Shown here: positions 1 through 64,000 of the stretch, in pieces
Layout of the letters: each line of letters opens with the position of its first letter
How positions within the stretch are numbered: position 1 is the first letter of the stretch
Origin: Bacillaceae bacterium
GTDB taxonomy: Bacteria; Bacillota; Bacilli; JACDOE01
Length of the DNA stretch: 64,000 bases
Assembly (NCBI GenBank): GCA_017656255.1
Contig: JACDOE010000002.1
Coordinates: 192,033-256,032 of the forward strand
Direction: 5' to 3'
The notes under the pieces: model-generated
What the model was told of the DNA's origin: nothing
What the model saw: the letters and a program-made list of their open reading frames with translations, nothing else
Database searches by the model: none
Made by a program: the position numbers and the translations under genes

Positions 1-142
1 ATAGATTTAATAACAATATCTATCACAGGAAGGAAACATTGTCAATCCAGATCAATCGGTCAATAAAAGCATGGAGTCATGATATCTTTAACTGTTATAC
101 TGGTACTGGTTATATCCATAAATATATTGAAGGTGAACGATC

Positions 143-1219
143 ATGATATTTGATGAAAAAATCATTGAAAAGATCCGGAATCAATCCGCGCAAATCGAAC
201 AATCAGGTAGACTGTCTGACGATGTTCTCGATTTCATCTATGAAAAGAAGCTGTTTAAACTGTTTGTCCCCGATGAACTGGGCGGCAACATGACCGCTCT
301 GCCGCAAGCACTGCGCATCTTTGAAGAAGTGTCGCGGATTGACGGGAATTTCGGCTGGGCCGTCACCATCGGTTCAGGTGGCGGCTACTTTGCCGCTTTT
401 ATGAATGAAGATGTGTCCCGGGGCACTTACACAAACAAAAAGGCGGTGATTGCCGGGAGCGGTTACCCGTCCGGGGTTGCCAGAAGAGAACCGGGAGGCT
501 ACCGGGTGAGTGGACAGTGGAAGTTTTGCAGCGGATCTTCCTATGCCACCACATTTACAGCCAATTGCTTGATTGAAAATGAAGGTTCCTCCGGCGAACC
601 GAAGATTCGTTCCTTTATGTTTCGACCGGAACAGGTCCGCATCATCGAAGACTGGACCGCTTTCGGGTTGAAAGCCACGGAAAGCCATTCTATCAAAGTG
701 GAGGATGTTTATGTTCCGGAGGAAAGAACCTTTGATCTGATGGGACCCCGGATCCATTTTCATGAACAGGTCATCTATCAATTCCCCTTTCAACAATTCG
801 CCGAAACCTCTTTTGCTGCTGTCTGTATCGGGCTGACCCGCCATTTTATTGAAGAATCCCGCACCTGGGCGGACCGGAATCAAAAAGATTGGGAGGCCTC
901 CATCTTAAACCGGTATGAATGTGTCAATGAGAGAATTAATGAGGCGGAAGCCAGGTTTTCTCAGGAGGTAGAAGCGTTCTATCAGATGGTAGACCGTTCC
1001 TGGGAAAATTTCATGCAAACCGGTAAGCTGACCGGGGAGGAACAGCAGCAGATCACCAGAAGATGCAAGCAGTTGTCCCGGGTTTCCTTGAATGCAGCAC
1101 AGTCTGTTTTTCCCTATCTGGGGATTCAGGTAATCATGGAGGAACATCCGGTGAATCGGACGTACCGGGATCTGCACACCGCCTGCCAGCACACCATGCT
1201 GGTTCCCTTTGGAGACTAA
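143..1219 (+). CDS. Acyl-CoA-dehydrogenase-fold flavin-dependent monooxygenase
   Basis: The 358-residue protein has the acyl-CoA dehydrogenase layout: an N-terminal helical domain (about 1-100), a central beta domain with the segment GQWKFCSGSSYA near residue 125, and a C-terminal helical domain. The end carries a conserved Arg-Asp-x-His followed by a second His (YRDLHTACQH), typical of the Acyl-CoA_dh_2 branch found in two-component flavin monooxygenases of the HpaH/DszC type rather than fatty-acid dehydrogenases. From this I infer oxygenation of a small substrate with FMNH2 or FADH2 supplied by a separate reductase; none is encoded next to it. An aggtga-like ribosome binding site precedes the ATG. 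It stands alone between the window edge and its own terminator. A classical acyl-CoA dehydrogenase role is the alternative; the substrate is unknown. Confidence 0.7.
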   Translation: MIFDEKIIEKIRNQSAQIEQSGRLSDDVLDFIYEKKLFKLFVPDELGGNMTALPQALRIFEEVSRIDGNFGWAVTIGSGGGYFAAFMNEDVSRGTYTNKKAVIAGSGYPSGVARREPGGYRVSGQWKFCSGSSYATTFTANCLIENEGSSGEPKIRSFMFRPEQVRIIEDWTAFGLKATESHSIKVEDVYVPEERTFDLMGPRIHFHEQVIYQFPFQQFAETSFAAVCIGLTRHFIEESRTWADRNQKDWEASILNRYECVNERINEAEARFSQEVEAFYQMVDRSWENFMQTGKLTGEEQQQITRRCKQLSRVSLNAAQSVFPYLGIQVIMEEHPVNRTYRDLHTACQHTMLVPFGD

Positions 1220-1246
1220 AATCTATGGTCACGACGGAGATCATAA

Positions 1247-1297
1247 CGGCTTTCGGAACACCTCTTGATGTATTTCCGAAAGCCGACGACCTTTTTT
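1247..1297 (+). terminator. Intrinsic terminator after the flavoenzyme gene
   Basis: A perfect 12-bp stem (cggctttcggaa at 1247-1258 with ttccgaaagccg at 1274-1285) is followed by a T run. It lies 27 bases after the stop codon and separates this gene from groESL. Confidence 0.85.
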
Positions 1298-1399
1298 AAA
1301 TAGAATGGAATATTTTTTCACGGATAAGGATACAATGGGCATGGGTGTAAAACGCAAAAATTTGACGAAAAAAAGCGTTAAAAAATGTGTGAATTGGGG

Positions 1400-1428
1400 T
1401 TGCATTTAAAATTGAAAATGACTATTAT
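1400..1428 (+). promoter_or_regulatory. SigA promoter of groESL
   Basis: The -35 is TTGCAT (1400-1405) and the -10 is TATTAT (1423-1428) with a 17-bp spacer. Transcription would start near 1435, directly at the CIRCE element. Confidence 0.8.
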
Positions 1429-1436
1429 ATAAATTG

Positions 1437-1463
1437 TTAGCACTCCTCATCATCGAGTGCTAA
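1437..1463 (+). promoter_or_regulatory. CIRCE operator (HrcA binding site)
   Basis: The sequence is a perfect TTAGCACTC, nine bases, GAGTGCTAA inverted repeat. This is the consensus CIRCE element bound by the HrcA repressor, which releases under protein-folding stress. It overlaps the predicted transcription start of groES. hrcA itself is not in the window. Confidence 0.97.
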
Positions 1464-1509
1464 CAACACATGAGATTACAATTTCAGATGGTTAAGGAGG
1501 GTGTTGGTC

Positions 1510-1791
1510 GTGTTAAAGCCTCTAGGAGATCGTGTTGTTGTTGAACCGATCGATCAAGAAGAAACCACTGCAAGTGGAATCGTACTTCCTGACACTGCAA
1601 AAGAAAAGCCTCAGGAAGGTAAAGTTGTAGCCGTAGGAAGCGGGCGTGTTGAAAATGGAGATCGCATTGCCCTGGAAGTCAAAGAGGGCGACAAAGTGAT
1701 TTTCTCCAAATACGCCGGTACGGAAGTTAAAGTTGGAGACAAAGAAATGCTGATCATGCGTGAAAGCGACATTCTTGCCATCGTTGAGTAA
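1510..1791 (+). CDS. groES: Co-chaperonin GroES
   Basis: This 10-kDa chaperonin forms the heptameric lid of the GroEL folding chamber in the cytoplasm. The 93 residues cover the whole family length: N-terminal [12 protein letters not shown], mobile-loop region with TASGIVLP, and the C-terminal ILAIVE. I chose the GTG at 1510 because it starts the protein at the usual MLKPLGDR and sits 9 bases after a strong aaggagg (1494-1500); a GTG at 1501 would abut the ribosome binding site. It is first in a two-gene operon with groEL, 34 bases apart, under SigA/HrcA-CIRCE control. Confidence 0.97.
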
Positions 1792-1807
1792 ATAAACTAC
1801 ATATTAA

Positions 1808-3457
<1,650 letters not shown>

Positions 3458-3485
3458 GGCACACTCCCTCCGCCTCTTGACAAAA

Positions 3486-3537
3486 AAGGGCTATCCCGGA
3501 AAGAGTCATATATACTCTTCCGGGAGGCCCTTTTTTT
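3486..3537 (+). terminator. Terminator of groESL
   Basis: An extended hairpin pairs aagggc and cccggaa-gagt on the left with actcttccggg and gcccttt on the right, and is followed by seven Ts. Confidence 0.9.
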
Positions 3538-3598
3538 ATGGTTTAGGAAACTATTGTTTGAGTTACCTGTGGAAAAACAATGACAAAATCTTATAAAT

Positions 3599-4020
3599 AA
3601 AGGGGTCGTCAAACAAATCCTTAAAGATCACTTTCATGGATATTGGGAGTTGTATGCAGACTTGTTTTCCAAAAAAATGGTTTCCGAAAAAATTCCAAAC
3701 AGCCATTGAGGAAACGGTGTAAAGGCCATATGTTGTGGTACCAGAGATTTAGGGTATGCGAAATATCAATGTCTGGGGTGTGAGGGTGTGACCCGGAGCC
3801 GGTGTATATATACTTTACTTGTAAGAGCCGTTTTTGTCATGGATGTGGAAAGAAATATAGAGGATGAAAAGGCGGATAAGTAGCGGGAACGGATACTGGA
3901 TGTTGGACACCGATATACGGTTTTCACATTCCCTCATGGGTAGGGAGAAGTGGTCCGTACAGTCGATAAAAGAATAAGCAGGTCCTCATGTATGGAACTT
4001 CATCTGGCCCCGCCGTCGAC
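3599..4020 (+). pseudogene. Decayed IS91-family transposase N-terminal fragment
   Basis: No open frame survives, but translation with frame shifts gives pieces in the right order for the N-terminus of an IS91-type (HUH, Y2) transposase. First comes KQILKDHFHGYWELYADLF (from about 3611), then CGTRDLGYAKYQCLGC with paired cysteines (about 3733-3780), then CKSRFCHGCGKKYRG with the second cysteine set (about 3820-3863), then ILDVGHRYTVFTFPH (about 3893-3940). These match the zinc-binding domain and first catalytic-domain motif of the family. In-frame stops follow KKYRG and ADK, at least two frame changes are needed, and the catalytic tyrosine region is missing. This is a relic of a past insertion. 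Confidence 0.7.
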
Positions 4021-4090
4021 TGAAACTTTTTCTGGAAGAGAAACGAGTAAAAAAGACTACCGACAAAGGATGATTGATTATTTATTTTAA

Positions 4091-4219
4091 ATACTTCGCA
4101 TAATATTAGGGACCGGGGAAAATAGATGAAATCTTTTCCGCTATTTTATGATAACGGGGTGGTCTATAAAAATAGGGGAAAAGTTTTCCGTTACTACCGG
4201 TTGAATACTTCGCATAATA
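4091..4219 (+). repeat. 15-bp direct repeat ATACTTCGCATAATA, two copies
   Basis: Identical copies lie at 4091-4105 and 4205-4219, 114 bp apart, in the gene-free stretch after the IS91 relic. The same base precedes each. The motif resembles one arm of a tyrosine-recombinase site in style only; no recombinase gene is nearby. Confidence 0.7.
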
Positions 4220-4308
4220 GGAAATGGCCTGATTAGCGGAAACTATTTCCGTTATTTTTTTCAAAACAGGCGAAACGGAAGGATAGCGGAAAAGATTACC
4301 GCTATTCT
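4120..4308 (+). repeat. Cluster of four small imperfect palindromes
   Basis: Four related hairpins of the form (g)atagcggaaa-n-tttccgctatt lie at 4120-4146, 4170-4195, 4231-4257 and 4281-4308. They vary in sequence but keep a stem of about 9 bp and a trailing T-rich side. Related copies occur at 18499-18525 and 35302-35330. They behave like a dispersed REP-type family. Apart from these and the relics at 3599-4020, I see no gene between 3540 and 4558. Confidence 0.65.
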
Positions 4309-4350
4309 TCTTCTGCCTCAAACATCATTCAGGTCACACCCTACCCCGTC

Positions 4351-4372
4351 AGCCATGAAAATGGCTTTTTTT
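4351..4372 (+). terminator. Small orphan terminator hairpin
   Basis: agccat, a gaaa loop, atggct and then seven Ts. No gene directly precedes it, so it may belong to the decayed element or shield the amine oxidase gene from upstream transcription. Confidence 0.6.
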
Positions 4373-4558
4373 ATTTAAACTTCCGCGTGTTATTTTTTAA
4401 ATATTAATAATATTACAAAAATAGAACCGTTTCGCCAAAGGATTCGACAGTAATCAGAACGAAGGCTAAGGATATAACCCGGCAATAGGGGAGGTGATGT
4501 TCCCTCGGTCAGATCTTTCCGTCAGTCAAGATTTTAAAATTGGAAAGGAGGAACAGCC

Positions 4559-6856
4559 GTGAGTCGTTATTTTCTTAAAAATGCTTTGATTGTAAGTGTT
4601 GCCTTATTGTTCGTGTTAACGCCTTTATTCGCCACGTTGAATCACAATGTCGTGTCCGCCCATGGAGAACAACCGGAATATGTCGAGTTGCGAAAAACGA
4701 TGGAGCAATTCGGGGCCACGGTAGAGTGGGATCATGCAACCCGAACCATCATCATCCATAAAGATGATGTCACCGTCAAAGTGAAGCCGGGATCCAGCGA
4801 GGCCCTGGTGAACGGGGAGAAGGTGATGCTGGAAGCGCCGGTCATCATTCAGAACAACCGCTCTTATATCACGCACCATTTTATCAATGATGTCTTTCAA
4901 TCCAGTCTCAATCAGACGGTAAAAGTTGAGGATGCCTACCATCCGCTGGATCCGCTTACGCCGGACGAAATTAAGGCCGTCATCGACATTCTCAAGGAAG
5001 AAGGAAAATATAAGCCGGAGCTGAGATTTACCGAAATTTCACTGAAGCTTCCGGCGAAAGAACGAGTCTGGAACTGGGTGTTTAATCGGGGTAGCGATCA
5101 GGCTTTTCCGAGACAAGCTGTGTTCATTGCCCTGGACGGTAAACAGGTGATTGAAGGGGAAGTGGATTTGGCGTCCCGGCGCCTGGTCACCTGGGATGAT
5201 AAACAGGGTGTCCACGGCATGTTTATCATGGATGATTTTATCACCGCCCAGCAGGCGATTGAAGCCAGTCCGGAGTACGCCGAAGCGTTGAAGAAGCGTG
5301 GGATTGATGATGTGAGCAAAGTGGTGGCCACCCCATTGTCCGTTGGCTATTTCGGAGGCGAGGATGGGCTGGAACATGACAAACGTCTGCTCAAGGTTGT
5401 CTCCTATCTGGACACGGGGGACGGAAATTTCTGGGCGCATCCAATTGAAAACCTGGTCGCCGTCGTTGATCTGGAACAGAAAAAAGTGATCAAAATTGAA
5501 GATGAAGGGGTCGTTCCGGTTCCGATGCAAATCAATCCCTATGACGGCAGGGACGAACCGGATAAAGCGGAGGTTAAGCCGCTTGACATCACGGAACCGG
5601 AAGGGAAAAACTATCAATTGGCCGGTAATCAGGTCAGCTGGCAGAACTGGGATTTTCACCTTCGTCTGGATACGCGGGTCGGTCCGGTGTTGTCCACGGT
5701 GACCTTTGAAGATGGAGGAGAAAAGCGCAAGATTATGTACGAAGGGTCCCTGGGAGGCATGATTGTCCCCTATGGTGATCCGGATGTCGGCTGGTACTTT
5801 AAATCTTATATGGACGCCGGTGTATATGGACTGGGTGCCCTGACGTCATCTCTTGAGAGGGGAACCGATGTCCCGGAAAATGCGATCCTGCTGGATGCGA
5901 CCATTGCCGACAATTCAGGAAATCCCTATACCATCCCCAACGCCATCGGGATTTTTGAACGGTATGCCGGGCCGGAGTATAAACATAATGATCTGGTCAC
6001 TTTTAAAGAAGGCAACGTCAGCCGTGAACGTCGGGAGCTGGTCGTCCGTTTTATCTCGACCATCGGTAACTATGATTATATCTTTGATTGGGTGTTCATG
6101 CAGAATGGCAATATCAAGATCAGCGTTGGTGCGACCGGTATTGAAGCGGTAAAAGGGGTAGTCACGGAGACTATGCACGATGAAACTGCCGAAGAAGATA
6201 CCCGTTACGGAACGCTGATTGACCACAATATTGTGGGAACCACCCATCAGCATATCTACAACTTCAGGCTGGATATGGATGTCGACGGGGAAAACAACTC
6301 GTTTACGGAAATCAACCCGAAGGTGGCACCTAATGAAGAGGGTGGTCCCCGCAAGAGTGTCATGATCACCGAAGAAAAAACCGTCGCCACCGAGCAGGAA
6401 GCGATTCAAAAATTTGATCCCTCCACCGTCAGGTTAATCAGTAATCCGAACAAAGAGAATAAAGTAGGCAATCCCGTTTCCTATCAGGTTATTCCCTTTG
6501 CCGGCGGTACACATCCCATTGCAAAAGGGGCCCTGATTTCCGAAGATGACTGGTTCTTTAAACGGGCCAACTTCATGGATAAACAGATCTGGGTCACCAC
6601 CTATAACCCGGATGAAAGATATCCGGAAGGGAAATATCCGAACCGGAGCCAGACCGATACAGGTCTCGAGCAGTACACCATGGACAACAGTTCCATTGAA
6701 AATGAGGATCTTGTCGTCTGGATCACAACAGGGACGACCCATATCCCGCGAGCAGAAGAATGGCCGATAATGCCGACTGAATGGGCCCACGCGATGTTGA
6801 AACCGTGGAATTTCTTTGACCGTACGCCGACACTGGATTTGCCTGAAAAAGAATAA
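4559..6856 (+). CDS. Secreted copper amine oxidase (TPQ enzyme)
   Basis: This enzyme would oxidise primary amines to aldehydes with release of ammonia and hydrogen peroxide. A signal peptide (hydrophobic core about 8-26, likely cleavage after VSA near 34) exports it. Residues about 40-125 form the copper-amine-oxidase N-terminal stalk domain, followed by the N2/N3-like and catalytic beta-sandwich regions. All key residues are present: catalytic base Asp419 (YMDAGVYG), the topaquinone precursor Tyr505 in GNYD, and copper ligands His563 and His565 (HQH) with His728 (TTHIPR). Their spacing fits characterised bacterial enzymes. At 765 residues it is longer than the catalytic core because of the stalk. 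The start is a GTG behind aaaggagg. It is a single-gene unit ending at a strong terminator. Tyramine or phenylethylamine are likely substrates, but this is inferred. Confidence 0.92.
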   Translation: MSRYFLKNALIVSVALLFVLTPLFATLNHNVVSAHGEQPEYVELRKTMEQFGATVEWDHATRTIIIHKDDVTVKVKPGSSEALVNGEKVMLEAPVIIQNNRSYITHHFINDVFQSSLNQTVKVEDAYHPLDPLTPDEIKAVIDILKEEGKYKPELRFTEISLKLPAKERVWNWVFNRGSDQAFPRQAVFIALDGKQVIEGEVDLASRRLVTWDDKQGVHGMFIMDDFITAQQAIEASPEYAEALKKRGIDDVSKVVATPLSVGYFGGEDGLEHDKRLLKVVSYLDTGDGNFWAHPIENLVAVVDLEQKKVIKIEDEGVVPVPMQINPYDGRDEPDKAEVKPLDITEPEGKNYQLAGNQVSWQNWDFHLRLDTRVGPVLSTVTFEDGGEKRKIMYEGSLGGMIVPYGDPDVGWYFKSYMDAGVYGLGALTSSLERGTDVPENAILLDATIADNSGNPYTIPNAIGIFERYAGPEYKHNDLVTFKEGNVSRERRELVVRFISTIGNYDYIFDWVFMQNGNIKISVGATGIEAVKGVVTETMHDETAEEDTRYGTLIDHNIVGTTHQHIYNFRLDMDVDGENNSFTEINPKVAPNEEGGPRKSVMITEEKTVATEQEAIQKFDPSTVRLISNPNKENKVGNPVSYQVIPFAGGTHPIAKGALISEDDWFFKRANFMDKQIWVTTYNPDERYPEGKYPNRSQTDTGLEQYTMDNSSIENEDLVVWITTGTTHIPRAEEWPIMPTEWAHAMLKPWNFFDRTPTLDLPEKE

Positions 6857-6873
6857 TTTCCGTATCAAAGCGA

Positions 6874-6927
6874 AGAGCTGTTCCCTCAGAAGGACATGAT
6901 CGTCCATATCGGGAACAGCTCTTTTTT
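6874..6927 (+). terminator. Terminator of the amine oxidase gene
   Basis: A perfect 12-bp stem (agagctgttccc at 6874-6885 with gggaacagctct at 6911-6922) is followed by a run of Ts. The T run exists only on the plus strand. Confidence 0.9.
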
Positions 6928-6953
6928 TCATAAATGAATGTGATTGTCGTCTT

Positions 6954-8126
6954 TTAAAAAAGTCCGGATAAGACGGAAACCCGTTTGACAATGCCGATCA
7001 GTTTGTTGTTTTCGTTGACGACGGCAATGGGAAATGTGGATTCGGTTGCTTTCGGGATCAAATCATTCAGATAAGTTTCCGGATCAGTGGTTTCAAAGTC
7101 CTTTCGCAGAATATCCCGGAGTGTCCGGTTTTCCTGCCGGGCCCGGATGGCATCATCAATCGTGACAATCCCCTGCAGTTTACGATCCTGATCGACGACG
7201 AACACACTGGAAATACCGCCCCGTTCCATTTCTTTCACAGCAAGCTTCAGACCGTCTTTCAACGAGACGAGAATATTCGGTTTGATCATGACGTTTTTGG
7301 CCTGCAGGACGCGGGAACGGTCGATATCCTGGATAAACTCCTCAATATAATCGTTGGCGGGAGATTCCAGTATCTCTTCCGGTGTTCCGATTTGCTGAAT
7401 ATGACCGTCCTTCATCACCGCGACACGGTCTCCGATTTTAAATGCCTCATTAATGTCATGGGTGATGAAGATGATGGTTTTCTTCAGCTGGGACTGAATC
7501 TCTAGAAGTTCCGTATGCATTTCCCTGCGAATCAGGGGGTCGAGGGCACTGAACGGTTCGTCCATCAGCAGGATGTCCGGATTATTGGCCAGAGCCCTTG
7601 CCAGCCCGACTCGCTGTTTCATACCGCCGCTCAGTTGATCCGGCATCTGGTCTTCATAGCCGGCAAGGCCCACGGTTTCGATATATTTGCGGGCAATCTC
7701 CTGCCGTTCTTCACGGGGGACACCTTTGATCTCCAGTCCGTACTCCACATTTCCCAGTACTGACCGGTGTGTAATGATTCCGAAATGTTGAAAGACCATG
7801 GCGATTTTGTTCTGGCGCAGTTCACGCAATTGCTCCTTATTATAATCGACGATATTTTCTCCATCGATGAGAATAGCGCCTTCCGTCGGCCTGTTTAACA
7901 GGTTGAGGCAACGAATCAAGGTCGATTTTCCACTGCCCGACAGCCCCATGATCACGAAAATTTCCCCTTCTTCGACTTCAAAATTGGCATCGTAGACCCC
8001 GACCGTATGTCCGGTTTCTGCCAGAATCTCCTCTTTCGATACACCTTCTCTGACTTTGTCTAACACGGATCGGGGGTGTCGGCCAAATATCTTGGTGACA
8101 TGTTCCACTTTGACTTTGGTAGACAT
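6954..8126 (-). CDS. opuAA: Glycine betaine/proline ABC importer, ATPase subunit with tandem CBS
   Basis: This is the ATPase of an osmoprotectant importer of the OpuA/ProU type. It shows Walker A GLSGSGKST (about residue 64), signature LSGGMKQRVGLARALA, Walker B ILLMDEPFSALDP, the switch His in FITHDINEA, and two CBS domains at the C-terminus (about 265-390). CBS pairs gate this family by ionic strength or nucleotides. The ATG at 8126 is chosen because it lies 8 bases after aaaggag; a TTG at 8132 would be too close. It is the last gene of a three-gene minus-strand operon with the permease 12 bases upstream. The gene order is the reverse of B. subtilis opuA. Confidence 0.93.
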   Translation of the reverse strand: MSTKVKVEHVTKIFGRHPRSVLDKVREGVSKEEILAETGHTVGVYDANFEVEEGEIFVIMGLSGSGKSTLIRCLNLLNRPTEGAILIDGENIVDYNKEQLRELRQNKIAMVFQHFGIITHRSVLGNVEYGLEIKGVPREERQEIARKYIETVGLAGYEDQMPDQLSGGMKQRVGLARALANNPDILLMDEPFSALDPLIRREMHTELLEIQSQLKKTIIFITHDINEAFKIGDRVAVMKDGHIQQIGTPEEILESPANDYIEEFIQDIDRSRVLQAKNVMIKPNILVSLKDGLKLAVKEMERGGISSVFVVDQDRKLQGIVTIDDAIRARQENRTLRDILRKDFETTDPETYLNDLIPKATESTFPIAVVNENNKLIGIVKRVSVLSGLF

Positions 8127-8138
8127 GTTCAATCTCCT

Positions 8139-8990
8139 TTATCGTTTTTTGGTGCGGGAAAGATCTGCGATTCCCTGAGTCAGCCGGTCAATAATAATCG
8201 CGAGAAAGACGATGCTGATCCCGGCTTCAAATCCCTGTGCAATGTCAATCCGGTTAATCGCGATCAACACTTCCATTCCCAGGCCCTTGGCTCCGACCAT
8301 GGATGCGATGACGACCATGGCCAGTGCCATCATCGTCGTCTGGTTGACGCCGGTCATGATGGTGGGTAATGCCTGAGGTAACTGGATCTTGCGCAGGATT
8401 TGCCAGGATGATGACCCGAAGGATTGCGCAGCTTCCACCATCTCTCTGGATACTTCGCGAATGGCCAGATTGGTTAACCGGATCACCGGGGGAATCGCAT
8501 AGATAATCGTGGCGAAAACAGCCGGTACTTTTCCCATTCCGAACAGCATCATGGCCGGAATCAGGTACACGAAACTGGGCATGGTCTGCATGGCATCCAG
8601 GATGGGCTTCATCACCGTTTCTAGTCTCGAACTGTAAGCCATCAGAATTCCCAGGGGCACGCCTAAGACGATGGAGATGATCACCGAGGTCAGAACGATG
8701 GCAATCGTAAAAATAAACAGATCCCAGTAACCGAAGGTGCCGATCAAAAATAACAAAAAGGCAAATGTCAGACCGGAGAGGGCCCCGCGTAATCGCCAGC
8801 CCAGAATAAACACAACAGCGATGATCAGCCACCACGGAAGCCAGAACAAAAAATCTTCGAGCCGCAGCAGGGACCATAACAATCCATCTGAAATTGAATC
8901 AAATAAAGCATTGAAACTTTCTTTAAGCCATTTGACAAACATTTCAACGTAAATCCCGATTTCCCACTTGATATCAGGAAATGTATTCAT
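8139..8990 (-). CDS. opuAB: Glycine betaine/proline ABC importer, permease subunit
   Basis: This is the membrane subunit of the importer. The 283 residues hold a hydrophobic N-terminal region, then a BPD-type permease domain with the EAA loop EVSREMVEAAQSFGSSSWQ contacting the ATPase, and a C-terminal GAKGLGMEVL typical of ProW/OpuAB. The start is uncertain. The ATG at 8990 has no ribosome binding site near it, whereas a clear ggagga (9029-9024) sits 33 bases upstream with no ATG, GTG or TTG in frame behind it. Only a CTG at 9017 fits that site. It follows the binding-protein gene across a small hairpin and precedes the ATPase gene. Confidence 0.92.
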   Translation of the reverse strand: MNTFPDIKWEIGIYVEMFVKWLKESFNALFDSISDGLLWSLLRLEDFLFWLPWWLIIAVVFILGWRLRGALSGLTFAFLLFLIGTFGYWDLFIFTIAIVLTSVIISIVLGVPLGILMAYSSRLETVMKPILDAMQTMPSFVYLIPAMMLFGMGKVPAVFATIIYAIPPVIRLTNLAIREVSREMVEAAQSFGSSSWQILRKIQLPQALPTIMTGVNQTTMMALAMVVIASMVGAKGLGMEVLIAINRIDIAQGFEAGISIVFLAIIIDRLTQGIADLSRTKKR

Positions 8991-9062
8991 GGCAAGTACG
9001 GCTGCAACAGGGTACAGCCTTTTCCTCCAATCTGTTCGTAATCTTTTTCTCTGACGAAAAGA

Positions 9063-9093
9063 AATAGCCGGCCATTCAGGATGCCCGGCTATT
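9063..9093 (-). terminator. Intercistronic hairpin between binding protein and permease
   Basis: AATAGCCGG pairs perfectly with CCGGCTATT across 13 bases. Read on the minus strand it is followed by a weak tttcttttc tract. It probably stabilises or partly terminates the binding-protein transcript, giving more binding protein than permease. Confidence 0.6.
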
Positions 9094-9105
9094 CCTCTTC
9101 CAAAC

Positions 9106-10149
9106 TTATTGCATGGATGATTTCACTTTTTCAGCTACATCGGCAGGTACCCAGGATGTCCATAGATCTTCATGTTCCTTCAGGAACCACTGAGCGGCCT
9201 GTTCAACCGTTGCTTCATTATCCTGCATATAACCGAGGGCATCACTGACCAGTTGGCTGGATGTCTGATACTGGCTTAAAAATTCGACGACATCTGGTGC
9301 TGCATCTTTAACATCTTTATGAACGGCAATCGTGACTTCGTTGGGCGGGAACTCACAGGCATAACCGTTGTTCCAGAGTTCGTCACTATATTCCGCCTCT
9401 TCAAGCAGGGTCATATCATATTTCCCCATGATCCAGGTAGGCTCCCAGTAATAGCCGACCCACGGCTCCCCTTCTTCGTAGGCCGTTGCGATGGATGTAG
9501 CAAGGGCTGCACCTGATCCGGGACGGAAGTAATTGAATGTCTCGTCCAGATTATAGGTTTGTACTTTTTGAAACATGGTTTCATCTACCTGCCAGCCCGG
9601 GATAGCGCCGTAGATTCTTCCCTTGCTCGGATCCTCCGGATCTTTAAACAACTCCCAGTATTTCGGCAGGTCCTCAACCGATTTAAGGTCCGGCGCCATC
9701 GGTTCAATTCCCCGTTCCGGATCTCCCTCGATGACATAGGTCGGAACATAAAATCCCTGGGTATTATCATCGAAGTTCACCGATAATTCCAGGACGTTGC
9801 CGCTGTCAAGCATCTTCTGATACTGTTCTTCGACATTTCCGGTCCAGACTTCCATATAGATATCAATATCCCCACCTTCAAGTCCGGTCAGGGTTGCCGG
9901 TGTCGAACCGGGCATCACATCGGTCTGGTAGCCATAGCCGTTTTCCAGGATGTACTGGGCGATGCTGTTATGCAGCCGCAAACTGTCCCAGCCGGCATCA
10001 GCAAATACCAGCACCGGTTTTTCCTGTTGTTGATTGTTATCGTTTTCCGCGCCTTCCTGAGGTGCGGTTTCATCTGCACCACATGCGGCCAGAGCCAGCA
10101 TGAGGGTCAATACGCTGAAAAGAATTCCGATTTTTTTCGTAAAATTCAC
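9106..10149 (-). CDS. opuAC: Glycine betaine-type ABC importer, substrate-binding lipoprotein
   Basis: This extracytoplasmic binding protein delivers quaternary amines to the permease. The N-terminus is a lipoprotein signal with lipobox LAAC (Cys near residue 23), followed by an acidic Asn/Gln-rich linker. The body has the ProX/OpuAC pattern with several Trp residues suited to an aromatic cage: GWDSLR, MEVWTGN, and WVGYYWEPTW near residue 220. The GTG start lies 11 bases after aaggagg. It is the first gene of the operon, whereas B. subtilis opuA starts with the ATPase. The exact ligand (glycine betaine, proline betaine, carnitine or choline) cannot be told from sequence. Confidence 0.9.
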   Translation of the reverse strand: MNFTKKIGILFSVLTLMLALAACGADETAPQEGAENDNNQQQEKPVLVFADAGWDSLRLHNSIAQYILENGYGYQTDVMPGSTPATLTGLEGGDIDIYMEVWTGNVEEQYQKMLDSGNVLELSVNFDDNTQGFYVPTYVIEGDPERGIEPMAPDLKSVEDLPKYWELFKDPEDPSKGRIYGAIPGWQVDETMFQKVQTYNLDETFNYFRPGSGAALATSIATAYEEGEPWVGYYWEPTWIMGKYDMTLLEEAEYSDELWNNGYACEFPPNEVTIAVHKDVKDAAPDVVEFLSQYQTSSQLVSDALGYMQDNEATVEQAAQWFLKEHEDLWTSWVPADVAEKVKSSMQ

Positions 10150-10513
10150 GTTTTCAAAGGCCTCCTTTGCAGGTTATGATTTTAGAAAGTATAAGTGATA
10201 TTTATACCTCTTTTTAGCGTATTAAAATCAAGGTTATACCGTCAAACTGTGTTAAAGTACCTATCATGGTCTATCAAGTGATTAAACAGGAAGAAATGAG
10301 ATTAGACACGGCAAAGTCAGATTTCCAGCCCCTGAGCCGCTGATATAAAAAAACATATGTAAATTTATAAATAAAATTGTATAAAATTAACCTCGTTCAA
10401 TTTATTTACTTTTTTAATAAGAATGTTTAAGATTACATTTATACAGCATCTAACCGCTTATCAGAATCTAGCAAAGGCAGTTCCGGTTGATACCGAAACG
10501 GAAAGGAGTCGCC
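10150..10513. other. Divergent intergenic region, no gene
   Basis: This 364-base AT-rich stretch separates the divergent importer and exporter operons. I see a candidate minus-strand promoter at 10216-10245 and the ribosome binding site aaaggag (10503-10509) for the exporter. No small open frame with a convincing start was found. Confidence 0.6.
10216..10245 (-). promoter_or_regulatory. Candidate promoter of the betaine importer operon
   Basis: On the minus strand TTGACG (10245-10240) is followed after 18 bases by TACGCT (10221-10216). The -35 is good and the -10 poor, so the call is tentative. Confidence 0.4.
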
Positions 10514-12277
10514 ATGGGAGTTTTCAGGGATCTGTGGTGGTATTTCAGACAGGAAAAGAGAAGTTATTTAACCGGAATATTTCTTTTATTTGTGGTTGCA
10601 CTCCTGGAATTATTTCCTCCCTATGTCGTCGGGGTAATTGTGGATGAAATCAGGATGAACACGCTAACCGTCCGGGAATTAATGATCTGGTCGGTTCTTC
10701 TTTTATTGACCGGAATCGCCATGTATGTGATTCGATACATGTGGCGCATTATGATTTTCGGGTCGGCGGTCCGTTTGGGCAAACAGCTGCGTGATCGCCT
10801 GTATCGTCATTTTACCCGTATGTCACCTGAATTTTTTCATAAAAGGAGAACAGGTGACCTGATGGCGCATGCCACCAATGATATTCAGGCCATTCAGGCA
10901 ACGGCGGGAGAAGGTGTGCTGACACTGGTCGACTCGATTACCGTAGGTAGCCTCGTCATTTTTACCATGGCCTTTTTCATCAACTGGGAGCTGACGCTGC
11001 TGGCCCTGCTTCCCATGCCGATTATGGCCTGGGCCACCAGTTACTACGGTTCGCTTTTGCATAAATATTTTCACAAAGCCCAGGAGGCTTTTTCACGTCT
11101 GAACGATAAAGTACAGGAAAACATCACCGGCATGCGGGTGATCAAGGCGTTTGGGCAGGAAGAAGCGGAAAAGAAATCGTTTGAAGATCTCTCGTCGGAT
11201 GTGGTGGACAAAAATATCAAGGTAGCAAAAGTGGATGCGTTATTTGATCCGACAATTACGTTGATTGTGGGAATCTCTTTTTTTATTGCCGTCGCATTTG
11301 GAGCTGGTTACGTGGTGCGGGAGGAGTTGACCATCGGGCAACTGACCCAGTTTACCATTTACCTGGGGCGGTTGATCTGGCCGATGCTGGCCTTCGGCTG
11401 GTTGTTTAATATTGTGGAGAGGGGCCGTGCCTCCTATGATCGCGTCAACACCCTGCTTCACGTCAGGCCGACGGTTCAGGAACGGGACGGGGCCGTCAGT
11501 CAGGTGGCCGGCGGGGATATACATTTTGCGATTCACACCTTCTCCTATCCGGAACAAAAAGAGAAGGCGCTTGAACAGATCGAGGTGGATGTTCGCAAAG
11601 GGCAGACACTGGGGATCGTCGGTAAAACCGGAAGCGGCAAAACCACCCTTTTTCGCCTGTTGATGAGGGAATTCGATGTGAAGGACGGCGATATTCAGAT
11701 CGGGGGTGTGTCCATTCGTGATTATACCCTGGATGCGCTCCGTTCGGCTGTGGGGTATGTGCCGCAGGACCATTTTCTGTTTTCGATGAGTGTGAAAGAT
11801 AACATTGCCTTTGGAAAACCGGATGCGTCGATGGAAGAGATTGAGCAGGCAGCCCGGCTGGCGGCGATTCATGATGATATCCTGCAGTTTAAGGATGGTT
11901 ATGACACCGTTGTGGGAGAGCGTGGCGTGACGCTTTCCGGTGGACAAAAACAGCGTATTTCCATCGCCCGTGCGCTTCTGATGAACCCGGAGATTCTGAT
12001 TCTGGACGATTCCCTGTCAGCCGTGGATGCAAGCACGGAAAAGGGGATTCTGAAGCATCTCCGCGAAAACCGTCGCAACAAGACGACGTTGATCTCGGCA
12101 CACCGCATGAGTGCAGTGGAACATGCCGATCTGATCATTGTGCTGGATCAGGGCAGGATCATCGAAAGGGGCACCCACAAACAGTTGATGGCCGCGCGGG
12201 GATGGTACGCATCCATGTATGAACGGCAGCAGCTGGAAGAACAGGTTGCCCGGGGAGGAGATGCCTCATGGTCATAA
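10514..12277 (+). CDS. Heterodimeric ABC exporter, subunit with degenerate ATP site
   Basis: This is an ABC half-transporter with an N-terminal six-helix export domain (about 1-320) and a C-terminal ATPase. It shows Walker A GKTGSGKTT, canonical signature LSGGQ, and Walker B ending in Asp-Asp (ILILDDSLSAVDA) where the catalytic Glu is expected. That change marks the non-catalytic partner in BmrCD/TM287-288-type heterodimers, and the next gene supplies the matching half. The ATG at 10514 is chosen because it follows aaaggag by five bases. It overlaps the next gene by 10 bases. Export of drugs or lipophilic compounds is inferred from the family. Confidence 0.93.
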   Translation: MGVFRDLWWYFRQEKRSYLTGIFLLFVVALLELFPPYVVGVIVDEIRMNTLTVRELMIWSVLLLLTGIAMYVIRYMWRIMIFGSAVRLGKQLRDRLYRHFTRMSPEFFHKRRTGDLMAHATNDIQAIQATAGEGVLTLVDSITVGSLVIFTMAFFINWELTLLALLPMPIMAWATSYYGSLLHKYFHKAQEAFSRLNDKVQENITGMRVIKAFGQEEAEKKSFEDLSSDVVDKNIKVAKVDALFDPTITLIVGISFFIAVAFGAGYVVREELTIGQLTQFTIYLGRLIWPMLAFGWLFNIVERGRASYDRVNTLLHVRPTVQERDGAVSQVAGGDIHFAIHTFSYPEQKEKALEQIEVDVRKGQTLGIVGKTGSGKTTLFRLLMREFDVKDGDIQIGGVSIRDYTLDALRSAVGYVPQDHFLFSMSVKDNIAFGKPDASMEEIEQAARLAAIHDDILQFKDGYDTVVGERGVTLSGGQKQRISIARALLMNPEILILDDSLSAVDASTEKGILKHLRENRRNKTTLISAHRMSAVEHADLIIVLDQGRIIERGTHKQLMAARGWYASMYERQQLEEQVARGGDASWS

Positions 12278-14013
12278 AAAAATTGATGGGTTATTTAAAA
12301 CCGCATGCCCGCGGGCTGACGGTCGCTTTTCTGTTTCTTTTGGTGGCGACGGCTGCCGATGTGACCGGGCCGATTCTCATTAAAATTTTTATCGACGATT
12401 ACCTGACCCCCCGGGTTTTTGAGATGCAACCGCTGGTGCTGCTCGGGGCCGGCTTTGTTCTGCTTCAGGTGATAGCGGCTGCGTTCAATTACATTCAGCT
12501 TTTTTCGTTTCATAAAATAGCGCTGAGGATCATCCAGCAGCTTCGGATTGATGTATTCAGCAAAGTGCAGCATCTGGGCCTCTCCTTTTTTGACCGGAAA
12601 CCGGCGGGCGGGCTGGTCTCCCGGATTACCAATGATACGGAAGCGATCAAAGAATTGTTTGTCAGTGTGCTGTCCACCTTTGTGCAGAACATCGTCTTTC
12701 TGATCGGGGTTTTTGTCGCCATGTTCATTCTGGATGCCAAACTGGCTGCCTTCTGTCTGGTCCTGCTTCCGGTTGTGTTTACACTGATGCAGGTGTATCG
12801 CCGGTTAAGCTCGAAGGTGTACCGGGTCTCCCGCCACAAACTGAGCCAGTTGAATGCCAAGCTGAATGAATCGATTCAGGGGATGAACATGATCCAGGCG
12901 ATGCGGCAGGAAAAAAGGCTTCGTCGGGAATTCGGGTCGATCAACCATGAACATTACGAGGCAGAACTCAAGAATATTAAATATAACGGTTTGCTATTGC
13001 GTCCGGCGGTTGACTTGATTCAATTGCTGGCGATTATTCTGGTCCTGCAGTTTTTCGGGTATCAATCCTTCGAATCCCCGGTGGAAATCGGAGTGCTTTA
13101 CGCCTTCATCAATTATCTGGATCGTTTTTTTGAGCCGGTGAATATGATGATGGCACGGCTTTCTCACATGCAGCAGGCACTCATCTCGGCCGAACGGGTT
13201 TTCGAACTGATGGAAGAGGATGAACTTGCGCCGGATAAGGAAGGAGACAACCATCCGCATATCACGGACGGCCGGGTGGAATTCAGGAACGTTTCCTTTT
13301 CTTATGATGGAAAGACCCCGGTGCTGAAAAACATCTCGTTTACAGCGGAACCGGGGCAGACGGTGGCGCTGGTCGGTCATACGGGGAGCGGCAAAAGTTC
13401 CATCGTCAATCTCTTGATGCGGTTCTATCCGCTTGAACACGGGGAGATCAGAATCGACGGCACACCCCTGTCCCAATTTGATAATGAGGAACTGCGGCGA
13501 AAAATGGGGCTGGTGTTACAGGATTCCTTTTTGTTTGTAGGAAATATCAAAGATAACATTCGTTTGCACAAAGACGATATCACCGATAACCAGATTCGGG
13601 AAGCGGCCCGGTTTGTCCAGGCTGATGCCTTTATTGAAAAGTTGCCGGAGGGATATGACGCCCCGGTGGGGGAAAGAGGCGCGTCATTTTCCAGTGGCCA
13701 GCGGCAGTTGCTTTCCTTTGCCCGGACCATGGCGCTGAATCCTAAAATTCTCGTGCTGGATGAGGCAACGGCCAATGTGGATACGGAGACGGAAGAAGAG
13801 ATCCAGGCCGCGCTGGAGAAAATGCGGAAAGGGCGGACTACCATTGCCATCGCGCATCGCCTGTCCACGATTCAGGATGCCGATCTTATTCTGGTGCTGC
13901 ATCAGGGTGAGATCGTGGAGCGGGGCACCCATCAGGAACTGCTGGAGAAAGGCGGCCTGTACCATAAGATGTATTTGCTGCAGCAGGGGGGAACCCTGGA
14001 AGCTAACGTTTGA
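12268..14013 (+). CDS. Heterodimeric ABC exporter, catalytic subunit
   Basis: This is the second half of the exporter. It has an N-terminal transmembrane domain (about 1-310), Walker A GHTGSGKSS, a variant signature FSSGQRQ in place of LSGGQ, and canonical Walker B LVLDEATANVDTETE with Glu and switch His (IAHRLS). In heterodimeric exporters the partner with catalytic Glu usually carries the altered signature, so one composite site is active and one degenerate, which is the pattern here. Translation is probably coupled to the upstream gene (10-base overlap, ggggaggag before the ATG). The 3' end overlaps the convergent DUF3147 gene by 11 bases. Confidence 0.93.
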   Translation: MVIKKLMGYLKPHARGLTVAFLFLLVATAADVTGPILIKIFIDDYLTPRVFEMQPLVLLGAGFVLLQVIAAAFNYIQLFSFHKIALRIIQQLRIDVFSKVQHLGLSFFDRKPAGGLVSRITNDTEAIKELFVSVLSTFVQNIVFLIGVFVAMFILDAKLAAFCLVLLPVVFTLMQVYRRLSSKVYRVSRHKLSQLNAKLNESIQGMNMIQAMRQEKRLRREFGSINHEHYEAELKNIKYNGLLLRPAVDLIQLLAIILVLQFFGYQSFESPVEIGVLYAFINYLDRFFEPVNMMMARLSHMQQALISAERVFELMEEDELAPDKEGDNHPHITDGRVEFRNVSFSYDGKTPVLKNISFTAEPGQTVALVGHTGSGKSSIVNLLMRFYPLEHGEIRIDGTPLSQFDNEELRRKMGLVLQDSFLFVGNIKDNIRLHKDDITDNQIREAARFVQADAFIEKLPEGYDAPVGERGASFSSGQRQLLSFARTMALNPKILVLDEATANVDTETEEEIQAALEKMRKGRTTIAIAHRLSTIQDADLILVLHQGEIVERGTHQELLEKGGLYHKMYLLQQGGTLEANV

Positions 14014-14335
14014 TCATGAGTTCCTGGATCATGATCAAGACTCCCCAGGCACTGATGCCGAGAAAAACAGACATATAGAGAGACAGAGAATGTTTCAAAC
14101 CGACAGAAACCAGATACAACAGAACGGCTGTTGCCGGAAATCCCCACAGCACGCCTCTGGCGAACCGACTCATCTCTTCCGGGCTCTGCCCCTGTACTGA
14201 CAGCCAGAACAGGCTGAGCAGGCTGACCAGGGGCAGGGCTGCCATGATCCCTCCCCATGTTGGAAATCGTCTGGCGATCTCTGTGACGACACCGATGATC
14301 AGCGCTGAAATGATAATTTTCAAGAAGAAAAACAT
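14003..14335 (-). CDS. DUF3147 family membrane protein
   Basis: A 110-residue integral membrane protein with about four hydrophobic helices. The beginning, LKIIISALIIGVVTEIARRFP, and the middle GIMAALPLVSLLSLFWL match my recollection of the DUF3147 family; the function of that family is not known. Its start lies inside the end of the marR gene (16-base overlap), so the two are co-transcribed. Its end overlaps the convergent exporter gene. A role in the response controlled by the MarR protein is inferred only from this linkage. Confidence 0.75.
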   Translation of the reverse strand: MFFFLKIIISALIIGVVTEIARRFPTWGGIMAALPLVSLLSLFWLSVQGQSPEEMSRFARGVLWGFPATAVLLYLVSVGLKHSLSLYMSVFLGISAWGVLIMIQELMIKR

Positions 14336-14745
14336 TGTTTCGCCTCCTCAGCCAGGAGCTGAAACGCTTTTTCCACGGTCGCCCGTTCTTCAGTACTCAG
14401 ATTCTCCAGAATTCGGTTCAATTTTGATTCATCCAGGCGTGTATGGCGATGCAGTAATGTTTTGCCCTGCTCTGTCAAAGCAACAAACACTTTTCTTTCA
14501 TCTTCAGGACTTCGTTGTTTGCGGATCAATCCTTTACCCATCAATCGCTTGACGTGTTCAGATGCGGTATTATGACTGACCGACAGCCATTTTGCGAGTT
14601 GTCCGATAGTTGAGGGTCCGTTCATCTCGATATGCTGAAGAAGGCGAACGGCCTGGTGGCTGATCGATTCTTTATGAGGGTAATGCAGGCAATAATAAAT
14701 GGTGTTCCAGTATTGATTGAGGAGTTGTGCCGGATCCCGGTCCAT
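14320..14745 (-). CDS. MarR family transcriptional regulator
   Basis: A 141-residue winged-helix repressor. The recognition region is IGQLAKWLSVSHNTASEHVKRLMGKGLI (about 43-70) and the wing is RKQRSPEDERKVFVALTEQG, both diagnostic of MarR. A ggggtgag ribosome binding site precedes the ATG. It is transcribed with the DUF3147 gene. Its own promoter is covered by repeated TATATC/GATATA half-sites, suggesting autoregulation. It may also control the adjacent ABC exporter, which is encoded convergently, but no matching site was identified in front of the exporter. Confidence 0.9.
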   Translation of the reverse strand: MDRDPAQLLNQYWNTIYYCLHYPHKESISHQAVRLLQHIEMNGPSTIGQLAKWLSVSHNTASEHVKRLMGKGLIRKQRSPEDERKVFVALTEQGKTLLHRHTRLDESKLNRILENLSTEERATVEKAFQLLAEEAKQCFSS

Positions 14746-14761
14746 TCTTTCTCACCCCATT

Positions 14762-14806
14762 TATATCTTAAAATACGATATAATCTATAAGTAAGATATA
14801 ATACAA
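14762..14806 (-). promoter_or_regulatory. marR promoter with candidate autoregulatory operator
   Basis: On the minus strand the -35 is TTGTAT (14806-14801) and the -10 is TTATAT (14783-14778) with a 17-bp spacer. The inverted repeat TATATCTTA (14762-14770) and TAAGATATA (14792-14800) spans it, with another GATATA at 14777-14782. MarR proteins commonly bind such palindromes over their own promoter. Confidence 0.6.
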
Positions 14807-14842
14807 CAAAAAAGAAAACAACCCCCCGACAAACGAGGGGTT
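14807..14842 (-). terminator. Terminator of the transglycosylase-like gene
   Basis: On the minus strand AACCCC, an 11-base loop and GGGGTT are followed by gttttcttttttg. Confidence 0.75.
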
Positions 14843-14845
14843 GGG

Positions 14846-14875
14846 ACAAACATACTCACTGGTATGTCTGTAACA
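14846..14875 (+). repeat. Dispersed palindrome, copy 1
   Basis: ACAAACATAC and GTATGTCTGT flank the loop tcactg. The 30-base unit is nearly identical to the one at 23620-23649 (three differences). It lies downstream of the transglycosylase-like gene. Confidence 0.7.
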
Positions 14876-14960
14876 GCCGGCTGTATCTCAAAAACCGGTC
14901 CTGGCTGATAATACGTCACCCTGAATACCCAACATCTCATCTATTTATCCCACCAACCAT

Positions 14961-15665
14961 CTAGGATAATGCACTGAAATCAAGTTTCGGCTCCATTTGT
15001 TCATATTTCCCCCGATTGGGGACCACTTGCGTGGGTTTAATGATCAACTCCTGCCCTTCAACCATTTCCTCGGCCCCCACGTTGATCAGGCGAAACACTT
15101 CATCGGCGTACCACTTGGCAAGCTGCGGATCTTCATTGCCGCTGTAGGAAGCTGTTGCGGTAAACCAGTTTTCTGTTTTGGCCGGAAGAATACCGTTGTT
15201 ATGCTGCTCGGCAAGTTGCGCCAGTACCGCAGCCGCTCCGCGGATGTTTTGCCTGACATCGTATTTCAGTTCGTCTTCCGGAATCCCGAGAATTTCAGCT
15301 GCTGTCTTGAGTGAATGGTTGTTTTCGTTGTCGGCCAGGTGCATGATGCCATAACCGTTTTCCTGGCGAGAGCCGCCGTTCTGGTCCTGCCATCTGGTCT
15401 CAACAAAGGCGATGGCCATGAGAATTTCGACCGGAACATGAAATTCTCTGGATGCTTCGTGGAAATATTGATTTATCTTACTGTTTGACTTTCCATTTTT
15501 TTCTGAAATTGTGGGTGTATTGCGCTTTAATGCCGTGATCTTGAAAGAACCACTGATCATCTCGACGGACGAAGAGAAAAAAGGGGCAAGGATCATGAAA
15601 ATGGTTAATATCCACAGGCTGTACTTACGTAAACTGTTCCACACTTCCTGCCAGTCCATCTTCAT
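14961..15665 (-). CDS. Membrane-anchored lysozyme-like (lytic transglycosylase-like) protein
   Basis: The protein begins with one membrane-spanning helix (about residues 15-35), then an extracytoplasmic lysozyme-fold domain. The segment HEASREFHVPVEILMAIAFVETRW contains the Glu expected as catalytic acid, followed by NGYGIMHL in place of the usual GLMQL of transglycosylases. A comparable domain occurs in actinobacterial N-acetylmuramoyl-alanine amidases. Peptidoglycan binding or cleavage is inferred. The start is uncertain: a ggagggagg lies just before, so the ATG at 15665 or 15659 is preferred over the ATG at 15677, which overlaps the ribosome binding site. It is monocistronic with its own terminator. 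Confidence 0.7.
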   Translation of the reverse strand: MKMDWQEVWNSLRKYSLWILTIFMILAPFFSSSVEMISGSFKITALKRNTPTISEKNGKSNSKINQYFHEASREFHVPVEILMAIAFVETRWQDQNGGSRQENGYGIMHLADNENNHSLKTAAEILGIPEDELKYDVRQNIRGAAAVLAQLAEQHNNGILPAKTENWFTATASYSGNEDPQLAKWYADEVFRLINVGAEEMVEGQELIIKPTQVVPNRGKYEQMEPKLDFSALS

Positions 15666-15899
15666 TCCTCCCTCCATAAGAAGTAAAGATCAGCCGGCTG
15701 TGTGACTATTTTCTCCAGATCGGACTTGAGCTCCTGTCTGGGCATTAGTCTGAAATTCCAGCAGTAAAATTTTAAATTTTGCGTTAAAATGGAGAAAGGA
15801 AACAGAAAGTGTCGAATTTGCAACCGACGGGAGTACCTGTCAGAGGAGGTGGATTTCCGGAACTGAAATCCCGGTGGATTTCAAATATCCGGAGACAAC

Positions 15900-18332
15900 A
15901 TGACTGATTTGAAAAAAATACCCCAAAACGTGACAGATGCCAGAAAAGTAAATGAAACACAGCTGCGTAAAGTTTATGATCCTGCACAGTTTCATTTTGA
16001 AACGACTGATGACATAGAGGCGCTTTCAAACGGGATTGTCGGACAGAACCGGGCGGTTCGCGCCATGGAATTCGGGCTTCAGGTGGAGCAGTCCGGTTAC
16101 AACCTGTTTGTCATCGGACCCTCCGGATCGGGAAAAACCCATTATACCCGAAGCAAAGTGGAGGAAACGGCCAGTCGGGGCGAGACCCCTGATGACTGGT
16201 GTTATGTCTATCATTTCAAACAGCCGGATCAACCGCTGGCGCTTTCTTTTCCGGCAGGTGGCGGCCAGGCGTTCAAGCAGGAGATGGAAGAACTGGTTTC
16301 AGATGTGGAACATAAAGTACAAACGGTATTTTCCGGCGATGAATTTGAACAGCGGCGCCGTGAACTGATAGAAGAATATGATGAACGGATCGAAGCTCTG
16401 TGGAAGCAGGTGGAAAATAGTGCCCGCGAACAGAATCTGGCGATCGAACGGGGGCCGCAGGGAATTGTCACCATCCCGCTCATGTTCGGCCGGCCGATCC
16501 CCCCGGAAGAGTTTAAGCAACTTCCCGAAGTCACCCGTGATGAAATCACGAAGAAACGAAAAAAAGTGGAGACCGAAGTCTATGAAACGGCTCTCCGGGT
16601 GGACATGATCCGGAATCAGATGGAAAAAGAAATTCACCGCCTTCGAAAAGAGATGACGGAAACGGCGATTAAGCCGTTATTTGATCCGCTATATGAAAAA
16701 TATAAGGACTCCAGTAAAGTATATGATTATCTGAACATGGTAGAAGAAGATATGGCGGAAAATTATCATCTTTTTCAGGAAACCGGTCGGGACAATGAAA
16801 ATGTGCTGGCCCCCTTTTTCATGGGTGAACAGGACACCTACAAGCGTTACCGGGTGAACCTCCTGGTCGACCACAGCAAGACGGAAGGGGCCCCCGTCGT
16901 GTTTGAAAGCAATCCCTCCTATTACAATCTTTTTGGAAAGGAAGAATACCGGGGGAGTTTCGGTACCGTCAGTACGGACTTTACCATGATCAAACCGGGA
17001 GCCCTTCATCTCGCCAACGGGGGCTATCTGATTCTGCAGGCCAATGAACTGCTGACTAGCCCCATGTCCTGGCACGGGTTGAAAAGGTGTCTCAGAACGA
17101 AAACGCTCCGAATTGAGAATATGATGGAGGAACGGGGGCTCGTAGCCTCAGCCGGTTTAAAGCCGGAAGAGATTCCGCTCAACGTCAAAGTAGTCTTGAT
17201 CGGCAATCCTTTCATTTATCAGCTTCTGGCCCAGTGGGACGAAGATTTTCATAAGCTGTTCAAGGTCAAAGTTGATTTTGACACTGAAATGGACGGCAAT
17301 TCAGAACATATTCAAGAATTTGTCTCTTATATGAAAAATCTGATTGATCGGAACAAGCTGAAACCATTTCACCGGGAGGCCGTTGCCGAGGTGATTGCAT
17401 ACAGCAGTCGGCTGGTATCCGACCAGAAAAAAATGAGTACCCGCTTTGGACAGATTGCCGATCTTTTAATCGAATCTCATTTCTGGGCGGGCCAGGACGC
17501 CTCCGATATTGTCCAACGCCGCCACGTCCAGAGAGCCATTGAAGAAAAGGCGTATCGTTCCAATCGGATCGAGGAAAAAATTCGCGAACGGATTGCAGAC
17601 GGGACAATTATGGTGGATACGGAAGGTGCCGTAGTGGGGCAGATCAACGGGCTGTCAGTACTGAACATGGGCGACTACATGTTTGGCCAGCCCAATCGGA
17701 TTACGGCCAGGACGTATGTCGGAAGAAAAGGGATTATCAACATCGAACGGGAAACGTCGTTGAGCGGCCATTTTCATGACAAGGGGCTGTTGATTTTAAG
17801 CGGATATCTGGCTTCCCAGTTTGCCCGGAACAGGCCCCTTCCACTTTCGGCCAGCATCACTTTTGAACAGAGTTACAGCATGGTAGACGGGGACAGTGCC
17901 TCCAGTACGGAGTTGTATGCCCTGCTGTCCTCCCTGTCCCGGGTGCCGATCAGGCAGGGGATCGCCGTCACCGGTTCCGTCAATCAGCGCGGTGAAATCC
18001 AGCCCATCGGCGGCGTGAATGAGAAAATTGAAGGATTTTACTATGTCTGTAAAGCGAGAGGTTTGACCGGCGAGCAGGGTGTGATCATTCCTCATCAGAA
18101 TGTCCGCAACCTCATGCTGAAAGAAGAAGTGGTGGAAGCGGTCAAACAGGGCCAATTTCATATCTGGGCCGTCAAAACAATCAAAGAAGGGATTGAAATT
18201 CTCACCGGTGTGGAGGCCGGGGAGGAAGATGAGCACGGACGGTATCCGGAAGGAACCATCAATCATCGAATCGAACAGCGTCTCGATGAGATGTATGAAA
18301 GTATCAGAAAGCTGGAAAAAGGGGACTCATAA
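15900..18332 (+). CDS. Lon-family ATP-dependent protease (AAA_32 type)
   Basis: An 810-residue cytoplasmic AAA+ protease. Walker A GPSGSGKT lies near residue 75; a long coiled region (about 120-270) follows, then the second half of the ATPase. The C-terminal Lon protease domain has catalytic Ser in GDSASS and Lys in VNEKIEG. The arrangement fits the Lon-like group with a split ATPase module (PF13654), distinct from classical LonA, since the LonA N-terminal substrate domain is absent. Quality-control proteolysis is inferred. It is a single-gene unit followed by a strong terminator; the ATG has only a weak ccggag upstream. Confidence 0.92.
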   Translation: MTDLKKIPQNVTDARKVNETQLRKVYDPAQFHFETTDDIEALSNGIVGQNRAVRAMEFGLQVEQSGYNLFVIGPSGSGKTHYTRSKVEETASRGETPDDWCYVYHFKQPDQPLALSFPAGGGQAFKQEMEELVSDVEHKVQTVFSGDEFEQRRRELIEEYDERIEALWKQVENSAREQNLAIERGPQGIVTIPLMFGRPIPPEEFKQLPEVTRDEITKKRKKVETEVYETALRVDMIRNQMEKEIHRLRKEMTETAIKPLFDPLYEKYKDSSKVYDYLNMVEEDMAENYHLFQETGRDNENVLAPFFMGEQDTYKRYRVNLLVDHSKTEGAPVVFESNPSYYNLFGKEEYRGSFGTVSTDFTMIKPGALHLANGGYLILQANELLTSPMSWHGLKRCLRTKTLRIENMMEERGLVASAGLKPEEIPLNVKVVLIGNPFIYQLLAQWDEDFHKLFKVKVDFDTEMDGNSEHIQEFVSYMKNLIDRNKLKPFHREAVAEVIAYSSRLVSDQKKMSTRFGQIADLLIESHFWAGQDASDIVQRRHVQRAIEEKAYRSNRIEEKIRERIADGTIMVDTEGAVVGQINGLSVLNMGDYMFGQPNRITARTYVGRKGIINIERETSLSGHFHDKGLLILSGYLASQFARNRPLPLSASITFEQSYSMVDGDSASSTELYALLSSLSRVPIRQGIAVTGSVNQRGEIQPIGGVNEKIEGFYYVCKARGLTGEQGVIIPHQNVRNLMLKEEVVEAVKQGQFHIWAVKTIKEGIEILTGVEAGEEDEHGRYPEGTINHRIEQRLDEMYESIRKLEKGDS

Positions 18333-18363
18333 TGGATTGTTTAATCAAGTATTTTTCATGCAC

Positions 18364-18402
18364 CGCCCGGCTGCTTTTGAAGGATTAGCAGCCGGGCGTT
18401 TT
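18364..18402 (+). terminator. Terminator of the Lon-like protease gene
   Basis: cgcccggctgct (18364-18375) pairs perfectly with agcagccgggcg (18387-18398), followed by tttt. Confidence 0.88.
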
Positions 18403-18765
18403 GTTGATTATGATTGTTTAGATACCTGTAAATAAAAGTCGGAAGAGAATGACAGGGAGAAATAGGGGATCGAATACTCGGCGTCATCATGGAAGGAGAA
18501 ATAGCGGGAACTTTTTCCGTTATCCTGAATCCGACCTCTACCCTCTGATCATCAAACTCTGACTTTCGACCTTCTATCTCTTTCACCCGCCCTCCGCTCA
18601 CAAAGGCCTTTTCTTCTGATTCAGAGAAATATTTTTTTGGCAAAGTTTGGACAGGAAAATGTCAAATAAACTCGAATTTTTTAATATCACATTTTTTGCT
18701 CTGACACGGACTAAAATCCGCTGAGGAACTCCGTATAAATAAAGAGAGAACGGGTGGTGTTCTCG
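18403..18765. other. Intergenic region before sigI, no gene
   Basis: Apart from the repeat at 18499-18600, this stretch is AT-rich with no convincing small gene. I found no clear SigA promoter and no ACCCC-type SigI motif in front of sigI, so autoregulation of sigI is not evident here. Confidence 0.5.
18499..18600 (+). repeat. Dispersed palindrome with conserved pyrimidine-rich tail
   Basis: aaatagcggg and ttttccgttatcct form the palindrome. The tail contains tatcctgaatccgacctct, ctctgactttcgacc and ccctccgctc. The same tail modules reappear in order at 31215-31261. Confidence 0.6.
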
Positions 18766-19515
18766 ATGCTTGAAGAAACCGTCATTTTGCGTCTGGTAGA
18801 GGAGGCGCAGAACGGGAATGAATCAAGTCGCCGGGCTTTAATCGAACAAAATAGAGAATATGTCAAAAAAGTGACGTCTTCCATATGTAAAAGACCGGTT
18901 CGTCAGGAAGATGATGAGATGAGTATCGGCCTGATTGCTTTTAATGAAGCAATTGACAGATATCAGCCGGACAGCCCCAAACATTTTTACGGGTATGCCC
19001 GCATGATTATCGAATCACGCCTGATTGACTATTTTCGCCGGGAAAAGAAACATCAAAAAGTGGTCAGTATGGAAGACGGCATGCGTCATGATGAAGAAGG
19101 AAATGCGGCTTCCCAATCGGTTTACGAGGTTAAACAGGCCGTGGAGCACTATCAGGAGGAACAGCTCATTCGGGAAAGAGCGGAGGAAATCAGACGTTAC
19201 AGTCACATGCTGAAGGCGTACGGCATTCAATTTTCTGAACTGGAAGCCGCTGCGCCCAAACACCGTGATTCCCGGGCAACCCTCGTCCGTATCGCACGGG
19301 ATTTCGCCCGCGATGAAGAACTGGTCCGTGACCTGAAGGCAACGAAAAAACTGCCATTGAAAAAAATGGCTCGCATGGCCGGTGTCAGTCGGAAAACACT
19401 AGAGCGTTCACGCAAGTATCTCATCGCCATCATATTAATTTTAACCGGTGATGAATTTGTTCATCTCAAATCAACGGTCCGGTTCCCGGATCTGGAAGGG
19501 GGGAGCACTGGATGA
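18766..19515 (+). CDS. sigI: RNA polymerase sigma factor SigI
   Basis: An alternative sigma factor of the SigI group, in Bacillus linked to heat and cell-envelope stress. The region 2 motif is KHFYGYARMIIESRLIDYFRRE (about 70-92). The C-terminal half has the SigI-specific helix-turn-helix KKMARMAGVSRKTLERSRKYLIAIILI. It holds about 249 residues, normal for the group. I chose the ATG at 18766 because gggtggt lies 8 bases before it; a GTG at 18754 is the longer option. Its stop overlaps the ATG of rsgI (ATGA), so sigma and anti-sigma are translationally coupled. Confidence 0.93.
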   Translation: MLEETVILRLVEEAQNGNESSRRALIEQNREYVKKVTSSICKRPVRQEDDEMSIGLIAFNEAIDRYQPDSPKHFYGYARMIIESRLIDYFRREKKHQKVVSMEDGMRHDEEGNAASQSVYEVKQAVEHYQEEQLIRERAEEIRRYSHMLKAYGIQFSELEAAAPKHRDSRATLVRIARDFARDEELVRDLKATKKLPLKKMARMAGVSRKTLERSRKYLIAIILILTGDEFVHLKSTVRFPDLEGGSTG

Positions 19516-20894
19516 ACAAAACGGAAGGACTGGTTGTGGAAATTCACGATGATTATATGGTCGTGATGTGTGATGACGGGATGTTTCGAAATCTGCCTCT
19601 TCCAGACAAAGTGCCGGTTCTGGGTGAGCGGATTCCGGTGGTCATGCCACAAACGACCGGGCAGCAGGAACCCGAACGACCGCCCGGCAAATTTTTACGG
19701 AGAAATTCATGGATAAGTCTTGTTTCTGTGGCAGCCGTTCTTTTCCTTGCACTGGGTTCCATTTTTGCCCTGTTACCGGATAATCAGCCGGCTGCCTATG
19801 CTATGGCGAACGTCGATATTAATCCCAGTTTCAACCTGTTCCTTGATCAGCAGGGGACGGTTACGGACTGGGAAGCGTTAAACCGGGACGGCAATGAACT
19901 ACTGCGGGAGTTGCCGATCAGGGGAAACTCCCTGGAAGACGTGATGCCGCTGATATTGGAAAAGGCTCAGTCTGAGGGATATCTTCGGCAGAATGAAGAA
20001 AATGCATTGATGATGACGGTCGTCATGCTGGACGCGGAGAAAGCGCCTGAGCCTGATTTGAGAGAGAGGTTGAAGCAGGTCGCAACCCGGGTCCAGGAAG
20101 ATATTGAACAATCCTGGGAGCGGCAGGGAATTGAAGGGTTTTTAGAGGTGGAAGTAGCCGATACCACACTTAAAAATAAGGCAGAACAGGCCGGTCTATC
20201 AATGAATAAATTCAAACTGATGGAAGAAGCGAAAAAAGCCGGAGTTAACTTGACGCAGCAAGAGATACAGGGTTCCATCATCGGGATGCTGCGCAATCAA
20301 AAAACGTTACAAAAGCGGTTCAGAAAAATAGAGAAAAAAGAATCCGCCGATCTGCCAGTAAAGCCCGAACAAAAGGAGAAGAACCGGAAGTCTCAACCTG
20401 AAGATACCGGTTCCCCTGCTGAGGCCAAACAGGGAGTCGGCCAGAACAACCGCCCGGACCCGGTAAAACCGGACAGGCCCGACTCCGGTGAAAAAAGAGA
20501 GACGAAAGAGGAGGAAATTGTAACCCCGGGATCACCGGGTCCCAAAAGCAATAAAAAGGGAGCAGATTCTTCATCTGACGTTTCGGGCAAAGGATCCAAT
20601 CCGGACGTATTGTCTGGAAAGCAGAATCCTGGGAATCAAGATAATTTGAAAACAAACAGAGATCAGAAAGAAATTCCGAAGACGAACACCAGTCAGACGG
20701 AAAAAGATACGACTGATGGAGAAGAAGTTTCAGATCCGGTTGAAGACGAACAGAATGAGGCTGAACAAGCCGAAGAGGATGAAGAATTGGAAGATCTTGA
20801 GCAGAATGAAGACGAAACAGACTCGGAGCAAGATCGAGACGTAAATTCGAAAAGTGATCGGGGCGAAAGAAAGAGTACCGGAGGAAAAAAATAA
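19512..20894 (+). CDS. rsgI: Membrane anti-sigma factor RsgI
   Basis: This protein holds SigI inactive at the membrane. Residues 1-50 form the cytoplasmic RsgI N-terminal domain (TEGLVVEIHDDYMVVMCDDG), residues about 66-88 are the single transmembrane helix, and the outside portion begins with AYAMANVDINPSF (96-107). The VDINPS element is where RsgI proteins are reported to cleave themselves between Asn and Pro, the first step of sigma release. From about residue 280 onward the protein is a low-complexity, strongly charged tail rich in Glu, Asp, Lys and Ser, likely to sit in the cell wall; no carbohydrate-binding module is visible. It is coupled to sigI. Confidence 0.92.
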   Translation: MNKTEGLVVEIHDDYMVVMCDDGMFRNLPLPDKVPVLGERIPVVMPQTTGQQEPERPPGKFLRRNSWISLVSVAAVLFLALGSIFALLPDNQPAAYAMANVDINPSFNLFLDQQGTVTDWEALNRDGNELLRELPIRGNSLEDVMPLILEKAQSEGYLRQNEENALMMTVVMLDAEKAPEPDLRERLKQVATRVQEDIEQSWERQGIEGFLEVEVADTTLKNKAEQAGLSMNKFKLMEEAKKAGVNLTQQEIQGSIIGMLRNQKTLQKRFRKIEKKESADLPVKPEQKEKNRKSQPEDTGSPAEAKQGVGQNNRPDPVKPDRPDSGEKRETKEEEIVTPGSPGPKSNKKGADSSSDVSGKGSNPDVLSGKQNPGNQDNLKTNRDQKEIPKTNTSQTEKDTTDGEEVSDPVEDEQNEAEQAEEDEELEDLEQNEDETDSEQDRDVNSKSDRGERKSTGGKK

Positions 20895-20931
20895 AAAAAT
20901 TATCTGCATATGTCGAAAAAAGGATATAGTT

Positions 20932-20960
20932 ACCCCCTGAAAATGTCTGGCTTCCTCGTA
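20932..20960 (+). promoter_or_regulatory. Candidate SigI-dependent promoter
   Basis: ACCCCC (20932-20937, within gttaccccct) is followed after 19 bases by CGTA (20957-20960). SigI promoters of Bacillus and Clostridium thermocellum have ACCCC-type -35 and CGWA -10 elements. It lies between rsgI and the next secreted-protein gene. Confidence 0.5.
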
Positions 20961-21026
20961 AAGATAAGATACAGGAATAGGAAGTCTATCAATCTATTCA
21001 TTAATGAGATCAAGGAGGAAGACATC

Positions 21027-22364
21027 ATGAAAAAAGTTATGATCAGTTTACTCGCTTTAATGCTGGTTTTCGGTACCGGTGCATTTGCCGAGACTGACAG
21101 CAACACTGACACTACTCAAGAAGAATCCCAGGAAACAGAAGATCAGAACACAACGGAAGAAAATGATGAAACAACTGAAGAAGACGCGCCTGATACTGAA
21201 GAAGATGAGGCTGATACTGAAGAAGAATCTGATGAAGATGGAAAAGGAAAAGGCAGAGGGCATGGAAAAGGTAAATCCAAAGGCAACGAAAATGCCAAAA
21301 AAGGACTTGAAAATGCTCTTGAAAATGTAGAGGGAACACCGGCTGAAGAAGTTATCCGCGACATTCTGTCAAGATATGAATCCCCGGAAGATGCAGTGGA
21401 AGATCTTGAAGAATTAGAAGAATTGCTGGATGAAGAAAATGCAGAAGAAGGAACGGATGAAGAAGCAACAGAAGAAGAGACCGTAACGGAAGATGAAACG
21501 GTTGCTGAAGAAACGGAAGAAGAGGCAGAAGTAACGGAAGAAGCTGCTGAGGAAGAAGCAACAGAAGAAGAAGCTGAAGCAACCGAAGAAGATGAAGAAT
21601 CTGCAGAAGAGGGAAAAGGCAAGCAAAACAAGAAAAAGAATAAAGAGCTGGTTCAACTGGCCAAACAACTTTTAAAAGAAGTGGACAACAGTGACAGCCC
21701 TGTGACGAAAAAGGGTAAAGCCTACAAGAAACTGGCCCAATTTTTCGCTGAAAACGAAGAATGGGTAGAAGCCATTCAATCTCAGGAAGCCCTGGTTGAG
21801 ATCGATGGGGAAACCCTGGAACACTATGAATTGCTCGGTAAATTGTATGAAGAAGCCGGACTGAATGAAATATCCACATTTGTAAACGGGAAGAAACAGG
21901 AATTTGATGTTCCCCCGGTGATTAAAGACGGACGTACTCTGGTTCCGTTCCGTGCGATTTCTGAATCTCTGGATGCCGAAGTGGCATGGGATGGCGAAAC
22001 ACAAACCGTGACCCTGGTTCGCGACGGTGTGGAAGTACAGTTGCAGATTGGAAGTAATGTAGCCATCATCAATGGTGAAGAAGTTGAACTGGATGTACCG
22101 GCTACCATCATCAACGGCCGTACGGTTGTGCCGGCAAGATTTATTGCCGAAGCGCTGGATGCCGAAGTAGAATGGGTACCGGATGGACAGATTGTCGTCA
22201 TTCAGGACCCGGACAGTGAAGCAAGCGCTGATGAAGAGTCGGTAGAAGAATCGGAAGAAGAAACAACAGATGAAACGACTGACGATACAACCGACACAAC
22301 CGATGGTGAAACAACCACAACCGACACCGATAACACCGAAGAGAATACCAACACAACTGAATAA
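21027..22364 (+). CDS. Secreted acidic protein with two stalk (copper-amine-oxidase N-like) domains
   Basis: The 445-residue product starts at the ATG at 21027, 6 bases after aaggagga; an upstream in-frame ATG at 20910 lacks a ribosome binding site and would bury the signal peptide. Residues 1-21 are a signal peptide (cleavage after AFA). Next comes an extremely Glu/Asp/Thr-rich region (about 22-205), interrupted by a basic GKGKGRGHGKGKSKG patch. Then follow a short TPR-like helical part and a pair of stalk repeats (about 283-400: VNGKKQEFDVPPVIKDGRTLVP, and a second copy beginning INGEEVELDVPATIINGR). The tail is Thr/Asp-rich. No enzyme domain is present, so a surface or wall-associated role is inferred, probably within the SigI regulon. 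Confidence 0.8.
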   Translation: MKKVMISLLALMLVFGTGAFAETDSNTDTTQEESQETEDQNTTEENDETTEEDAPDTEEDEADTEEESDEDGKGKGRGHGKGKSKGNENAKKGLENALENVEGTPAEEVIRDILSRYESPEDAVEDLEELEELLDEENAEEGTDEEATEEETVTEDETVAEETEEEAEVTEEAAEEEATEEEAEATEEDEESAEEGKGKQNKKKNKELVQLAKQLLKEVDNSDSPVTKKGKAYKKLAQFFAENEEWVEAIQSQEALVEIDGETLEHYELLGKLYEEAGLNEISTFVNGKKQEFDVPPVIKDGRTLVPFRAISESLDAEVAWDGETQTVTLVRDGVEVQLQIGSNVAIINGEEVELDVPATIINGRTVVPARFIAEALDAEVEWVPDGQIVVIQDPDSEASADEESVEESEEETTDETTDDTTDTTDGETTTTDTDNTEENTNTTE

Positions 22365-22677
22365 ATAAATTCCGTTCAATAAAGCAGGTCATTTCATATA
22401 TTTATACGGACAGGGTGAAACAGGAAAGAGTGTGGATCATGAATCAGTGATTCACACTCTTTCTGCTTGTGGCGGAACAGCAAACACCATAACCGAACGA
22501 AACAGGCAGAATGGAAATAGTTATAAATGCAGCAAAGTGGAAATATTGTGATATGATGAAATCAACAGGAAACATGTATCGTTTGAACGTATGTGGAACA
22601 AAAAAGGAGTTCTGGACGTCTATCACTAAATAGATAGAAACAGGTAAAAAAAAGCAGAGTTGAAGAAGGAGGACGCC
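22365..22677. other. Intergenic region before moxR, no gene
   Basis: This stretch holds a hairpin at 22424-22463 and a smaller inverted repeat (TCTATC at 22619-22624, GATAGA at 22633-22638) just before the moxR ribosome binding site. No small gene or clear promoter was recognised. Confidence 0.5.
22424..22463 (+). terminator. Hairpin after the acidic secreted protein
   Basis: gaaagagtgtg (22424-22434) pairs perfectly with cacactctttc (22453-22463). The following bases are only moderately T-rich, so termination may be weak. Confidence 0.6.
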
Positions 22678-23613
22678 GTGAGTATTCAAGCCGCAATTCG
22701 AAATCTGGAAAATGTGATTATGGGCAAATCTGACATGATCCGGTTAACGTTGACTTCCATACTGGCAGGAGGACATATTCTGGTTGAAGATGTACCGGGA
22801 GTCGGAAAAACAATGCTGGTCAGAACCATTTCAAAAGCACTGGGGTGTTCATTTAAACGGATCCAGTTTACTCCCGATCTTCTGCCGTCGGATGTGACCG
22901 GGACCTCTGTATATAACCCGAAGGAACTGAATTTTGAGTTTCGTCCCGGACCGATCATGGGACAAATCGTACTGGCAGATGAAATCAATCGGACATCTCC
23001 GAAAACACAGGCTGCTTTACTGGAAGCGATGGAAGAAAGAGCTGTTACGGTTGACGGCCAGACACATCCGCTTCCCGAGCCTTTTTTTCTGATTGCGACA
23101 CAGAATCCGATCGAATACGAAGGCACATTTCCGTTACCGGAAGCTCAGCTTGACCGGTTTATGATGAAGTTGAGCATGGGCTACCCCACTCTGGAAGAAG
23201 AAACGGAGCTTCTATCCCGTGTTCAGCATCGACATCCCATTGAAGATGTGAAACCGGTCATGCATGCGTCTGAGTTGATCGAGTGGCAGCAAAAGGTTAA
23301 AGACATTCATGTGGATGAAAGCCTGAGAAAATATATTGTTACGATCAGTCACGAAACACGAAATCATCCGGCCGTGGAAATTGGTGTCAGCCCGCGGGGG
23401 TCGATCACCCTGTTCAGAGCCTGTCAGGCTTATGCTCTTATCGAAGGAAGAGATTATGTGATCCCGGATGATGTCAAAAAGCTGGCGGTTCCCGTCCTGG
23501 CCCACCGGATTATTTTACACACGGAAAGCAGGCTGGACGGGATGACAGGAAACCGGGTAATCGAAAGTATTCTTTCCCGGTTGTCGGTCCCCATTCGCCG
23601 TAAAGCGCAATAA
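22678..23613 (+). CDS. yeaC: MoxR family AAA+ ATPase
   Basis: A chaperone-like AAA+ ATPase of the MoxR group. Walker A DVPGVGKT (about residue 39), Walker B VLADEINRTSPKTQAALLEAMEE, and the sensor region ATQNPIEYEGTFPLPEAQLDRF are all intact. The GTG at 22678 follows aaggagg by five bases. It heads a three-gene set with a DUF58 protein and a transglutaminase-like membrane protein, the same order as yeaC-yeaD-yebA upstream of guaA in B. subtilis. Such sets are thought to assemble or modify surface or secreted complexes; the target is unknown. Confidence 0.92.
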   Translation: MSIQAAIRNLENVIMGKSDMIRLTLTSILAGGHILVEDVPGVGKTMLVRTISKALGCSFKRIQFTPDLLPSDVTGTSVYNPKELNFEFRPGPIMGQIVLADEINRTSPKTQAALLEAMEERAVTVDGQTHPLPEPFFLIATQNPIEYEGTFPLPEAQLDRFMMKLSMGYPTLEEETELLSRVQHRHPIEDVKPVMHASELIEWQQKVKDIHVDESLRKYIVTISHETRNHPAVEIGVSPRGSITLFRACQAYALIEGRDYVIPDDVKKLAVPVLAHRIILHTESRLDGMTGNRVIESILSRLSVPIRRKAQ

Positions 23614-23615
23614 CC

Positions 23616-23649
23616 TGTTACAGACATACTCACGGGTATGTTTGTAACA
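23616..23649 (+). repeat. Dispersed palindrome, copy 2
   Basis: TGTTACAGACATAC and GTATGTTTGTAACA form a 14-bp stem with one G-T pair around the loop tcacgg. It lies between moxR and the DUF58 gene and is related to the copy at 14846-14875. Confidence 0.75.
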
Positions 23650-23693
23650 AAACGATTATTTTTTCATTCGGGGGAAGGGGGCCGTATCTGTTC

Positions 23694-24980
23694 ATGAATC
23701 CCAAAGATCATACAAAATGGGCCGGCGTGGTGACGGTTCTGTTTCTGCTGGGCAGCAGTTTCGTCTTTGCTAAATTCCAGGGGGGATTCGTCAGCTGGTT
23801 TATTTTTTATGCCTGCCTGATTTTTTCTTTATATGAAGCCATTGTGCTCTTCAACGGCATGACCGGTTTCAAGGCAGTGCGGATACTCAAAAAGAAACAT
23901 TTTTCTGCCGGTGAGGAGATCGAGGTAGGCCTGGAATTGACAAGACCCTATCCGTTTCCGGTACCGTGGTTGATTATGACAGATGAATACCGGGCCACCT
24001 CTCATCAAGGTTATCACATTCCTTTCGGCCAGAAAAAAACGCTGATTTTTCCCTGGTTCAAAAGACGTTTCCATTTCACCTATACCCTCGGGGGGCTGGA
24101 ACGGGGTGTCTATCAATTCCATCAAGTCATCCTGGAAAGCGGTGATTTGTTCGGGCTGATCCGGATGAAACAGGTTTTACCGATACGGGATGAAATTGTG
24201 GTCTATCCCCGTTATCACCGATTGTCGACATGGGCATCGGCCGGGAGGCAGGGTAACAGTCCGCGTATGGTCAATCACCGCCAGGTCGGGGATGAAACCA
24301 CTGTGGTGGGAGCCAGAGATTATGCCATCGGAGATAAATTAAGCAAAATTCACTGGAAAGCGAGTGCCAAAGGTACGGACTGGAAAACGAAAGAGTTTGA
24401 GGCACACTCCTCTCATGATTTTCTCTTTGTTTTAAATACGAACTATCCCGACTATGAACCGATGTCAGATGCACAGGAGGGACTGGAACTGGCGATCCAG
24501 GCCGCGGCTAGTTTAAGTTACACCGCGTTGCAAAACAAAGGTTCATTCTCGTTAATGATTCCCGGAGAAAAGGGCGGCGGACAAAATGCCGGCCTGAGTC
24601 GGCATACAGGTGATACGTATGCCAGGTTTGTCCACATTTTAAGGAAACTGGCCATGGTCGGATTTCTGAAACACCCCGTATCATTTGATCGTTTTCTCCA
24701 GGAAAATATGTCCGGACTACGGGCCGGGGATACGCTGGTTTGTATTACACCGGTCGTAACTGAAGAATCTGTCCGGATCTTCCGCCGGATTCAGCAGCGG
24801 AATGTGAGTGTGGAAGTCTTTTTCATCTCTTCACCCGGTCGGGATGCCAATCGGCATGTGCCGGCGCAACTGATGAAATACGGGATTCGGACCTATGTCC
24901 TTGATCATCCTGATTTAAACCATTGTCTGGTGCCTGTACAACAGGAGGGAAGGAAGAGGTATCGTGCGACAGGAAAGTAG
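23694..24980 (+). CDS. yeaD: DUF58 domain protein
   Basis: A 428-residue membrane-associated protein. Two N-terminal transmembrane helices (about 10-50) are followed by a beta-rich region and the DUF58 signature segment [31 protein letters not shown] (about 206-236), which begins a vWA-like domain. It is the usual partner of MoxR ATPases. It overlaps the downstream transglutaminase gene by 17 bases, indicating coupled translation. The precise function is not known. Confidence 0.9.
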
Positions 24981-27168
24981 TTCATTTATCAACCGGAGAT
25001 TCGACCTGATTCAAAAATGGACGATCGTTGTGATCATGCTGTTGATGGTCTACCAGTGGCTGAAACCTCTTCAAGCCATTTCAGACACCGGAAATATCAC
25101 TTATTTCATCGGTTCATTTGTGGCCTTTGTCTTGATCGATCTGACGCTGTCCCAGTACAAGATTCCGGCGATCCTGCTCAGGATTGTGATCATCGGCTTT
25201 GTGGTACACAACATTTTTATCGATATCCCGATTATTTACTTCACCTGGCTGTCGGTGGCCTGGGAGCAGATCAGCGGGGATTTTCACTTGCTTTTTACGC
25301 CGAAGATGCTGGAAATGAGCCCCCTGTCTCGCACATTCTACTTCATGATCTTCCTGTCCTTTGCCGAGTCGATCCTGTTCTACTGGCTGGTCCATCGAAA
25401 AACAGGGCTGTGGTTTATTGTCCTGACTGTCGGCTATCTGGCTACTCTTGATACCTTTACGCCTTATGATGCCGGTCGGGCCATCATCATCACACTGATT
25501 GCCGGATTCATCCTGCTGGCGGTCCTTCACTTGACGAAAATGGTGGAGATGTTTGAGGTCAGCCAGAAACAGGGACGTTGGATGTTAAATTGGCTGCTGT
25601 CAGCATTTCTAGTGATCGCACTGATGATGGGGGTAGCCTTTGCCGCCCCCAAGTCGCCGCCCAGCTGGCCGGACCCGGTGGCCTGGATTCAGGGTGGAAC
25701 GGATTATCAGGAAGGCGTGATTGGTGAAGGTGGCGGAACGAGGAAAATCGGTTATGATGACGATGATCAATACCTGGGAGGCCCGTTTGTCCAGGATGAT
25801 ACTGTGGTATTCAAGGCACTGGTGAAGAATAAACATTACTGGCGCGGAGAATCAAAAGATATCTATACCGGGCACGGGTGGGAGAAAAGTCAGGTGGAAA
25901 ACCAACTGGCTCTCTCCTCACAAAACGGAGGGATCACTGTTCCCGGTGACCTGTTTAACAATCTAAAAACAGAACAGGTGACCGATCAGGTCATGTATGC
26001 AAGCCGGCGATTCCAGATGCTGTTTTACGGAGGCGAACCAAAAGGAGTCAGCGAGGTGGATCCCTCAGCTCGGCAATTAATCTATGATCCGCTGACAGGG
26101 AAACTGCTTCATCCTACTTTTGTCAATCAGTATCAGGTTCAATCGGAGTTACCTGTACTGGTTCCCGATGAGTTTGAAAAAGCGAGACCGGACTATCCGC
26201 CGGAAATCACAGAAAGATACCTGCAACTTCCGGAAAGTCTGCCGCAGCGGGTCATTGACCTCGCACAGGAAATAACGGCTGATCTTGATAGTCCCTATCG
26301 AAAAGCGAAAGAAATTGAACAATACTTGCAGTATGGAGCCTTTCGCTATGAGACGGAATTTGTCCCGGTTCCTGAGCCGGATCAGGATTTTGTGGATCAA
26401 TTCCTGTTTGAAACCCGTGCCGGTTACTGTGACCATTTTTCTTCTGCGATGGTGGTGCTGTCAAGAGCGGCAGGGGTACCGGCAAGGTGGGTGAAAGGAT
26501 TTACTGCCGGAGAATTGACCGGGATTGATAATGCAACCGACATGCAGGCATATGAGATTAAAAACCTGAATGCCCACTCCTGGGTGGAAGTGTACATCGC
26601 GGGATACGGATGGATTCCGTTTGAGCCGACCAAAGGGTTCATTCAACCGGTGGAGATCGAATATAACTTTGACAATCTGGATAATGAAACTCCGGATGAA
26701 GATCAGCAGGAGGAAACCACAGGACAGCAGAGCGGCGGTATCTTCTGGTTAAACTGGGTGCGGGACGGATTGGCCGCCATACTCAAACAGACTTTTAATT
26801 TTTTGAAGAATATCATCGTGATCCTGGCTGCCATCATGATTGTCGTAGTCTGGTGGAAACGGAAAAAGGTACATTTGTGGCTGATTGAAAAGTGGTACCT
26901 GCGATCACCCGAACAATTCCGCGTTGAGCCGGGATTTCATGCGCTAGTCAACTGGCTTCACTATCATATGAAACGAAGGCAGCAACATGAGACATTACGC
27001 GAATATATCACCGGCCTCCGGGGCGTGGATGGGAAAACGAAAGAAGAGATTGAAAAACTGATCCGTCTGTATGAGGAAGAGCGTTATGGCAAAGGTGTCC
27101 CCGGTCAAAACCGGGAGGTTTATGACCTGTTGCAGGGGATGATCCAGCGGTTAAGACAGCAGGTTTGA
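24964..27168 (+). CDS. yebA: Transglutaminase-like membrane protein (TgpA type)
   Basis: The 734 residues include about six N-terminal membrane helices (15-230), an extracytoplasmic transglutaminase-like domain and a further membrane helix (about 615-635) before a cytoplasmic tail. The catalytic set is visible: Cys489 in [17 protein letters not shown], His538 in NAHSWVEVY, and the acidic third position in PFEPTKG. The C-terminal cytoplasmic part is a DUF4129-like helical region. The GTG start overlaps the DUF58 gene. It may crosslink or cleave wall or surface proteins; the substrate is unknown. It converges on the SOD gene with 4 bases between stops. Confidence 0.88.
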
Positions 27169-27172
27169 CGGT

Positions 27173-27712
27173 TCATGCTTTCATAATGACACCGCAACCG
27201 ATCCGCTTTCCTGCATCTCCTGCCGGCTGGGTACGGTAATCATCGGGATTTAAATGAATAATCACCGATTTTCCGATCACATCCTCCGGTTTAAACCGGT
27301 TGGTAAAAAAGGTCATGAACGCTTTTCCGTTGTTGGAAAACAGGACGGGGAAATCACCGGCGTGGTTGCCGTGCGGCTGATTGTCAGGATTCCAGTGGCC
27401 GCCGGCTGACAGAAACGGATTTTTTGCATCTTCCACGTCACATTTTCCATATTCATGAATGTGAAAACCGTGGGGGCCGATGGGCGCTTTCCCGTTTTGT
27501 GCCGGCTGGTAAGGGGGAAGCCCTTCTACTTCCACCGTTACCTGAGTTCCACCCGGAACCGCCTTGAAGACAACCGTTCCCGATAAGTCAGGTGCCAGCG
27601 GACTGCCCTGAATTTTTGCCAGGGCTGTCCGTTTTTGTTTCGGAAACAACCGTTTAATGCGGTTCGGCTTGAAGAGCCCCTTTTGGTGCGGGGAACGTTT
27701 CCACAAAGCCAA
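27173..27712 (-). CDS. sodC: Cu/Zn superoxide dismutase family protein
   Basis: It would dismutate superoxide to oxygen and peroxide. All metal ligands are present: HIH in GPHGFHIHEYGKC, GGHWNP, HGNHAGDFP with the zinc Asp, and the last His in VIIHLNPDDY. The active-site Arg is in GKRIGCGVIM and both disulphide cysteines are there. Oddly, the N-terminus is about 30 basic residues with no signal peptide or lipobox, while the family is normally exported. I placed the start at the TTG at 27712, six bases after gaggtg; a GTG at 27721 is possible but lies within that site. A PerR-like box lies just upstream. Confidence 0.88.
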   Translation of the reverse strand: MALWKRSPHQKGLFKPNRIKRLFPKQKRTALAKIQGSPLAPDLSGTVVFKAVPGGTQVTVEVEGLPPYQPAQNGKAPIGPHGFHIHEYGKCDVEDAKNPFLSAGGHWNPDNQPHGNHAGDFPVLFSNNGKAFMTFFTNRFKPEDVIGKSVIIHLNPDDYRTQPAGDAGKRIGCGVIMKA

Positions 27713-27727
27713 TTTAATCACCTCGGG

Positions 27728-27742
27728 TTATCATATTAATAA
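27728..27742 (-). promoter_or_regulatory. Candidate PerR/Fur-family box upstream of sod
   Basis: TTATCATATTAATAA matches 12 of 14 positions of the PerR box TTATAATnATTATAA, and fits Fur or Zur boxes less well. A possible -10 CATAAT (27751-27746, minus strand) lies directly upstream of it. Confidence 0.4.
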
Positions 27743-27876
27743 CACATTATGTAGGGAATCATAGAATCAGAACACAGGGAAGATAACGGCAATGTCAAAA
27801 GATTTCGCACGGTTTATCCGACTGAAGTGATGAGAGTTACCAGTTTAGTTAGTTCAGACCATCGGTTCGAGCATTC

Positions 27877-27945
27877 TTGACATTTTACCTTTCTCTGATA
27901 GAATAATGTCATCAAATTGCCTGCAAGCCGGATGGATTCCGGCTT
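27877..27945 (+). promoter_or_regulatory. guaA promoter and leader hairpin
   Basis: The -35 TTGACA (27877-27882) and -10 TAGAAT (27899-27904) have a 16-bp spacer. The leader contains a perfect hairpin, AAGCCGGA (27925-27932) with TCCGGCTT (27938-27945), without a strong T run. No riboswitch class is recognised in it. Confidence 0.75.
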
Positions 27946-27987
27946 TCCTCATGTTTTCCTACATTTACAGAAAGGGGAAAAAGAACG

Positions 27988-29526
27988 GTGAATAACGAAC
28001 GGGAACTGATCATTGTACTTGATTTCGGCGGACAGTATAATCAATTGATCGCGAGAAGAATTCGGGATCTGGGCGTCTACAGCGAACTTCTCCCTTATCA
28101 TACACCGGTGGAAAAGATTAAGGAGAAAAACCCGAAGGGGATCGTCTTTTCCGGCGGACCGAACAGTGTTTACGGAGAAGATGCGCCCCGGGTCGACCCG
28201 GCGATTTATGAACTGGGCGTGCCGATTCTGGGAATCTGTTACGGCATGCAGATGATGACCCACCAGTTGAAGGGAAAAGTGCAAAGGGCGGACATTCGGG
28301 AATATGGAAAGTCAATCATTCGGATTATGACCGACAGCCCGTTTTTTAAAGGGATGGATCCGGAAGAAACCGTCTGGATGAGCCACAGTGACAAGGTCCT
28401 GGAGCCCCCGGAAGGGTTCCGTGTCGATGTCAGCAACGAAGCCTGTCCGGTGGCGGCGATCAGCCATCCGGAAAAACATTTTTACGGGGTTCAGTTTCAC
28501 CCGGAAGTGCGTCATACCGAAAAAGGAAACGAGATGCTAAAGAACTTCCTGTTTGATATTTGTGGCTGTAAGGGTAACTGGACGATGGAATCCTTTGTGG
28601 ACAGCACCGTTCGGGAAATTCGTGAACAGGTGGGCGATAAAAAGGTATTGTGCGCCCTGAGCGGCGGTGTGGATTCATCTGTCGTGGCTGTTCTGGTTCA
28701 CAAAGCAATCGGAGATCAGTTAACCTGTATGTTTGTCGACCACGGCCTTTTGCGAAAAGGGGAAGCGGAAAGCGTCATGAAGACGTTTGCCGACAAGTTC
28801 CAGATGAACGTAATCAAGATCGACGCCAGAGATCGTTTTATGGACAAGCTGAAAGGCGTTTCCGATCCGGAACAGAAACGCAAAATCATCGGAAACGAGT
28901 TTATCCGTGTATTTGAAGAGGAAGCGGGCAAACTGGAAAATATGGACTATCTCGCCCAGGGAACGCTGTACACGGACATTATTGAAAGTGGAACGGATAC
29001 GGCCCAGACCATCAAGTCCCACCATAACGTTGGCGGGCTGCCGGAAGATATGAAAATGGATCTGATCGAACCGCTCAACAAACTGTTTAAGGATGAGGTC
29101 CGTAAAGTGGGCGAAGAAATGGGGCTTCCGGAAGAGATTGTCTGGCGGCAGCCTTTCCCCGGCCCCGGCCTGGGTATTCGGGTAATCGGTGAAATTACCG
29201 AAGAAAAACTGGAAATCGTTCGGGAATCGGATGCCATTTTACGCGAAGAAATTAAAAAAGCGGGTCTGGACCGCGAAATCTGGCAATACTTCACCGCCCT
29301 CCCTGATATGCGCAGTGTCGGTGTGATGGGGGATGCGCGGACCTATTCCTATACCGTCGGCATTCGTGCCGTAACTTCCATTGACGGGATGACGGCTGAC
29401 TGGGCTCGCATTCCGTATGACGTACTGGAACGGATCTCCACCCGCATCGTCAATGAAGTGGATAATGTCAACCGGGTGGTCTATGACATCACATCCAAAC
29501 CGCCGGCAACGATTGAGTGGGAGTAA
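27988..29526 (+). CDS. guaA: GMP synthase (glutamine-hydrolysing)
   Basis: It converts XMP to GMP using glutamine and ATP. The N-terminal class I amidotransferase domain has nucleophile Cys in GICYGMQ and His in [10 protein letters not shown]. The central ATP-pyrophosphatase domain has the PP-loop ALSGGVDSS (about residue 227), and the C-terminal dimerisation domain ends in KPPATIEWE. The 512-residue length is standard. The GTG start follows gaaagggg. It lies between the yebA and pbuG homologues exactly as in B. subtilis, with its own SigA promoter. I see no PurR boxes here, consistent with its role downstream of IMP. Confidence 0.97.
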
Positions 29527-29533
29527 TATCAAA

Positions 29534-29580
29534 TAATAACGAACAAAAAATCTGACAGATTCTAAGAATATTCGGTTTTT
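29534..29580 (+). promoter_or_regulatory. Paired PurR boxes upstream of pbuG
   Basis: aataaCGAAcaaaa (core 29540-29543) and the opposite-strand box in atatTCGGttttt (TTCG 29571-29574) form an inverted pair with core centres 31 bases apart. The spacing is identical to the pair in front of purE. PurR boxes have a central CCGAAC with A/T-rich flanks. Confidence 0.65.
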
Positions 29581-29581
29581 G

Positions 29582-29610
29582 TTGACAAGACCCGTCCGTA
29601 TTGCTAAAAT
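29582..29610 (+). promoter_or_regulatory. pbuG promoter
   Basis: TTGACA (29582-29587) and TAAAAT (29605-29610) with a 17-bp spacer, directly behind the second PurR box. Confidence 0.85.
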
Positions 29611-29632
29611 CTTCATGGGATGAATGGGAAAT

Positions 29633-29718
29633 GGTGAATATCAAATCCTGTTCACCGTTTTATCAAACCAACAGGTGAAGAAACCTTCGGCTTAACAGAC
29701 AGGGTTAAGCCGGGGTTT
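29633..29718 (+). promoter_or_regulatory. pbuG leader with alternative stems and terminator
   Basis: GGTGAA (29633-29638) can pair with TTCACC (29651-29656), which can instead pair with a second GGTGAA (29674-29679). A terminator follows (CGGCTTAA 29688-29695 with TTAAGCCG 29705-29712, then ggggtttt) just before the ribosome binding site. It does not match the purine, PRPP or ZTP riboswitch consensus as I know them. Confidence 0.55.
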
Positions 29719-29745
29719 TCTGATTTTGATTGGAGGGACGGATTG

Positions 29746-31116
29746 ATGGACAAGTATTTTGAGTTTGAAAAGCACGGTACCAATTATCGCCGGGAAATGA
29801 TCGCCGGACTGACCACCTTTCTTGCAATGGCTTATATTCTGGCGGTAAATCCGTTTATGTTGAGCGGTGCCGATCTGCCTGAGGAAATGAAACAAACCCT
29901 GTTTCCTTCTTATGGAGCTGTGTTTACCGCTACCGCCGTGGCAGCGATCATCGGTACACTGATCATGGGGGTTTTCGCCAAATATCCGATTGCGCTGGCT
30001 CCGGGTATGGGTCTCAATGCTTTCTTTACTTATACGGTCGTGGCTACAATGGGTATTCCGTGGGATCAGGCCCTGGCCGGTGTGTTTGTATCGGGTATCA
30101 TTTTTCTTATTCTAACCCTGACTGGAGTCCGGGAAACGATTATCAACGCCATTCCTGCTGATCTGAAATATGCGGCGTCTGCCGGTATCGGACTTTTCAT
30201 TGCTTTTATCGGTTTCAAGAATGCAGGTATAATCGTTGCCAACCCGGCGACATTTGTCGGACTGGGCCACTTTACCTTCATGGAAGGGATGACGCCGGAA
30301 GAAATTCTGCAGGTTAAAAACACCCTGCTGGCGATTTTCGGATTGATTGTCACCGCGATTTTTATGACCATTGGACTTCGCGGCGGTATTTTTTACGGGA
30401 TTGTGGTGACGGCCATTGCCGGCATGATTATTGGAATTGTGGACACTCCTGAGAGAGTGGTTTCCGCTCCGCCCAGTGCCGATGCTTTCGGAGCACTGTT
30501 CGGTCCGCTGTTTAACCTGGAGTTGATGTTCTCCGGTCCGATGTTGATCGTGATTTTTACCTTCCTGTTCGTGGACTTTTTTGACACGGCAGGTACCCTG
30601 ATGGGGGTTGCCAGTCAGGCCGGGTTCCTGAAGAATAACCAACTGCCCCGTGCCGGAAGAGCGCTGGCTGCTGATTCTGTTGCAACAATCAGTGGTGCCG
30701 TGATGGGGACTTCCACTACGACGGCCTATATCGAATCTTCGGCCGGTGTCGCGGCAGGAGGACGTACCGGTTTTGCATCCGTGGTGACGGCGTTTCTCTT
30801 TTTCCTGGCGCTGTTTTTCTCACCGTTACTTGCCGTAATCACATCAGCGGTAACGGCTCCGGCGCTGATTATGGTCGGTGTTCTGATGGCATCCAACCTG
30901 GCCAAAATTGACTGGAACAAGCTGGAGCATGCCGTTCCGTCATTTTTGACCATTATTCTGATGCCGCTGACGTTCAGTATTGCGACTGGTATTGCCCTCG
31001 GGTTTATCCTGTATCCGCTGACCAAGCTGGCTAAAGGTGAAGGTAAAGAGGTACACCCGATTATGTATGTGCTGTTCTTTGTGTTCCTGGCTTATTTCAT
31101 CTGGTTGAGAGAGTAG
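29746..31116 (+). CDS. pbuG: Purine base permease PbuG (NCS2/AzgA family)
   Basis: A proton-coupled importer of hypoxanthine and guanine. The 456 residues are almost wholly hydrophobic (about 12-14 helices). They carry the AzgA-type motifs ALAPGMGLNAFF (about residue 85), the FVDFFDTAGTLMGVA segment and GTSTTTAYIESSAGVAAGGRTG (about 325). The ATG at 29746 is preferred to the preceding TTG because ggaggg lies 8 bases upstream of it. Expression is predicted to be set by PurR at the promoter and by an attenuator in the leader. Salvage of imported bases complements the pur operon downstream. Confidence 0.94.
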   Translation: MDKYFEFEKHGTNYRREMIAGLTTFLAMAYILAVNPFMLSGADLPEEMKQTLFPSYGAVFTATAVAAIIGTLIMGVFAKYPIALAPGMGLNAFFTYTVVATMGIPWDQALAGVFVSGIIFLILTLTGVRETIINAIPADLKYAASAGIGLFIAFIGFKNAGIIVANPATFVGLGHFTFMEGMTPEEILQVKNTLLAIFGLIVTAIFMTIGLRGGIFYGIVVTAIAGMIIGIVDTPERVVSAPPSADAFGALFGPLFNLELMFSGPMLIVIFTFLFVDFFDTAGTLMGVASQAGFLKNNQLPRAGRALAADSVATISGAVMGTSTTTAYIESSAGVAAGGRTGFASVVTAFLFFLALFFSPLLAVITSAVTAPALIMVGVLMASNLAKIDWNKLEHAVPSFLTIILMPLTFSIATGIALGFILYPLTKLAKGEGKEVHPIMYVLFFVFLAYFIWLRE

Positions 31117-31142
31117 GAGAACCACATAAATTTGAGATATGA

Positions 31143-31168
31143 AACCCGGCTTTGTGCCGGGTTTTTTA
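31143..31168 (+). terminator. Terminator of pbuG
   Basis: aacccggc (31143-31150) pairs with gccgggtt (31156-31163), followed by Ts. Confidence 0.9.
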
Positions 31169-31196
31169 ATTGGATTGCCTGTGGGATCGTGATGGG

Positions 31197-31261
31197 GCGA
31201 AGGGAAAAATCCTTCCTATCCTAAATCCGAATCCCGGCCTCTGACTTCCGGCCTCCGCTCT
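31197..31261 (+). repeat. Dispersed repeat related to the 18499 copy
   Basis: A degenerate gaagggaaaaatccttc palindrome is followed by tatcctaaatccga, cctctgacttccgg and cctccgctc. The same modules follow the palindrome at 18499. Confidence 0.5.
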
Positions 31262-31267
31262 CTGGTT

Positions 31268-31768
31268 TTATGGATCAGCCCCAAACCGCTCCACCAGTCT
31301 TCTGTGAACGTAGTGCGTAATCAGATCCGAATGATATTCCCGGTACCCGGCCAGTTCCCGAACAACACTGGAACTTAAATAAGAATAGTTCGTATCCGTC
31401 ATCATAAAAAGTGTTTCGATGTTATCATTCAATTTTTTGTTAACCATGGCCATAGAGAATTCGAATTCAAAATCGGAAACAGCCCGGAGCCCCTTAATGA
31501 TCACTTTAATGCTTTGTTCCTCCATATACCGGACCAGCAGCCCCTGCGAGGTCGCCGCCGTGGCATTATCAATCCCCAGTTCGCGCAGGGAGCCTTCAAT
31601 CATATCAATTCGTTCTTCAACCGAAAACATGTGTTTCCCCTTTTTCTGCGGATTTTCAAAAATGGCCACCACCACATGATCAAATATTTCAGAAGCACGC
31701 TGGATGATATCCAAATGTCCCAGGGTAATCGGGTCAAAACTGCCGGGATAGATGGCTGTCCGTTTCAT
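31268..31768 (-). CDS. coaD: Phosphopantetheine adenylyltransferase
   Basis: It catalyses the fourth step of coenzyme A synthesis, forming dephospho-CoA from phosphopantetheine and ATP. The nucleotidyltransferase fold is clear: the N-terminal YPGSFDPITLGHLDII contains the (H/T)xGH element, and YLSSSVVREL near residue 125 is the second ATP-binding motif. The start at the ATG at 31768 gives the family's MKRTAIYPGSFDP; aaggagg is 13 bases away, a little far. The usual upstream neighbour rsmD is absent, so the gene has been moved from its common context. Confidence 0.95.
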   Translation of the reverse strand: MKRTAIYPGSFDPITLGHLDIIQRASEIFDHVVVAIFENPQKKGKHMFSVEERIDMIEGSLRELGIDNATAATSQGLLVRYMEEQSIKVIIKGLRAVSDFEFEFSMAMVNKKLNDNIETLFMMTDTNYSYLSSSVVRELAGYREYHSDLITHYVHRRLVERFGADP

Positions 31769-31844
31769 GTTATAAGTCGAACCTCCTTGTACCACAATCG
31801 TTCATCCTTTAGCCTGCTCCATTTTTAACATCTGTGTCGAAAAA

Positions 31845-31913
31845 TTGATATGGTCAATTCAGGAAGTTTATAATAGAATATATTTGAACGATAAAAATAA
31901 TTTGAACGTTCAA
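31845..31913 (+). promoter_or_regulatory. Promoter and candidate operator of the ArsR-like regulator
   Basis: TTGATA (31845-31850) and TATAAT (31869-31874) with an 18-bp spacer. Just downstream, TTGAACG (31884-31890) is repeated 18 bases on within a perfect palindrome TTGAACGTTCAA (31902-31913), suited to autoregulation. Confidence 0.6.
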
Positions 31914-31939
31914 TGGGATTTTATACAGGAGGAATTAAG

Positions 31940-32527
31940 GTGAAACATGACATTCCTGAGGTGAAATATATTACGTCCATGGACCAGTTGAAGGTCGTGA
32001 CCCGTCCTATCCGAATCGAGATTCTGGATATTTTCAATGCTAAAGACGATGCGTTATCCGTACAGGAAATGGCCGAACGATTGGATCAACCGCCGTCCAA
32101 ACTTCATTACCATGTAAAGGAACTGGAGAAACACGGGTTTTTAAAACAGGTACGAACCCGTCAGATAAATGGCATTATGCAAAAATACTTTGTACCAACC
32201 GCCCGTGAATTCCGGGTGGCCAAAACACTGGTTAACCTGAAAGAAGACGGTGTAGAAGAAAATTCGTCCCAATACATGCTCGATACCCTGTGGGATCAGG
32301 TTCGCCTGTTGACCGAACAGGGAAGGGAAGCGGAGATATCCGTACATTCCAGTATTCTTACCCTATCACAGGACCAGAAAAAACAACTGGAAGACCGGAT
32401 CAAAAACGTGACAGACAACTATATCCGGGAACTGCGAGACAAAGGGGAACTTCAATCGGGTTCCGGGCGGGATGTCTACCTGCTGGGAATATTGACGATG
32501 CCGATGGCGGAAGGGCAGGAAGAATAA
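31940..32527 (+). CDS. Winged helix-turn-helix regulator (ArsR-like)
   Basis: A DNA-binding regulator of about 195 residues. The N-terminal winged helix has TRPIRIEILDIFNA then MAERLDQPPSKLHYHVKELEKHGFLKQV (about 36-63), the ArsR-type recognition helix with the S-x-L-H-Y-H-V pattern. The C-terminal half is helical with no metal-binding cysteines. The GTG at 31940 is chosen because aggagg lies 7 bases upstream of it. It is followed 28 bases later by an MFS transporter gene, so a ligand-responsive efflux unit is likely. A palindrome in its leader suggests autoregulation. Confidence 0.85.
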   Translation: MKHDIPEVKYITSMDQLKVVTRPIRIEILDIFNAKDDALSVQEMAERLDQPPSKLHYHVKELEKHGFLKQVRTRQINGIMQKYFVPTAREFRVAKTLVNLKEDGVEENSSQYMLDTLWDQVRLLTEQGREAEISVHSSILTLSQDQKKQLEDRIKNVTDNYIRELRDKGELQSGSGRDVYLLGILTMPMAEGQEE

Positions 32528-32555
32528 ACCTTTAACCCAATGAGGAGGAACGTCC

Positions 32556-33803
32556 ATGTGGAATCGTCCGTTTATTCAACTCTGGCTGGTTCAATTCTTT
32601 TCAAGCATGGGAGACTGGGTCCTGCGCATGTCGCTGGTTTATTTCATCTACCGGTTGACCGGTAAAGATCCGCAGGCTGTAGCCATGGTGACGATCAGTG
32701 AGTATGCACCGGTTTTTCTTTTTGCCATGCTGGCCGGGGTTTTCGTAGACCGCTGGAACCGAAAAAAAATGCTTGCCTTCAGCAATCTGGCGCGCGCTCT
32801 GTTTACATTATGTTTGTTTATCACCTATTTTTGGGCTTCGACCTGGATCGTGTACGGGGTTGCCTTTTTCACGGCCATCGGTTCACTTTTTACAAGGCCC
32901 TCCGTGATGGCGCTGATTCCCCTGCTGGTCAGTAAAGAGAATCTTCCCCGGGCGAACGGGTTCATACAAACGAACGACAATGCCTTTATTATTCTCGGGC
33001 CTCTCCTGGCTTCAGCCATTTTTTACTGGCTGGGAGCCTATGCCTCGTTTTTGCTTGTCATGTTAAGCTTTCTTGGTGCTTTCCTGATTGCCATGATGCT
33101 GCCGACTGAAGAAGAAAAAATGAGGGAATGGGAAACGTCTTCTGACGCGTCCTTTAAAACGTGGGCTCGACAGATGGTTCGGGATATGACGGGTGAATTG
33201 AGAGAAGGAATTCGTTTTGTTTCACAAGAAAACACGTTAAAAGTGTTACTCCTGACAGGGTCTATACTGGGACTGGGTGGCGGTGCGCTCAATGTTCTTT
33301 CAGTGGTGTATGTAACCCGGGAGATGGGGCTTAGAGCGGAAAATCTGGCGTGGTTTACGTCCAGTCAGGGGATTGCCATGTTGAGCCTGTCAATCCTGGT
33401 GGCTTCCCTCAAGCGGAATCTTCACCCGCTTCACATGGTCACGCTGGGACTCTTACTCCTTTCCGGAGGAATTTTCGGGATCGCCGGATTCGAATCCCTG
33501 TGGGCTGTACTTGGATGCTTTTTTGTACTGGGGATCGGGAATGCACTCGCCAATATTGGCATGGTCACCCTTGTGCAGTTAAAAACAGAAGATCGGATGC
33601 GGGGAAGAGTCAATTCCCTCTACCATCCTGCTATGATGGCCGGGATGCTGATATCAGCAGGTTTGACCGGATTCCTCACGGAGTTCCTGAGCATTCGTAC
33701 CATATTTGCAGGAGCGGCTGTGATTATCATGTTCAGCAGCCTGCCGGGCATCTGGCTGCGGGTAATGGAAAAAAAGCAAATCACTGGAACAGCTGGGGGA
33801 TAG
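32556..33803 (+). CDS. MFS transporter
   Basis: A 415-residue membrane protein with about 12 helices. The loop between helices 2 and 3 has the MFS motif FVDRWNRKKML (about residue 63), and the arrangement resembles drug or macrolide efflux proteins of the MefA-like group. aggagg precedes the ATG. It is predicted to be the target of the upstream winged-helix regulator. The substrate is not evident. Confidence 0.88.
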   Translation: MWNRPFIQLWLVQFFSSMGDWVLRMSLVYFIYRLTGKDPQAVAMVTISEYAPVFLFAMLAGVFVDRWNRKKMLAFSNLARALFTLCLFITYFWASTWIVYGVAFFTAIGSLFTRPSVMALIPLLVSKENLPRANGFIQTNDNAFIILGPLLASAIFYWLGAYASFLLVMLSFLGAFLIAMMLPTEEEKMREWETSSDASFKTWARQMVRDMTGELREGIRFVSQENTLKVLLLTGSILGLGGGALNVLSVVYVTREMGLRAENLAWFTSSQGIAMLSLSILVASLKRNLHPLHMVTLGLLLLSGGIFGIAGFESLWAVLGCFFVLGIGNALANIGMVTLVQLKTEDRMRGRVNSLYHPAMMAGMLISAGLTGFLTEFLSIRTIFAGAAVIIMFSSLPGIWLRVMEKKQITGTAGG

Positions 33804-33846
33804 TGTGATATACTACTGACATTTCGGAGCGAAGGGGAAGTTCAAG

Positions 33847-34794
33847 ATGGACAGGAATCCGGTGAAAATTTACTTATTGTTGATTGTGACCACGTCAATG
33901 TGGGGCGGTGCCTTTATCGCAGGTAAAATTTCCACGCAAACACTGGATCCATTCACGGTGGCGTTCCTCCGCTTTTTTGGAGCCAGTCTCGTCCTGTTTC
34001 CGTTGATGTGGAAGATGGAACCGGACCGGCCGAAGCGGACCATGAAAGACTGGCTACTGCTAGCATCACTGGGTTTTACGGGAATTTTCCTGTACAACGC
34101 CTGTTTTTTTCTGGCGACCCAGCAGGCACCGATCATCAAAAGTTCGTTGTTTATTGCCTCCAATCCGGCGGTCATTGTAATTCTGTCGGGGCTTTTTCTG
34201 AAGGAAAAGATAACCGGGAAGCATATCGTGGGGATGATCAGTGCGATTGCCGGTGTTTTGTTTATCGTGACACAAGGGGATCTCTCCGTCATCCTGCGGA
34301 TGGCATTTGAACCGATTGACCTGGTCTTACTGACTGCTGTGTTCAGCTGGGCTCTGTACACTGTACTGGGTAAAGTGGCGTTGAAGAAATTCAATTCGAT
34401 TGCAGCGACGACCTATGCCACCGGATTTGGTACACTGATGCTATTTCCGTTTGCCGCAATGAATACGACGGTCGAACAGTTGAAGAACAGCGGCTGGGAA
34501 GTCTGGGTCAGTGTCTTGTATGTCGCATTTATTGTATCCGTCATCAGTTTCATCTGGTGGTATAGAGGGGTGCAGCAGATTGGTGCGGCAAGAGCGTCTG
34601 TGTTTATTAACATCATGCCGATTTCCGCCAGTGTAATGGCCTTCTTTTTCCTGGGAGAAGCGCTTCACTATTATCATCTGGTGGGGGCGATACTGGTATT
34701 CGGGGGCGTTTATATCAGTACCCAGTACCGGAAGTCCAATAAATCACAACGACGTGTGGAGGCAGCAGGTGCTGGTCCCAAAAGTGTTTCCTGA
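33847..34794 (+). CDS. DMT/EamA family transporter
   Basis: A 315-residue protein with ten hydrophobic helices arranged as two EamA repeats (about 8-145 and 155-295). The first begins MWGGAFIAGK and the second ends with the conserved FLGEALHYYHLVGAILVFGGVYI. It exports small metabolites such as amino acids or nucleobases in characterised relatives; the substrate here is unknown. It follows the MFS gene by 43 bases on the same strand. Confidence 0.88.
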   Translation: MDRNPVKIYLLLIVTTSMWGGAFIAGKISTQTLDPFTVAFLRFFGASLVLFPLMWKMEPDRPKRTMKDWLLLASLGFTGIFLYNACFFLATQQAPIIKSSLFIASNPAVIVILSGLFLKEKITGKHIVGMISAIAGVLFIVTQGDLSVILRMAFEPIDLVLLTAVFSWALYTVLGKVALKKFNSIAATTYATGFGTLMLFPFAAMNTTVEQLKNSGWEVWVSVLYVAFIVSVISFIWWYRGVQQIGAARASVFINIMPISASVMAFFFLGEALHYYHLVGAILVFGGVYISTQYRKSNKSQRRVEAAGAGPKSVS

Positions 34795-34862
34795 CCGCTT
34801 CCCGCCTTTTCCGAGACCGGGAATCAAGATATAATGGAGAAAAATGAAGGGAGTGTCCGAAA

Positions 34863-35297
34863 ATGGCGATGTCGTATGAGGAGTATATGAGACAGGTTGT
34901 GCAGCCGATGCGTGATGAGCTGACATCGGCCGGATTCAAGGAACTGCGGACGCCGGAAGAAGTAGAGGAAGCACTGGAGAATGCGAAAGGAACGGCCCTC
35001 GTCTTCGTAAATTCCGTGTGCGGCTGTGCGGCGGGTCTGGCTCGGCCGGCAGCGCGAGAAGCGATTAAGCACAGTGTGGCGCCGGATCATCTGTTTACCG
35101 TTTTTGCCGGACAGGATAAGGAAGCAACGGCGAAAGCGAGAACTTATTTCGGCGATTATCCGCCGTCTTCCCCGTCTGTGGCCCTGTTAAAAGACGGAGA
35201 AATTGTGTTTATGTTGGAACGTCACCAGATTGAATATCATGAACCGGAAGATATTGTGAAGGCTTTGACTGAAGCGTTTGACCGGTATTGTGGTTGA
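34863..35297 (+). CDS. brxB: Bacilliredoxin (BrxA/BrxB family)
   Basis: It removes bacillithiol from S-bacillithiolated proteins under oxidative stress. The 144-residue length and the active-site CGC motif in NSVCGCAAG (about residues 52-60) are diagnostic, and the fold regions LFTVFAGQDKEATAKAR and FGDYPPSSPSVALLKDGE follow in order. The presence of this family implies the organism makes bacillithiol. The ATG at 34863 lies 8 bases after gggag. BrxA and BrxB are hard to separate by sequence alone; the symbol is provisional. Confidence 0.92.
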   Translation: MAMSYEEYMRQVVQPMRDELTSAGFKELRTPEEVEEALENAKGTALVFVNSVCGCAAGLARPAAREAIKHSVAPDHLFTVFAGQDKEATAKARTYFGDYPPSSPSVALLKDGEIVFMLERHQIEYHEPEDIVKALTEAFDRYCG

Positions 35298-35301
35298 ACA
35301 G

Positions 35302-35339
35302 GGATAGCGGAGAATTTTTCCGCTATTCTTTGTTTTTTT
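35302..35339 (+). terminator. Palindromic repeat acting as bacilliredoxin terminator
   Basis: gatagcgg and ccgctattc form a stem followed by tttgttttttt. The sequence is a member of the dispersed palindrome family seen at 4120-4308. Confidence 0.7.
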
Positions 35340-35390
35340 GAGATTAGCGAAAAAAAAGGATCTTATTTTTCCCCTCCTTCGACCGCCAAT

Positions 35391-35442
35391 CAAAAAATGG
35401 TTTCCACCATCCCCTTCAGCACGACCGGTGGAAACCATTTTT
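35391..35442 (-). terminator. Bidirectional terminator after the UPF0316 gene
   Basis: A 17-bp perfect stem, aaaaaatggtttccacc with ggtggaaaccatttttt, has a T run in both directions. It serves mainly the minus-strand gene ending at 35443. Confidence 0.88.
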
Positions 35443-35988
35443 TCAATTAAATATCTTCTTCACCCAGAAACCGCCTTTAAACGTTTTCGGTTCGTACGAA
35501 ATCACAAATGCTTTCGGGGAAAGACTCTCAATCGTCTTCATCAACTTCTTTTCATTGCTGCGCTTGGCCAACACCTGCATTACCAGCCGTTTGCCGTCCT
35601 TCCCGTCAGCCAGCCAGCTGGTCACCCCGTATCCTTTCTCCCGTAATGCCTGAGCCACATTCACTTCAGCCGAGTCCAGCACGATCTGGACCGTAACATA
35701 ACCCAGGGCCAGCATCTCTTCAATCCGGCTGCCCAGATAGACGCCGGTTCCCCATCCGATACAGTAAGCGAGAATATTCAGCGGTTTATCCAGATTGTCC
35801 AGGACAATCGACAGCCCCATCAGATAAATAAAGACCTCCACCATACTGAGCAGGGATGCCAGTACCTTGTTATTCTTCAGAACCAGAATCATACGCAGGG
35901 TAAAAAGGGAAACATACACCACGTTAATCACAATAATGATCAGGACCAAGCCCATTTGAAGGACACCCCCGGAACCATAAACTTTCAT
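35443..35988 (-). CDS. yebE: UPF0316/DUF2179 membrane protein
   Basis: A protein of about 181 residues with three membrane helices at the N-terminus (about 12-85), then a cytoplasmic DUF2179 domain with GTGVYLGSRIEEMLALGYVTVQIVL and SPKAFVISYEPKTFKGGFWVKK. It corresponds to B. subtilis YebE, which also lies next to purE. DUF2179 domains are suspected to bind nucleotides, but the role is not known. The ATG at 35988 follows gaggag closely; a shorter form from MGLVLI is also possible. It is divergent from the pur operon. Confidence 0.85.
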   Translation of the reverse strand: MKVYGSGGVLQMGLVLIIIVINVVYVSLFTLRMILVLKNNKVLASLLSMVEVFIYLMGLSIVLDNLDKPLNILAYCIGWGTGVYLGSRIEEMLALGYVTVQIVLDSAEVNVAQALREKGYGVTSWLADGKDGKRLVMQVLAKRSNEKKLMKTIESLSPKAFVISYEPKTFKGGFWVKKIFN

Positions 35989-36136
35989 GCCACTCCTCAT
36001 TATAGTGTCTGAATACGCAAAATGAAATCTTTTTTTCCACGATATTTTCCGAATAAAACGGCTGAAATCCAGATACTAAGGAAGAGCATATTTATAAAAC
36101 GTAGACGGGTCGGACAGCATCAAACGCCTCTTTTTT

Positions 36137-36215
36137 AAAATCGAATAATAATAAATATACATTTAATGAATGTTCGTGATTTGGGTTGACATCCCCGATT
36201 ATTCCCTGTTAAACT
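36137..36215 (+). promoter_or_regulatory. purE promoter with paired PurR boxes
   Basis: aaaatCGAAtaata (core 36142-36145) and the inverted tgaatgTTCGtgat (core 36173-36176) are 31 bases apart centre to centre. TTGACA (36186-36191) follows, with TAAACT (36210-36215) 18 bases on. PurR represses the operon when PRPP is low. Confidence 0.75.
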
Positions 36216-36257
36216 GAGAATGCGAAAAGTTGAAATCGTATGTTCATGAGTGAAAGT

Positions 36258-36386
36258 GGGTCTAGGGTTCCAGGCGGGCGCGCTGATCTACTTAATGCAG
36301 CGGTCTGCAGTCGGACCGAGCGATCCAGGCACAATCACGGTTATTGTGCTACACCGTAGGGATAAAAGCCCAGGCGGTAGGTTTCT
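36258..36386 (+). ncRNA. ykkC-family riboswitch, probably the PRPP-sensing subclass
   Basis: The conserved ykkC core is present in order: gtctagggttcc (36259-36271), a GC-rich hairpin, gtcggaccgagcgatcc (36310-36326), a second hairpin, then acaccgtagggataaaagcc (36351-36370) and caggcggtaggt. The guanidine, ppGpp and PRPP subclasses share this core. The position upstream of purE points to the PRPP subclass, which is known in front of purine operons. The 3' end of the aptamer is also the left arm of the terminator, so ligand binding should favour read-through. Confidence 0.85.
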
Positions 36387-36424
36387 CTCGTTAATTGGGG
36401 AAATCTACTGTCTGGGAATTTTTA
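36369..36424 (+). terminator. Riboswitch-controlled terminator before purE
   Basis: A continuous 17-bp stem (36369-36385 with 36400-36416, three G-T pairs) is followed by aattttt. Its left arm contains the cccagg of the aptamer. Confidence 0.85.
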
Positions 36425-36450
36425 TGAAACGGACTGGAAGGAGGACGATT

Positions 36451-36942
36451 ATGTCACAACCGCTGGTTGGGGTCATTATGGGAAGTACGTCGGACTGGGA
36501 TACGATGAAGGGAGTCTGTGAGGTTCTGGATGAACTGGACGTTCCTTATGAAAAAAAAGTGGTATCGGCCCATCGGACGCCGGATCTGATGTTTGAATAT
36601 GCGGAAACTGCAAAAGATCGCGGCCTGGAAGTCATCGTCGCGGGAGCGGGAGGGGCGGCTCATCTCCCCGGGATGACCGCGGCAAAAACGGTGCTGCCCG
36701 TCATCGGTGTTCCGGTAAAATCGTCCAATCTGAACGGGCTGGATTCACTACTTTCCATCGTTCAGATGCCGGCGGGTGTACCGGTTGCTACAGTGGCCAT
36801 CGGAAAAGCAGGTGCAGCCAATGCCGGCCTGCTGGCGGCCCAGATCCTGGGAAACAAATATCCGGACATTCAAGGGCGACTGGAAAAGAGGCGTGAAGCC
36901 ATTAAACAAAAAGTCTTGGAAAGTGGTGGCGATCTGACATGA
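36451..36942 (+). CDS. purE: N5-carboxyaminoimidazole ribonucleotide mutase
   Basis: It moves the carboxyl group of N5-CAIR to carbon 4 in de novo purine synthesis. The 163 residues start with [11 protein letters not shown], followed by SAHRTPD and the [11 protein letters not shown] motif, all typical of class I PurE. The ATG at 36451 follows aaggagg; an in-frame GTG far upstream is inside the riboswitch and is not used. It is the first gene of the pur operon. Its stop overlaps the purK ATG by 4 bases. Confidence 0.97.
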
Positions 36943-38069
36943 CGAAAGTCGTGAAACCGGGATCAACCATTGGTATTCTGGGTGGTGGACAGCTGGGTCG
37001 CATGATGGCTCTCGAAGCCAGGGAAATGGGCTACCGGACGGTATGCCTGGATCCGACACCGGATTCTCCCTGCGGCCAGGTGTCGGACCGGCAGTTTACC
37101 GGCGGATTTGATGATATGGAAACGGCGAGAGCGCTGGCAGAAGCATCCGATGTGGTCACCTACGAGTTTGAAAATGTGGATTCCCGCATCGTCAGTGAAC
37201 TTGAAAATACGTACTATTTTCCCCAGGGAAGCCGGATTCTTCACCTGTCCCGGCATCGCATCCGGGAAAAATCATCCCTCCGTGATGCCGGCATTCCGGT
37301 CACCCCGTTTGTTCCCGTCTACAACCGGGAGGACTTGCTTAAAGGACTGGAAGAAGTGGGTATCCCCTGTGTGCTGAAAACAGCCACCGGCGGCTATGAC
37401 GGGAAAGGACAGGCCGTCATCCGCTCCCGCGAAGAGGCGGAAAAAGCGTTTGAAGAAATGAGCCGGACCCACGATGAATTCGTGCTGGAACAATGGATTA
37501 CCTTTCAGTGCGAACTCTCAGTGATAGTCGCCCGCAACCCGTCCGGTGAACGGGATACGTTCCCGGTGGCGGAAAATATTCATCGTGACAATATCCTTCA
37601 CCTTTCCATCGTACCCGCCAGAGTAGACCGATCCGTACAGGAAAAGGCACGAGAACTCGCACTAAAGATTGCGGATACGTTTGACCTGGTCGGATTGCTG
37701 GCGGTGGAGATGTTTTTGACCGAGGACGGGAATTTGTATGTCAATGAACTGGCTCCCCGCCCCCATAATTCCGGTCACTATACGCAGGATGCTTGCCTCA
37801 CCTCGCAGTTTGAACAGCATGTGAGAACGGTATGCAACCTGCCGCTCGGACCGACGGACCTGATCACCCCGGTGGTGATGGTCAACATTCTGGGTGAGCA
37901 CCTGAAACCGGTTCTCGATCAGATGACTCAGATCGATCCGAGAGTCAAAATTCACCTGTACGGCAAAAAAGAAGCGAAAACCAAGCGAAAAATGGGGCAC
38001 CTCAACGTCGTGGCCGAATCCACGGAACAGGCCCTTGACATCATAAAAAAAATGAATATCTGGACATAA
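36939..38069 (+). CDS. purK: N5-carboxyaminoimidazole ribonucleotide synthase
   Basis: This ATP-grasp enzyme carboxylates AIR with bicarbonate to give N5-CAIR, the substrate of PurE. The N-terminal [21 protein letters not shown] is the dinucleotide-like fold of the family, and the ATP-grasp core includes [12 protein letters not shown] and [18 protein letters not shown] near residue 268. The 376-residue length is normal. ATGA overlap with purE couples translation. Confidence 0.97.
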
Positions 38070-38090
38070 AACGGGAGGGTAAAACAAACC

Positions 38091-39386
38091 ATGATTGATC
38101 GTTATTCACGACCCGAAATGAAGGCCATCTGGACCGAAGAAAACAAGTTCCGCGCCTGGCTGGAAGTGGAGATCCTGGCCTGTGAAGCCTGGTCTAAACT
38201 GGGGCATATCCCGGAAGAAGACGTGAAAAAACTGAGAGAAAATGCGGATTTTGATGTGAATCGCATCTATGAAATCGAGCAGGAAACCCGTCACGATGTC
38301 GTCGCGTTTACCCGGGCGGTATCGGAAACGCTGGGTGATGAGAAAAAGTGGGTACATTACGGGCTCACGTCGACGGATGTTGTTGACACCGCCCTCGGCT
38401 ATCTGCTGCGTCAGGCCAACGACATCCTGCAGAAGGATCTGGAACGTTTTATCGAGGTTCTGAAAAATAAAGCGCGCGAACACAAATACACCGTAATGAT
38501 GGGAAGAACCCACGGAGTACACGCAGAACCGACCACCTTCGGCCTGAAACTTGCCCTGTGGTATGAAGAGATGAAACGCAATCTGGAACGGTTCCACAAT
38601 GCCCGCAACCGGGTGGAATTTGGCAAGATCTCCGGAGCTGTCGGAACGTATGCCAATATCGACCCCTTTGTTGAAAAATATGTCTGCGAAAATCTGGGGA
38701 TTTCGCCGGCCCCGATTTCAACCCAGACCCTGCAGCGGGACCGCCATGCCGAATATATGGCCACCCTCGCCCTAATCGCCACCTCCATGGAAAAAATGGC
38801 GACGGAAATCCGAGCCCTGCAGAAGAGTGAAGTACGGGAAGTGGAAGAGAAATTCCATAAAGGACAAAAGGGATCTTCCGCCATGCCGCACAAACGCAAT
38901 CCGGTCGGAAGCGAAAATATCTCCGGGCTGGCCCGGGTCATTCGCGGCTACATGATGTCCTCCTATGAAAATGTGAGCCTCTGGCATGAACGGGATATCT
39001 CCCATTCTTCCGTGGAACGGGTGATTCTGCCGGATGCCACAATTCTGCTGAACTATATGCTGAACCGTTTTGCCGGTATTGTGGAAAATCTGACCGTCTT
39101 CCCGGAAAACATGAAACGCAACATGGACCGGACCTTCGGATTGATTTATTCCCAGCGTGTGCTGTTGAAACTGATCGATAAAGGACTTAGCCGGGAAAAA
39201 GCGTATGACACCGTACAGCCGCTGGCCATGCAGGCCTGGGAAGAACAGCGTCCGTTCCGCGATCTGGTTGAAGCCGATGAAACGGTACAGGCGTATCTTA
39301 GCGCAGAAGATATAGACGATTGCTTTGATTACAACTGGCATTTGAAAAACGTGGATACTATTTTTAAGCGTGTCGGTCTGGCGTAA
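38091..39386 (+). CDS. purB: Adenylosuccinate lyase
   Basis: It acts twice: it releases fumarate from SAICAR in the IMP pathway and from adenylosuccinate on the way to AMP. The fumarase/aspartase superfamily signature [16 protein letters not shown] (about residue 262) and the TSTDVVDTA and [14 protein letters not shown] segments are intact. The 431-residue length matches Bacillus PurB. ggagg lies before the ATG. It is third in the operon, as in B. subtilis. Confidence 0.97.
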
Positions 39387-39435
39387 AACAATAACTGGCA
39401 GTCAGTTGAAAATTATAAAACGGGAGATGAAAATC

Positions 39436-40167
39436 ATGTCCATCGACGTTCAAAAAGGTGACATGTTGTATGAAGGGAAAGCCAAAAAAATTTATCTCAC
39501 CAGTGACCCGGAACTTTACTGGGTGGAATACAAGGATTCCGCCAGTGCGTTTAACGGAGAAAAGAAGGGAACCATCCAGGGAAAAGGAGAGCTGAACAAT
39601 CGCATTACCAGTATCTTCTTTGAGATGTTGACCAAGAAAGGGATTGAGAACCATTTTGTGCGTCGGCTTTCTGCCACAGAACAACTGGTTCGACGTGTAG
39701 AAATCATCCCCCTGGAAGTGGTGGTTCGCAATATCGCTGCCGGTTCACTCGCCAAACGCCTGGGAATGGAAGAAGGAACGGAACTGCAGTTTCCGGTGGT
39801 GGAGTTTTACTACAAGGATGATGCACTGGGAGACCCGCTGGTGAATAATTCCCATATCCGTGTGCTTCAAGTAGCCACGGACGAAGAACTCCAGATTTTA
39901 AGTGAAATGGGACTGAAGATCAATCATCTCCTGATGAACTATATGAAAGAACGGGGCATCCTGCTGGTGGATTTCAAGCTGGAATTCGGCCGGACTCCGG
40001 ACGGCACGATTCTCCTGGCAGATGAAATTTCCCCGGACACCTGCCGTTTCTGGGATGCGGAGACCATGGAAAAACTGGACAAAGACCGTTTTCGCCGGGA
40101 CCTTGGAAGTGTGGAAGAAGCCTATCGTGAAATCTTTAAGCGACTGGGAGGAGAAGATCATGTTTAA
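39436..40167 (+). CDS. purC: SAICAR synthetase
   Basis: It joins aspartate to CAIR with ATP. The N-terminal [14 protein letters not shown], the central [20 protein letters not shown] and the segment [15 protein letters not shown] are the standard motifs. I chose the ATG at 39436, nine bases after gggag, giving 243 residues; longer readings extend into the end of purB without a ribosome binding site. Its stop overlaps the purS start by 8 bases. Confidence 0.96.
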
Positions 40168-40408
40168 AGCGCTGGTATATGTCACCCTGAAGGAGAGCGT
40201 ACTGGATCCACAGGGGAATGCGGTGAAAGATTCCCTGCATTCGCTGGGATTCAACGAAGCAGCCGATGTGCGCATCGGTAAGTATATGGAGCTTGAGATC
40301 GATCTGGACGATAAGTCACAGGCTGAACAAAGAGTCACAGAAATGTGTGAAAAATTGCTCGCCAATACCGTTATCGAAGATTACCGTTTTGAACTGATTG
40401 AAGGGTAA
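40160..40408 (+). CDS. purS: Phosphoribosylformylglycinamidine synthase subunit PurS
   Basis: This 82-residue protein bridges PurL and PurQ in the three-part FGAM synthase of Gram-positive bacteria. The sequence [18 protein letters not shown] at the start and [12 protein letters not shown] in the middle are characteristic. The ATG at 40160 follows ggaggag and overlaps purC. Small genes like this are easily missed; here it is complete and correctly placed before purQ. Confidence 0.95.
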
Positions 40409-40441
40409 CACGCCTGAGATAAAAAGGGAGGGGAAGACGCC

Positions 40442-41125
40442 ATGAACTTCGCGGTGATCGTTTTTCCGGGGTCCAATTGTGACGTGGATATGTATAAAGC
40501 AATTGAAGATGTCCTGGAAGATGCAACAGTGGATTATGTCTGGCATGCCGAAAAAGATCTGAGCCGCTACGATGCCGTTTTACTGCCGGGAGGCTTCTCA
40601 TACGGGGACTACCTGCGTCCCGGCGCCATCGCCCGTTTTGCCGCGGTGATGGAAGAGGTGAAAAAAGCGGCGGATGCAGGCAAACCGGTCCTGGGCGTGT
40701 GCAACGGTTTTCAGGTCCTGCTGGAAGCGGGCCTGTTGCCGGGCGCCATGCGCCGTAACGACAGCCTGAAATTTGTGTGTGAACCTGAAGAACTGATCGT
40801 TGAAAATAATCATACCGTCTTTACTTCAGACTATGATAAGGGTGAACAGATCATCATTCCGGTAGCCCACGGTGACGGGAACTATTACTGTGATCAGCAG
40901 ACATTGAAAGAATTGCAGGAGAACGGACAGATTGTCTTCCGCTATGCGGAAAACCCCAACGGATCCGTGAATGATATCGCCGGTATTTGTAACAAACAGG
41001 GGAATGTCCTGGGCATGATGCCTCATCCGGAACGGGCCGTTCATCAGCTTCTGGGTTCAGAAGACGGACGGAGACTGTTTACATCGATTTTAAAATACTG
41101 GAGGGAGAACCATGGCGCAGCATAA
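40442..41125 (+). CDS. purQ: Phosphoribosylformylglycinamidine synthase subunit PurQ
   Basis: The glutaminase subunit that feeds ammonia to PurL. The class I amidotransferase triad is visible: Cys in [19 protein letters not shown] and His/Glu in [11 protein letters not shown]. At 227 residues it is the separate small form, as expected alongside PurS. It overlaps purL by 14 bases. Confidence 0.97.
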
Positions 41126-43388
41126 AACCCGTGAAGATGAACAAAAGCAGCCGCAAGTGAGCGAACCGACTCCTGACCAGATCTATGAACAAAAATTATA
41201 TCGGGAAATGGGACTGACGGACCAGGAATACGACATGATCGTCAATTTGATCGGACGCCGTCCCAATTATACAGAAACCGGCCTTTACAGCGTGATGTGG
41301 TCGGAGCACTGCAGTTACAAACATTCCAGACCGGTGCTGCGTCGTTTTCCCACCAGTGGGGAACGCGTCCTGCAGGGTCCCGGTGAAGGTGCAGGAATCG
41401 TGGACATCGGCGACGACCAGGCGGTTGTATTTAAAATTGAAAGTCACAACCACCCTTCCGCGATTGAACCGTATCAGGGAGCAGCCACCGGTGTCGGCGG
41501 CATCATCCGGGACGTCTTTTCCATGGGAGCACGACCGATTGCCCTGCTCAACTCGCTTCGCTTCGGGGAATTGAAAGATAACCCGCGGGTGAAATACCTG
41601 TTTGAACATGTGGTAGAAGGCATCGCCGGATACGGTAACTGTATCGGAATTCCCACCGTCGGCGGGGAAGTGGTGTTTGATAAAAGCTATGACGGAAATC
41701 CGCTGGTCAACGCCATGTGTGTCGGCCTGATTGACCATGACAAGATCCAGAAAGGGGTCGCAAAAGGGATCGGCAATCCGGTGATGTATGTCGGAGCCAG
41801 CACCGGCCGTGACGGCATCCACGGGGCCACCTTTGCATCCGAAGAACTGGGTGAAGATTCTGACTCCAAACGGCCTGCCGTTCAGGTGGGAGACCCGTTC
41901 ATGGAGAAACTGCTGCTTGAAGCCTGTCTTGAACTGATCGACAGCGGTGCCGTTGTCGGGATTCAGGATATGGGTGCCGCCGGCCTGACCTCATCCAGTG
42001 CGGAAATGGCAAGTAAAGCGGGAAACGGGATCGAATTGAACCTGGATCTGGTTCCCCAGCGGGAAAAAGGGATGACCCCTTATGAAATGATGCTGTCCGA
42101 ATCCCAGGAACGGATGCTGGTGGTCGTGGAAAAAGGACGGGAAGAAGAAGTCAAGGCCATTTTTGACAAATGGGGACTCCATTCTCAGGTGATCGGAAAA
42201 GTCACGGATGACAAAACACTGCGTCTGACCCACCGTGGCGAAGTGGTGGCGGAAGTTCCCGTTGATTCCCTGGCGGAAGATGCACCGGTCTATCATTGTG
42301 AATCGACAATAGCCCGCTACTACGAAGAGAATAAAGGTTACGACCCGCATACGCTTCCGGAACCGTCGGATTATAGTCAGGCGTTAAAGGATCTGCTTGC
42401 GGCACCGACCATCGCCAGCAAGGAATGGGTATATCGTCAGTATGACCACATGGTGCGGACCAGTACGGTGGTCAGACCGGGATCCGATGCTGCTGTTGTA
42501 AGCATTCGCGGAACGAAAAAGGCGCTGGCGATGACCACGGACTGTAACGGACGTTACGTCTATCTGGATCCTGAGCAGGGCGGTGCCATTGCCGTGGCCG
42601 AAGCGGCACGCAACATCGTCTGCTCCGGAGCCGAACCACTGGCGATTACCGATTGCCTGAACTTCGGAAATCCGGAAAAACCGGAGATTTTCTGGCAGTT
42701 TGAAAAAGCGGTGGACGGAATGAGTGAATCCTGTCGGGTTCTCAACACCCCGGTTATCAGTGGAAACGTCAGTTTCTACAATGAAACCAGCGGTGAAGCC
42801 GTCTACCCGACCCCGGTTGTTGGGATGGTCGGACTGGTTCATGATACGGAGCATCTTACTACCCAGGATTTCAAACAGGAAGGGGATCACATCCTGCTGA
42901 TCGGTGAAACGAAGCCGGAACTGGGAGGCAGCGAGTATCAGAAGCTGGTGAACGGCAAGATCGAAGGACGCCCGCCTGTCATCGACCTGGAGACGGAGCA
43001 GAAAGCGCAGAAACTTGTGTTGGAGGCCATTCAGAACGGCCTGGTCCATTCCGCCCATGATCTGGCAGAAGGCGGTCTGGCCGTTGCCCTTGCGGAAAGC
43101 TGTATTTCCGGAGGCATCGGAGCCAGTGTATCACTGGATACCGATTTACGGACGGATCACATGCTGTTCAGTGAATCACAATCCCGCTTTTTATTAAGTG
43201 TGGCGGAAGAACATGTAGCCAAACTTCAAAAAATGGCAGAAGAGGCCGGCGTACCACTTAAGGATATCGGACGCACCGGAGGCCGTGACGTGCACGTGAG
43301 CGTTAACGGTAAATCCGTGATTACAGTACCTGTAACGGATCTGGAGAGCGCATGGAAAGGTTCGATTCCATCCATCATGAAAGGATGA
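41112..43388 (+). CDS. purL: Phosphoribosylformylglycinamidine synthase subunit PurL
   Basis: The ATP-dependent synthetase subunit that converts FGAR to FGAM. The 758 residues are of the short PurL class. Motifs include [38 protein letters not shown], and [19 protein letters not shown], with two repeated AIRS-type halves. The ATG lies within the end of purQ behind ggagggag. The first 30 residues are polar and variable. Confidence 0.97.
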
Positions 43389-43394
43389 GTTCCA

Positions 43395-44852
43395 TTGACA
43401 CGACATCATCTCGACATCTATAACTGGTTTGGCCATCATGACCCGATGGTCTGGGATAAACTGAATGAAGAATGCGGTGTTTTCGGTATTTTTAATCATC
43501 CGGATGCGCCTCAGTTGACGTATTACGGGATTCACGCCCTGCAGCACCGCGGACAGGAAAGTGCGGGCATCGTGGCCTCCAATGGCGAAAAAGTTGCCGG
43601 ACACCGCGGTATGGGACTGGTGACGGAAGCGTTCAACAACGGCCAATTGAACAAAATTCACGGTCACATCGCCATCGGCCACACCCGCTACACCACAGCC
43701 GGTGAAAGCAAACTGGAGAATGCCCAGCCCTTGATTTTCAAGAATCGTTACGGCACACTGGGTCTGGCCCATAACGGCAATTTGGTCAATGCGGTGCAAC
43801 TTCGAGATCGTCTTGAAGAGGAGGGGTCCATTTTTCAGACGACCAGTGATACAGAAGTGATCGCCCATCTGATCGCCCGTTCCCGCAAGGAAACACTGGA
43901 AGAAGCGATTATCGAATCCCTCCGTACCATCGAAGGGGCTTTCGCCCTTTTGATTATGACGAAAGACAAACTGTATGCCGCACTGGATGGAAACGGCCTT
44001 CGCCCGCTGGCTCTGGGGAAACTGGAAGACGGCTATGCCGTTTCATCCGAGACCTGTGCCTTTGATGCCACCGGTGTTGAACATGTGCGTGATATCAAGC
44101 CGGGTGAGCTTCTGATCATGGACCAGGACGGTATCCGCTCTGAGATGTTTACTGATCGCATCCAGCGGGCCACCTGCAGTTTTGAATATATCTATTTTGC
44201 CCGCCCGGACAGTAATATTGACGGGATCAACGTCCATCTGGCCCGGAAACGCCTGGGCAAACAACTGGCCAAAGAGGCTCCGGTCGAAGCTGATGTCGTC
44301 ACCGGCGTACCCGACTCCAGTATCTCTGCGGCCATCGGATTTGCTGAAGAAACGGGCATTCCCTATGAACTGGGATTGATCAAGAATCGCTATGTGGGCA
44401 GAACCTTCATTCAGCCCAGTCAGGAAATGCGTTCGCGGGGCGTGCAGATGAAGTTGAATGCGGTTCAGAAAATTGTGAAAGGCAAACGGGTGGTCATGAT
44501 CGATGACTCCATTGTCAGAGGCACCACCAGTGGACGGATTGTCCGTATGCTTCGCGAGGCCGGTGCCACCGAAGTGCATGTCCGCATCAGTTCCCCGCCG
44601 GTTAAAAATCCGTGTTTCTACGGAATCGATACCTCGACACGGGAGGAACTGATCGCCGCCAATAAAAGTGTGGAAGAGATCCGGGAATGGATCGGCGCGG
44701 ATTCCTTATATTTTCTGTCTCCTGAAGGCATGTTAAAAGCAATCGGCCGGACAGGACCCGAGCCGAATCAGGGTCACTGTATGGCCTGTTTTACCGGTAA
44801 ATATCCGACTGAAGTGTATGATCAGGGTCAATATCCGTATGATAAATGCTGA
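43395..44852 (+). CDS. purF: Amidophosphoribosyltransferase
   Basis: The committed step: PRPP plus glutamine gives phosphoribosylamine. The catalytic Cys lies in NEECGVFG and must be exposed by propeptide removal; with the TTG start at 43395 the propeptide would be about 26 residues, longer than the 11 of B. subtilis. An ATG at 43446 would give nine residues but lacks a ribosome binding site. Four cysteines placed as in the iron-sulphur form are present (ATCSFEYIY, NPCFYG, HCMACFTGKYPTE), and the PRPP loop is VVMIDDSIVRGTTS. Confidence 0.96.
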   Translation: MTRHHLDIYNWFGHHDPMVWDKLNEECGVFGIFNHPDAPQLTYYGIHALQHRGQESAGIVASNGEKVAGHRGMGLVTEAFNNGQLNKIHGHIAIGHTRYTTAGESKLENAQPLIFKNRYGTLGLAHNGNLVNAVQLRDRLEEEGSIFQTTSDTEVIAHLIARSRKETLEEAIIESLRTIEGAFALLIMTKDKLYAALDGNGLRPLALGKLEDGYAVSSETCAFDATGVEHVRDIKPGELLIMDQDGIRSEMFTDRIQRATCSFEYIYFARPDSNIDGINVHLARKRLGKQLAKEAPVEADVVTGVPDSSISAAIGFAEETGIPYELGLIKNRYVGRTFIQPSQEMRSRGVQMKLNAVQKIVKGKRVVMIDDSIVRGTTSGRIVRMLREAGATEVHVRISSPPVKNPCFYGIDTSTREELIAANKSVEEIREWIGADSLYFLSPEGMLKAIGRTGPEPNQGHCMACFTGKYPTEVYDQGQYPYDKC

Positions 44853-44879
44853 TCGAAAAATAGATCTGGAGGTCTCAAA

Positions 44880-45911
44880 ATGAGTGACAGGTATAAGCAG
44901 GCCGGTGTCGACATTGATGCCGGCAACCAGGCCGTCGAAAGGATGAAGAAACATGTCCGCCGCACATTCCGCCCCGGTGTTGCCGATGATCTGGGCGGAT
45001 TCGGCGCCATGTTTCGCCTCGATACGGAAAAATACAAAAAACCGGTGCTGGTGTCGGGTTCGGACGGAGTTGGAACCAAACTGAAACTGGCGTTTATGAT
45101 GGATCGTCATGACACGGTCGGCGTCGATGCCGTCGCCATGTGCGTCAATGATATTGTCGTTCAGGGAGCCGAGCCGCTCTTCTTTCTGGATTACATTGCC
45201 TGTGATCGCGTGATTCCGGAAAAAATAGAAGCGATCGTAAAAGGCATCGCCGACGGTTGTGAACAGGCCGGATGTGCCCTGATCGGCGGGGAAACGGCGG
45301 AAATGCCGGATATGTACAGTGAGGGTGAATATGATATCGCCGGCTTTACCGTCGGGGCGGTTGAAGAAGATCAGATTATTACCGGTGACACCATCCGTGA
45401 AGGGGATATCGTGCTGGGCCTTCCCTCCAGTGGGGTGCACAGTAACGGCTTTTCCCTGGTGCGTAAAGTCTTCTTTAAAGATCACCATTATACCCTCGAT
45501 GACAGACTGGAAGAACTAGGGACCACACTGGGAGAAGAACTGATCAAACCCACCCGCATTTATGTGAAACCGATTCTTTCATTGATGCAGTCGGTCCAGA
45601 TCAAAGGGATGGCTCATATTACCGGAGGCGGACTGATTGAAAACATTCCGCGAATCTTGCCGGAGGGACTGTCAGCCCGGCTGGATGCGACCCGCTGGCC
45701 GCAGCGCCCGATTTTTCAAGTGATTCAACGTCTGGGGGATATTCCGAACGAAGATATGTATCGGACGTTTAATATGGGAATCGGAATGACAGTCATTGTC
45801 AGCCGGGAAGATGCAGAACGTGCCAGAGGTGTGCTGGAAGCGGCCGGTGAAGAGGTCTATCAAATCGGAGAAATCGTGAGCGGTGAAGGCGTCTCCATAC
45901 AGGGGTGGTGA
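44880..45911 (+). CDS. purM: AIR synthase (phosphoribosylaminoimidazole synthetase)
   Basis: It closes the imidazole ring, FGAM to AIR, with ATP. The AIRS fold is shown by [40 protein letters not shown] and [13 protein letters not shown]. The 343 residues are standard. ggagg precedes the ATG. The end adjoins purN, whose start lies 4 bases after the purM stop. Confidence 0.97.
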
Positions 45912-45915
45912 TCAG

Positions 45916-46536
45916 ATGTCGGGTATGAAAAAAATAGCGGTGTTTGCTTCCGGGAGCGGATCCAATTTTGAAGCGATTATGACCGCGTGCCAGGATGGAA
46001 CGATTCGGGGTGGAGAAGTGGTGCTCCTGGTCTGTGATAAGCCGGGAGCCTATGTCAATGAACGGGCCGAGAAATACGGCATTCCTTCCTTTGTGTTTGC
46101 AGCGAAGCAGTATGAAGGAAAAGAAGCCTATGAACGGGACATACTTAACGTATTAAGAGAAAAACAGGTGGATTTCATCGTCCTGGCCGGATACATGCGA
46201 TTGGTCGGAAAAGTGCTTCTGGATGCCTACGGTGGAAAAATTATCAACCTGCATCCATCGTTGCTTCCGGCCTTTCCCGGAAAAGATGCTATCGGCCAGG
46301 CGTATGATTACGGGGTGAAAGTGACCGGCGTGACGGTGCACCTGGTGGACGAAGGACTGGACACCGGGCCGATTATTGCCCAGCGTTCCATTCCCGTTGA
46401 GGAAGGGGAAAGCCGTGAATCGATAGAACAGAAGATTCATGAAGAAGAGCACCGTCTGTTGCCACAGGTGATTCAGTGGTTGATCGATGAACGGATACGT
46501 GTGAACGGAAGAAAAGTGGAGATACTCACGGATTGA
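45916..46536 (+). CDS. purN: Phosphoribosylglycinamide formyltransferase
   Basis: It transfers a formyl group from 10-formyl-tetrahydrofolate to GAR. The N-terminal IAVFASGSGSNFEAIM and the catalytic IINLHPSLLPAFPGKDAIGQAYDYGVKVTGVTVHLVDEGLDTGPII segment contain the Asn, His and Asp of the active site. I chose the ATG at 45916 behind ggggtggtg; a longer reading starts inside purM. No PurT alternative is seen in the window. Confidence 0.96.
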   Translation: MSGMKKIAVFASGSGSNFEAIMTACQDGTIRGGEVVLLVCDKPGAYVNERAEKYGIPSFVFAAKQYEGKEAYERDILNVLREKQVDFIVLAGYMRLVGKVLLDAYGGKIINLHPSLLPAFPGKDAIGQAYDYGVKVTGVTVHLVDEGLDTGPIIAQRSIPVEEGESRESIEQKIHEEEHRLLPQVIQWLIDERIRVNGRKVEILTD

Positions 46537-46551
46537 AAAGGAGGAGCATGC

Positions 46552-48093
46552 ATGACCATCAAACGGGCGATTATCAGTGTGTCGGACAAAACCGGCATTG
46601 TTGAATTTGCAAAGGAACTGAAGCAGCAGGGAATCGAGATCATCTCAACCGGCGGAACAGCCAGAATGCTGCAAGAAGCCGGGATTGAGGTGACGGGAAT
46701 TTCCGAGGTGACCGGTTTTCCGGAAATCATGGACGGACGGGTTAAAACCCTTCATCCCAATATTCACAGTGGCCTGCTGGCGGTCCGGGATAATGAAACT
46801 CATGTGAAACAAATGGAAGAACTGGATTTAAAACCGATTGACCTGGTCGTGGTTAATCTCTATCCCTTCCGTGAAACGATCAGTAAACCGGGTGTCACTC
46901 TGGAAGAAGCCATTGAAAATATTGACATCGGCGGACCGACCATGCTGCGTGCGGCAGCCAAAAACAATGCCTATGTCACGGTTGTGGTGGATGCAGCGGA
47001 TTACGACACCGTTCTGGAACAGATCAAACAGAACGGCGGTGTCAATCAGGAAACACGTCTTCGCCTGGCGGCCAAGGTTTTCCGCCATACGGCGGCTTAT
47101 GATGCCCTGATCGCCGAATACTTATCGAAAAAAGTGGGAGAAGATGCTCCCGATCAGTTAACGGTTACCTTTGAAAAAGTGCAGGATCTTCGTTACGGAG
47201 AAAATCCGCACCAGAAAGCTGCCTTTTATCGCAGGCCCCTGCCAAGTCAGGGAAATATTTCCCGGGCAAAGCAACGGCACGGAAAAGAACTCTCCTATAA
47301 TAACATTAATGATGCGAATGCGGCCTTATCCATCGTCAAAGAATTCACGGAACCGGCTGTGGTGGCAGTCAAACATACCAATCCCTGCGGCGTCGGGATC
47401 GGAACGACCATCAAAGAAGCTTATGAAAAGGCTTATGAAGCGGATCCGGTCTCTATCTTCGGAGGCATTGTGGCAGCCAACCGCCCCATTGACAAAGACA
47501 CGGCCCTGCTGCTGAAAGAAATTTTCCTGGAGATCATCATGGCGCCTTCTTTTACTGATGAAGCGCTGGAAGTGCTTCAGAGCAAGAAGAACCTGCGCCT
47601 GCTTGAGCTGGGAGAATGGGAGACCCGGGTTGAACCGGAACCCCGCTATACGTCCGTGGAAGGCGGACTGCTGGTTCAGGACACGGATATCAAACAGATT
47701 TCTGAAGCCGACCTGGAGGTTGTGACCGAGCGCAAACCGACGGAAGACGAAATGAAACAGTTGCTGTTTGCCTGGAAAGTGGTAAAACACGTGAAATCCA
47801 ACGCCATTGTCCTGGCGAAGGATAATCAGACACTCGGTGTGGGCGCCGGACAGATGAATCGTGTGGGAGCCGCCCGGATTGCGATTGAACAGGCCGGTGA
47901 CAGGAGCCGGGGAGCGGTGCTTGCATCCGATGCCTTTTTCCCGATGCCGGATACCGTCGAAGAAGCCGGTAAGGCAGGCATCACGGCGATCATTCAGCCG
48001 GGAGGTTCCATCCGTGATGAGGACTCCATCAAGGAAGCCAATAAACACGGGATTGCCATGGTGTTTACGGGCGTACGTCACTTCAAACATTAA
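46552..48093 (+). CDS. purH: Bifunctional AICAR transformylase/IMP cyclohydrolase
   Basis: It performs the last two steps to IMP. The N-terminal MGS-like cyclohydrolase domain ([47 protein letters not shown]) is followed by the AICAR transformylase domain with [25 protein letters not shown] and the C-terminal [13 protein letters not shown] and [10 protein letters not shown]. The 513-residue length is normal. An aaaggagg site precedes the ATG. Confidence 0.97.
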
Positions 48094-48122
48094 TTAAGCA
48101 TGTTCCAAAGGGGGAATAATCT

Positions 48123-49397
48123 GTGAAAGTTCTTGTGATCGGACAGGGAGGACGCGAACATGCCATTGTCTGGAAACTGTCGCAGAGTCCGAAAGTGGAT
48201 AAGATTTACTGCGCCCCGGGCAACGGCGGTATTGCCGAACTGGCCCAGTTGGTGCCCATTTCTGCGATGGATTTCAGCGGACTGGCCCAGTTTGTCAAAG
48301 ATGAAGGGATTGACCTGACCGTGGTTGGACCGGAAGATCCCCTGACGGACGGCATTGTCGATTTCTTTGAGGAACGGCAATTACAGATCTTCGGACCGGC
48401 AAAGTCAGCGGCGATCATTGAAGGAAGCAAAGCCTTCACCAAAGAATTGATGAAGAAATACAACATCCCCACTGCGGAATATGCTTCCTTCGATCACTAC
48501 GAGGAAGCGCTGGCTTATGTCCGCGAAAAAGGGGCGCCAATCGTAGTCAAAGCAGATGGGCTGGCGGCCGGAAAAGGGGTGACCGTCGCCTCCACCCTGG
48601 AAGAAGCGGAAAAAGCCCTTCAGTATATCATGGTCGATCAGGGATTTGGGGAAGCCGGTGCACGGGTGGTTATTGAAGAGTGCCTCGCCGGACAAGAAAT
48701 GTCGATCCTGGCTTTTGTCGATGGTGAAACGGTTAAACCGATGGTGCCGTCCCAGGACCATAAACCGGTTTTTGATGGGGATAAGGGTCCCAATACCGGG
48801 GGGATGGGTACGTATTCACCGGTACCGCAGATCGATGATGCCATTGTCGAAAAGGCCATTGCGGAAATCCTGAATCCGGTGGCCCGGGCGATGGTCCAGG
48901 AAGGTCGTCCTTTCCGCGGCATCCTGTATGCCGGTTTGATGGTCACCGATCAGGGACCGAAAGTGATTGAATTCAACGCCCGCTTCGGAGACCCGGAAAC
49001 CCAGGTGGTGCTTCCCCGGCTGGAAACGGATTTGCTCGATATTTTCCTGGCCACGGTTCAGGGTGAACTCGAAAACGTTGAGATCAAGTGGAAACCGGAA
49101 GCGGCGCTGTGCGTGATTATGGCTTCCGGAGGTTATCCGGGTTCTTATGAGAAAGGCAAAGAAATTCGGGGGCTGAAGCAACTTGAGAGTGACGAAAATA
49201 TCATGGTGTTTCACGCGGGGACCAAGCAGGAAGGAGACAAAGTGTTGACCAGCGGTGGGCGTGTGCTGGGCGTAACGGCACTTGCTCCCGATTTAGAAGA
49301 AGCCCAGCGGAAGGCTTATGAAGCCGTGGAAAAAATCAAATTTGACGGGGCGCATTACCGCACGGATATCGGAAGCCGAGCGATTCAGTCCCGTTAA
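48123..49397 (+). CDS. purD: Phosphoribosylamine-glycine ligase
   Basis: This ATP-grasp enzyme joins glycine to phosphoribosylamine. The start VLVIGQGGREHAIVWKLSQSP, the ATP-grasp segment PIVVKADGLAAGKGVTVA, and KVIEFNARFGDPETQVVLPRL are family hallmarks. The GTG start follows aaaggggg. It is the last gene of the operon. The stop codon overlaps a tiny gene on the other strand by 4 bases. Confidence 0.97.
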   Translation: MKVLVIGQGGREHAIVWKLSQSPKVDKIYCAPGNGGIAELAQLVPISAMDFSGLAQFVKDEGIDLTVVGPEDPLTDGIVDFFEERQLQIFGPAKSAAIIEGSKAFTKELMKKYNIPTAEYASFDHYEEALAYVREKGAPIVVKADGLAAGKGVTVASTLEEAEKALQYIMVDQGFGEAGARVVIEECLAGQEMSILAFVDGETVKPMVPSQDHKPVFDGDKGPNTGGMGTYSPVPQIDDAIVEKAIAEILNPVARAMVQEGRPFRGILYAGLMVTDQGPKVIEFNARFGDPETQVVLPRLETDLLDIFLATVQGELENVEIKWKPEAALCVIMASGGYPGSYEKGKEIRGLKQLESDENIMVFHAGTKQEGDKVLTSGGRVLGVTALAPDLEEAQRKAYEAVEKIKFDGAHYRTDIGSRAIQSR

Positions 49398-49525
49398 CGA
49401 TTATACCTTCCCCTTTCTTTTTTGCGAAAACGGCTCCACAGATACACGACAATACCAACAGAGGCGATAATGGTGATCCAGGTAAAAAGAGACTGGCTGA
49501 CCATATCATACACACTGATTTCCAT
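49394..49525 (-). CDS. Small single-helix membrane protein (43 aa)
   Basis: A 43-codon frame begins MEISVYDMVSQSLFTWITII and continues with a hydrophobic helix (about 13-32) and a basic tail WSRFRKKERGRYNR. It has a strong aaaggag 9 to 10 bases before its ATG. It resembles the tiny 'EYxxD motif' membrane proteins annotated near purD in Bacillales, although the motif here reads EISVYD. It lies antisense between purD and the operon terminator, overlapping the purD stop by 4 bases. Function unknown. Confidence 0.65.
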   Translation of the reverse strand: MEISVYDMVSQSLFTWITIIASVGIVVYLWSRFRKKERGRYNR

Positions 49526-49545
49526 ACGATCTCTTCTCCTTTCAT

Positions 49546-49594
49546 AAGAGGTTTTATTCCGGGCTTACAGGGCTCGAAATAAAACCTCTTTTTG
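49546..49594 (+). terminator. Terminator of the pur operon
   Basis: aagaggttttatt (49546-49558) pairs perfectly with aataaaacctctt (49578-49590), followed by Ts. It lies about 150 bases after purD, beyond the small antisense gene. Confidence 0.8.
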
Positions 49595-49606
49595 ATGTTA
49601 GGGGGT

Positions 49607-49888
49607 TTACGAATCTCTTCCGTATTGAGTACGCGGGTATCGCCGGATGCGATACGGGGTTTTGCGCCGGTTGCCCGGGTTTAACGTGTTAGTTCCCATC
49701 AGGTAAAGAACAGGACAAAAACGGGTGACGCCTTCTCCGACTTTCATCGCTGAAAGCGCTGCTGTGATCATCGGTCCGGTCCGGTAAGGGCGGTCCACCA
49801 TGCGGGCCGTACTGACTGCCAGACCAGTCAGCCCAATGGTAATCCGCATCAGAGCATCCAGATCCCCCACATTTTTCTTCAATTTCAA
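49607..49888 (-). CDS. DUF2892 family inner-membrane protein
   Basis: A protein of about 93 residues. KKNVGDLDALMRITIGLTGLAV near the start is the DUF2892 motif, followed by a second hydrophobic stretch and VTRFCPVLYLMG, then a basic Arg/Tyr-rich tail. In many bacteria this domain is linked to rhodanese-like sulphur proteins (YgaP), but none is nearby. The TTG at 49888 is chosen because ggaggtg lies six bases before it; an ATG at 49909 is upstream of that site. Confidence 0.75.
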   Translation of the reverse strand: MKLKKNVGDLDALMRITIGLTGLAVSTARMVDRPYRTGPMITAALSAMKVGEGVTRFCPVLYLMGTNTLNPGNRRKTPYRIRRYPRTQYGRDS

Positions 49889-49992
49889 TATCAGCACCTC
49901 CAATCGCATATGTTAGCCAAAACCGGAAGCATCATGTTCCGGATAAGTTCCTTTTCCCCGTTAGTATTTGTCCAAAAAACGGGATACATACC

Positions 49993-50045
49993 ATGACAAA
50001 ATGTTGCGGGAGTGATAGTATGAAATCAATGAATGATCATTCATT
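49993..50045 (+). promoter_or_regulatory. yerA promoter and palindromic operator
   Basis: ATGACA (49993-49998) and TAGTAT (50016-50021) with a 17-bp spacer. At the predicted start site lies a perfect 18-bp palindrome AATGAATGATCATTCATT (50028-50045), of the kind bound by TetR-type repressors. Confidence 0.55.
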
Positions 50046-50074
50046 TTGATACAGGAAGGCAGGAGGCAGACAAA

Positions 50075-51877
50075 ATGGAAGTACCTGTACGCCCGATGGA
50101 TAAACACAAAATGAGACGGCTGATTGAAACCGCCCGCTTTCAGCGAGCGGCGACCACATGGATTCGGAACGGGAATGTATTGAATATATACACCGGTGAG
50201 ACACTGGCGGTCAATGTGGTGATCTATGAAGATCGGATCGCCTATGTCGGGGAGAAAGAACCGCTAACAGATGAGCATACGGTTGTGATAGATGCAGACG
50301 GACAGGTGCTGGTACCGGGATATATCGAACCCCATGCCCATCCCTACCAACTGTATCACTTTTCCACCCTCGGGCAGTACGCCCTCACCCGGGGAACGAC
50401 GACCCTGATAATTGATAACCTCAGTTTTTATCTGATGATGGAGCCTGATCGACTGGAACAGCTGGTGAAAGAAACGGAGCATTATCCGGTGAAATATTTC
50501 TGGTGGCTCAGTCTGGACCCGCATAACAACCTGCCTGAAATGATGGCGAAATATCACCCGGAGAAGCTGGAACGTTTTGTGCGCATGCCCCATTTTTTGC
50601 AGGCGGGGGAGTTGACGGCCTGGCCGGCGTTATTGGAGGGTGAGGACCCGGTGTTTTCATCCGTCCATCTGGCACGCTCCCACGGGAAGAGGATTGAAGG
50701 GCACCTTCCGGGAGCGTCCGCAGAAACGCTGAATGCTGTGTCAGCGGCCGGCATCACCGCCTGCCACGAAAGTATTACATCGGATGAGGTCATCAGGCGC
50801 CTGCGTCTGGGCCTGTATGCAACCCTTAGGCATTCGTCGATTCGCCGGGATGTTCCCGAACTGGTGCGTGGCCTGGTGGAAAAAGGGATGCCGGGGGCAC
50901 ACCGGCTCATGTTCACCACGGACGGGTCGACCCCGCCTTTTCTGGAAAAGGGGTTTACCGATTATGTGATCCGCCTGGCCATCGAAGCAGGGATGGATCC
51001 GGTTGATGCCTATCGCGCCGCTTCATTAAACATTGCCACGTATTACGGACTGGATCATGAACTGGGTGGTATTGCCCCCGGTCGGGTGGCGGACATCTGT
51101 TTTTTAAATGAACTGGCGGATCCGACACCGGTCAGGGTGATGAGTGACGGACGCATCACGGCGGAACAGGGACAATTGCGGGTTGCGTTTCCGGAGGTTG
51201 ACTGGGACGGTTATGATTTGATGACAACTCCGGAGAAGGGCAACGAGCCGGAATGGATAGCCGAACCGAACTGGTTTGACATTGAAAGTCCGGAAACAGA
51301 AGCGGGAGACGTGGCTTTTCCCGTCATTCATATGTTAAATGCAGTGATCACCAAACACCGGGAGGAAACGGTTCCCGTTACTGCTGGTCGGGTTCGGTTG
51401 CCTGATAACGGGCAGGACGGCGATTATCTCTACATATCGTTGGTTGACCGGGAGGGAAAATGGATCACAAACGGGATTGTCAAAGGGTTTGCACGACGAA
51501 TTGACGGGCTCTGCAGTACTTTTTCATCTTATCCGGGATACCTGGTTATCGGACGGGACCGGGAAGCGATGGCGATGGCGGCCAATCGGGCCCGGCAACA
51601 TGGGGGTGGCCTCATTCTCATTGAAAACGGGGAGATCCGGTTTGAACTTCCGTTGCCCATCAGTTATATGATGAGTCCCCTTCCCATGGAGGAGTTGACC
51701 GCGGAGACTAAAAAATTTGTAGCGCTCCTGAGAGAACGGGGTTATCGCTTTGAAGATCCGTTATATTCGCTGTTGTTTTCTGCGGCCCTGCACCTTCCGG
51801 ATCTGCGTCTGACCTACCGGGGCCTGTTCTCTGTGAAACAGCAGAAGGTTGTTTGGCCGTCGAAAAAATTGACTTGA
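50075..51877 (+). CDS. yerA: Adenine deaminase-like amidohydrolase YerA
   Basis: A 600-residue amidohydrolase of the adenine deaminase family, which turns adenine into hypoxanthine. The metal site motif HxH is in GYIEPHAHPYQLYH (about residue 92), followed by TRGTTTLIID, GHLPGASAETLNA, and the conserved ASLNIATYYGLDHELGGIAPGRVADICFL. The C-terminal domain matches the adenine deaminase C-terminal module. True activity of YerA-type proteins is unproven, as they diverge from AdeC. The ATG at 50075 follows aggagg; a longer reading from 50033 runs through the operator palindrome. It is the B. subtilis neighbour of purD too. Confidence 0.88.
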   Translation: MEVPVRPMDKHKMRRLIETARFQRAATTWIRNGNVLNIYTGETLAVNVVIYEDRIAYVGEKEPLTDEHTVVIDADGQVLVPGYIEPHAHPYQLYHFSTLGQYALTRGTTTLIIDNLSFYLMMEPDRLEQLVKETEHYPVKYFWWLSLDPHNNLPEMMAKYHPEKLERFVRMPHFLQAGELTAWPALLEGEDPVFSSVHLARSHGKRIEGHLPGASAETLNAVSAAGITACHESITSDEVIRRLRLGLYATLRHSSIRRDVPELVRGLVEKGMPGAHRLMFTTDGSTPPFLEKGFTDYVIRLAIEAGMDPVDAYRAASLNIATYYGLDHELGGIAPGRVADICFLNELADPTPVRVMSDGRITAEQGQLRVAFPEVDWDGYDLMTTPEKGNEPEWIAEPNWFDIESPETEAGDVAFPVIHMLNAVITKHREETVPVTAGRVRLPDNGQDGDYLYISLVDREGKWITNGIVKGFARRIDGLCSTFSSYPGYLVIGRDREAMAMAANRARQHGGGLILIENGEIRFELPLPISYMMSPLPMEELTAETKKFVALLRERGYRFEDPLYSLLFSAALHLPDLRLTYRGLFSVKQQKVVWPSKKLT

Positions 51878-51904
51878 TCAAATTTTATCTTGAGGTGATG
51901 TGAC

Positions 51905-52717
51905 GTGTCACGTAATATTCAGAATGGATTTGCCGAGGTTCAGGGGACCCGTATTTATTACGAAATGAAGGGACAGGGTGAACCACTGCTGATGATTCAT
52001 GGCCTGAACCTGGACACCCGGATGTGGGATGATCAGTTTGAAGTATTATCAGAACAATATCGGGTCATCCGGTTTGATCTGCGGGGAATGGGAAAAACTG
52101 TTATGACAGATCAGCCTTTTACCATGTATGACGATATCAAGGGATTGATGGGGGCGCTTGAGATTGAAAAAGCTCATGTCATGGGGCTTTCGGTCGGATC
52201 TTATGCCGCGATGGAATTTGCCCTGGCGTATCCGGATGCTGTTGACCGGTTGATTGTGGTATCACCGGGACTGCCGGGAATGGAAAGGTCGGAAATACGT
52301 CAGAATGATGTCGAAAGATTTCAGGAAGTCCTTCAGTCAGGAGATCTGGACCGAATCGCCGATATGGAGGTTCAGATGTGGTATGACGGTCCCGGCCAGT
52401 CACCTGACCCCGAACGTCAGGCAGGACGTGACCGGTTTCGGCGTATGATCATGGATGCTTACGCACAACCGCCGGTTACCAACATGCCCGGTAAGCTGGA
52501 TCCTTCTCCGGCAGACAGGTTGCATGAACTTCAAATGCCCGTACTGGTGGTGACCGGTGATCGAGATTATCCGGAAGTGAGAGAACTGGCGCAGCGGATC
52601 GAGGCGAAAGCTCCCCGGGTAAAAAACGTCGTGATGGAAGGCTCCGCACATATTCCGCCGATGGATCAGCCGGAAGTGTTTAATCAAGCGGTACTGGCAT
52701 TTTTGCAGGAATCTTAA
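51905..52717 (+). CDS. Alpha/beta hydrolase
   Basis: A 270-residue serine hydrolase. The nucleophile elbow GLSVGSYAAME (Ser near residue 97), oxyanion region MIHGLNLDTRMW, acid Asp in VVTGDRDYPEV, and His in GSAHIPPMDQP complete the triad. It resembles 3-oxoadipate enol-lactonase or haloperoxidase-like esterases; the substrate is unknown. The GTG start follows gaggtgatg. It is 27 bases after yerA and may be co-transcribed. Confidence 0.88.
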   Translation: MSRNIQNGFAEVQGTRIYYEMKGQGEPLLMIHGLNLDTRMWDDQFEVLSEQYRVIRFDLRGMGKTVMTDQPFTMYDDIKGLMGALEIEKAHVMGLSVGSYAAMEFALAYPDAVDRLIVVSPGLPGMERSEIRQNDVERFQEVLQSGDLDRIADMEVQMWYDGPGQSPDPERQAGRDRFRRMIMDAYAQPPVTNMPGKLDPSPADRLHELQMPVLVVTGDRDYPEVRELAQRIEAKAPRVKNVVMEGSAHIPPMDQPEVFNQAVLAFLQES

Positions 52718-52770
52718 ACATGAAATCGTTAATTGCAGACATGCTTTGACAGTGGAAGCCGGGTGAGATC

Positions 52771-53580
52771 ATGCAAAACGTGTGGATTGTGACGCTCCTG
52801 GTCATCAGCATATCCATGGTGGAAACATTCGCCTACGGCGCCAGACTGGCCGGAGCCCGGACCAGAAGGCTCAGTTCATCGCTGTCGTTATTTAATATCC
52901 TGGTGTTGTTTGCGCGGACCGCCAATCTTTTTCAGTCCATGTTTGTGGCCATGATCGTTGATGAGGCGGTCAAAACGGGGGAACCGATTCTCTGGGTGTT
53001 CCGGGTGATCATCTTCTCAGCCAGTATCGGGGTGTTTCTTGGCATCCTGTCGCTTCCTTTTTCCACCCGGCTGTTTGAATACGGGGTGAGAAAACTGGAA
53101 CAGCACGGGACGGTCCCCCGTATTTTTAACCGGGAACTTCGTTTGCGTAATTTTCGTAAAGTGGCGAGGCTGTTTTCCCTGCCCACCCGGCAGATGATCC
53201 GGCAACTGGATATGTCCCGCCTGCCCTACGGTATTTTGATCACCAATATGGTGATCTATTCGATCTTTGCCGTAGGGGTGCTGGCTTCCTACTATGCCAG
53301 CACCATGGAACCGGCCTATACCCGGCTGGCGCTGTCCATGTCCGGATTTATCAACGGGATGGCAACCATCGGTTTTGCTATTTTTGTCGATCCTTACACG
53401 GCAAAACTGCAGGATGATGTGATTCAGGGGAAACAGAACCTGTCTTTCTTAAGATCGGTCATTGTGTTTTTGTCCCTGGGGAGATTGCTGGGAACTTTTC
53501 TGGCCCAGGTGATTTTCCTGCCGGCTGTCTATGTGATTTTACATTTGATGGACCTGGCATTGACCTTTTTCGGGTCCTGA
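52771..53580 (+). CDS. amj: Lipid II flippase Amj
   Basis: Amj moves lipid II across the membrane as an alternative to MurJ. The 269-residue, mostly helical sequence has the DUF2837 features ETFAYGARLAGARTRRLSSSLSLFN near the start and the conserved NLFQSMFVAMIVDEAV. Seven or so hydrophobic segments are visible. In B. subtilis amj is induced by wall stress through SigM; no SigM-type promoter was recognised here. It is separated by 53 bases from the hydrolase gene. Confidence 0.9.
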   Translation: MQNVWIVTLLVISISMVETFAYGARLAGARTRRLSSSLSLFNILVLFARTANLFQSMFVAMIVDEAVKTGEPILWVFRVIIFSASIGVFLGILSLPFSTRLFEYGVRKLEQHGTVPRIFNRELRLRNFRKVARLFSLPTRQMIRQLDMSRLPYGILITNMVIYSIFAVGVLASYYASTMEPAYTRLALSMSGFINGMATIGFAIFVDPYTAKLQDDVIQGKQNLSFLRSVIVFLSLGRLLGTFLAQVIFLPAVYVILHLMDLALTFFGS

Positions 53581-53619
53581 AATGATTCCGGTTCATACGG
53601 TCTTTTTTCTGGAAATAGT

Positions 53620-53649
53620 GAATAATCCGGCTGAAATCGGTATAAATTA
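53620..53649 (+). promoter_or_regulatory. Candidate SigG promoter of the SASP gene
   Basis: GAATA (53620-53624) fits the SigG -35, and TAAATTA (53643-53649) after 18 bases matches five of seven positions of CATWHTA. The downstream gene is a classic forespore product. Confidence 0.5.
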
Positions 53650-53690
53650 CAGTTACAAGAAACGACAAGCATAAACAGGAGGCGATTCAT

Positions 53691-53891
53691 ATGCCGAGCC
53701 GGAACAAGCTGGTTTTTCCCGGATCACGTCAGGCCCTGGATCAATTGAAATTTGAGATTGCACAGGAATTCGGCGTCGAACTGGGACCGGATACAACTTC
53801 CCGGGCGAATGGTTCAGTCGGCGGTGAAATGGTCAAACGGATGGTTCAACTGGCTGAACAGTCAATGCTGGATCAAAATGTGATCCATTAA
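53691..53891 (+). CDS. Alpha/beta-type small acid-soluble spore protein
   Basis: A 66-residue DNA-saturating protein of the dormant spore core. The two family blocks are present: [10 protein letters not shown], containing the GPR protease recognition site, then [16 protein letters not shown]. aggagg lies upstream of the ATG. It is monocistronic with a SigG-like promoter and a strong terminator, which shows the organism forms endospores. Confidence 0.95.
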
Positions 53892-53911
53892 GTTCATCAG
53901 CACGGTCAAAA

Positions 53912-53966
53912 ATACCGGTAAGTATTACACCTATTTATGGAAGTGTATGCTTACCGGTATATTTAT
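53912..53966 (+). terminator. Terminator of the SASP gene
   Basis: ATACCGGTAAG (53912-53922) pairs perfectly with CTTACCGGTAT (53950-53960). An inner ACAC/GTGT pairing and a T-rich tail follow. Confidence 0.8.
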
Positions 53967-54034
53967 GTTTGTGATCTCCGGTTTGACAGAACCAGTCATA
54001 AAGCGTAGTTTTAAAAGAGGGAGATGAGAGACTG

Positions 54035-54658
54035 GTGACGAAAAAATCACGCATCAAACGCAACATCAGCCTGTTTTTGCTCGTCAGTATCATCGTAGGG
54101 GTATGCTGGACGGGTTACATTCAGTGGAAAATTCATTCCGTTTCGGCAACAACGCTGTCGGAACCTGTCGATGTGGGCATCGTCCTCGGGGCCTCCCTGT
54201 GGGACAATCGACCAAGCCCGGCATTAAAGGAAAGGCTGGATCACGGACTCCGGCTTTACCGGCAGGGGCTGTTTGACACCTTTATCGTGACAGGCGGTAT
54301 GGATGGGAATGGCTCCACGATCCCGGAAGGAGAGGGGATGAAACGATACCTCATCGCTCAGGGCGTCCCGCCCGCTGATATTTTTGTTGAAGACAAAGCA
54401 CGAAGTACTTACGAAAACCTTTTATTCAGTCAGAAAATTATGAAAGAAAAGGGATTTCAGAAGGCTGTGATTGTGACGCATGTTTATCATGGGGCACGTG
54501 CCCTTGATATTGCCAGGTTTACAGGTTATGACTATCCGCAGATCAGCCTGACGGAATCTCGGGTCATGTTTATGCCGTGGCACAAGTTCAGGGAAACACT
54601 GGCCTATACCAACTGGCTTCGGCAGAAGTGGATGATTCGGTTCGGAATGATAGATTGA
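54035..54658 (+). CDS. DUF218 (YdcF/SanA-like) membrane protein
   Basis: A 207-residue protein with one N-terminal membrane helix (about 10-30) and an extracytoplasmic DUF218 domain. The motifs VGIVLGASLWDNRPSPALKERLDHGLRLY, FIVTGGMDGNG, and EDKARSTYENLLFS match the SanA/YdcF/ElyC family, which influences envelope integrity in other bacteria. GTG start behind gggagatgag. It lies 16 bases before a permease pair, so it may share an operon with them. The activity is unknown. Confidence 0.85.
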   Translation: MTKKSRIKRNISLFLLVSIIVGVCWTGYIQWKIHSVSATTLSEPVDVGIVLGASLWDNRPSPALKERLDHGLRLYRQGLFDTFIVTGGMDGNGSTIPEGEGMKRYLIAQGVPPADIFVEDKARSTYENLLFSQKIMKEKGFQKAVIVTHVYHGARALDIARFTGYDYPQISLTESRVMFMPWHKFRETLAYTNWLRQKWMIRFGMID

Positions 54659-54674
54659 GAGGAGAAAATAGACG

Positions 54675-55535
54675 TTGTACAGGGGAAAAGTTATTTCAGT
54701 TCTTGTTCTGATTATGTTTGTTATCCTGTTATCGGGATTTCCGCTCATGCTGGACACATCTCAGGGGGCGTTGAAATTTACGGTTACGCCGTTTGTAGAG
54801 GCCGTCAAGAGTTATACTGACGGTTTGACGACAGGAGAATCGTTTACATACAAAATCAAGGATAGAGAAAGGTCTTTTTTCGAAGATATGACCGGGTTTT
54901 TTACGCTTTCATTAACCTATCTTTTTATCGGGGGCGTCATCGCTACCATTGTCGGCATCCTGGCAGGGGGATGGATGGCGGGCGTGCGTCAAAACGGGAT
55001 TAAAGATGTGGTCGGCTTTCTGGGAACAATACCGGATTTTATCCTGATTATCCTGCTGCAACTTCTGGTTATTCTGATCTACAAATCCACGGGAATCAGG
55101 GTGGCGAAAGTGGCCTCTACCTTTAATGAACCGGCTGTTCTTCTTCCATTGTTGACCATTTCACTGATTCCGGCCATTTACTTGATCAACTCACTGTCGC
55201 AGCGAACCTATCAGATTATGACGGAAGATTACGTTCTGACGGCCAGAGCGAGAGGGTTAAACAAACTGTACATTTACGTACAGCACATTTTTCGCAATCT
55301 GCTTCCTTTTTTAAAAGCAGATCTGTATAAAGTGACTTCCATCATGATGGGGAATTTGTTTATTGTCGAGTATTTATATAATTTGCCCGGTATGACCCGG
55401 CTTCTGTTTACATATGGCCATCAGTTCAATCTGATCGTCAACACGCTGTTTGTGCTGGCTGTGATGTATGTGGTCTTCCTGTGGGGCATGAAACTGTTTG
55501 TAAGCGGATTAGAGAGGGTTTTTATCTATGACTGA
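54675..55535 (+). CDS. ABC transporter permease (DppB/OppB type)
   Basis: A 286-residue permease of the oligopeptide/nickel type. An N-terminal helix and an extracytoplasmic segment (about 30-75) precede the BPD permease domain. The EAA loop region is EDYVLTARARGLNKLYIYVQHIFRN, followed by the terminal NLFIVEYLYNLPGMTRLL typical of DppB. TTG start after gaggag. It overlaps the DppC-like gene by 8 bases. No binding protein or ATPase gene is adjacent. Confidence 0.88.
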   Translation: MYRGKVISVLVLIMFVILLSGFPLMLDTSQGALKFTVTPFVEAVKSYTDGLTTGESFTYKIKDRERSFFEDMTGFFTLSLTYLFIGGVIATIVGILAGGWMAGVRQNGIKDVVGFLGTIPDFILIILLQLLVILIYKSTGIRVAKVASTFNEPAVLLPLLTISLIPAIYLINSLSQRTYQIMTEDYVLTARARGLNKLYIYVQHIFRNLLPFLKADLYKVTSIMMGNLFIVEYLYNLPGMTRLLFTYGHQFNLIVNTLFVLAVMYVVFLWGMKLFVSGLERVFIYD

Positions 55536-56463
55536 ACGACGAAAAAAAGGGAACTGGCGCATTTATCTGGGGCTCAGTCTGGTTTTATTGTTTATGTTGA
55601 TGGCGGTTGTCGGCCCGTTCTTTGCTCCTTACGACAGAGATGAGCAGGATGGGATCAAAACGATTCAGACGGAAGAGGGTCCACGTATTGTGGCTCCGCC
55701 TTATCCGCCCTCTGAGGAACACTGGCTGGGAACGGACAAATGGGGTTATGATATGTTGACCATGATGCTGTACGGGGCGAAGTATACCGTATTTACGGCG
55801 CTGGTTGTCGCGCTGCTGAGGGTCCTGATCGGTGGGGGGATCGGCCTTTACCTGGGAATACGACCCGGGGGAAAAAAGTGGCAACTTCAGACAGGTTGGC
55901 TGGGGAGTATTCCTCCGTTTATTATGGTCTATTTCCTGTTGCTGGCGATTAATTTTAACTCGCCGCTGTCGCCGCTGGAGCTGGTCGTGATCCAGGGGAT
56001 TGTGATGACGATTCTCGGGGTTCCGGGTATCATATCCACCATTCAGGAAAAAACCATTGATCTAAAAAAGAATTTGTTTGTGACCGCGTCTCAGGCGATG
56101 GGGGCGGGAAAATGGCACATGATCACCCGGCACATTTTTCCGCTCTTAAAAGAAAATCTGGTGGTCCTTCTGGTCAATGAAATCATACTGGTACTGAATC
56201 TGATCGGCCAGCTGGGGCTGTTCTATCTGTTTCTCGGAGGCACGATCGTCGAGTATGGTTTTTTCGGCCCGGAAAACTTTTTATCCCGGACATTCGAATG
56301 GGCCGGTTTGATCGGGCTTGGGAAAAACTTTTTGCTGATTAACCAGTGGATGGTTATCCCTCCGATTCTGGCGTTTATGATGTTGATATTTTCTTTTTAT
56401 ATATTGTCCCGGGGCCTGGAGCAGAAATATCAGCAAACCTATCACAAAGCGCCCCACATTTAA
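55528..56463 (+). CDS. ABC transporter permease (DppC/OppC type)
   Basis: The second permease. The N-terminal FFAPYDRDEQDG and HWLGTDKWGYDMLTMMLYGAKYT segments are the OppC hallmark, and the EAA loop is TASQAMGAGKWHMITRHIFPLLKEN (about 188-212). It forms a heterodimer with the preceding protein. The absence of partner genes means the ATPase and binding protein must be encoded elsewhere, or the pair has been orphaned. Confidence 0.88.
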   Translation: MTERRKKGNWRIYLGLSLVLLFMLMAVVGPFFAPYDRDEQDGIKTIQTEEGPRIVAPPYPPSEEHWLGTDKWGYDMLTMMLYGAKYTVFTALVVALLRVLIGGGIGLYLGIRPGGKKWQLQTGWLGSIPPFIMVYFLLLAINFNSPLSPLELVVIQGIVMTILGVPGIISTIQEKTIDLKKNLFVTASQAMGAGKWHMITRHIFPLLKENLVVLLVNEIILVLNLIGQLGLFYLFLGGTIVEYGFFGPENFLSRTFEWAGLIGLGKNFLLINQWMVIPPILAFMMLIFSFYILSRGLEQKYQQTYHKAPHI

Positions 56464-56544
56464 AAGTTCAGATTTCAGGAAGGATTTTGCCGGGCGCAGA
56501 CAGAACTTTTTTATACAAGACGAAAACAAGGAAGGCGAGAACGG

Positions 56545-57642
56545 ATGAAAAAAAGATTCCCAAAATCGATTCAATGGATATGGACAGTACTCATGCTATT
56601 TTTACTGGTATTTGCGGTAACAGCCTGTGGAACCGGGGATGAACAGGAAACGGTACAACCTGTTGAAAATAACGAACCGTCGGATCCGCAACCGGATGAG
56701 CAACCGGATCCGAAAGAAGATGAAACGGACAAAGAAGAGGAAGAAACATTTAAATATACCGCTCCCTTCACCGGAGTCGGCACCAATGATGAGCTGCCCA
56801 AACGGGCGGTGATGGTCATGATCAACAATCATGCCAAAGCCAGGCCACAGTCGGGCCTGGACAAGGCGGACGTCGTCTATGAAGTGCTGGCAGAGGGGTC
56901 CATTACGCGAATGGCTGCCATCTACCATAGCCAGAAACCGAAAGTGATCGGCCCTGTCCGCAGCGTTCGCCCTTATTATATCGATCTTGGACTGGGATTT
57001 GATGCGGTGATTGTTCATGCCGGGGGAAGTCCGGCAGCCCTTCAGATTCTCAGGGATCAGGGAATCGCTCACATGGATGAAATCTACAATGCCGGTGCTT
57101 ATTTCTGGAGAGAGAGTTTCCGCAAAGCGCCGCACAATTTGTATACCGATCTGGAGCGTATCTACCGGGGAGCGGAACGGCTCGGTTTTCGACAGTCAGG
57201 CAACATGCCTCACATGCTTTTCGTCAGTGAGGATCGGGAGCCGGAAGGAGATACGGCAGAGAAGATCGACATTTCATACACGTCCACCTACGGTGTTTCT
57301 TATGAGTATGACCCGGACAGCAAACAATACAAACGATTGACGCAGGGTGAACCGCACAACGATCTGACCACCGGTGAACAGCTGACAGCCACCAACGTTC
57401 TGGTGGTGAGTGCTTCCCACCGGATTCTCGACAATGAAGGGCGTCGTGCCATCGATGTTTATGGGCCGGGGAACGGCTATCTGTTCCAGCGTGGAAAAGT
57501 ACAGAAAGTAACATGGGAGCGAAAAAACGGTCTGATCCGGGCCTACATCGATGGTGAAGAAGTCGGGCTGTACCCGGGTAACACATGGGTCCACATCATC
57601 CCCAATGTCCCTGCCCTGGAAAACAAAGTGACGTATCAGTAA
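56545..57642 (+). CDS. yerB: DUF3048 lipoprotein YerB
   Basis: A 365-residue lipoprotein. The signal ends in lipobox VTAC (Cys near residue 28), followed by a Glu/Pro/Asp-rich linker (30-70). The DUF3048 N-terminal domain has AVMVMINNHAKARPQSGLDKADVVYEVLAEGSITR and GPVRSVRPYYIDLGL; a C-terminal DUF3048 domain follows with ending TYQ. It corresponds to YerB of B. subtilis, also between yerA and yerC. The function is not known. aaggagg-type site precedes the ATG. Confidence 0.9.
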   Translation: MKKRFPKSIQWIWTVLMLFLLVFAVTACGTGDEQETVQPVENNEPSDPQPDEQPDPKEDETDKEEEETFKYTAPFTGVGTNDELPKRAVMVMINNHAKARPQSGLDKADVVYEVLAEGSITRMAAIYHSQKPKVIGPVRSVRPYYIDLGLGFDAVIVHAGGSPAALQILRDQGIAHMDEIYNAGAYFWRESFRKAPHNLYTDLERIYRGAERLGFRQSGNMPHMLFVSEDREPEGDTAEKIDISYTSTYGVSYEYDPDSKQYKRLTQGEPHNDLTTGEQLTATNVLVVSASHRILDNEGRRAIDVYGPGNGYLFQRGKVQKVTWERKNGLIRAYIDGEEVGLYPGNTWVHIIPNVPALENKVTYQ

Positions 57643-57661
57643 GCTGGAAACAGGTTGTTTC

Positions 57662-57726
57662 TTGTCAAATCATCTTTTTTTGTCTAAGATGTTAATAGTA
57701 AGCGTTTTAATACAATAAAACGTTAC
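57662..57726 (+). promoter_or_regulatory. yerC promoter with palindrome
   Basis: TTGTCA (57662-57667) and TAAGAT (57685-57690) with a 17-bp spacer. Directly downstream CGTTTTA (57703-57709) and TAAAACG (57716-57722), flanked by GTAA and TTAC, form an inverted repeat. Its left half also resembles a cre site. Confidence 0.6.
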
Positions 57727-57760
57727 CGTCTTTCCATGTTAAAGGACAGGGGGGAACCCA

Positions 57761-58060
57761 TTGCAGTTAGACAAGCTTCGCGGTAAAAAGGAACTGGATC
57801 AATTATTTGAAGCGATTCTCTCGCTGAAGGACAAAGACGAGTGCTATATCTTCTTTGACGATCTCTGTACCGTCAACGAGGTAAAGTCCCTGGCACAGCG
57901 TCTTGAAGTGGCGCGGATGCTCGGAGAAGGATATACCTATAACCAGATCGAAACGGAAACCGGTGCCAGTACGGCGACCATCTCCAGAGTGAAACGCTGT
58001 TTAAATTACGGTAACGACGGCTACCAGATGGTTCTGAACCGAATTTACGATAAAAAATAG
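57761..58060 (+). CDS. yerC: YerC/YecD family TrpR-like DNA-binding protein
   Basis: A 99-residue helical protein of the Trp-repressor superfamily. The sequence EVKSLAQRLEVARMLGEGYTYNQIETETGASTATISRVKRCLNYGNDGY contains the recognition helix-turn-helix. TTG start after gggggg. It has its own promoter and terminator. The regulated genes are not established; a palindrome in its leader may be an autoregulatory site. In B. subtilis yerC lies just upstream of the pcrB region as here. Confidence 0.9.
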   Translation: MQLDKLRGKKELDQLFEAILSLKDKDECYIFFDDLCTVNEVKSLAQRLEVARMLGEGYTYNQIETETGASTATISRVKRCLNYGNDGYQMVLNRIYDKK

Positions 58061-58072
58061 GCTCTGTTAAGC

Positions 58073-58113
58073 AAACCCTGCTCGGATACCGGATGAGTCA
58101 GGGTTTTTTCTTT
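58073..58113 (+). terminator. Terminator of yerC
   Basis: aaaccctg (58073-58080) pairs with cagggttt (58099-58106), followed by a T-rich tract. Confidence 0.85.
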
Positions 58114-58173
58114 TGCAGGCACATCAGGTATAATGAAAAACGCAGAGTTTTTAACAGGAAAAGAGGGAAACGG

Positions 58174-58875
58174 GTGCAATCGGTCAATCAATGGAGACAT
58201 GTATTCAAGCTCGATCCGGCTAAAGAGATCGATGATGACTCACTGGAAAAAGTCTGTGAATCCGGAACGGATGCGATTATGGTCGGCGGAAGTACGGGCG
58301 TTACGTTTGACAATACCGTCCGGCTTCTTTCCCGTGTCCGCCGTTTTGCCGTGCCCTGCTGCCTGGAAGTGTCACAGCTGGATGCGGTGGTTCCCGGATT
58401 TGATCTTTATCTGGTTCCGGTCGTGCTCAACGCCGGTTCACCGGAGTGGATTATCGGTTCCCATGTCAGGGGCCTGAAAGAATACGGTCCGTTTGTTCCC
58501 TGGGAGCAGGTGATGGTAGAAGGCTATGTAGTCCTGAACGATGATTCGTCTGTGGCCGGTGTCACCGAGAGCCGCCATCCCGGGGGGTTAAAGGATGTCA
58601 AAGCCTATGCACAGCTGGCGGATCGCCTGCTTAAACTGCCCATTTTCTATATGGAATACAGTGGGACATACGGGGATCCGGAATGGGTGAAAGAGGTCAA
58701 GAAAACACTGACCGACAGCCGCCTTTTTTACGGAGGCGGGATCAAAAACGCGGAGCAGGCGGAAGAAATGGCCCACTATGCCGACACGGTCGTCGTGGGT
58801 AACATCATTTATGAAGATGTGAATCAAGCGCTGCAAACCGTTGAAGGGGTCAAATCGGCCGGTACCCCCTTATAA
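58174..58875 (+). CDS. pcrB: Heptaprenylglyceryl phosphate synthase PcrB
   Basis: It links glycerol-1-phosphate to heptaprenyl diphosphate, an ether lipid step in Bacillales. The TIM barrel motifs are HVFKLDPAKEID, VGGSTGVTFDN, YMEYSGTYGDP and YGGGIKNAEQAEEM with VVVGNIIYED. The GTG at 58174 gives 233 residues and follows aagaggg; longer readings run into the upstream terminator. It precedes pcrA, the position that gave it its name. Confidence 0.94.
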   Translation: MQSVNQWRHVFKLDPAKEIDDDSLEKVCESGTDAIMVGGSTGVTFDNTVRLLSRVRRFAVPCCLEVSQLDAVVPGFDLYLVPVVLNAGSPEWIIGSHVRGLKEYGPFVPWEQVMVEGYVVLNDDSSVAGVTESRHPGGLKDVKAYAQLADRLLKLPIFYMEYSGTYGDPEWVKEVKKTLTDSRLFYGGGIKNAEQAEEMAHYADTVVVGNIIYEDVNQALQTVEGVKSAGTPL

Positions 58876-58960
58876 TCAGCATGGTCATTCACAGGAAAAT
58901 CGATTATGATAGAGTAGGAAGAAATCGAACATCAGTTCGTTATTTTTAAATGGGAGGGTC

Positions 58961-63239
<4,279 letters not shown>

Positions 63240-63260
63240 AAAATGAGAGAGGGATCGGAC

Positions 63261-64000
63261 ATGAAAAAAGTGTTTTTAAGGGGACTGGTGGTTGCCGTCA
63301 CCGCCGGCATTCTATTACTCAGCGGGTGTTCATTATTCAATGGGGATAAAGAATCGGAACCATCGATCACGGAACCGATGGTATCGCCGGTCATCAATGT
63401 ATCCGATGATTATTATCCGGGAAAGTTGCCCTATGAGCCGAGTCAAACAAGGGGCATGATTCACAATGTCGGGACCCGTGTTGATATGACCCGTCTCGAA
63501 CTGGGTTTGATGGAAATAGCCGGGGATACGTTTGACCGTGACCAGTATCTGTTTCAGGAAGGGCAAATCATTGAACGGGAAGATATAGAGAAATGGTTCG
63601 AAGGCACCCCCAATTTGCTGCATGTTCTCGAACATGATTATTTGAACCGTGAAAACGGTGAGCTGGCCGGAACGGTGATTGCGATCAGTCTCAGCCCGGT
63701 CGTGACAAAACAGGAAGAAACCGTCACCCTGACCGAGGATGAGCTCCGGGAACTTGGAAAAAATTTCGCCGGCCAGGTTATTGGGGCGGTACGGGAAACC
63801 GAACCGGATGTCCCCATGGTTCTGTCCCTGTATGTCACCAATCCGGAATCTTCGCTGATCCCCGGGCATTTCATTGCGGTGGGAAAAGTAAACAGTGAAG
63901 AGGACTCCGTGTCCGACTGGAAAAATATCAACGAAAAGTATTATCTGTTGCCCGGTGATGAGATTTTTGAGGATCATATCAGGATCTCTCGCAATTATGA
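63261..64000 (+). CDS. camS: CamS family lipoprotein (partial, cut by window end)
   Basis: The first 246 residues of a CamS/YerH lipoprotein. The signal ends in lipobox LLSGC (Cys near residue 23). The mature part begins with acidic residues and contains SDDYYPGKLPYEPSQTRGMIHN and VDMTRLELGLMEIA, typical of the family whose signal peptide yields sex pheromones in enterococci. gagaggg precedes the ATG. It follows ligA by 21 bases as in B. subtilis, and the reading frame is open to the edge. Confidence 0.92.
   Translation, partial: MKKVFLRGLVVAVTAGILLLSGCSLFNGDKESEPSITEPMVSPVINVSDDYYPGKLPYEPSQTRGMIHNVGTRVDMTRLELGLMEIAGDTFDRDQYLFQEGQIIEREDIEKWFEGTPNLLHVLEHDYLNRENGELAGTVIAISLSPVVTKQEETVTLTEDELRELGKNFAGQVIGAVRETEPDVPMVLSLYVTNPESSLIPGHFIAVGKVNSEEDSVSDWKNINEKYYLLPGDEIFEDHIRISRNY

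Follow-up and report, generated by a model that had tools for sequence, protein, structure and literature searches.

The SigI–RsgI system of B. subtilis resembles the locus analysed here in its protein families, its ACCCCC--AA-N15-CGWA promoter architecture, its autoregulation and its envelope targets, as these are described in the available parts of the sources (PMC4711584, PMC7478892, PMC7299342). The targets of B. subtilis SigI include sigI, lytE and mreBH, and in five close relatives of this species (L139, L143, L145, L147 and L148) a promoter is present upstream of sigI and none was found behind rsgI. Unlike B. subtilis, the locus studied here, which lies in a 64,000-nt stretch of DNA (the window) from a Bacillaceae bacterium, has behind rsgI a gene for a secreted protein that is preceded by a separate promoter, and there are two SigI–RsgI pairs in the genome, one at the window locus and one at a locus on C3. 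Several SigI–RsgI pairs per genome, a CGWA -10 element, an A-tract and an outer sensor domain in RsgI are also reported for C. thermocellum (PMC10575876, PMC12203970 and PMC4711584, each available in part), where the -12 base within CGWA is paralogue-specific according to the accessible text of PMC10575876. The RsgI tails of C. thermocellum carry carbohydrate-sensing domains and its targets are cellulosomal, whereas the tail in the window is disordered and acidic and the putative target encodes a stalk-domain protein. ECF sigma factors also form cassettes with neighbouring target genes. With ECF sigma/anti-sigma cassettes the window locus has in common a sigma factor, a membrane anti-sigma factor and autoregulation (PMC6056542, excerpts), and in the way it works it resembles an ECF cassette whose target lies next to it, but it is not a member of the ECF family. 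The window SigI scores above the cut-offs of two curated SigI models (NF006175 and TIGR02895) and matches Pfam Sigma70_r2 over cut-off, Sigma70_ECF remains below cut-off (15.1 vs 21.1), and no Pfam match was found in this protein for a sigma-4 domain, which provides ECF-type -35 recognition. The known system is SigI–RsgI, and the variation here is a putative effector gene of its own, with a separate promoter, behind rsgI; among the matches listed from open-licence full texts, mostly titles and abstract openings, we found no description of an effector linked to sigI-rsgI.

The features of the locus are the following:

18706-18740, + strand: candidate autoregulatory SigI-type promoter of sigI, ACGGAC-TA-AA-N16-CGTA----T (motif scoring)
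18766-19515, + strand: sigI, 249 aa (NF006175 264.2 bits, cut-off 244; TIGR02895 204.7 bits, cut-off 185)
19512-20894, + strand: rsgI, 460 aa, with a SigI-binding N-terminus, an RsgI-like middle domain with a DINPS motif and a long disordered outer tail (PF12791 33.7 bits, cut-off 25; PF23750 92.7 bits, cut-off 25.3; motif and tail by reading)
20710-20850, + strand: acidic stretch in the RsgI tail (reading and composition)
20932-20965, + strand: SigI-type promoter, ACCCCC-TG-AA-N15-CGTA-AAGA-T (-35 ACCCCC 20932-20937; A-tract 20940-20943; -10 CGTA 20957-20960; T 20965)
20971-21026, + strand: predicted 5' leader of 56 nt (start inferred from C. thermocellum numbering; Shine-Dalgarno AAGGAGGA at 21012-21019)
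21027-22364, + strand: gene 3, secreted acidic protein of 445 aa with a signal peptide by eye and acidic stretches (translation; 33% D+E)
21879-22202, + strand: Cu_amine_oxidN1 (stalk) domain, residues 285-392 of the gene-3 protein (PF07833 139.2 bits, cut-off 24.2)

The rsgI gene directly follows sigI, with an overlap of 4 nt. We consider it probable that these genes form a compact SigI–RsgI envelope circuit, in which a sensor and a sigma factor are joined by a surface-effector gene of their own that has a separate SigI promoter.

The sequence-only reading had recognised an ACCCCC/CGTA arrangement typical of SigI promoters right before the gene following rsgI, and it was correct in both respects, given that the site at 20932-20965 lies in the 132-nt spacer (35% G+C) between the end of rsgI (20894) and the ATG of gene 3 (21027) and matches the full consensus and its spacing. 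Compared with the Bacillales consensus, which the available part of PMC4711584 gives as ACCCCC--AA 15(N) CGAA----T, the sole departure is CGTA instead of CGAA, and ACCCCC, the AA at 20940-20941, the exact 15-nt spacing from there to CGTA, the CGWA element and the downstream T are all present. SigI3 of C. thermocellum naturally has CGTA as its -10, and in that species the choice of SigI at a promoter depends in part on the -12 base (PMC10575876, accessible sections); in our survey of related loci, CGTA is present in 26 of the 127 best promoters upstream of sigI. Using a consensus score that follows the published motif and has a full value of 13, only one of 100,000 simulated spacers (first-order Markov, 132 nt) reached 13/13, and a scan of the window detected no second site within one mismatch of the full consensus. 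The loose pattern ACCCCC-N15..22-CGWA was rejected as evidence by itself, because its counts are at chance level both in the window (2 found vs 2.5 expected) and in the genome (58 vs 74 for its mirror image), and no enrichment was seen among imperfect matches either (367 vs 460 with up to two mismatches in the genome; 27 vs 34.8 expected with up to three mismatches in the window). The genome search that had been suggested as a check found the full form, ACCCCCNNAA-N15-CGWA, exactly twice in 3.41 Mb, at 20932 and at G000:C3:87643-87671(-), the latter directly behind the other rsgI of the genome, at the C3 locus. Considering the exact consensus and spacing, the recurrence both at the other sigI-rsgI locus of the genome and in further families, and the controls, the proposal that a SigI-type promoter ties gene 3 to the sigI-rsgI pair is well supported by the sequence. 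If the W of CGWA is taken as -12, as in the C. thermocellum numbering (PMC10575876, in part), transcription would start near A20971 and produce a 56-nt leader with a good Shine-Dalgarno sequence.

Within one mismatch of the consensus, the genome contains 22 sites, 16 inside ORFs and six intergenic, including that of the window; an ambiguous site (L019) was found on rechecking to lie inside a gene. Five of the six intergenic sites precede gene starts, namely those of gene 3, C3 sigI, two genes for secreted SLH proteins (one of them behind C3 rsgI) and a membrane-protein gene, and for the sixth (L003) no gene start was found behind it on that strand. The genes behind these intergenic sites constitute a coherent envelope set. 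In a separate observation, ACGGACNNAA-N15-CGWA has a single exact match in the genome (L389, G000:C1:314813-314841, - strand), located 49 nt before a 91-aa gene, AbrB-like by reading, that the window SigI could control.

To place the locus among its relatives, 206 stretches with sigI were gathered, consisting of the window, five others from G000 (the window's genome), G001 and G013, 60 from the class and 60 from the phylum, both hand-chosen for spread, and 80 named GTDB contigs. Loci were kept if their rsgI was followed by enough sequence, and once duplicates had been dropped the survey comprised 192 of them, with unequal flanks, without down-weighting of related genomes and with signal peptides assigned by a crude script rule. 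Upstream of sigI, a score of at least 10 was found in 136 of the 192 loci, as expected from the known autoregulation of sigI. Behind rsgI, scores of at least 11 were detected in 6/192 loci vs 1/192 on the reverse strand and 5/3840 shuffles, and scores of at least 12 in 3/192 vs 1/192 and 0/3840, respectively, these counts missing L334 and L339, whose promoters sit inside the end of rsgI. As 186 of the 192 loci score below 11 behind rsgI, the arrangement belongs to a minority, which counts against a dedicated circuit, as does the finding that secreted genes behind rsgI in the phylum set mostly belong to a different type and lack such a promoter. A site of at least 11 behind rsgI was present in 5 of the 44 loci in which the next gene is of the secreted type vs 1 of the 148 others, and that one (L289) also precedes an SLH-protein gene.

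When any placement within the stretch was allowed, a secreted-type gene with a promoter of at least 11 was found in 20/192 loci (mirrored control, 0/192), of which six are from Desulfosporosinus and one is a weak match in L123, 3.8 kb from rsgI, that was not counted as an effector. The gene is placed behind rsgI in the window, C3, G001, G030 (Vulcanibacillus, L176), G393, G767 and G642, upstream in the same direction in [Bacillus] enclensis, Cytobacillus firmus and Anoxybacillus tepidamans, and divergently in the six Desulfosporosinus loci, G485, G662 and a Bacillota MAG. The partners include SLH proteins at C3, G001, G393 and G085, with a YusW domain in addition at G001 and G393, and a DUF5667 protein at G030, a domain of which no mention was found in the open-licence full-text literature. 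Acidic stalk-domain partners like gene 3 are encoded in G013, beside sigI in a Desulfotomaculum MAG and divergently from sigI in G662, the last recognised by reading, with promoter scores of 10, 10.5 and 11.5, respectively. Similar arrangements of sensor, regulator and surface protein are thus not confined to the window but are met again in related bacteria. In L191, L192 and L200, a secreted-protein gene with its own consensus SigI promoter is located before sigI, and its product resembles, by reading, the DUF5667 protein of L240.

The gene-3 protein has no SLH match, unlike the partners at C3, G001, G393 and G085, and SLH-protein genes were analysed in their own right with a profile built from four sigI-linked SLH proteins, which necessarily finds these four again and in addition detects unlinked homologues. 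Among the unlinked homologues with upstream sequence (on other contigs or far from sigI), 5/17 have a promoter scoring at least 11, the best being a full 13 in G012. Four of these 17 belong to genomes without a SigI match (G204, G299, G338 and G373) and 0/4 have a site of at least 9.5, and in SigI genomes 8/13 reach at least 10 (Fisher p 0.053) and 5/13 at least 11 (p 0.21), a contrast that is suggestive only. In the fetched stretches, the promoter is found on 10/25 SLH-type genes vs 19/949 others (p 2.5e-10, relatedness not corrected), the 25 matches including one RsgI and two profile-building proteins (L283 and L289). From these sequence data, SLH-protein genes are likely to be SigI targets.

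Which of the two SigI proteins would read the gene-3 promoter is less straightforward. The window sigI candidate promoter has ACGGAC as its -35, vs ACCCCC for gene 3, which counts against the proposed circuit; of the 127 strong regions upstream of sigI, 12 have their best score with the ACGGAC class, which was added to the scoring after the window had been inspected. Another candidate for the sigI promoter, GGACAGGAAAATGTC...CGAA near 18655, was rejected because it resembles a separate CAGGA...TGTCGAA motif and ACGGAC/CGTA is also present in G013. The mapped -35-contacting residues of the two SigI proteins, assigned by alignment offset, are nearly identical (KLKSRKERR in one and KMKSRKERR in the other), so that the C3 paralogue could read the gene-3 site, and its own two promoters have ATCCCC and ACCCCC as -35, in which they resemble gene 3 and differ from the window sigI candidate. 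We nevertheless regard it as unlikely that the promoter, though real, is read mainly by this canonical C3 SigI, or by both factors, with gene 3 as a cross-talk target, since both C3 promoters have CGAA whereas the window sigI candidate and gene-3 promoters have CGTA, and the -12 base matters in C. thermocellum (PMC10575876, available in part). Attempts to derive the -12 base or -35 class of a promoter from residues of SigI were rejected, given that mutual information was at most 0.31 bits with no clean determinant, and covariation revealed no residue that would decide between the two SigI proteins, which also counts against the proposed circuit.

Further evidence against a reading by the C3 paralogue comes from G013, a relative whose SigI is 50% identical to that of the window. 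The minor-groove residues K170, H171, R172 and S174 (K-H-R-x-S) in the C-terminal domain of SigI6 map to K165, H166, R167 and S169 of the window SigI, and the His that enters the A-tract minor groove in published SigI structures (PMC10575876, in part) corresponds to H166. Across the 192 loci this position is H in 188, Q in three and R in one, and where the sigI promoter scores at least 10.5 (144 loci) the combinations are H with AA (124), H with other bases (18), Q with other bases (1) and R with TT (1), the last being G013, the only locus of the 144 with either R or TT. The G013 sigI promoter is ACGGAC-AG-TT-N15-CGTA, and ACCCCC-N19-CGTA precedes two genes, one PilZ-like (PF07238 below cut-off) and one for a secreted homologue of the stalk protein, with TT replacing AA in the sigI promoter and in both downstream promoters. 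The unusual Arg in SigI, together with the TT in the sigI promoter and in the downstream promoters, links the latter to the local SigI in this relative.

No terminator was found on the + strand of the spacer between rsgI and gene 3, so read-through from the sigI operon may also express gene 3 and would suffice for co-expression; a sigma-A promoter in the spacer was rejected, as no such site was detected on the + strand. It is very unlikely, even so, that read-through or another promoter accounts for gene 3 with the motif unused, because the loose motif may be common in the window and the genome, but the full-length match is very improbable by chance and recurs behind the other rsgI and in relatives. 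Least credible of all is that gene 3 is chiefly part of a sporulation or stationary-phase programme, SigI input being secondary, through the Spo0A-box-like TGTCGAA at 20911-20917 (which we take to be a Spo0A-box core), since this exact motif 14 nt before the ACCCCC -35, found within 300 nt after rsgI on the coding strand in 24/58 loci of the phylum set vs 1/58 on the other strand, occurs seven times on the + strand of the window alone, where this copy may be due to chance, and is on neither strand in seven sigI loci with post-rsgI promoters (L122, L123, L124, L136, L240, L283 and L289). As an observation apart from gene 3, the longer motif CAGGA-N11-16-TGTCGAA is present in the 300 nt behind rsgI in 14/58 loci of the L329-L388 set (such as L354, L360 and L372), vs 0/58 on the reverse strand, and in 3/134 other loci; the next gene is often secreted and SpoIID-like by reading, and in G000 the motif occurs 11 times vs 0 for the mirrored form, so it may mark a regulon in the window's genome.

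The gene-3 protein fits the stalk family, with PF07833 over cut-off and a signal peptide recognised by eye and by the crude script rule. It had been described as a wall-exposed effector, but no LPxTG motif, SLH match or Pfam domain over cut-off other than Cu_amine_oxidN1 was found in the protein, and surface placement is therefore proposed here only as probable. The acidic RsgI tail, proposed to be like the secreted protein, was confirmed, but after residue 240 it is of mixed charge, with 23% D+E and 18% K+R, vs 33% D+E in the gene-3 protein. Upstream of the tail, the DINPS motif of RsgI is presumably cleaved at Asn-Pro. In 19 hand-picked loci, including L123, L136 and L289, whose partners were absent from the any-placement positives of the survey, the amino acid composition of the RsgI tail after residue 240 resembles that of the partner (cosine 0.41 on average vs 0.01 after permutation, p 1e-4), and the same was found with 16 loci after omission of the near-duplicates L138, L189 and L339 (cosine 0.41, p 1e-4). 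With 19 and 16 loci, respectively, the control values were 0.06 (p 0.15) and 0.12 (p 0.04) for SigI vs partner, and 0.28 (p 1e-4) and 0.19 (p 0.005) for the N-terminal and middle part of RsgI vs partner, and since these regions also resemble the partner somewhat, part of the likeness between tail and partner is due to lineage. In G393, PF14039 (YusW) is over cut-off in both RsgI and the SLH partner. At this locus, the RsgI with its C-terminal YusW domain (L283:1508-3097) adjoins the SLH-YusW protein (L283:3448-4875), with a SigI-type promoter between them.

Based on these data, we postulate that RsgI would hold SigI at the membrane until its outer part receives an envelope signal that causes RsgI to be lost, a loss that could proceed through autocleavage of the middle domain, a site-2 protease and Clp-type proteolysis, as reported for other RsgI proteins. 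Release of SigI by autocleavage of the periplasmic domain, RseP and ClpP-type proteolysis is described for such proteins in the available part of PMC12203970, and RasP acts in the RsgI pathway of B. subtilis (PMC7478892, excerpts). The freed SigI would then transcribe its own operon from the ACGGAC/CGTA promoter and the gene of the secreted acidic stalk-domain protein from the consensus promoter at 20932-20965, to which read-through from the sigI operon may add, and the exported protein would act at the cell surface. The sequence-only reading had taken the locus for a local stress circuit; sensor, sigma factor and effector remain the best reading and the promoter link is well supported, but the choice of the local SigI over its paralogue goes beyond what is proven.

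It is tempting to extend this proposal to recurring SigI–RsgI cassettes of Bacillota with a dedicated secreted partner, in which the RsgI tail imitates the partner and the whole would work as a mimicry-based surface homeostat. This extension, suggested by the matched composition and by the shared YusW domain in G393, is tentative and rather doubtful. Were it true, RsgI and its own product would compete for one site on the wall, so that when the effector is scarce the tail would be engaged and SigI released, and when it is plentiful the circuit would be off. RsgI sensing is poorly defined outside cellulosome-forming bacteria, and here the sensor adjoins a probable effector with a resembling tail or a shared domain. 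The likely reach of SigI, so far wall hydrolases and cellulosomes, would be widened to take in SLH surface proteins and acidic stalk proteins, in Bacilli as well as Clostridia.
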